Source: a virus. From it: a stretch of DNA of 24,413 nt. A program made the position numbers and the translations under genes. The stretch covers positions 1 to 24,413 of IMG/VR virus record IMGVR_UViG_3300026304_000006. The stretch is one strand, 5' to 3'. Shown one piece after another: positions 1 to 24,413 of this stretch (its first letter is position 1; the number at the start of each line of letters is the position of its first letter). The notes beneath the pieces were generated by a model. It was given only the letters and a program-made list of their open reading frames with translations. It had not been told where the DNA came from and ran no database searches.

Positions 1-52
1 TCTCTGGGGGCTCACTGACGCGGGCCGGGCGCGGGCTGACGTGCCAGATCGC

Positions 53-58
53 TAAGAT
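53..58 (+). promoter_or_regulatory. -10 element for a possibly leaderless transcript
   Basis: TAAGAT fits the actinobacterial -10 pattern TAnnnT and lies exactly 7 nt before the ATG at 66. Transcription would then begin at or within a base of the start codon, the arrangement typical of leaderless actinobacterial mRNAs. No Shine-Dalgarno is visible before ATG 66. No good -35 is seen at 16-18 nt upstream. The call rests on spacing and hexamer only. Confidence 0.4.
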
Positions 59-65
59 CGGCGCC

Positions 66-305
66 ATGCCCCCGACTCGTCCGGCCTGCTTCGGCGTGCC
101 CTGGACCCCGGAAGAGGCCGCCGCCGTCCTCGCCCCCCGCGCCGACGCTGACCTGCTCCGCGGCCTCGTGACGCTGCTCGGCCTGCCCGAGCTCGAGCCG
201 GGGAAATGGGACGCCGTCGACCTATGCGCGTTGCACATAGCCCTCAGGCCGTGGCTGGCGCGTAGGGTTCGCAGTGAGCGAACAGCCCATACCCGCGCGG
301 GGTGA
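66..305 (+). CDS. Small hypothetical protein, 79 aa
   Basis: Not recognised. The reading frame has strong G/C third positions. The first two thirds is acidic and Leu/Ala-rich (helices likely around residues 15-45 and 50-70), and the last 20 residues are basic. No membrane segment, cysteine pair or catalytic motif is seen. The ATG at 66 is the only sensible start. It lacks a Shine-Dalgarno but sits 7 nt after a TAAGAT hexamer, suggesting leaderless translation. The stop (303-305) overlaps the GTG/ATG starts of the next gene, so the pair is probably co-translated. It could be the first gene of the late transcript, but nothing shows its role. Confidence 0.6.
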   Translation: MPPTRPACFGVPWTPEEAAAVLAPRADADLLRGLVTLLGLPELEPGKWDAVDLCALHIALRPWLARRVRSERTAHTRAG

Positions 306-307
306 CC

Positions 308-562
308 ATGAGCGTGCCGCTGCTCCGGGCAGCAGAACGGCGTGACGTGCCGTTCTACGGGCTGCTGGTGTGCAACGGCGGCGACGCCCGCATGTTCGTC
401 GTCCACCACGGCCAGACGGTCGCCTGGCTGACCGAGTTCTGCCGCCAGCGCTTCGGGCTCGCCTGGGGTCCGCTGTGCCTGCGTGACTGGTCGGGCCGGC
501 CCTACCAGCCCCATGAGACAGTGCCCCCGGAGGGCACGCCGCTGCTGCTAGCCAGCGCCTGA
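308..562 (+). CDS. Small hypothetical protein, 84 aa
   Basis: Not recognised. The protein mixes hydrophobic and charged residues with two Cys in the middle and one near residue 57 and several Trp. It ends with a Pro-rich stretch (PYQPHETVPPEG). No clear domain. Start is uncertain: ATG 308 gives 84 residues and GTG 302 gives 86. Both overlap or abut the stop of the preceding ORF (303-305), so translation is probably coupled. The frame is coding-like by third-position GC, and the following gene begins 15 nt after its stop. No function is proposed. Confidence 0.6.
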   Translation: MSVPLLRAAERRDVPFYGLLVCNGGDARMFVVHHGQTVAWLTEFCRQRFGLAWGPLCLRDWSGRPYQPHETVPPEGTPLLLASA

Positions 563-576
563 CGAGAGGACCCGAC

Positions 577-882
577 ATGCCGGCAACGGCCCCCGCCGAG
601 CGCGCGGCGCTCGCTGACCTTGACAAGCTGAGCAGCGACCTGCGCGCGGGCTACGGCCACCGGCAGGCGCACACGGCCCGGCTGGACCAGATCGACGGCA
701 TGATCGCGAACCTGCGCAATGCCGTCGCCCAGCTCCCCGACGAGGAGATCCGCGAAGCCGAGTTCGAGGACCGGCTGCTCGCCCGGCACGACGCCGGCGA
801 GTTCGACTGGCGCGCCGAGCCGGCGGATCATGCGGCGCGGCTGCGGGAAGGCATCGAGCGCAGGAAGGCGGCAGGCAAGTGA
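577..882 (+). CDS. Small helical hypothetical protein, 101 aa
   Basis: Not recognised. The protein is highly charged and almost free of Gly and Pro after residue 10, with heptad-like spacing of Leu/Ile/Val from about residue 12 to 55 (LDKLSSDL, LDQIDGMIANLRNAV). A helical, possibly coiled-coil fold is likely. The start is supported by AGAGGA at 565-570, six bases before ATG 577. Its TGA (880-882) overlaps the GTG start of the next gene (879-881) in a GTGA overlap, so the two are translationally coupled. Small helical proteins before terminase genes are common in actinophages, but no role can be assigned. Confidence 0.7.
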   Translation: MPATAPAERAALADLDKLSSDLRAGYGHRQAHTARLDQIDGMIANLRNAVAQLPDEEIREAEFEDRLLARHDAGEFDWRAEPADHAARLREGIERRKAAGK

Positions 883-1391
883 GCAGGTTCGGGGCGGCTG
901 TCGAGTCTCAGTCCGCGCAGCTGGCCGGCGCGCCGGTCACCACCACGTTCAACGGCTACTTCGCTGCGCTGATCCCCGGCGCATCGGCTGAGCTCAAGTT
1001 GCGCCGCATCCTGTGGCATGTGCGCGGCCCGGCCGGCTCGGTCACGAGCGACCAGCACACGCTGGGGCTGTTCCGGCAGACTGTCCGCGCCGCTACTTCC
1101 GGCTTTACGACGACGACGTTCCAGAACCTGAGTCAGCGCGGCACTGCGTCAGTGTCGACCGGCATCGACATCACCACCGGGCCGACAGCGGGCACCGGCC
1201 CGACGATCGGCGCCAACGCGCTGACCAAGATCGGCGGCAACACCCAGGTCGGCCAGGACGTGCCGTGGGAGTTCCCCGATGACAGCTACAGCGTCGACCA
1301 GGGCACCGCCAACGGCCTCGCGATCGTCAACATCGGCAACGCGCTGCCCGCGTCGCACCTGTTCGTCGTCTCGCCTGAGATCGACGAGTAG
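879..1391 (+). CDS. Probable phage structural protein, 170 aa
   Basis: Not matched to a named family. After about residue 20 the sequence is rich in Thr, Ser, Gly and Val with alternating polar/hydrophobic runs, as expected of a beta-sandwich virion protein (residues 70-130, many Thr and Gly). It has no Cys, no signal peptide and no membrane segment. GTG 879 overlaps the previous stop (GTGA). The next gene, which also has a beta-rich N-terminus, starts 11 nt after its stop, suggesting that the two belong to one virion structure such as a fibre or decoration. This functional grouping is inference from composition and context. Confidence 0.6.
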   Translation: MSRFGAAVESQSAQLAGAPVTTTFNGYFAALIPGASAELKLRRILWHVRGPAGSVTSDQHTLGLFRQTVRAATSGFTTTTFQNLSQRGTASVSTGIDITTGPTAGTGPTIGANALTKIGGNTQVGQDVPWEFPDDSYSVDQGTANGLAIVNIGNALPASHLFVVSPEIDE

Positions 1392-1402
1392 ACGCCTGAG
1401 CC

Positions 1403-3103
1403 GTGGCCGGCGTTACTTCGGTCGGCACGCCGGTATTCACCCGCTCTGCGACGAGTCCGATCACTAGCGTCTGGGGTGCGGGGCAGAACCGGACGGCCGG
1501 GAACCTGCTCGTCGCGGTCGTGTCAGCGATCGCGCAGACATCAGTCACGGCACCGGGTGCCCCGGCAGGCTGGGTTAAGCCGATCTCGGCGACAGCCGGC
1601 ACCCGGTGCTCGCTCGGGATCTTCGTCCGTACTGCGGCCGGCGCAGACGCGGCCCCGTCGTTCAGCTCGACTCTCACGGGCACCGGCGCAATGACTGCCA
1701 CGCTGTTTGAACTGTCGGGGGCAGACGCGACCAACTTCCTGCAGACCCTCGGCACAGCGACCGGGACGACAGCGAACCCGCTGACGGTCACGTCGCAAGC
1801 AGCCGTGGCGCAAGCCGGGAGCTACGCAATCAGCGGCACCGGGCTGGAACTTACTTCGGCGGCCACCGACACTGAGACTCCGGCAGGCGGCTGGTCAGCG
1901 GTCGGTGATGACAGTGCGACGAGCGACGTCGTGCACACGGCAGTCATCGTGCAGTCCGCCCCGGCTGTCGCGTCAGCTCTCGCCGGGTCAGTGACGTGGG
2001 GCGCAGCCGGGAACAGCATTACCGCCGTGCTGGCCGTGTTTCAGCCGGTTGTCGTGCCGGCTGCTGCGCGCCCTGCTCGCCGTGTCGCCGCCGTCCGGTA
2101 CCGCCCCCGCGTTGCCGGCGTGCCCGGCGCCGGGTTCACCCCGGCTGCCGCCGCGCCGGCGAAGCCGCAGCCCCGGCAGAACGTGGCACGGGCAGCTACC
2201 GCCGCACGGCAGCAGCGCCGCCCGCCGGCTCCCGCTTTCCCGCTCGCTGAGACGTTCCAGCCGCTGCCCGCCATCCAGCCGGCCCGCCCCCGCCGGCCGC
2301 CAGGGCCAGGGCGCCGCCGCCCGCAGGCCGCCCTGCCGCCCGCCCAGACCCCCGCCGTGCAGCCCGCGAGGCGCCGCCTGCTGCCGCTCGTGCGCAGGCG
2401 CCCCGCCGCTCCGGTGCCGCCCGCGGTGGCGGTAGCTGCCGCAGCACCTGGCGTGACGCCGTGGCAGCGGTACCGGCGGGCACTGGCCAGGCCGCTCACC
2501 CGGCAGGCCACCGCGCCGCCGCCGCCCCAGGTGCTCGCGGCAGCCGTGCCTGCCGTGCCCGTGCAGCCGCGTGCCCGGCGCGTCATCTGGCGCCGCGCGG
2601 CCAGGGTGCCCGGGCCGGCCGCGGCGGCAGTCCCGGCGATCGCTGCCCAGCCGCGCCGCAAGCTGGCGCTGCCGGCCAGGCGCCGGCCAGCGACCGCAGC
2701 TCCGCAGCCGGCTGTGCCAGCCCCGGGGGCCCGCCGTCCGGCGCGGTCGCTGCCGCTGCGAAGCCGCCGCGCAGCCGCCTTCTCGCCGCCGTTCGTGCCG
2801 CCAGCGGCAGCGGCTCCGGCGAAGCCGGGACTGCGCCTGCGCTCACGTCTCGCCGGGCTGTTCACCAGGTTCCGGCGCGCCGCGGTGCCGCCTCCGGCTC
2901 CTGCCCTGCCGCCGCCAGCCGCGGCCCTGGCAGGCCAGGTGAGCGCCGGATCGCCGCATAGCCGCTGGCAGTCCGGCCCGGTGCACGACCGCTACGCCGC
3001 GGGCGACCCGCACGACCGCGGCTGGGAGGCCGGCCCGCCAGGGTCGCGTTACTCTACGGGTAGCCCGCATGGCACCGACCAGGCCGGCCCGCCGCACCGC
3101 TGA
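1403..3103 (+). CDS. Modular repeat virion protein: beta domain, Arg/Pro/Ala stalk, 9-residue repeats
   Basis: 566 aa. Residues 1-213 are Thr/Ser/Ala/Gly-rich and beta-like, resembling the sandwich modules of actinophage fibre or surface proteins (family memory, not a search). Residues about 214-512 are almost only Pro, Ala, Arg, Val, Leu, with about seven degenerate units of 26-36 residues, each an Arg cluster (as in QPARRRLLPLVRRRP or QPRRKLALPARRRP) followed by a Pro/Ala spacer. Residues 514-566 hold six units of about nine residues of the form xAGxPHxRW/Y. No Cys and no signal peptide are seen. GTG 1403 lies 11 nt after the previous stop. The stalk is very basic and could bind DNA or the acidic cell surface, or be an extended linker. 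Function unknown. The frame is trusted because both ends are ordered and a GAGGAGG-led gene follows. Confidence 0.75.
   Translation: MAGVTSVGTPVFTRSATSPITSVWGAGQNRTAGNLLVAVVSAIAQTSVTAPGAPAGWVKPISATAGTRCSLGIFVRTAAGADAAPSFSSTLTGTGAMTATLFELSGADATNFLQTLGTATGTTANPLTVTSQAAVAQAGSYAISGTGLELTSAATDTETPAGGWSAVGDDSATSDVVHTAVIVQSAPAVASALAGSVTWGAAGNSITAVLAVFQPVVVPAAARPARRVAAVRYRPRVAGVPGAGFTPAAAAPAKPQPRQNVARAATAARQQRRPPAPAFPLAETFQPLPAIQPARPRRPPGPGRRRPQAALPPAQTPAVQPARRRLLPLVRRRPAAPVPPAVAVAAAAPGVTPWQRYRRALARPLTRQATAPPPPQVLAAAVPAVPVQPRARRVIWRRAARVPGPAAAAVPAIAAQPRRKLALPARRRPATAAPQPAVPAPGARRPARSLPLRSRRAAAFSPPFVPPAAAAPAKPGLRLRSRLAGLFTRFRRAAVPPPAPALPPPAAALAGQVSAGSPHSRWQSGPVHDRYAAGDPHDRGWEAGPPGSRYSTGSPHGTDQAGPPHR
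2041..2940 (+). repeat. Degenerate Arg-cluster/Pro-Ala protein repeats
   Basis: This stretch encodes residues 214-512 of the 566-aa protein. About seven units alternate an Arg-rich block with a Pro/Ala spacer. The Arg blocks include RRLLPLVRRR, WQRYRRALARP, RARRVIWRRAAR, RRKLALPARRR, RRPARSLPLRSRR and LRSRLAGLFTRFRR. Units vary from 26 to 36 residues, so this is protein-level repetition rather than a recent DNA duplication. Confidence 0.65.
2942..3100 (+). repeat. Six tandem 9-residue repeats (xAGxPHxRW/Y)
   Basis: Residues 514-566 divide cleanly into SAGSPHSRW, QSGPVHDRY, AAGDPHDRGW, EAGPPGSRY, STGSPHGTD and QAGPPHR. Gly at position 3 is invariant, Pro at 4 or 5 nearly so, and an aromatic residue ends four of the units. 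One unit carries a one-residue insertion and the last is truncated by the stop. The periodicity suggests a beta-repeat or fibrous tip. Confidence 0.75.
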
Positions 3104-3115
3104 GGAGGCCTCCCG

Positions 3116-3424
3116 ATGATGCAGCTCGCCTCGTCCCTGGCCTACCTGTTCGTGCCGCTCTACGGCCCCAAGGGCACCGACCTGACGCAATACGCAGTGG
3201 ACCTGGCGCTGATCACCGACGCGGGCGCCGAGCCCTCGAGCGGCGACTGGCACGCCGCGACCTGGCTGTCCCCCGACGGCATCAAGCCGAAGGAGGCGGC
3301 CCTGCTGATCGGCCCGGCCGCCCAGGTGTACGCCTCCGGCGAGTACATGTGCTACGCCCGGATCACCGCCGGCGCCGAGAAGCCGGTACTCCCGAGCGGG
3401 AGAGTCCGCATCGGCGCGGGATGA
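3116..3424 (+). CDS. Small structural-type protein, 102 aa
   Basis: Not named with certainty. It starts at ATG 3116, seven bases after a strong GAGGAGG (3102-3108); a second ATG follows at once. The pattern DLTQYAVDLALI, then GDWHAATWL, AALLIGP and GEYMCYARIT, ending in a short Val/Gly/Arg stretch, resembles the small Ig-like or baseplate-upper-protein-like beta domains often encoded near structural genes of actinophages (family-level memory only). The gene ends 14 nt before the small terminase gene and shares its orientation. The likely role is a virion surface, fibre-attachment or neck component. No enzyme motif is seen. Confidence 0.65.
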   Translation: MMQLASSLAYLFVPLYGPKGTDLTQYAVDLALITDAGAEPSSGDWHAATWLSPDGIKPKEAALLIGPAAQVYASGEYMCYARITAGAEKPVLPSGRVRIGAG

Positions 3425-3438
3425 CCTGACGAACACCC

Positions 3439-4011
3439 ATGGCCACGCGAACCCGAGGCCCGAATGGCGCCTACCGGCGGTCACTGAAGACTGCCGCCCG
3501 TGACCGCCGTGCCGCCGACCTTTACGGCCAGGGCTGGTCCTACCAGCGGATCGCCGACGAGCTCAGGTTCGCTTCCCGCGGCCATGCCCACGACGCGGTC
3601 CACCGTGCCTTCGCCGACCTGCCCGCCGAGGGCGCCGACCTGGGCCGCAGCATCGATCTTGACCGGATCGACCGGCTGATCGAGCAGGCCTGGGCCGTGA
3701 TGCTGCGCCCCCACGTCGCGCATTCGGGCGGCAGCATCGTCCGCCGCCAGGCCGGCTGGGAGCGCGATAGCAGCGGCGAGATCGTCTTCGACGGCGAAGG
3801 CGCCCCGATCCCGGTCTACGAGGAACTCGCTGATGACGGGCCGGTGCTGGCCGCGATCGACCGCATCCGGGCGCTGCTGGAGCGCCGCGCGAAGACGATC
3901 GGCTACGACGCCCCGGCCCGGTCGCGTATCGAGGTCATCACCGCGGAGATGGTGGAGGCGGAGATAGCCCGGCTGGAGGCCGAGCATGGTGACGATCCAG
4001 GCACCCCCTGA
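3439..4011 (+). CDS. terS: Small terminase subunit (putative)
   Basis: 190 aa. The N-terminal 20 residues are basic. Residues about 22-60 form a helix-turn-helix (AADLYGQGWSYQRIADEL), the DNA-recognition fold expected of TerS. The middle (65-140) is helical with an acidic insert, and residues 140-185 are long charged helices suited to ring assembly. The main support is position: the gene overlaps terL by 26 nt (3986-4011), the usual TerS-TerL order. TerS recognises the packaging site and loads the concatemer onto the large subunit. No Shine-Dalgarno is clear at ATG 3439. A general HTH regulator is the alternative, less likely here. Confidence 0.75.
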   Translation: MATRTRGPNGAYRRSLKTAARDRRAADLYGQGWSYQRIADELRFASRGHAHDAVHRAFADLPAEGADLGRSIDLDRIDRLIEQAWAVMLRPHVAHSGGSIVRRQAGWERDSSGEIVFDGEGAPIPVYEELADDGPVLAAIDRIRALLERRAKTIGYDAPARSRIEVITAEMVEAEIARLEAEHGDDPGTP

Positions 4012-5569
4012 CCGGCTCCGCCACCTGCGCGACCTGCAACGGCGCCGGGCAGAGCGCAGGAAGCAGGACTATCCCTCGCCGCTGGCGCTCGCCGCCGCGC
4101 TCGACCCCGCCACGAAGAGCAGCCCGGCGCTCCGCCTGATCGATGACGCGCTCGTGGACCTGATGGCAGACGACTCACCGCACAATGCCCTGGCCGTCCT
4201 GGTTCCCGCTCAGGAGGGAAAGAGCACGATATGTTCCCGGCGGCTCCCCGAATGGGTGCTGCATATTGACCAGTCAGCGCAGATCGCGGTCATCTCCTAC
4301 CAGGCCGACATCGCGATCCGGTGGGGCCGGGAGATCAAGCGCGACGTGGCCCTGGCCGAGGGCAGGCTGAACGTCACCATCCGCCAGGACTCGAGCGCCG
4401 CCGCGCGGTGGGACACCCCGGAGGGCGGCGGCGTGTACTGCACGGGCGTCGGCGGGCCGCTGACCGGCCGCTCGGTGGGCCGGCTGATGGTGATCGATGA
4501 CCCGGTGAAGGACCGCGCCGACGCCGAGTCCGCGACGATCCGCGAGTCGGCGTGGTCCTGGTGGGAGTCGGTGGCGCTGACCCGGCTCGGCCCCCGCTCC
4601 CGCGTGGTACTGATCATGACAAGATTTCACGAGGACGACCTGGCCGGCCGCATCCTGAGCAGGCCAGGCCCGCTGCACTGGCGGGTGCTGAAGATCCCCG
4701 CCATCGCCGAGGATGGCGACGAGCTGGGCCGCCCGCCGGGCGAGGAGCTCGAGTCGGTGCGCGGCCGGGCGCCCGGCTACTTCGCGAACCTGCGGGCCGG
4801 GATGAGCCCGTACGTGTTCAGCGGCATGTACCAGCAGAACCCGGTGGCGCCGGAAGGCAACTTCTTCCGCCGCTCGGCCTTCCGGTACTGGCGGCACGCC
4901 GAGCCGTGGCAGGACGGCCGGGAGCGGATCGCGTGCGAGGGCCAGCTGGTGACGATGGCGGACTGCTGGACGTTCGGCACCGTCGACGTGGCCGCCAGCA
5001 CGAGGACCACCGCCGACTGGACAGTGGTGTCGGCGTGGGCGGTGTCGGTGGAGGGCGACCTGATCCTGCTCGACCGCGCCCGGGCGCGCGTCCAGCAGCA
5101 TGACCACTTCAGGATCGCTGACCCGCTGATCCGGCGCTGGGGCCTGGGCGTGCTGTACGTGGAGCACGGCTTCTTCGCGTCCACGCTGGTGAAGGACGCC
5201 CGCGACGCCGGGTACCCGGTGGCCGAGCTGCGCGCCGACACCGACAAGATCACCCGCGCCATCCCGGCCGCCGGGCGGGTGCACGCCGGGCGGGTCTGGT
5301 TCCCCGCCGAGGCGCCGTGGCTGGACGAGTGGACCGATGAGCTGGCGGCGTTCCCGAACGGAGCCCACGACGACCAGGTAGACACCCTGTCCTACGCGGC
5401 GCTGGTGGTGACGAACCAGTGGGCGAAGGCGCCGGACCCGCCGCGGGAGGGCCTGTCGCCGCACGAGCGCGCCATCGCCGCCGCCTACGCGAGCGCGACG
5501 GGCAGCGCGGGCAACGGGCAGCACTCGGACGGCACGGGCCAGCTGGACATCATGAACCTGGACTACTGA
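3986..5569 (+). CDS. terL: Terminase large subunit
   Basis: 527 aa. This is the DNA-packaging ATPase and nuclease that docks on the portal. The ATPase part shows a deviant Walker A, VPAQEGKST (73-81), a Walker B, LMVIDD (167-172), and a coupling motif, MTRFHEDD (211-218). The RNase-H-like nuclease shows GTVD (Asp334), YVEH (Glu393) and HDDQVD (Asp462/463/466), a complete acidic set. Length is normal for the family. ATG 3986 lies six bases after GGAGG (3975-3979) inside the terS end. The 3' end is not followed by the portal gene as usual but by an island with its own promoter-like elements. The protein looks intact and functional. Confidence 0.95.
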   Translation: MVTIQAPPDRLRHLRDLQRRRAERRKQDYPSPLALAAALDPATKSSPALRLIDDALVDLMADDSPHNALAVLVPAQEGKSTICSRRLPEWVLHIDQSAQIAVISYQADIAIRWGREIKRDVALAEGRLNVTIRQDSSAAARWDTPEGGGVYCTGVGGPLTGRSVGRLMVIDDPVKDRADAESATIRESAWSWWESVALTRLGPRSRVVLIMTRFHEDDLAGRILSRPGPLHWRVLKIPAIAEDGDELGRPPGEELESVRGRAPGYFANLRAGMSPYVFSGMYQQNPVAPEGNFFRRSAFRYWRHAEPWQDGRERIACEGQLVTMADCWTFGTVDVAASTRTTADWTVVSAWAVSVEGDLILLDRARARVQQHDHFRIADPLIRRWGLGVLYVEHGFFASTLVKDARDAGYPVAELRADTDKITRAIPAAGRVHAGRVWFPAEAPWLDEWTDELAAFPNGAHDDQVDTLSYAALVVTNQWAKAPDPPREGLSPHERAIAAAYASATGSAGNGQHSDGTGQLDIMNLDY

Positions 5570-5570
5570 G

Positions 5571-5632
5571 TGTGGTACCCCTACCGGCGCAGAGGGCTAG
5601 GCTGTGTGGTACCCATACACGGAGGTACCACA
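5571..5632 (+). promoter_or_regulatory. Promoter/operator with three TGTGGTACC elements
   Basis: Just after the terL stop lies TGTGGTACC at 5571-5579, again at 5605-5613, and inverted as GGTACCACA at 5624-5632. The last two form a perfect 9-bp inverted repeat with a 10-nt spacer. A -10-like TAGGCT is at 5598-5603, so copy 1 would sit near the -35 region and copies 2 and 3 over the start point and leader. A GGAGG Shine-Dalgarno (5621-5625) lies against and partly within the third element. This is what an autoregulated promoter looks like. The ribbon-helix-helix protein encoded at 5888 is the natural candidate to bind it (inference). Confidence 0.6.
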
Positions 5633-5650
5633 ATGGCAGTGGCCCGGTGA
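5633..5650 (+). CDS. Five-codon leader ORF (MAVAR)
   Basis: ATG 5633 is preceded at seven bases by GGAGG (5621-5625), a near-ideal ribosome site, yet the frame ends after five codons at TGA 5648-5650. That stop overlaps the ATG of the next gene (5650) as TGATG. The following gene has no Shine-Dalgarno of its own, so this minigene probably delivers ribosomes to it. An alternative is that a base was lost or gained and the true gene originally began at 5633. Confidence 0.4.
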   Translation: MAVAR

Positions 5651-5895
5651 TGCAGCCGGCCGCCTACTGGATCGAAGCGGCCAAGCGCGCCTACGTCCTG
5701 ACCGGGGACCGCAGGGCGCTGAGCTACGCCGATCAGTTCGTGGAGGCTGAGGCAGCCAGCCCGGACAGCCTGATCGACAGTCTCGATATCCCTCACTGGC
5801 TGCGAGACATCTGGTTTGACCGGCTCGGCTTCGTAGGCCAGGACCAGGGCGGCATGTGGGGCTGGTCGCCATGGCATGAGCCCGTCCATGGGTAA
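5650..5895 (+). CDS. Trp-rich small protein of the terL-portal island, 81 aa
   Basis: Not recognised. It is acidic with six Trp in 81 residues, three of them in a C-terminal cluster (GGMWGWSPWHEP). The first half is helical (AAYWIEAAKRAYVL, ALSYADQFVEAEAA). There is no Cys and no membrane segment. The start is ATG 5650, coupled to a five-codon leader ORF by TGATG; GTG 5647 is directly before it. Its 3' end overlaps the next gene by 8 nt if that gene starts at 5888. It is the first full gene behind the GGTACC promoter region, so it is expressed with the ribbon-helix-helix gene. Unknown function, possibly a moron product. Confidence 0.65.
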   Translation: MQPAAYWIEAAKRAYVLTGDRRALSYADQFVEAEAASPDSLIDSLDIPHWLRDIWFDRLGFVGQDQGGMWGWSPWHEPVHG

Positions 5896-6199
5896 GCGCA
5901 CGAGCGTCTACCTGACAGACGCGCAGACGGCATCCCTTGCGGCGCTCGGCACGACGATGGCCGAGGTGGTCCGCGCGGGGTTCGCGGCGCTGGAGCAGCC
6001 GGCCGGACCGTTCGGCATTCCGGTGAGGGCCGACTCCCGCATGCCCGATGGCTTCGCCGCGATCGTCGCGCCCGGGAACGAGCCAGCGGTATTCAAGCTG
6101 CCCGAGCTGAAGCCCGGCCTGTACCCGTGCTGCTCGCACTGCACCCACCCGCCGACGGTCAGCGGCCACGGCCGCAGGTGCCTGCAGTGCCCGGCATGA
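5888..6199 (+). CDS. Ribbon-helix-helix protein with C-terminal zinc motif
   Basis: 103 aa from ATG 5888; an in-frame ATG 5876 would add four residues. Residues 3-35 have the layout of a ribbon-helix-helix DNA-binding domain: strand KRTSVYLT, helix DAQTASLAAL, turn with GTT, helix MAEVVRAGFAAL. Residues 36-78 are a Pro/Gly-rich linker. Residues 82-101 carry CSHC and CLQC pairs spaced like a zinc ribbon. RHH proteins usually dimerise, bind short repeated operators and repress their own promoter. The palindromic GGTACC elements at 5571-5632 are the likely target (inference). Overlap with the previous stop (5893-5895) implies co-translation. It could also be the antitoxin-like half of a pair, but no toxin is evident. 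Confidence 0.75.
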   Translation: MGKRTSVYLTDAQTASLAALGTTMAEVVRAGFAALEQPAGPFGIPVRADSRMPDGFAAIVAPGNEPAVFKLPELKPGLYPCCSHCTHPPTVSGHGRRCLQCPA

Positions 6200-6212
6200 G
6201 AGCGGCGAGGGC

Positions 6213-6713
6213 ATGGGCAACACGCTGACCGAGAACGAAAAGCGCACCGTCCGCGCGATCATGGCAGCCACGCGCTGCCCCCGCTGCCGGAGCGAACTGG
6301 ACGGCGAGGGCCGCAACGTGTGGCTCTTCTGCGCCCGGCATGGCTGCGGCGCGACCACTAAGGCTGGCACGCGATGCCGTAACTCGGCCACCTACCCGGA
6401 GGTGCGCCGCTGTGGCATTCATCTCCACGGCACCGGACGGAGGACGGCTGACCCGCTGCCGGTCACCGAATACGCCATCGAGATGTCAGGCGGCAGCATG
6501 CAGGTCCGCAACGACGCGCCCGAGGTTGAGGCGGTCTATCCGCTCGATGACTGGCTCGGCCTTCAGCTCTGGCAGGGCTCGCACGTCTGGCGGCGCAAGG
6601 TCGTCGTCACCCAGGAGTGGGAGCGGGTCACGCTGGCTGATCTGGACGCGACGGCGCGCGCCGTCTATGACGAGCAGTCCGCGCGCTTTGGCGGCGTCCC
6701 GCGCCACCGCTAG
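6213..6713 (+). CDS. Zinc-motif protein (DUF5763-like), 166 aa
   Basis: The N-terminal half carries two metal motifs. The first is CPRC (22-25) with later Cys 40 and 45, a zinc-ribbon layout. The second is a Cys-9-Cys-11-Cys-2-His pattern (Cys45, Cys55, Cys67, His70) including TTKAGTRCRN and RCGIH, which resembles the DUF5763-type zinc domain of actinobacterial phages and restriction-linked proteins (recalled, not searched). Residues 78-166 form a separate alpha/beta part with no known motif. ATG 6213 follows GGCGAGG at only two bases, a weak start. The gene ends in CTAG, which also supplies the stop of the opposing gene. A DNA- or RNA-binding role is plausible but unproven. Confidence 0.7.
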   Translation: MGNTLTENEKRTVRAIMAATRCPRCRSELDGEGRNVWLFCARHGCGATTKAGTRCRNSATYPEVRRCGIHLHGTGRRTADPLPVTEYAIEMSGGSMQVRNDAPEVEAVYPLDDWLGLQLWQGSHVWRRKVVVTQEWERVTLADLDATARAVYDEQSARFGGVPRHR

Positions 6714-6895
6714 GGCTTGTCGATGCCGCGCGCATCCACGCCAGCCTGATGCTCAGCCGGCGGCACCGGCTCCATGAACTGGTCGATCACCCAGCCGACG
6801 ACCCGGGAGCGGGTCCGGGGCGGCAGGGCGGTCATGATCCGCTCGATGCCGCTCATCGCGTCGATCTCCTGCCGCAGCGCTTCAGACCTGGCCAC
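6710..6895 (-). CDS. Small antisense-strand protein, 61 aa
   Basis: Encoded against the surrounding genes. From GTG 6895 (a TTG at 6901 is possible) it reads as a helical protein with IERIMTALPPRTRSRVVGWV at residues 18-37. This resembles the PLDPxxRxRVLxWVxDRF helical segment often seen in short actinobacterial proteins. AGGGGG (6902-6907 on this strand) precedes GTG by six bases. Its TAG (6710-6712) and the TAG of the converging 6213 gene (6711-6713) use the same CTAG palindrome. The gene lies 26 nt downstream of another antisense gene and behind a copy of a 25-bp repeat. The role is unknown, possibly regulatory. Confidence 0.65.
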   Translation of the reverse strand: MARSEALRQEIDAMSGIERIMTALPPRTRSRVVGWVIDQFMEPVPPAEHQAGVDARGIDKP

Positions 6896-6900
6896 TGGCA

Positions 6901-6925
6901 ACCCCCTCGCTGTAACGGCTGTTAG
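6901..6925 (-). repeat. 25-bp intergenic repeat, copy 1
   Basis: On the plus strand this is ACCCCCT, three variable bases, then TGTAACGGCTGTTAG. It contains the dyad TAAC-GGCT-GTTA. Read on the minus strand it supplies the stop of the 59-aa gene (TAA at 6922-6924) and the AGGGGG ribosome site of the 61-aa gene. Copy 2 is at 7118-7142. The pair differs at one position outside the three-base variable segment. Confidence 0.75.
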
Positions 6926-7101
6926 ACCGCCACACTAGGCGCGTCCTCAACCTCGATGGCCAGCATCTTGTAGCCATGCTCGGAAGCGGCCATCTCCACG
7001 GCGCGCTGCTGGCTGAACGTTGCCAGGACAAGCCGTTCGCATGCGTCGCCAGCGGTGTCCTGGCCAGTGAGGCGCACAACCTGGTAAATCACCACGTTCA
7101 C
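6922..7101 (-). CDS. Small antisense-strand protein, 59 aa
   Basis: Translation of the minus strand from GTG 7101 gives a compact alpha/beta protein beginning MNVVIYQVVRLTG. A helical centre (TFSQQRAVEMAASEHGY) and a final strand (KMLAIEVED) follow. The frame has good third-position GC, and its sequence is ordered, unlike the competing frame. GTG 7101 overlaps a four-codon minigene (GTGGCAACGTCGTGA, 7112-7098) that itself sits six bases after AGGGGG. The gene is short enough to be missed by length-filtered gene finders. It is followed at 26 nt by the 61-aa gene, forming a two-gene antisense unit. Function unknown. Confidence 0.65.
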   Translation of the reverse strand: MNVVIYQVVRLTGQDTAGDACERLVLATFSQQRAVEMAASEHGYKMLAIEVEDAPSVAV

Positions 7102-7112
7102 GACGTTGCCAC
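7098..7112 (-). CDS. Four-codon leader ORF (MATS)
   Basis: GTG GCA ACG TCG TGA on the minus strand, six bases after AGGGGG. Its stop overlaps the GTG start of the 59-aa gene (GTGA). The layout parallels the leader ORF at 5633 and would couple translation to the 59-aa gene. It may equally be a chance short frame, since GTG 7101 could be reached directly. Confidence 0.3.
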   Translation of the reverse strand: MATS

Positions 7113-7117
7113 CTGTT

Positions 7118-7142
7118 ACCCCCTGGATGTCACGGCTGTTAG
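7118..7142 (-). repeat. 25-bp intergenic repeat, copy 2
   Basis: On the plus strand ACCCCCT, three variable bases, then TGTCACGGCTGTTAG, matching copy 1 at 6901-6925 except one base. On the minus strand it lies directly upstream of the 59-aa gene, with AGGGGG as the ribosome site. A weaker third copy of the core (TAACGGGTG) is at 7153-7161. The dyad centre suggests protein binding, and the position over the ribosome site allows translational control. Confidence 0.7.
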
Positions 7143-7196
7143 GACTGGACTCTAACGGGTGAGCGCTGACATGGCGTAGGGTTGCCGCTAGCGGGC
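7143..7196. other. Divergent intergenic gap before portal
   Basis: This short gap separates the antisense gene pair from the portal gene. It holds the TAACGGGTG core (7153-7161) and a weak -10-like TAGGGT (7177-7182), with no convincing -35 or Shine-Dalgarno for the portal start. It is the only place where a divergent promoter pair could lie. I cannot define one with confidence. Confidence 0.35.
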
Positions 7197-9395
7197 ATGC
7201 GGCGCCGATCAGACCGCGCGGGGGGCGTTCAGTTCAGCGCGGAGGTGCCTGCCATCGTTGCATCGGCGCCCGCGCCCCCGACGCGTGACATCGGCACCCC
7301 GGACTACTACTGGGGAACGTGGGGCCAGGGCCTCCTCTCGGAGTGGTGGGAGACCAGCGCCGACCTGATCTGGCCGACCTCGGTCATCACGTACGGCAAG
7401 ATGCGGCACGACCCCCAAATTAAGGCCGTCCTGTCGGCGTTCATCCACCCGATGCTCCGGGCCACGTGGGCGGTCGACGGCGAGGGCTGCGACCCGAAGA
7501 TCACCCGGCATGTCGCCGATGACCTGGGCCTGCCGATCCAGGGCGTGGACGAGCACCCTGGCCCCGCGAGACGCCGCGGCATCACGTGGCACCGGCACCT
7601 GCGGGCCGCCGCGCAGAAACTGATCTTCGGCCACTCGCTCTTCGAGCGCCGCTACGAGCTCGACGAGACCGCCGGCCTGTACCATCTCGCCTCCCTCGGC
7701 CCGCGGATGCCGTGGACCCTCGCCAACATCCACCTGAACCATGACGGCTCGGTCATGGAGGTCCGGCAGACCACCCAGGAGCAGCCGATCCCGGGTGAGC
7801 GGCTCGTCTGGTACGCGCACGAGATGGAAGGCTCCCAGTGGGCGGGGATCTCGATGCTCCGCCCGGCGTTCGGCGCGTGGCTGCTGAAGCACGAGACGTG
7901 GCGGGTGCACGCCACGTCGATCCGGCGGTTCGGGATGGGCGTGCCGACGGTGGAGACGCCGCCGGGCGCGACGCAGGCGCAGGTCACCCAGGCCCAGGCG
8001 CTCGCCTCGGCGATCCGGGCGGGCGACCAGACGGGGGCGGGCATCCCGGCCGGCTTCAAGTTCGGCCTGTCCGGCATGACCGGCTCGGTGCCGGACGCGC
8101 TGGCGTTCATCAAGTACCTCGACCAGCAGATGTCCAAGATGTGCCTGGCCGGGATCGTCGACCTGGGCCAGACCGAGATCGGCTCCCGCGCGCTCGGCGA
8201 GTCGTTCCTGGACCTGTTCGTGCTCGCCTTGCAGGGCCTGGCCGACGAGATCGCCACCGAGACCACCTCGGGCTACCCGGGCATGCCGGGCGCCGTGACG
8301 GACCTGGTGACCGTCAACTGGGGCGAGGACGAGCCGTGCCCGCGGGTCGTCTGCCCGGACATCGGCCAGGAGCACGAGCCGACGGCGCAGGCCCTGATGT
8401 GGCTGATGCAGTTCGGCGCGATCACCGCCGACCCGGAGCTCGAGGCGTACATCCGGCAGGCGTGGCGGCTGCCGCAGCGCAAGACGCCGCAGCCCGCGAT
8501 CCTGCCGAAGCCGCCCGGCCAGCCAGGAACGGCACCGGGTGCGCCGGGCGTGCCCGCACCCACGCCCGCGGCGGGACGCCCGCTCCGGCACCTGCGGGCA
8601 CGGGGAGCGCTGCCGCGCGCGGCCGTTCCCGGCACGCTGCGCCGCAAGCTCACCGCCGCCGAGGTCCGCGCCGGCTTCGACCCGGTGACGCTGCAATCGG
8701 ACTGGCAGGCCGAGCTGGACTGGCTGCTCGCGCAGTGGACGCCCGTGTTCCGCGCCCAGCGCGACAGCCTCGTCGACCAGGTCATCGCGCAGGCGGACAG
8801 CCCGGTCAGGCTGTCCGGGCTGAAGGTCGACAGCAAGCCGGGCGCGCAGCTGCTGGCTGATGCGATGGCGACCGCGGCGGATAAGGCGAAGGCCGGCATG
8901 ATCGCCGAGGCGCAGCACCAGGGCGTCACCGTCTCCGACTCGAAGGCCAAGATCAGCGCCTCGTGGCTCGGCAAGGTAGCTGCGGCTGCCGCGGCGATGG
9001 CCGGCGGGTACGTGGCCGCGCAGGCCGCGAAGTTCGCGCTGCAAGTGGCGGGCGCCATCCCGGCCGCTGACGCCGGTGACTTCGTGGCGGTCCACCTGGA
9101 CGGGCTCAGCCAGCGCAGCCTCCGCGACCAGCTCGGCGCCGCCCTGTCCGCCGCGCAGAACGCGGGCCGGCTCGCCGTGCTCGAGGCGGCGCCGGAGAGC
9201 GCCGGGCAGGCCGAGTACATCGCGACCGAGCTGCTCGACGACAATACGTGCGAGCACTGCACCGCGATCGACGGCACCGTGTTCCGGTCGCTGGACGAGG
9301 CGGAGGCCGCCTACCCGAACGGCGGCTACATCGAGTGCGAGGGCTTCGACCGCTGCCGCGGCACCGTCATGGGCATCTGGGGCGGCGAGCTCTGA
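7197..9395 (+). CDS. Portal protein fused to MuF-like minor head protein
   Basis: 732 aa from ATG 7197; TTG 7182 would add five. Residues about 25-425 match a DUF935/Mu gp29-like portal in layout: KMRHDPQIKAVLSA, HRHLRAAAQKLIFGHSLFE, and a long central helix around SKMCLAGIVDLG. The portal forms the dodecameric vertex ring and packaging channel. A Pro/Ala linker (about 428-480) joins a C-terminal region of helices (500-660) ending in DDNTCEHCTAIDG (Cys685 and Cys688), then CEGFDRCRG, the cysteine signature of MuF/gpF minor head proteins. In Mu and many phages these are two genes. The stop overlaps the protease start (TGATG). No frameshift is seen at the joint, so the fusion looks genuine. Confidence 0.85.
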   Translation: MRRRSDRAGGVQFSAEVPAIVASAPAPPTRDIGTPDYYWGTWGQGLLSEWWETSADLIWPTSVITYGKMRHDPQIKAVLSAFIHPMLRATWAVDGEGCDPKITRHVADDLGLPIQGVDEHPGPARRRGITWHRHLRAAAQKLIFGHSLFERRYELDETAGLYHLASLGPRMPWTLANIHLNHDGSVMEVRQTTQEQPIPGERLVWYAHEMEGSQWAGISMLRPAFGAWLLKHETWRVHATSIRRFGMGVPTVETPPGATQAQVTQAQALASAIRAGDQTGAGIPAGFKFGLSGMTGSVPDALAFIKYLDQQMSKMCLAGIVDLGQTEIGSRALGESFLDLFVLALQGLADEIATETTSGYPGMPGAVTDLVTVNWGEDEPCPRVVCPDIGQEHEPTAQALMWLMQFGAITADPELEAYIRQAWRLPQRKTPQPAILPKPPGQPGTAPGAPGVPAPTPAAGRPLRHLRARGALPRAAVPGTLRRKLTAAEVRAGFDPVTLQSDWQAELDWLLAQWTPVFRAQRDSLVDQVIAQADSPVRLSGLKVDSKPGAQLLADAMATAADKAKAGMIAEAQHQGVTVSDSKAKISASWLGKVAAAAAAMAGGYVAAQAAKFALQVAGAIPAADAGDFVAVHLDGLSQRSLRDQLGAALSAAQNAGRLAVLEAAPESAGQAEYIATELLDDNTCEHCTAIDGTVFRSLDEAEAAYPNGGYIECEGFDRCRGTVMGIWGGEL

Positions 9396-11200
9396 TGGCC
9401 GAGATGCCCGCGCTCGCGACGGTTCCTGATGTCGACCTGGTCGCGGCCGGCACGTGGAACCTGTCGACGGGCGAGGCCACCTTCACGGCCGAGGATCTGG
9501 CGGCGGCGGTGGAGGCCAGCCAGTGCCCCGCCATCGGCACCCCGGTCATCAAGCTCGGTCACACCGACCCGCGGTTCGACGGCGAGCCCGCCGTGGGCCG
9601 GGTCGCGAACATGGCGCTGGCCGCCGAGGGGACCAAGATCACCGGGGATCTGGCAGGGATGCCGGGCTGGCTGGGGCCGGTCATGACCTCGGCGTACCCG
9701 AACCGCTCGATCGAGGGCGCCTGGGACTTCCAGTGCCAGATCGGCCACGTGCACCCGTTCGTGATCACGGCGCTGGCGCTGCTCGGCACGTCGATGCCGG
9801 GCGTGGGCGTTCTGTCCAGCCTGGCCGATGTGGCCGCCCTGTACGGCGTGGCGGCGAAGAGCGCACCTGAGGGCACGCCGCGCGAGTCGTGGCGGCTGAA
9901 CATCTCCGGAGGAGCCATGCCAGGAACGGTGCTCGCGGCCGGTGTCACGACCGAGGACGTGCGGCGCGCCTACTACGACAGCTCATCGACGCCGTACAGC
10001 TACTGGATCACCGAGATGCAGATGGACCCGCCGCAGCTCATCGTGAGCGACGAGGCCACCTCCAAGGTGTACCGGGTGCCGGTGACGATCAAGGGCGCCG
10101 ACATCACCTTCGGCGATCAGCAGGAGGTGGAGGTCGAGTACGTCGACGTGAAGGCCGCGGCGGCGCGGATGAAGGCCGGGAAGGTGGCGGCGGCGTGGGC
10201 GTCGGCCGCCTCGAGCCGCGAGGGCGTGCCCCGCAAGGCGGCGTGGGACCACCGGGCCACGGCCGGGCGGCTGGCCAGGCTCCGCATCGCGCGGGCCGCC
10301 ATCGCCAGCGACACCGACGCCGACGAGAACGTGCAGAAGCTGCTCGCCAGCCTCGACGCCACCCTGGATGAGGCCAGCGAGCTGGGCGCCGGCATCGACC
10401 GCACCACCGTGTCCGAGGAAGCCGCCCAGGCGCTCGACCTGATCACCGCGGCGGAGGCGCTCGCCGACCAGCTGATGGAGCTCCTCGGCGTCTACGACCC
10501 GGATGACGCAGCGGCGGGCGGGCCGCACGGCAGCTACACCGGCACGCACTCCCACCCGCACGCGGCGCTCGGCTCGCAGGCCGGCGACATGTCCCACGAC
10601 CATTCGCACGCCCACGCGGGGGATGCGAAGCACAACCACGCCCACGCAGGCGCGGGTTCGAAGAGCAAGGCCAAGACGAAGGGCACCGGCCCGGGAAGAA
10701 AGGGAGGCTCCGACGTGGAGTTCACCGATGAGCAGAAGGCGGCCCTCCGCGCGCAACTGGGCCTGGCCGAGGACGCCGAGCTGGACGAGGCCGCCATCGC
10801 GGCGGGCGTCGCGGCGCTGGCGGACAAGAACGCGACCGCGATGGCGGCGGCCTCGCGCAAGCTGCCGAGCGGCGTGATCGCCGTGGAGCAGGAGGCGTGG
10901 GACAACATGAACAAGCGGGTCCAGGCCGGCGAGGCCGCCCGCGCCGCGCAGCTGCGCGACCAGCGCGACACCGTCATCCAGGCCGCCGTCCGCGACGGCA
11001 AGCTCAGCCCGGCCCGGCGCAAGCACTGGGAGCGGCTGTGGGACGCCGACCCCGACGGCACCCGCGAGGTGCTGGCGGGGCTGGCCAAAAATGTAGTCCC
11101 GGTCGACGACATCGGCTCGGCGGGCGGCTCGGTCAGCGACGAGCTGCTCGACGAGGAGTATCGGAGTTTGTTTCCTCCATCCTTCCCGGCCAAGAGCTGA
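9395..11200 (+). CDS. Head maturation protease and scaffold, Mu gpI-like
   Basis: 601 aa from ATG 9395, which overlaps the portal stop. Residues 1-145 resemble the Mu-I prohead protease: CPAIGTPVIKLGH with His56, a GxV strand, then YPNRSIEG with Ser105, the likely catalytic pair. Residues 175-260 form a beta module (WITEMQMDPPQLIVSDE, YRVPVTIKG) seen in actinophage relatives. Residues 270-370 are helical. Residues 376-419 carry 11 His. From residue 441 comes an acidic, Ala-rich helical scaffold that ends LDEEYRSLFPP. The protease trims scaffold and capsid precursors after assembly. Two in-frame internal starts have Shine-Dalgarnos (GTG 10715, strong; ATG 9917, weaker), so a separate scaffold product is likely. 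The window's only endonuclease gene follows at 10 nt. Confidence 0.85.
   Translation: MAEMPALATVPDVDLVAAGTWNLSTGEATFTAEDLAAAVEASQCPAIGTPVIKLGHTDPRFDGEPAVGRVANMALAAEGTKITGDLAGMPGWLGPVMTSAYPNRSIEGAWDFQCQIGHVHPFVITALALLGTSMPGVGVLSSLADVAALYGVAAKSAPEGTPRESWRLNISGGAMPGTVLAAGVTTEDVRRAYYDSSSTPYSYWITEMQMDPPQLIVSDEATSKVYRVPVTIKGADITFGDQQEVEVEYVDVKAAAARMKAGKVAAAWASAASSREGVPRKAAWDHRATAGRLARLRIARAAIASDTDADENVQKLLASLDATLDEASELGAGIDRTTVSEEAAQALDLITAAEALADQLMELLGVYDPDDAAAGGPHGSYTGTHSHPHAALGSQAGDMSHDHSHAHAGDAKHNHAHAGAGSKSKAKTKGTGPGRKGGSDVEFTDEQKAALRAQLGLAEDAELDEAAIAAGVAALADKNATAMAAASRKLPSGVIAVEQEAWDNMNKRVQAGEAARAAQLRDQRDTVIQAAVRDGKLSPARRKHWERLWDADPDGTREVLAGLAKNVVPVDDIGSAGGSVSDELLDEEYRSLFPPSFPAKS
9908..9919 (+). 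promoter_or_regulatory. Possible internal ribosome site in protease gene
   Basis: GGAGGAG (9908-9914) precedes an in-frame ATG (9917-9919) at residue 175, at the boundary between the protease domain and the beta module. Spacing from GGAGG is four bases, rather short. It could drive a protein lacking the protease domain, but is weaker evidence than the site at 10699. Confidence 0.3.
10520..10651 (+). repeat. His-rich linker in protease-scaffold
   Basis: Encodes 11 His in 44 residues (376-419), in clusters such as THSHPH, SHDHSHAH and KHNHAH. It sits between the helical part and the scaffold start. This composition could bind metal ions, but in this family it is probably a flexible low-complexity link. 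Confidence 0.7.
10715..11200 (+). CDS. Nested in-frame scaffold protein (internal start)
   Basis: 161 aa, the C-terminal part of the protease gene read from its own start. AAAGGGAGG (10699-10707) lies seven bases before an in-frame GTG. The same nine-base site, seven-base spacing and GTG start are used by the connector gene at 14377, which is strong internal support. The product starts MEFTDEQKAALRAQLGL and is acidic, helical and Ala-rich, ending with a short aromatic tail suited to capsid binding. Known parallels are lambda C/Nu3 and Mu I/Z, where an in-frame internal start makes the scaffold. It would organise the capsid precursor in the procapsid and be removed by the protease. Confidence 0.65.
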   Translation: MEFTDEQKAALRAQLGLAEDAELDEAAIAAGVAALADKNATAMAAASRKLPSGVIAVEQEAWDNMNKRVQAGEAARAAQLRDQRDTVIQAAVRDGKLSPARRKHWERLWDADPDGTREVLAGLAKNVVPVDDIGSAGGSVSDELLDEEYRSLFPPSFPAKS

Positions 11201-11210
11201 GCCCTGACCG

Positions 11211-11690
11211 ATGGCGGAGATCATGCTACAAGGCAAGGCGGCGAACGGGCGCGTCGTCCTGGTGGACGATGCGGATGTCCCGCTCCTCTGCCACTTCCGC
11301 TGGCGGGTCGGTAGCCACGGCTACGCGGTCACCAAGGTTCCGACCGGGAAGCGCGGCGGGCGCACGGTGCTGATGCACCGGCTGCTCACCGGCTACCGGA
11401 TGACCGATCATGTCAGCCGGGACAAGCTCGACAATCGCAGGGAGAACCTGCGCGAGGCGGGCGGCCAGCCGATGAACCAGGGCAACCGGGTGAAGTCGGC
11501 GGTGCCGTGCTCCAGCCGGTTCAAGGGCGTCTTCCTGTACCGGCGCACCGGCCGCTGGATGGCGGCCTGCGCGAAGGAGCACCTCGGCTATTTCGCCGAT
11601 GAGGAACAGGCGGCGCGTGCCTATGACGCGGCAGCCATCAGGCGCTTCGGCGAGTTCGCGCGTCTCAATTTCCCTGGGGCGGTGACCTGA
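11211..11690 (+). CDS. HNH homing endonuclease with AP2 DNA-binding domain
   Basis: 159 aa. The N-terminus (residues 5-40) has the strand pattern of HNH_3-type phage endonucleases (GRVVLVDDADVPLL, then GYAV). The nuclease core lies at 55-92: MHRLL (His56), TDHVS (Asp66-His67), LDNRREN (Asn75, Asn79) and MNQGN. An AP2-like DNA-binding domain follows at 101-155 (SSRFKGV, RWMAAC, GYFADEEQAARAYD, FGEFARLNFP). These free-standing selfish endonucleases nick a related allele and spread by gene conversion. No Shine-Dalgarno precedes ATG 11211. ATG 11223 with GGCGGAG nearby is an alternative. It sits between the scaffold and decoration genes on the same strand with 10- and 3-nt gaps, so it is read in the capsid transcript. 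It appears intact. Confidence 0.9.
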   Translation: MAEIMLQGKAANGRVVLVDDADVPLLCHFRWRVGSHGYAVTKVPTGKRGGRTVLMHRLLTGYRMTDHVSRDKLDNRRENLREAGGQPMNQGNRVKSAVPCSSRFKGVFLYRRTGRWMAACAKEHLGYFADEEQAARAYDAAAIRRFGEFARLNFPGAVT

Positions 11691-11693
11691 GCC

Positions 11694-12140
11694 ATGGCCG
11701 ACTACACCCCGGTTTACCTGACCGGCAGGCAGCTCACCCTGACCTGCTCGGTGGCGTGCGTCGGCGGGGACGTGCTGGAGGTCTCCGGCTCGGGCACGGT
11801 GCGGCCGGTCGTCCCATCCGCCACCCCGTCGGCGAAGGTCATCGGCATCGCCGGGGACGACACCCCGGTCAACGGCCGGGTCACGGTGTACGGCTTCGGG
11901 CCGGTGCATGAGTCAGTCGCCGACGGCACCATCACCGCCGGGGACCAGCTCACCACCGCACTGAACGCGGGGAAGCAGGTCAAGACGCTGCCGCCGTCCT
12001 CGACGCCCGCCACCGAGCCTGCCGTGTATGCGGCGGCCTCGACGGTGCTGGACATCAACAACACCCGGTCGATCATCGGCATCGCGCTGACGACGGTGGC
12101 CGACAACCTCAAGGTCCGCTGGATGCAGTTCCCGGGCTGA
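11694..12140 (+). CDS. Head decoration/cement protein, DUF2190-like, copy 1
   Basis: 148 aa. Begins MADYTPV and has the repeating beta pattern of the DUF2190 cement proteins of actinophages: GDVLEVSGSGTV, VIGIAGDD, GRVTVYGFGPV, ITAGDQLTTALNAGKQVKTL, and an ending with SIIGIALTTVADN and VRWMQFPG. Such proteins bind the outside of the mature capsid and stabilise it. The start is three nt after the endonuclease stop. The same seven first residues open the next gene, so the two are paralogues. This copy is 16 residues longer and has extra sequence around residues 100-125. Confidence 0.85.
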   Translation: MADYTPVYLTGRQLTLTCSVACVGGDVLEVSGSGTVRPVVPSATPSAKVIGIAGDDTPVNGRVTVYGFGPVHESVADGTITAGDQLTTALNAGKQVKTLPPSSTPATEPAVYAAASTVLDINNTRSIIGIALTTVADNLKVRWMQFPG

Positions 12141-12164
12141 GGCCCGCAGAAGGAGGCCCAGGAA

Positions 12165-12563
12165 ATGGCTGACTACACACCCGTAAGCAGCGTCAACTAC
12201 GCGACGTTCACTTCTACCGCGTCCGCCACGATCACGGGCGGCCAGCTCCTCACCGCCTCGGGCAACAACACGGTCGCGCCGTCCACCACGGGCGATCACT
12301 CGGTGGGCGTGGCGCTGCATGACGCGCCGTCGGGCGGCCGGGTCACGGTGGCGATGGTGTCGTCCGTCGTCCATGAGGTCGCCATCCAGAACACGATCGT
12401 CATCGCCGCCGGGGCGCCGATCATCGCGGGTACGGCCGGGTCGGTGAACACCGGCACCCTGGCGACCGTCGCCGGGGCGGGCACCCTGCTCGGCGTCTGC
12501 CTGGCCGGCGGCACCGGCAACGCGGGCCTGACCGTCAAGGCACGGTTCATCGGGATCGGCTAG
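12165..12563 (+). CDS. Head decoration/cement protein, DUF2190-like, copy 2
   Basis: 132 aa. It shares the MADYTPV start and the domain order of the preceding gene: TITGGQLLTASGNNTV, SVGVALHDAPSGGRVTV, VVHEV, then TLLGVCLAGGT and VKARFIG. Identity to copy 1 is modest by eye, so the duplication is old. AGAAGGAGG (12147-12155) is nine bases before ATG 12165, a good ribosome site that copy 1 lacks, suggesting higher expression of copy 2. Product role: capsid cement. Both copies may be used at different capsomer sites, or one may be replaced by the other during evolution. The major capsid gene follows after a 45-nt gap. Confidence 0.85.
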   Translation: MADYTPVSSVNYATFTSTASATITGGQLLTASGNNTVAPSTTGDHSVGVALHDAPSGGRVTVAMVSSVVHEVAIQNTIVIAAGAPIIAGTAGSVNTGTLATVAGAGTLLGVCLAGGTGNAGLTVKARFIGIG

Positions 12564-12608
12564 CCGGCCCCGCCTAGTAACACCCGTCAAGGGAAGGAAT
12601 GACCGAAA

Positions 12609-13565
12609 ATGCCCGGTACTTACCCGGCTGCCCCCCCGACCCTGTCGGGTGACCTCGAGACCATATCCAGGTTCCTCAGCAGCCCGACGCAGATCCGGCG
12701 GCGGCTGAGGGACTACATCGACCTGCGGTTCGTCGCCGACCAGATCCTGACCCAGCGGTTCCGCACCAGCGGCGGCGCGGCGCTCTACGAGCTGTCCGAG
12801 CCGTTCGTGACTGACCGTGCCGTGGAGGCCGTCGGCGCCGGGGCGGAGTACCCGTACGCGAACATGCCGACCGGCACGGCGGGGATCGCGTCGGTGTCCA
12901 AGTGGGGCCAGAAGGTCCCGGTCACCGACGAGGAGATCGCCCGCAACGTGTACGCCGGGCAGACCGTCGACCGCGCGCTGCGCAAGACGGTGAACTCGAT
13001 CATCAAGCAGGTCGACGGCGTCGCCATGTCGGCGATCGCCTCGGCGGTGACCGCGTTCGTCCCGGCCTCCGGCACGGCGGGCACGACCGTCAGCAACTGG
13101 GGCTCGCCCTCGACCGGGCCGCGCATCCTGTTCGACATCCTCAACGCCAAGGCCAAGGTCTACAGCACGAACCTGGGCTACAAGCCGGACACGCTGCTGG
13201 TCGACGACCTGCACTACGCCTACATGATGTCCGACACCGCGGTCACCAACGCGCTGCGCCGCGAGGACAGCAACAACCCGATCTACACCGGCCAGATCGA
13301 GATCATCGCGGGCCTGACGATCGTGGTCTCGCCGTCCACGATCGCCGCCGTGCCGTACGTGCTGGACAGCCAGCAGCTCGGCGGGATGGCCGACGAGATG
13401 GACGCCGCCCCGGGCTACGCCATGGACCAGCTCGCGGTGCAGATCAAGTCCATCCGCGTGGACGCCAACGACAAGTGGGACCTGCAGGGCCGCCGCAAGA
13501 CGGTCCCGATCATCCAGGAGCCCGGCTCCGCCTGCTTCATCGGCGCTACCAACCAGGTCGCGTGA
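12609..13565 (+). CDS. Major capsid protein, HK97-like fold
   Basis: 318 aa. The position directly after decoration genes and before connectors, the length and the sequence all fit an HK97-fold capsid subunit. The N-terminal helix (residues 15-50) is followed by an E-loop-like segment (55-100, YELSEPFVTD, YPYANMPTG). The P-domain helix comes next (VPVTDEEIARN, then VNSIIKQVDGVAMSAIASAV), with A-domain strands including TLLVDDLHYAYMMSD and IIAGLTIVVSP. No N-terminal scaffold extension is seen, consistent with a separate scaffold. GGGAAGGAA (12591-12599) precedes ATG 12609. The next gene overlaps the TGA. Confidence 0.9.
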   Translation: MPGTYPAAPPTLSGDLETISRFLSSPTQIRRRLRDYIDLRFVADQILTQRFRTSGGAALYELSEPFVTDRAVEAVGAGAEYPYANMPTGTAGIASVSKWGQKVPVTDEEIARNVYAGQTVDRALRKTVNSIIKQVDGVAMSAIASAVTAFVPASGTAGTTVSNWGSPSTGPRILFDILNAKAKVYSTNLGYKPDTLLVDDLHYAYMMSDTAVTNALRREDSNNPIYTGQIEIIAGLTIVVSPSTIAAVPYVLDSQQLGGMADEMDAAPGYAMDQLAVQIKSIRVDANDKWDLQGRRKTVPIIQEPGSACFIGATNQVA

Positions 13566-13897
13566 TGCTGCCCTTCAAGTCGCTGGATGCCGCCGCTACG
13601 GTCGGCGCTGGCGCCCAGCGGGATCTGGAGACGGTCGCCAAGGACCACACCGCCGTCATCGTCGACACGGGAGCAGACCACAGCGTTGCCGTGTCGGCGA
13701 TCCTGGAAGGCTCGCTGGACGGCGCTACCTGGGTGCTGCTGGCGAACCTGGCCCTTGGCGCAGGCAACCCGGGGCCCGTGGTGGGGACAGCCACGGCCGG
13801 GCACTGGGTGCGCTTCGTGCGCGTCAACGGGATCACCGTCCCCTCGGGCCGGGTCCTGACCGCCTGGATCGCAACCCACGCCGACGAGGAGGACTGA
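13565..13897 (+). CDS. Small beta-rich structural protein, 110 aa
   Basis: ATG 13565 overlaps the capsid stop as TGATG; GTG 13562 is also possible. The sequence is dominated by short strands: HTAVIVDTG, VAVSAILEGSLDGATWVLL, then WVRFVRVNG and GRVLTAWIAT. It resembles the small beta-sandwich proteins (SxDGxxW motif) that recur in actinophage structural operons. Between the major capsid and connector genes it is most likely a minor virion protein or head decoration. No enzymatic motif. The stop overlaps the following ATG (TGATG). Confidence 0.75.
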   Translation: MLPFKSLDAAATVGAGAQRDLETVAKDHTAVIVDTGADHSVAVSAILEGSLDGATWVLLANLALGAGNPGPVVGTATAGHWVRFVRVNGITVPSGRVLTAWIATHADEED

Positions 13898-14373
13898 TGG
13901 CTGCCAAGCCGAAGGAGTACCAGGTCACGGCCCTGTACGTGACGTTCAAGACGCAGACCTCAGACGGCATCCGGTACGTCGGCCTGTACCAGAACGCGCC
14001 GGTCCCGGCCGACGTGCCGCAGGAGCAGCTGGATCACCACCTGAAGATGGGCCTGATCCACGAGAAGGGCTGGACGCCGCCCGACCCGGCGGACACCAGC
14101 GCGCAGCAGGCCGCCTCCTACGCGGGCGGGCTGCTCGCCACCGCCGAGGCCGACCTGGAGCGGGCACGCAAGGCCCGCGACGACGCGGCAGCCGGCGTGG
14201 AGCGGGTGAAGGCCGCCGAAGCTGAGAGAGCGAAGGCGGAAGCGGAAGCAGCGGCCGAGCAGGCCGCGGCGGAGCAGGCGGACGCCGATGCCCGGAAGGC
14301 CGCCGAAGCCGAGGAGGCCGCCCTGGCGAAGCCGTCCAGGGCCGCCGCGGCCAGGGCCGCAAAGGGAGGCTGA
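13897..14373 (+). CDS. Structural-operon protein with Ala/Glu coiled-coil tail, 158 aa
   Basis: Two parts. Residues 1-60 form a small alpha/beta region (QVTALYVTFKTQTSDGIRYVG, then VPQEQLDHHLKMGLIHEKGW). Residues 75-158 are an almost pure Ala/Glu/Lys/Arg helix with no Gly or Pro between about 92 and 142, likely an extended coiled coil. The start is coupled to the previous gene (TGATG). It has no close named family in memory. Its position between capsid and head-tail connector genes suggests a neck or capsid-interacting protein. The internal AAAGGGAGG near its end serves the next gene. Confidence 0.7.
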   Translation: MAAKPKEYQVTALYVTFKTQTSDGIRYVGLYQNAPVPADVPQEQLDHHLKMGLIHEKGWTPPDPADTSAQQAASYAGGLLATAEADLERARKARDDAAAGVERVKAAEAERAKAEAEAAAEQAAAEQADADARKAAEAEEAALAKPSRAAAARAAKGG

Positions 14374-14376
14374 TCA

Positions 14377-14868
14377 GTGGCGGAGGCGTGGGCGCCTGCC
14401 CTCGACGACGTTGCCCGGCACATCCCGCGGCGCACGCGGGACACGATGACGCCGGGCAGCGACGCGACGCTGGGCACGTTCACCGCCTCCACCACCCCCA
14501 CCGACGGCCAGGCCCAGTCGGTCATCGACGACGCCTGCTCGGCCGTGCTCGCCGCGGCAGGCCCGGTTCCGGCGACGGGGCAGCCGAACGCGCCGCTGGT
14601 GCAGCAGGCCGCCCGCACCGCCGCCGAATGGCGGGCGGCGGCCGATATCGAGATCGCCTACCCGGTGCGGGACGCCGACGTGCGGGTGTTCGACCAGCTG
14701 AACCTCCGCGCCGATGCCGCGCTGCGGACGCTGCTGAACGTGATGGCGCAGACGCAGACCGGCGCCATCGAGCCGGTGCCGCTGTGGATGAGCCCGGACC
14801 CGCCGCCGTGGGCCGACACCAGCCCCGGCTCGGGCACCCAGACCGTCCCGGGCTTCCGGGCCGGGTGA
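14377..14868 (+). CDS. Head-tail connector (adaptor) protein
   Basis: 163 aa. The opening, WAPALDDVARHIPRRT (residues 5-20), then TLGTFTASTTPT (32-43) and a long helix (QSVIDDACSAVLAAAG) are the pattern of actinophage head-tail adaptor proteins (HK97 gp6/SPP1 gp15-type). These form a ring under the portal. A second helical block (AARTAAEWRAAADIEIAYPV) follows, then a Pro-rich C-terminal tail. GTG 14377 has a strong AAAGGGAGG at 14361-14369 with seven-base spacing. The stop overlaps the next start (GTGA). Family assignment is by motif memory and order. Confidence 0.75.
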   Translation: MAEAWAPALDDVARHIPRRTRDTMTPGSDATLGTFTASTTPTDGQAQSVIDDACSAVLAAAGPVPATGQPNAPLVQQAARTAAEWRAAADIEIAYPVRDADVRVFDQLNLRADAALRTLLNVMAQTQTGAIEPVPLWMSPDPPPWADTSPGSGTQTVPGFRAG

Positions 14869-15356
14869 TCGCGATGCCCGCGCAGCAGGACATCCACGTG
14901 GTCTGGGACGAGGCCGCGGTGAAGGCGTGGACGGAGCACAGCCCGCAGTGCCAGGCCGCGCTGGCCCGCCTGGTGGCCCAGATCACGGTGACGATGAAGG
15001 CCGCCATCCCGGTCAGCAAGGTCCAGACGGTCTACGCGAACCCGGTGGTCTCCGGCCCGGGCGTGACCCGGCATCCGGGCGACCTGCCGCTGCGGCCGTC
15101 CGGTTTCCTGCGCTCCAGCGTGCATGCGCTCCGGGTGCCCGGCGGCGACATCCTGATCGGCCCGACCGCGCCCTATGCGGCCTTCGTCGATCAGGACACC
15201 CGGCCGCACATCATCCGCTCGCACGGCACCTGGCCGCTCCGCAACCGGGCCACCGGCCAGGTCTTCGGCCAGGTCGTCCATCACCCGGGCACGACCGGAC
15301 ATCACTTCATCGAGAAGGCCGCCGCGTCAGTGCAGGGGGTCCGCCTCCATGTTTGA
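14865..15356 (+). CDS. HK97 gp10-like tail-completion/neck protein
   Basis: 163 aa from GTG 14865 (ATG 14874 gives 160). The C-terminal half shows the family signature: PYAAFVDQDTRPHII, an RNRATG strand turn, then VVHHPGTTGHHFIEKAA, close to the usual YAxYVExGTxxH...HPGxxAxPFxxxA. The N-terminal half (VWDEAAVKAWTEHSPQ, then QITVTMKAAIPV) is helical. Proteins of this family (HK97 gp10, SPP1 gp16.1-like) sit at the head-tail junction. The start overlaps the previous stop as GTGA. The family assignment is reasonably sure; the exact place in the neck is inferred. Confidence 0.8.
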   Translation: MIAMPAQQDIHVVWDEAAVKAWTEHSPQCQAALARLVAQITVTMKAAIPVSKVQTVYANPVVSGPGVTRHPGDLPLRPSGFLRSSVHALRVPGGDILIGPTAPYAAFVDQDTRPHIIRSHGTWPLRNRATGQVFGQVVHHPGTTGHHFIEKAAASVQGVRLHV

Positions 15357-15525
15357 CTCCGTGATCTACCCCGGCACTGCCGGGATCATCCGGCACATCG
15401 CGCCACAAGCGTCTCTAAGCGCCTCAGCAGTCCCGCCCTCACCTGTGCCCGTGCCGGATGCTGCCCGTCAGCCTGGCGGTGGCACGCGCGCAGGCACAGG
15501 CCAGTTTGCAGGGCTGCCGTGCTAG
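15349..15525 (+). CDS. Small overlapping ORF, 58 aa (uncertain)
   Basis: Begins MFDSVIYPGTAGIIRHIAPQ, overlapping the previous gene by 8 nt and the next by 7 nt. AGGGGG lies about ten bases before ATG 15349. Third-position GC is strong for about the first 20 codons and then falls off, with a low-complexity Pro/Ala/Gly/Ser end. It may therefore be a decayed or fast-evolving gene. It fills an otherwise empty 160-bp gap in a tightly packed operon, the main reason for reporting it. It could also be the untranslated leader of the next gene. Confidence 0.4.
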   Translation: MFDSVIYPGTAGIIRHIAPQASLSASAVPPSPVPVPDAARQPGGGTRAGTGQFAGLPC

Positions 15526-15953
15526 CCGCCGAGCAGGCCGTCCGCGACTGGGTCAACAGCAAGCAGAACCTGGTCGGCACCGGCAACCCGCTGTCGATGG
15601 GCGCCTTTCTGCGGATGCAGGCCAGCCCCGGCGACGGCGCCTACGCCATCGTGCAGCGGCTGACCGGCTCGAGCGACCTGGTGGCCGAGCAGGACAGCAA
15701 CCTGTGCGCCGCGCTGATCGCGTTCAGCGTGCATTCGGCCGCCGAGGATGTCGCCGAGCGGGCCGCGGCGGCGCTCGCCTCGGCGGTCGAGCAGCTGACC
15801 GGCAGCCCGGATAAATGCGGCGGCCCGGCTGCGCCCGTCACGATCCTGGTCGCCGACAAGCTCGCCGGGCCGGTGGCGATGCCGCAGCCGCCCGACGGCG
15901 GGGAGCCGTACCGGTTCGACGTGACCGCCGAGTTCACCCTGGCCGCAATGTAG
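15519..15953 (+). CDS. Tail terminator-like protein
   Basis: 144 aa from GTG 15519. The order and motifs fit a siphovirus tail terminator/completion protein. An N-terminal helix (AAEQAVRDWVNSKQNLVG) leads to PLSMGAFLRMQASPGDGAYAIVQR, then a helix-rich middle (AAEDVAERAAAALASAVEQL), and finally a beta end (YRFDVTAEFTLAAM) that terminators use to cap the tube. The product would stop tail growth and attach the finished tail to the head. The next gene starts 15 nt later behind an AGGAGGAGC. Confidence 0.7.
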   Translation: MLAAEQAVRDWVNSKQNLVGTGNPLSMGAFLRMQASPGDGAYAIVQRLTGSSDLVAEQDSNLCAALIAFSVHSAAEDVAERAAAALASAVEQLTGSPDKCGGPAAPVTILVADKLAGPVAMPQPPDGGEPYRFDVTAEFTLAAM

Positions 15954-15968
15954 GAGGAGCAAACAGAC

Positions 15969-16328
15969 ATGGCAGCACTCGTCCAGACCGTCTGCAACCG
16001 GTCGACCGGCGCCGACATCAGCGCGTCCTCACCGGGCCTGGTCGCGGCGTCCGCGGCCGACACGTTTCCCGCCGGGCCGAACTCGTTCCTGCGGGTCAAG
16101 AACGGCAACGCCGCCCCGTGCGTGGTCACCGTCACGCCGCCCGCCGCCGGGGCGCCGCTCGGCACCACCGTGGCGCCGCTGGCGCTCCCGTCGGTGGCCG
16201 CCACGACCGGCGACCGGATCTTCGGGCCGTTCCCCGTCAACCCGTTCGCCGACGCCAACGGCAACGTCAACGTCACCTACTCGGTCACGCCGACAGTGTC
16301 GGTCGAGGCCCTGCTGATGTCGTCGTGA
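15969..16328 (+). CDS. Small beta-rich virion protein, 119 aa
   Basis: Well-started: AGGAGGAGC (15952-15960) precedes ATG 15969. The sequence is a run of strands with frequent Val, Thr, Pro and Gly: FLRVKNGNAAPCVVTVTPP, then DRIFGPFPVNPFADANGN and VNVTYSVTP. This looks like a compact beta-sandwich found in structural operons of many actinophages, often annotated only as hypothetical. Located between terminator and tail-tube genes, so a tail or head surface protein. The stop overlaps the GTG of the next gene (GTGA). Confidence 0.75.
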   Translation: MAALVQTVCNRSTGADISASSPGLVAASAADTFPAGPNSFLRVKNGNAAPCVVTVTPPAAGAPLGTTVAPLALPSVAATTGDRIFGPFPVNPFADANGNVNVTYSVTPTVSVEALLMSS

Positions 16329-16561
16329 CCGCGATGGCACCCAAGCAGGCCAAGCAGCCGCCGCCGTTCTGGATCGCTGACCGGCCGCTGCCCGTCGCCG
16401 GCGAGATGGGCCTGGAGGCCATGCACGCGCGCGCCTTCAACGAGGGCGACCGGGTGCCCCACGAGCACGTGGAGCAGTACGGCTGGCAGGACCACGTGCA
16501 CGCGCCGGGCGACCCGCCCGGGCCTGACAACCCCGGCGGCCAGCCGCCAGGCAAGGAGTGA
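16325..16561 (+). CDS. Small hypothetical tail-operon protein, 78 aa
   Basis: GTG 16325 overlaps the preceding stop. ATG 16334 gives 75 residues. Residues 12-30 (PPFWIADRPLPVAGEMG), then RVPHEHVEQYGWQDHV, then a Pro/Gly-rich disordered end. The motif VPxExVxxYGW is common in short proteins encoded near head-tail genes of actinophages, where it may bind another virion protein. It is not recognised as a named family. GAGTGAGAG before the next start overlaps its stop region. Its role is inferred from position only. Confidence 0.65.
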   Translation: MTAMAPKQAKQPPPFWIADRPLPVAGEMGLEAMHARAFNEGDRVPHEHVEQYGWQDHVHAPGDPPGPDNPGGQPPGKE

Positions 16562-16564
16562 GAG

Positions 16565-17122
16565 ATGGCAAGGGGCAACCCCGCCGCCCTGGCCCTCGGG
16601 CCTGGTTACCTGTACCTGGCGCCGCTGGGCACCGCCGAGCCCGTCGACCTGATCGCGCCGATGGCGTCAGTCAGCCTGGCCTGGGCGGGCCTCGGCTACA
16701 CCGACGGCGGGACGACGATCAACTACCAGCTGAACACCAGCCCGGTTGACGTGGCCGAGGAACTCGACCCGATCAGCAACGCCCCGGACGGGCGGACGGC
16801 GTCGGTGGACTTCGCGCTGTCGGAGATCACCGCGACGAACCTGAAGCGGGCATTCAACGGCGGCACCATCACCGGGGCCACCGGCTGCGTGTACTTCGAG
16901 CCGCCGGACCTGGGGTCGGAGCTGCGCGTGATGCTGGTCTTCGAGGCCGAGGACCACACCGAGCGGTGGATCTTCCGGCAGGCGTTCAACGCCGGGCAGG
17001 TCGCGATGGCGCGGCAGAAAGGCGCGACGAACGCGACCATCCCGGTGTCGTTCATGCTGGAGAAGCCAGCCAGCGGCCTGCGGCTGTTCCGTGCCATCAT
17101 GGCCGCACCGCAGCGGCAGTGA
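16565..17122 (+). CDS. Major tail protein (tail tube)
   Basis: 185 aa. It sits directly before the tail chaperone and tape measure, the standard order for the tube subunit. Sequence features fit. The opening GYLYLAPLGTAEP is followed by GYTDGGTTINYQLNTSPVDV, a typical tube opening with a beta strand. Next come ASVDFALSEITATNLKRAFNGGTIT (helix after strand) and RWIFRQAFNAGQVAM near the end, with LRLFRAIM as the final strand. Tube subunits polymerise as hexamers around the tape measure to conduct DNA. ATG 16565 follows the previous TGA by 3 nt. No C-terminal Ig-like domain is present. Confidence 0.85.
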   Translation: MARGNPAALALGPGYLYLAPLGTAEPVDLIAPMASVSLAWAGLGYTDGGTTINYQLNTSPVDVAEELDPISNAPDGRTASVDFALSEITATNLKRAFNGGTITGATGCVYFEPPDLGSELRVMLVFEAEDHTERWIFRQAFNAGQVAMARQKGATNATIPVSFMLEKPASGLRLFRAIMAAPQRQ

Positions 17123-17148
17123 CCTGCCGCCCTGAGCAAGGAGGCAGG
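17123..17148 (+). promoter_or_regulatory. Hairpin around the chaperone ribosome site
   Basis: CCTGCC (17123-17128) and GGCAGG (17143-17148) can pair with a 14-nt loop. The AAGGAGG ribosome site (17138-17144) for ATG 17150 lies in the loop and partly in the stem. This could lower chaperone translation relative to the tube protein. The stem is short and its significance unproven. Confidence 0.35.
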
Positions 17149-17149
17149 C

Positions 17150-17716
17150 ATGGCAGCCAAGCAGCGCGCCGGGCAGGCCAGGGCACGGCAGTCCCGCCCG
17201 GCACAGCAGGTGCCGCTGGACCCGCGGAACCGCCGCAACCTGGGCTCGTTCTCCTCGGAGAAGCCGGGAGACTACGAGCCGGACCTGAACCCGCTGGAGG
17301 GCATCGAGTTCACGCTCGATGGCGAGCGGTTCCGGTGCCTGGGCCAGATGGACATGCTCGACAAGAGCGAGCTGGCGCTGCTGGCGCTGTCCACCACGGA
17401 GATGAGGAGCCCGCAGGGCGTCGCGATGATCAGCCAGTTCCTGCAGCTCGCCTTCGGCAGCGAGGAGTACCTGCGGTTCAAATGGCACGTCCGCAGCGAG
17501 AAAACCCCCGACGAGACGGTCGTGGCCATCCTCAAGAAGATCAGCGAGGCAGTGGGCGTGGGCATCGAGGCCGAGACGGGCCGCCCTACCCGGCCGCGCT
17601 CATCCTCCTCTCGTGGGCCATCGGAGACGGACGAGCGAGTCTCACGGGTCATCTCGCTGGCCGGCGGCGACGTGACTGTGGTGGACGCGGAGGCCATGGC
17701 CGATCAGACCGGGTAG
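17150..17716 (+). CDS. Tail assembly chaperone (gpG-like)
   Basis: 188 aa. Directly after the tube gene and before the tape measure, the invariant place of the siphovirus chaperone. Residues 1-40 are basic and Pro-rich. The central region (50-130) is alpha-helical with EFTLDGERFRCLGQMDM, SELALLALSTTEM and LQLAFGSEEYLRFKWHV, which resembles the actinophage gpG fold. The C-terminal 50 residues are Ser/Arg-rich and then acidic. Third-position GC stays strong to the stop at 17714-17716. A second frame (-1) begins to look coding at the stop, so a frameshifted G-GT fusion is likely. AAGGAGG is six bases before ATG 17150. Confidence 0.8.
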   Translation: MAAKQRAGQARARQSRPAQQVPLDPRNRRNLGSFSSEKPGDYEPDLNPLEGIEFTLDGERFRCLGQMDMLDKSELALLALSTTEMRSPQGVAMISQFLQLAFGSEEYLRFKWHVRSEKTPDETVVAILKKISEAVGVGIEAETGRPTRPRSSSSRGPSETDERVSRVISLAGGDVTVVDAEAMADQTG

Positions 17717-17955
17717 CGCTGCTGCGGGGCCTGCCGCTGTGGCAGGTGTGCGACCTGGCCGAGGTGCTGTGGCGGCGGGAGCAGGAGGCGGAGGACATGC
17801 TGCACCTGCTCGCCGGGCTGGGCGGCGGCGAGGACTACGAGACACCCGCCGACCGGATCGCGGACGCGCTCGAGACGGCAGGCCCGGCCCGCGACCCGGA
17901 GGCCCGGCGCGCCGAGGTGGCCCGGTTCACGCTGATCGCCGGGGGTGACGGGTGA
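17716..17955 (+). CDS. Chaperone frameshift extension (gpGT-like), -1 frame
   Basis: About 79 codons in the -1 frame relative to the preceding gene, starting ALLRGLPLWQVCDLAEVLW. The ordered sequence and the strong third-position GC from here to the stop indicate a coding frame, with helices RREQEAEDMLHLLAGL and DPEARRAEVARFTLI. No ATG or properly placed Shine-Dalgarno exists; GTG 17746 is the first plausible start and would lose a conserved-looking start. As in most siphoviruses, it is probably made as a fusion by ribosomal -1 frameshift near 17690-17713. No classic XXXYYYZ slippery heptamer is visible there, which is odd. The stop overlaps the tape-measure GTG. Confidence 0.6.
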   Translation, partial: ALLRGLPLWQVCDLAEVLWRREQEAEDMLHLLAGLGGGEDYETPADRIADALETAGPARDPEARRAEVARFTLIAGGDG

Positions 17956-20648
17956 CCAGCTTCGCCGAGGCATTCGTCCGGCTGCACGTGGATGGCAAGT
18001 CGCTGCGCGAGGACACCGTCAAGGCACTCAAGGGCGCTGACACCAAGAAGGCCGGCGCGACGGCCGGCCAGTCCTGGGCCAAGGGATTCGGCAGCCAGGC
18101 CAAGCACGTGTCCAACGTGATCACCTCGGCGATGGCGGGCGGGGCGCTGACGGTCGGCGTGGCCAGCGTCAAGATGGCCATCGGCTTTCAGGAGGCCATG
18201 ACCACCCTGTCCACCGGGGCCGGCGTCGCCGAGAAGGATCTGCGGGTCATCGGCGACGGGATCAAGAAGATATCGGTCCAGACCGGCACCACGACCGACC
18301 AGCTGATCAAGGGCGAGTTCATGATCGCCTCGGCCGGGTTCACGGGGGCGTCGAGCCTGAAGATCCTGCGGGCCGCCGCGGAGGGCGCCAAGACCGGCAA
18401 CGCCGATCTGGCCACCGTCACGGACGCCGTGACGACGGCGATGAAGGACTACGGCGTCGGTGCCGGCGGGGCGACGAAGGTCACGAGCCAGCTCGTGGCG
18501 ATCGTGTCGCACGGCAAGACGCACCTGACTGACCTGGCCACGTCGCTGTCGAAGATCCTGCCCACCGCCTCGAGCCTGGGCCTGTCGTTCGGCCAGGTCG
18601 GCGGTGCGATGGCGACCATGACCGGCGAGGGCGTCAGCGCCCGGCTCGCCGCGACGCACCTGAACGTGGCGCTGCTCGCCATGGCCGCGCCTAACTCCGT
18701 GGCCGCGAAGACGATGGGGGCGCTCGGCCTGTCCTCGCAGAAGCTGTCGGACACGCTGACCAAGAAGGGCCTGATCGCCGCGCTCGGCCTGGTGCAGAAA
18801 GCCGCGCTGAAAGCAGGCCCGCAAGGTTCCGCCGCCTATGTCGGCGCGATGAAGGCCATGATGGGCGGCTCGGCCGGCCTGGCCGTGGCGCTGCAGCTCA
18901 CCGGCAAGCACATGACTACCCTGGTCGCCAACACCAAGGCGGTCGGCGCCGCCTCCGGCGATGCGAAGGGCCGGGTGCAGGGCTTCGCGCTGGTGCAGAA
19001 GGACGCCGCCTTCAAGCTGGCCCAGTTCAGCGCCGAGGGCAAGGTGGCGGCGATCAACATCGGCGAGAAGCTGCTGCCCGCCCTGACCTCAACGATGGGG
19101 TTCGTGTCCGGCCACACCGGGCTGGTGCTCGGCATGGCCGGGGCGTTCGCCGGGCTGGCCATCGCCGTGTCGGTCGGCACCAAGGCCTACGAGGGGTACA
19201 TCCTGATCTCCAAGCTCGCCGCCGCGACCAGCGCCCGCCTGTGGATAACGACGCTGGCCGTCCGGGCGGGCGACATCGCGCTGGCCGCGGGCGCCAAGCT
19301 CGCCGCGGCCGGGCAGTGGCTGCTCAACCTGGCGATGGACGCCAACCCGATCGGCCTGGTGGTGATCGCCATCGTGGCGCTGATCGCGATCTTCGTGGTG
19401 CTGTGGGTCAAGTGCAAATGGTTCCGCGACTTCTGGAAGAGGCTGTGGCACGACATCACGAACTGGGCGGTCGACGCCTGGCATGGCATCCGCGCGGCGG
19501 CGCTGGCGGTGTGGGACTGGCTGAAGCAAAACTGGCCGCTGCTGCTCGGCATCCTGACCGGGCCGATCGGCCTGGCGGTCGCGCTGATCTTCAAGTACTG
19601 GGACAAGATCAAGGCCGCCACAGCCGCGCTCATCACCAAGATCACCGGGTTCTTCGCGCCCGCCGTGCACTGGCTGTTCGACGCCGGGAAGAATCTCATC
19701 ACCGGCCTGTTCAACGGCGCCTGGAACATCATCAAGGGCGTCGGCTCGTGGGTCGCGAAGATCGGCGGGGCGATCATTAACGCCGTCAAGTCGTTCTTCG
19801 GCATCCACTCACCGAGCTCGGTGTTCTTCGGCCTCGGCACCCACCTGATGACGGGGCTGTTCAAGGGCATGGTCCACGGCGCGGGCGGGCTCGCCAAATG
19901 GGTGGTCAGCCAGATCAAGAACATCGGCGGGGACCTGCTGTCCGCCCTGCTCGCCCTGCTCGGCTTCGGCGGCGGCGGCGCGAGCGGGTCGCCAGGGAAG
20001 GCGGCCGGGACGTATGAGCAGTACGCGGCGTCGATCATGCCGTCCTTCGGCTGGTCGCCGCGGGAGATGCAGGCGCTGATCCCGCTGTGGAACCAGGAAT
20101 CCGGCTGGAACCCGAACGCCCAGAACCCCACGTCGACGGCGTACGGCATCGCGCAGTTCCTGGACAGCACGTGGGCGCCCTACGGGCCGAAGACCTCCAG
20201 CGGGTACAAGCAGGTGTTCTACGGCGAGGAGTACATCCGCGACCGGTACGGCGACCCGGCCGCCGCGTGGGCGCACGAGCAGGCGTTCAACTGGTATGGC
20301 AGCGGGACGAAGTCGGCGCTGCCCGGCTGGGCCGTAGTCGGCGAGAACGGCCCGGGCGCGGAGCTGATCCGGCTGCGGGGCGGCGAGCCGATCATCCCGC
20401 TCGGCAACCGGTTCGATAAGGGCGGCTGGCTGCACGAGGCGGTCGCCGGGGTCGGGCTGCGCTCGGGCCAGGGCTACGCATTCCACGCGGGCGAGGCCGT
20501 CACCAGCGAGCGGGGCCTGGCCGACCTGGCGGCCCGGATCGAGGCGCTCGCCGGCAGCCGCGTCGTCAACCTGGGCGGCGTCGTGGTGCGGGAGCAGGCC
20601 GACATCGACCTGATCCAGCGGCGCATCGCGTTCGCGCTGGGAGGCTGA
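17952..20648 (+). CDS. Tape measure protein with embedded transglycosylase
   Basis: 898 aa from GTG 17952 (GTGA overlap). The N-terminal two thirds (1-640) is long Ala/Gly-rich helix, with hydrophobic segments at about 391-407 and 465-488 that may insert in the host membrane. Around 495-600 are repeated Trp/Lys helices (WKRLWHDITNWAVDAWHGI) and IIKGVGSWVAKIG-type tape repeats. Residues about 690-780 hold a lytic transglycosylase-like domain: LIPLWNQESGWNP with Glu716, then TSTAYGIAQFLDSTWA and EYIRDRYGDPAAAWAHE. It would cut peptidoglycan during DNA entry. The last 100 residues include a conserved WAVVGENGPGAELIRLRGGE. At 0.15 nm per residue the tail would be about 135 nm, an estimate only. 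Confidence 0.9.
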   Translation: MTSFAEAFVRLHVDGKSLREDTVKALKGADTKKAGATAGQSWAKGFGSQAKHVSNVITSAMAGGALTVGVASVKMAIGFQEAMTTLSTGAGVAEKDLRVIGDGIKKISVQTGTTTDQLIKGEFMIASAGFTGASSLKILRAAAEGAKTGNADLATVTDAVTTAMKDYGVGAGGATKVTSQLVAIVSHGKTHLTDLATSLSKILPTASSLGLSFGQVGGAMATMTGEGVSARLAATHLNVALLAMAAPNSVAAKTMGALGLSSQKLSDTLTKKGLIAALGLVQKAALKAGPQGSAAYVGAMKAMMGGSAGLAVALQLTGKHMTTLVANTKAVGAASGDAKGRVQGFALVQKDAAFKLAQFSAEGKVAAINIGEKLLPALTSTMGFVSGHTGLVLGMAGAFAGLAIAVSVGTKAYEGYILISKLAAATSARLWITTLAVRAGDIALAAGAKLAAAGQWLLNLAMDANPIGLVVIAIVALIAIFVVLWVKCKWFRDFWKRLWHDITNWAVDAWHGIRAAALAVWDWLKQNWPLLLGILTGPIGLAVALIFKYWDKIKAATAALITKITGFFAPAVHWLFDAGKNLITGLFNGAWNIIKGVGSWVAKIGGAIINAVKSFFGIHSPSSVFFGLGTHLMTGLFKGMVHGAGGLAKWVVSQIKNIGGDLLSALLALLGFGGGGASGSPGKAAGTYEQYAASIMPSFGWSPREMQALIPLWNQESGWNPNAQNPTSTAYGIAQFLDSTWAPYGPKTSSGYKQVFYGEEYIRDRYGDPAAAWAHEQAFNWYGSGTKSALPGWAVVGENGPGAELIRLRGGEPIIPLGNRFDKGGWLHEAVAGVGLRSGQGYAFHAGEAVTSERGLADLAARIEALAGSRVVNLGGVVVREQADIDLIQRRIAFALGG

Positions 20649-20650
20649 CC

Positions 20651-22045
20651 GTGATCACCGCCATCACGCTGTTCGACGACAAGCGGGGCACCAGCTACCC
20701 GGTGAAGCCCGCCGCCGGGATCGCGTTCCAGGGGATGGAGGTCACCGCGTCGCCGCGGACCGCGGAGAACGACCTGGCGCTCGCTGACGGCACCGACGAT
20801 GAGACAGCGTTCCTGGGGTCCGCCGCGGTGACGATGGACCTGACGGTGCTCCATCCGGGGACGCGGGCAGTGCTTGACGCGCTGGCGTCGTATCTGGTGC
20901 CGTCAGCCCGGCCGCGTCTCGTCGTCTCTGATGACGAGTGGGTGACGGACCGGCAGCTCGTGCTCCGGTTCGACTCGCACGCGCATCCCATCACGATCCA
21001 GAAGGGCCGTATCCGTGAGGTGCAGCTCGCGTGGAAGGCGCCGCGGGGCTGCTGGGAGGACACCGGCATCCAGCAGTGGACGATCGGCGCGGACGTGCCC
21101 GACGTGACCGGCTTCCCGCTGATCGCGGGGCCGGGCGGGAACTGGCTGGCCGGCGCGAACTCCGGGTCGGCGCAGAACGCCGGCTTCGAGGGCGGCATCG
21201 GCACGTGGACGGGCGCCGGGAACGGCACGCCGACTGCGACGGCTGCGCAGGCGCACAGCGGCACGGGGGCGCTGCTGCTCACGTCGGTCGCGGCCGGCGA
21301 CATGACTGCTGCGCACTGCCAGGCGGCGAACATCGCCAGCCAGGGCATGCCGTGCCAGGCGGGCGACTCGGTCCCGGTCGGGACGTGGAGCCGGGCAGTC
21401 GTGTCGCCGCGCACGTTCAAGGCGGGCGCCCAGTTCTACGACGCGGCCGGCGTGGTGATCTCGACGCTGTACGCGGCCACCCCGCCGGTCAACTCGACGA
21501 CAGCATGGACGCAGCACACCGGCAGCGTCACCGCCCCGGCCGGGGCTGCGAACTGCCGCAAAGTCTCGACTGCCGTCGCCACCGCCGCGGCGGCCGAACA
21601 GCACTACTTCGACGACGAGAGCCTGCAGCCGGGCAGCGCCGGCGTGCAGGTGAACGACGCGCTGGGGTTCCGGTTCCCGGCGAGCACCGCGCAGGCTGAC
21701 ATGCTGATCACCGCGTCGGGCACGCTGCGGCCCCGGTGGACGGCCCGGCTGTACGGCCCGGCTGTCGGCCCGAAGCTCACCCGCGACGACACCGGACAGA
21801 CATTCGACTTCACCGATGCGCTTGTGCTCGGCCCCGGCCAGTACGTCGAACTGGACTTCCGCGCACAGACGGCGCGGCTGCTGTCCGACCCGAATCAGTC
21901 CGTGATGGGCCTGGTCAACTTCGCGAGCTACGACTGGTTTCCGCTCGACCCCGGTCAGGCAGCACGCATGCGGTATCACGCGACGAGCGGCACCGCGCCC
22001 GGCTCGGTCGCGCTGATCACCGCGTACCCGGTGTGGATGCCGTAA
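20651..22045 (+). CDS. Distal tail (Dit-like) protein with inserted carbohydrate-binding-like module
   Basis: 464 aa, GTG 20651. Residues 1-140 fit the siphovirus Dit N-terminal ring domain (PAAGIAFQGMEVTAS, SAAVTMDLTVLHPG, and a QLAWKAPRGCWED end). Residues 335-464 match the Dit C-terminal galectin-like part (ADMLITASGTLRPRWTARLYGP, VLGPGQYVELDF, SYDWFPLDPGQA). Between them (about 177-328) is an independent beta module: NAGFEGGIGTWTG, SGTGALLLTSVAAGD, TFKAGAQFYDAAG and YFDDESLQP. This is the layout of carbohydrate-binding modules of bacterial and phage proteins. Dit forms the hub at the tail tip; an inserted module can bind cell-wall sugars. It follows the tape measure as expected. Confidence 0.8.
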   Translation: MITAITLFDDKRGTSYPVKPAAGIAFQGMEVTASPRTAENDLALADGTDDETAFLGSAAVTMDLTVLHPGTRAVLDALASYLVPSARPRLVVSDDEWVTDRQLVLRFDSHAHPITIQKGRIREVQLAWKAPRGCWEDTGIQQWTIGADVPDVTGFPLIAGPGGNWLAGANSGSAQNAGFEGGIGTWTGAGNGTPTATAAQAHSGTGALLLTSVAAGDMTAAHCQAANIASQGMPCQAGDSVPVGTWSRAVVSPRTFKAGAQFYDAAGVVISTLYAATPPVNSTTAWTQHTGSVTAPAGAANCRKVSTAVATAAAAEQHYFDDESLQPGSAGVQVNDALGFRFPASTAQADMLITASGTLRPRWTARLYGPAVGPKLTRDDTGQTFDFTDALVLGPGQYVELDFRAQTARLLSDPNQSVMGLVNFASYDWFPLDPGQAARMRYHATSGTAPGSVALITAYPVWMP

Positions 22046-22061
22046 GAAAGGGACAACCCCC

Positions 22062-23006
22062 GTGACCCTCCTGAAGCCGCTCTTCCTGCAGCCCGCCGCC
22101 GCTGACGCCGAGATCGACTACCCGGGCAGCGAGATGCGGCAGCTCCTGCGCGCGATCGCCGGCGACACCCGGGAGGGCGCGATCGCCCCCGCTTCGGCGA
22201 TCGTCGTGCAGCGGGGCGCCGGCGCGAACTTCTCCGTGGACGTGGGCGCGTTTCAGGCGATCATCCGCGGCGACGACGTGTCTGATCAGGGCGCGTACCT
22301 GATCACGAACACAGCGACTGCGAACGTCGTCACGCCTGCCGCCCCGGGCTCGGGCACGCGCACGCACCGGCTTATCGGCCAGGTCCGCGACAAGCGCGCC
22401 AACGGGTCGTACGCCACGTATGACTGGATCCTGTCGCTGCTGCAGGACACGGGCGGCGGCCAGCCCGCTTTGCCGAACACGGCGCTCGACCTCGCCAGCA
22501 TCAGCATCTCAGCCGGGCAGGCGTCGGTGACGAACGCCAACATCGTGCAGAACTATGGGGTGCTGCGGTCGCTGGGGTTTTTCGCGTCGATGCAGCCGCA
22601 GAAGTCGGCGCAGATCAACGCGGGCGCGTGGAACGTCTCGGGCACGTGGACGGACTTCTCCAACGCGAACTGGCCGGCTATCACCTTCACTGTCCCGCCT
22701 TCCGGCAAGGTGAAAATCACCATCTCGGCAGCGCTGACCGGGCTGCTCGGCGGCAATAACGGCCTTGTGTCGTACCGGATCTCCGGCACGGACACGCGTG
22801 GCGTATCGGAGAGTACCGGCGCCGGCGGGTTCGTGGGCACGAGCGCGTTCATCGGCGCCTTCGAGCGCACCTACCTGTTCGACAACCTGACGCCGGGCGG
22901 CACGGACACGGTGACTCCGATGTGGCGGTGGGTCGCTGCGGGCGGCGGCACAGCGCCGATTGATCTCGCTGAGGGGCTGCTGCTCGTCGAGCCGGTCCAG
23001 GTGTAG
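22062..23006 (+). CDS. Minor tail/baseplate protein
   Basis: 314 aa. GTG 22062 with AAAGGGA about ten bases upstream. Residues 1-160 have the layout of the upper-baseplate or receptor-binding-associated proteins of actinophages: MRQLLRAIAG, SVDVGAFQAIIRGDD, RTHRLIGQVRDKR, YDWILSLLQDT. Residues about 175-314 form a beta-sandwich (TFTVPPSGKVKITISAAL, GLVSYRISGT, RTYLFDNLTPG, TPMWRWVAAGGG). No catalytic motif. Position between Dit and the glycine-rich fibre points to a baseplate adaptor carrying the fibre (inference). Confidence 0.75.
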   Translation: MTLLKPLFLQPAAADAEIDYPGSEMRQLLRAIAGDTREGAIAPASAIVVQRGAGANFSVDVGAFQAIIRGDDVSDQGAYLITNTATANVVTPAAPGSGTRTHRLIGQVRDKRANGSYATYDWILSLLQDTGGGQPALPNTALDLASISISAGQASVTNANIVQNYGVLRSLGFFASMQPQKSAQINAGAWNVSGTWTDFSNANWPAITFTVPPSGKVKITISAALTGLLGGNNGLVSYRISGTDTRGVSESTGAGGFVGTSAFIGAFERTYLFDNLTPGGTDTVTPMWRWVAAGGGTAPIDLAEGLLLVEPVQV

Positions 23007-23008
23007 AC

Positions 23009-24413
23009 GTGCCGACTATCGCCCTGACGGGCTCGGGGAACTGGATCGCGCCGGCGGGCATCACCGGCACGCTGCGGGTGCAGTGCTGGGGCGGCAACGC
23101 GTCCGGCGGCGGCACCGGAGCCGTGATCGGCTGGAACGGCGGCGGCGGCGGGTCCGGGGAGTACGCGGAAGAGGCCACCCTGGCGGTCACGCCGGGGCAG
23201 TCATTCGCGTACGCGCAGGGCGCCGGCGGCATCGCGGCGAACAACGCCGCCGGGCACGACGGAGCCGACACGAGCTTCGGCACAGTCGTCGCGCACGGCG
23301 GCAAGGGCGGCAAGACGCAGCAGTCGTCTAACGCGGCCGGGGGGCTGGGCGGCACCGGGTCGGTCAACTCGATCCATCACGACGGCGGCGCCGGCGGGGC
23401 GGGGACTGTCAGCGCGAACAGCGGCGGCGCTGCGGGCGGGGCGGGCACCGGGGCGAACGGCAGCAGCGGAGCCGGGATCACGGGCGGCGGCGCGGTGACC
23501 GGGGGAGCTGCCGGGCCGAACGGCACGAGCACCGGCCCCGGCACAGCGGGGACAGCGCCGAACGGGACGACCACGGGCGGCTCAGCCGGGTCGGGGGCAT
23601 ACAGCAACACGGCTGCTGCGCGCAGCTCCGGTGCTGGCGGGGCGGGGCAGATCCTGGTGACGTACTCGACGTCAGCGACGCCCGTGCCGTACGAGGCCGG
23701 GTCGGCCGGGGTGTCGGCTGCGGGCGCGACAGCGGTGACGATCACGCATGCGACCGCGCCGGGTGACGCCATCGTGGTTGCTGCCTCGACGCCGCCGAAT
23801 GCAGCTCAGCAGCCGCAGGGCGTCTCAGATAGCCAGGGCAACAGCTACATGCTGGCCGGGCAGGCGGGGAACCTGTCGGCGTGGGTCGCTGACGGCCCGG
23901 TCCCGCTGCACGACTCCGGGCAGGTCCGCAAGTTCTCGTGGCTCGCCAACGGCGACAACGTGCACACGTGGTTCGGCTCGGACCCCACCAGAGTGCAGAC
24001 GTTCTTCAACAACACCAGCGGCTACCTGATCGGCTCCGACCCGACCACGAACCCGGTGCAGGACGCGCTCGCCGCCAACCCGGTGCTCAAGTACACGTGC
24101 TACCTGCAGTTCCTCGCTGACGTGACCGGGGTGGCGCAGACCAACGCCGGGGTGACGTACAGCCCGCGCGTGATCCTCGCCGCCTTCAAATGGGTGATGT
24201 ACGACAACGAATCGTGGGCAGACACGCCGCTCAACGAGGCGCAGAACCCGTGGGCGTACATGCAGCTCTTCGCGCAGCTCGCCCGCCAGCACGGCTACAA
24301 AGTGATGCTCGTCCCGGCCCGTGACCTCGGCGCCGTCTCGGGCACGGTCCGCCCGAAGCTGCCCGGCGAGACGCTGAACGCCTGGTTTATCCGCACCGGC
24401 CTGGCTACCACCG
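23009..24413 (+). CDS. Glycine-rich tail fibre with glycosidase-like domain, truncated by window
   Basis: 468 codons from GTG 23009 without a stop. Residues 1-26 are a short beta start (TIALTGSGNWIAPAG). Residues 27-217 are extremely Gly/Ala-rich with clusters such as GGGGGSG and GGAGGAGT, as in the polyglycine-II bundles of some phage fibre adhesins. Residues 217-330 are beta-rich. From about residue 385 comes an alpha/beta enzyme-like segment: FKWVMYDNESW (Glu401), then PWAYMQLFAQLARQHGYKVMLVPARDLG, which resembles a TIM-barrel glycoside hydrolase step with an acid residue at a strand end. The product probably recognises and degrades host surface glycan. The 3' end lies outside the window. 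Confidence 0.75.
   Translation, partial: MPTIALTGSGNWIAPAGITGTLRVQCWGGNASGGGTGAVIGWNGGGGGSGEYAEEATLAVTPGQSFAYAQGAGGIAANNAAGHDGADTSFGTVVAHGGKGGKTQQSSNAAGGLGGTGSVNSIHHDGGAGGAGTVSANSGGAAGGAGTGANGSSGAGITGGGAVTGGAAGPNGTSTGPGTAGTAPNGTTTGGSAGSGAYSNTAAARSSGAGGAGQILVTYSTSATPVPYEAGSAGVSAAGATAVTITHATAPGDAIVVAASTPPNAAQQPQGVSDSQGNSYMLAGQAGNLSAWVADGPVPLHDSGQVRKFSWLANGDNVHTWFGSDPTRVQTFFNNTSGYLIGSDPTTNPVQDALAANPVLKYTCYLQFLADVTGVAQTNAGVTYSPRVILAAFKWVMYDNESWADTPLNEAQNPWAYMQLFAQLARQHGYKVMLVPARDLGAVSGTVRPKLPGETLNAWFIRTGLATT

Follow-up and report, generated by a model that had tools for sequence, protein, structure and literature searches.

The junction between the genes for the terminase large subunit (TerL) and the portal protein is a variable accessory slot, lying outside the packaging module, in actinophage-like soil viruses. 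For the phage analyzed here, we put at roughly two chances in three the reading that this slot carries a g1-g2-g3 operon autoregulated by g2, and that the operators and the DNA-reading half of g2 are one exchangeable specificity module.

The stretch analyzed, hereafter the window, is a complete 24.4-kb IMG/VR record, a tailed-phage fragment with a GC content of 71%. Alongside TerL and a Mu-type portal it encodes a head maturation protease, a major head protein, a tape measure protein, and tail proteins.

A variable slot between TerL and portal

By comparison with the relative L007, the portal gene most likely starts at the GTG codon at 7245; with that start the TerL-portal interval is 5570-7244 (1.68 kb). 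It contains five small genes, g1 to g3 rightward and g5 and g4 leftward (Table 1), all of which look coding: on the strands given in the preliminary description, their GC content is raised at third codon positions, as it is in genuine genes of GC-rich genomes. A second assembly, L005, agrees with the window over 6348 nt, the sole difference being one N outside the interval. The layout described earlier, in which five small genes split TerL from the portal, is real, and the L005 sequence agrees with it. Also borne out were a Trp-rich protein (g1, with 6 Trp), a ribbon-helix-helix (RHH)/zinc protein (g2, with an RHH-like N terminus and a Cys/His C terminus), a zinc-motif protein (g3, with Cys/His pairs), and two opposite-strand small genes with repeat leaders.

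Table 1. Features of the TerL-portal interval and its borders (GC3 and GC2, GC content at third and second codon positions)
Feature	Position	Strand	Remarks
TerL	3986..5569	+	Terminase_6N/6C (Pfam), PHROG_38 E 1e-83; left slot border
Operator copy 1, TGTGGTACC	5571..5579	+	Exact 9-mer; begins 1 nt past TerL stop
Putative -10, TAGGCT (TANNNT type)	5598..5603	+	From sequence; GGGCTAGGnTGTG context also in L006
Operator copy 2, TGTGGTACC	5605..5613	+	Exact 9-mer; near expected transcription start
Operator copy 3, inverted TGTGGTACC	5624..5632	-	Exact 9-mer; ends right before ATG 5633
5-codon ORF, MAVAR-stop	5633..5650	+	Good Shine-Dalgarno GGAGG 5621-5625; overlaps g1 ATG 5650; identical in L005
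g1	5650..5895	+	81 aa; orphan, without homologue; GC3 0.83, GC2 0.48
g2	5888..6199	+	ATG 5888, or 5876; N terminus MGKRTSVYL; overlaps g1 stop; GC3 0.90, GC2 0.59
Constant C-terminal module of g2, LYPCCSHCTHPPTVSGHGRRC	6119..6181	+	Attached to differing N termini in relatives
g3	6213..6713	+	166 aa; Cys/His-rich N terminus; C terminus resembles a protein elsewhere in L014 (E 8e-8, 40%); GC3 0.86, GC2 0.54
g4	6710..6895	-	61 aa; 81% identical in L007; convergent with g3, stops overlapping; GC3 0.89, GC2 0.48
g4 leader repeat	6885..6925	-	Dyad TAACAGCCGTTA (6913-6924); repeat comparison
g5	6922..7101	-	59 aa; missing in L007, where g4 follows one leader; GC3 0.77, GC2 0.38
g5 leader repeat	7102..7142	-	Dyad TAACAGCCGTGA (7130-7141); repeat comparison
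Putative -10 for g5-g4, TAGAGT	7149..7154	-	Near CGTTAG/CTAACAG half-sites; TAGTGT in L007
Mu-type portal	7245..9395	+	Portal_Mu E 1e-39; GTG start; right slot border

TerL and portal relatives were taken from viral contigs, and the TerL-portal distance was measured with profile models. Among about 30 relatives with the same gene pair, the gap ranged from 5 bp (L015) to 4.8 kb (maximum, 4827 bp in L003), with 20 to 120 bp in about 10 others, and the cargo varied. The preliminary description had proposed an inserted accessory cassette. This proposal is supported because the relatives do not carry the same five genes: all five occur together only in the identical copy L005, and the insertion is absent from L015, L028, L032, L033, L089, and L095, which have gaps of 5 to 100 bp. 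Neighbors on the TerL tree mix short and long gaps. The closest relative by TerL is L002 (87%), and the closest by portal are L006 (92%) and L007 (88%); these share the content of the window only in part.

The 41-nt leader repeats of g4 and g5 are 78% identical and contain a TAAC-GTTA dyad. The core palindrome of these repeats, TAACRGCNGTTA, is confined to them within the window, and its count was reached in 0 of 100 shuffles. Since L007 lacks g5 and has a single leader before g4, the gain or loss of g5 took place precisely at this repeat.

The slot of L003 holds an AP2/HNH or HNH endonuclease and a glycosyltransferase-like protein; that of L006 holds an AP2/HNH or HNH endonuclease and a secreted-looking protein; and that of L004 holds a GNAT acetyltransferase and a DUF6884 protein. 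This mixed cargo, which has no common function, the frequency of homing-endonuclease-like genes in the slots of relatives, and a slot GC content near that of the genome (0.68 versus 0.71) all favor a simpler reading, a plain mosaic slot. Under that reading an insertion-tolerant site gathers unrelated genes by illegitimate or homologous recombination, the promoter repeats are ordinary, and g2 is no autoregulator. We consider it unlikely in view of the operator data given below.

Several slot contents stand apart. In L092 a DpdA (deazapurine-in-DNA) gene (166-1650) lies immediately upstream of the portal. The slot of L030 encodes a 706-aa protein (1248-3368) with nine treble-clef zinc repeats (PF14311), the C terminus of which resembles by eye a GIY-YIG nuclease (IYLMQRHGEQQIGITGNLKIR), a putative assignment. 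A 273-aa protein in the L011 slot (11572-12393) begins with a signal-peptide-like N terminus and contains the stretch GEIDAVEGG, which recalls GH16 enzymes; it has no Pfam match. The slot content of L012 is a tRNA-Met (CAT; 9953-10027), and the slot of L016 has a tRNA-like 3' end that ARAGORN did not call. Elsewhere in the window, an HNH endonuclease gene (11211-11690) is inserted between the protease and the next head gene. It is missing at that site in L006 and L007, and a 51% identical relative lies, inverted, inside the TerL-portal slot of L006. Judged by these sequence comparisons, it is a moving homing-endonuclease-like gene.

Searches outside the relatives gave little. The window DNA resembled annotated phages only in short parts of TerL (Gordonia, Brevibacterium, Arthrobacter, and other phages), and g1 to g5 had no protein match among them. 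TerL relatives in bacterial genomes were at most 46% identical, and no portal relatives were found there. A tyrosine recombinase was present in 2 of 18 relative records and a serine recombinase in none. The window had no Rfam match and no tRNA.

Operator repeats and the g2 protein

Over its 24 kb, the window has three copies of the 9-mer TGTGGTACC, and all of them are inside 5571-5632, surrounding the TANNNT element. Counted by the motif TGTGGTA, the presumed operator of g2, the number in the window is again three, none of them more than 62 bp past TerL. Aca loci have repeats inside the core promoter, and in the window the repeats lie inside the putative one. When the 70-nt leader alone was shuffled, its repeat content was reached in 21 of 1000 shuffles, which is moderately unusual for the window; the result is only moderate because so short a leader owes its composition to the repeats, and the count over the whole record is the fairer test. 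A TANNNT element and operator repeats are present as possible signs of an own promoter; a consensus sigma-70 scan gave none. For an own terminator there were only weak hairpin/T-run matches, within g3 and on the minus strand.

As a correction to the preliminary description, g1 is without a good Shine-Dalgarno sequence of its own, and the GGAGG at 5621 serves the MAVAR ORF. A sequencing error as the cause of this short ORF was ruled out, as L005 agrees. ORFs of 4 to 5 codons with a better ribosome site precede both g1 (5633-5650) and g5 (7098-7112) and overlap the start of the main gene, and these leader ORFs may serve translational coupling.

g2 consists of an RHH-like half and a CCxxCxH half. 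Its start, MGKRTSVYL, is typical of the pattern seen in RHH strands. For the N-terminal half (39 aa), modeled from five relatives, AlphaFold predicted an extended segment followed by helices at residues 11-19 and 24-36 (pLDDT 92.7), i.e., a strand-helix-helix order with extended residues ahead of the helices; the model of full-length g2 was poor (pLDDT 39.7). The only three PDB matches to the model of the N-terminal half were CopG, CdbA, and VapB, all of them RHH proteins, at weak E values of 6 to 9. RHH_1 was the sole Pfam family touched by this half (1 of 5 members, E 0.043); no match to a curated family was significant, and the assignment falls under every curated threshold. No Pfam helix-turn-helix (HTH) match was found in g2, and no RHH match was found in plasmids. 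We read g2 as most likely a dimeric RHH repressor and presumably an autoregulator. The idea of a special DNA-level constraint on the 63-nt C-terminal module was rejected, since a difference at 1 of 11 fourfold sites, against about 29% in TerL, is not significant.

The operator motif was defined in the window first and then sought at g2-type relatives that had been found by protein search alone. These searches gave three relatives of the RHH-like half, in the unrelated viral contigs L142, L143, and L144; the one in L142 adjoins an integrase, and the one in L144 is surrounded by small genes. In the 100 nt ahead of the start codon, L142 and L143 have two TGTGGTA copies each (Poisson, 3e-6 in either case), and L144 has one copy plus near-variants (Poisson, 4e-3). 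The expectation is 0.002 to 0.004 per 100 nt, and two copies were found at 0 of 1264 background ATGs. The motif thus accompanies g2-type genes in each of four unrelated settings, which fits autoregulation and counts against a plain mosaic slot. The earlier suggestion that the cassette is self-regulated gains support from this conservation of the motif in unrelated phages, although as an inference from sequence. Repeat signals past TerL in L031 and L003 were GC-rich runs or other inverted repeats and were left uncounted.

The RHH gene of L143 (4998-5231), with its two tandem TGTGGTA copies, is opposite in direction to the neighboring tail genes; we take it as a probable second self-regulated island, independent of the first and carried by an unrelated phage. 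Two observations count against the reading preferred here: the RHH and CCxxC parts of L142 are in different frames, and g1 intervenes between operator and g2 in the window only.

Two known kinds of operon resemble the g1-g2-g3 arrangement. One is a toxin-antitoxin operon, with g1 the toxin and g2 an autoregulating RHH antitoxin, which would stabilize the phage or exclude others. The RHH-like regulator, the operator repeats at the promoter, the overlap of g1 and g2, and the toxin-first order known in some families of the HigA/GraA type (PMC9410906) are all in keeping with it. However, g1 matches no toxin or defense family, and it lies between operator and g2 only in the window; in L006, L142, L143, and L144 there is no g1 and the operator leads straight into the RHH gene. 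We regard this reading as very improbable. The same low standing goes to an acr-aca-like operon, in which g1 (or g3) counters host defense and g2 is an Aca-like autorepressor limiting its production. Known loci do have one or more small orphan genes followed by a small DNA-binding repressor, with repeats in the promoter, but the known bacterial Aca families are HTH rather than RHH (PMC9410906), and g1 and g3 have no recognizable homologue. The suggestion of a host-interaction or phage-exclusion role gained no support: none of the five proteins matched a defense family, a PHROG or Pfam family at a meaningful E value, or an annotated phage, and searches of Pfam, PHROGs, and PADLOC with the slot proteins yielded no toxin.

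Apparent exchange of operators and N-terminal half

L002 and L006 are identical over the last 53 nt of TerL, through the stop codon, and again, beginning with the C-terminal module of g2, at 352 of 352 nt. Between these two blocks lie 243 nt that are unrelated (30% gapless identity; 29% when shuffled). There L006 has the repeats GTGTACAC/GTGTACAC/GTGTGCAC and an RHH-like half with a strand reading RRRSVYL. L002 has three copies of TTAGCGTAA and, as its N-terminal half, a C4 zinc-finger-like segment rather than RHH, a point against the model, in which this segment would have to read the TTAGCGTAA sites. Both halves fuse in frame to the same LYPCCSHCTHPPTVSGHGRRC module, ahead of which L007 has yet another sequence. 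Although their sequences differ, the two triple repeats occupy the same place past the TerL stop, a further point against a plain mosaic slot. The equal length of the two 243-nt segments, which have no similarity to each other, looks like coincidence. In 347 genomes of the Nonomuraea order, neither the start pattern of the RHH half nor the TTAGCGTAA tandem was present.

From this comparison, the operators and the presumed DNA-reading half appear to have been exchanged as one unit, with the rest kept. The swap is one pair of metagenomic contigs, with overlaps of 53 nt and about 352-356 nt only, and the main alternative is a chimeric assembly. The in-frame fusion in both contigs makes a chimera less likely. 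The source metagenomes of L002 and L006 also share a phage (L018/L019) at 99.99% over 16 kb, so that two alleles could plausibly exist in populations that are otherwise nearly identical.

We propose that the slot in this phage is made up of two small transcription units that converge. The g1-g2-g3 unit would start from a putative promoter abutting the TerL stop codon, with its three TGTGGTACC copies. A g2 dimer, with the predicted RHH fold, would bind these copies and repress its own operon, holding it low and steady, and this repression would make the operon expressible apart from the late genes. In relatives, the sites and the DNA-reading half would be replaced en bloc, while the C-terminal Cys/His half stays, as does the cargo downstream.

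A bolder version, which we think distinctly doubtful, makes the cassette a miniature immunity-like switch. A resident or coinfecting phage with an identical regulator would repress the newcomer, and escape from this repression would select for en bloc replacement of operator and DNA-reading half, and the constant Cys/His half would be a shared effector. If that were true, the cassette would be a late-region operon of a new kind, serving anti-defense or exclusion and swapping its specificity.

Comparison with known systems

Variable slots in phage genomes have been a repeated source of counterdefense and exclusion genes. The TerL-portal junction gives a precise address for accessory genes, and TGTGGTA is a searchable presumed operator by which small self-regulated operons may be recognized in actinophage-like viruses that lack other annotation. 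The apparent joint change of operator and regulator specificity in near-identical phages makes regulator diversification testable with short fragments.

Moron-like insertions and regions of genomic plasticity are well described, in lambdoid phages and in Mu-like phages of P. aeruginosa (PMC4378225). There, as here, genes that are adjacent in relatives are separated by additional ones, part of which bring their own signals for transcription. In contrast to morons, the slot here has what appear to be two convergent multigene units, a regulator with its own putative operators, and a separately exchanged specificity part. The acr-aca loci (Aca1-Aca10) are autorepressed small operons with HTH regulators (PMC9410906), and the likeness is in the order of a small orphan gene and then a gene for a small DNA-binding protein, with repeats within the promoter. 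The slot regulator is RHH-like rather than HTH and has a Cys/His C-terminal half, and the slot has no known anti-CRISPR.

With CopG, the VapB/RelB-type antitoxins, and CdbA, g2 shares the predicted strand-helix-helix and repeat operators near its own promoter. Unlike them, it is below the family thresholds, is fused to a CCxxCxH module, and has no recognized toxin partner. In lambdoid immunity regions, repressor specificity and operators are replaced together between otherwise similar phages; here the unit is half a gene plus a promoter in the structural region, and a link to lysogeny control is not implied. The start-associated sequences of cluster K mycobacteriophages are repeats directly before several small genes. 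The 41-nt leader repeat, with its TAAC-GTTA dyad and its place as a point of gene gain or loss, is set apart from them by description. This cassette differs from the known ones in its combination of an RHH-like regulator, a Cys/His half, operators abutting the TerL stop, and an apparent en bloc change of specificity.
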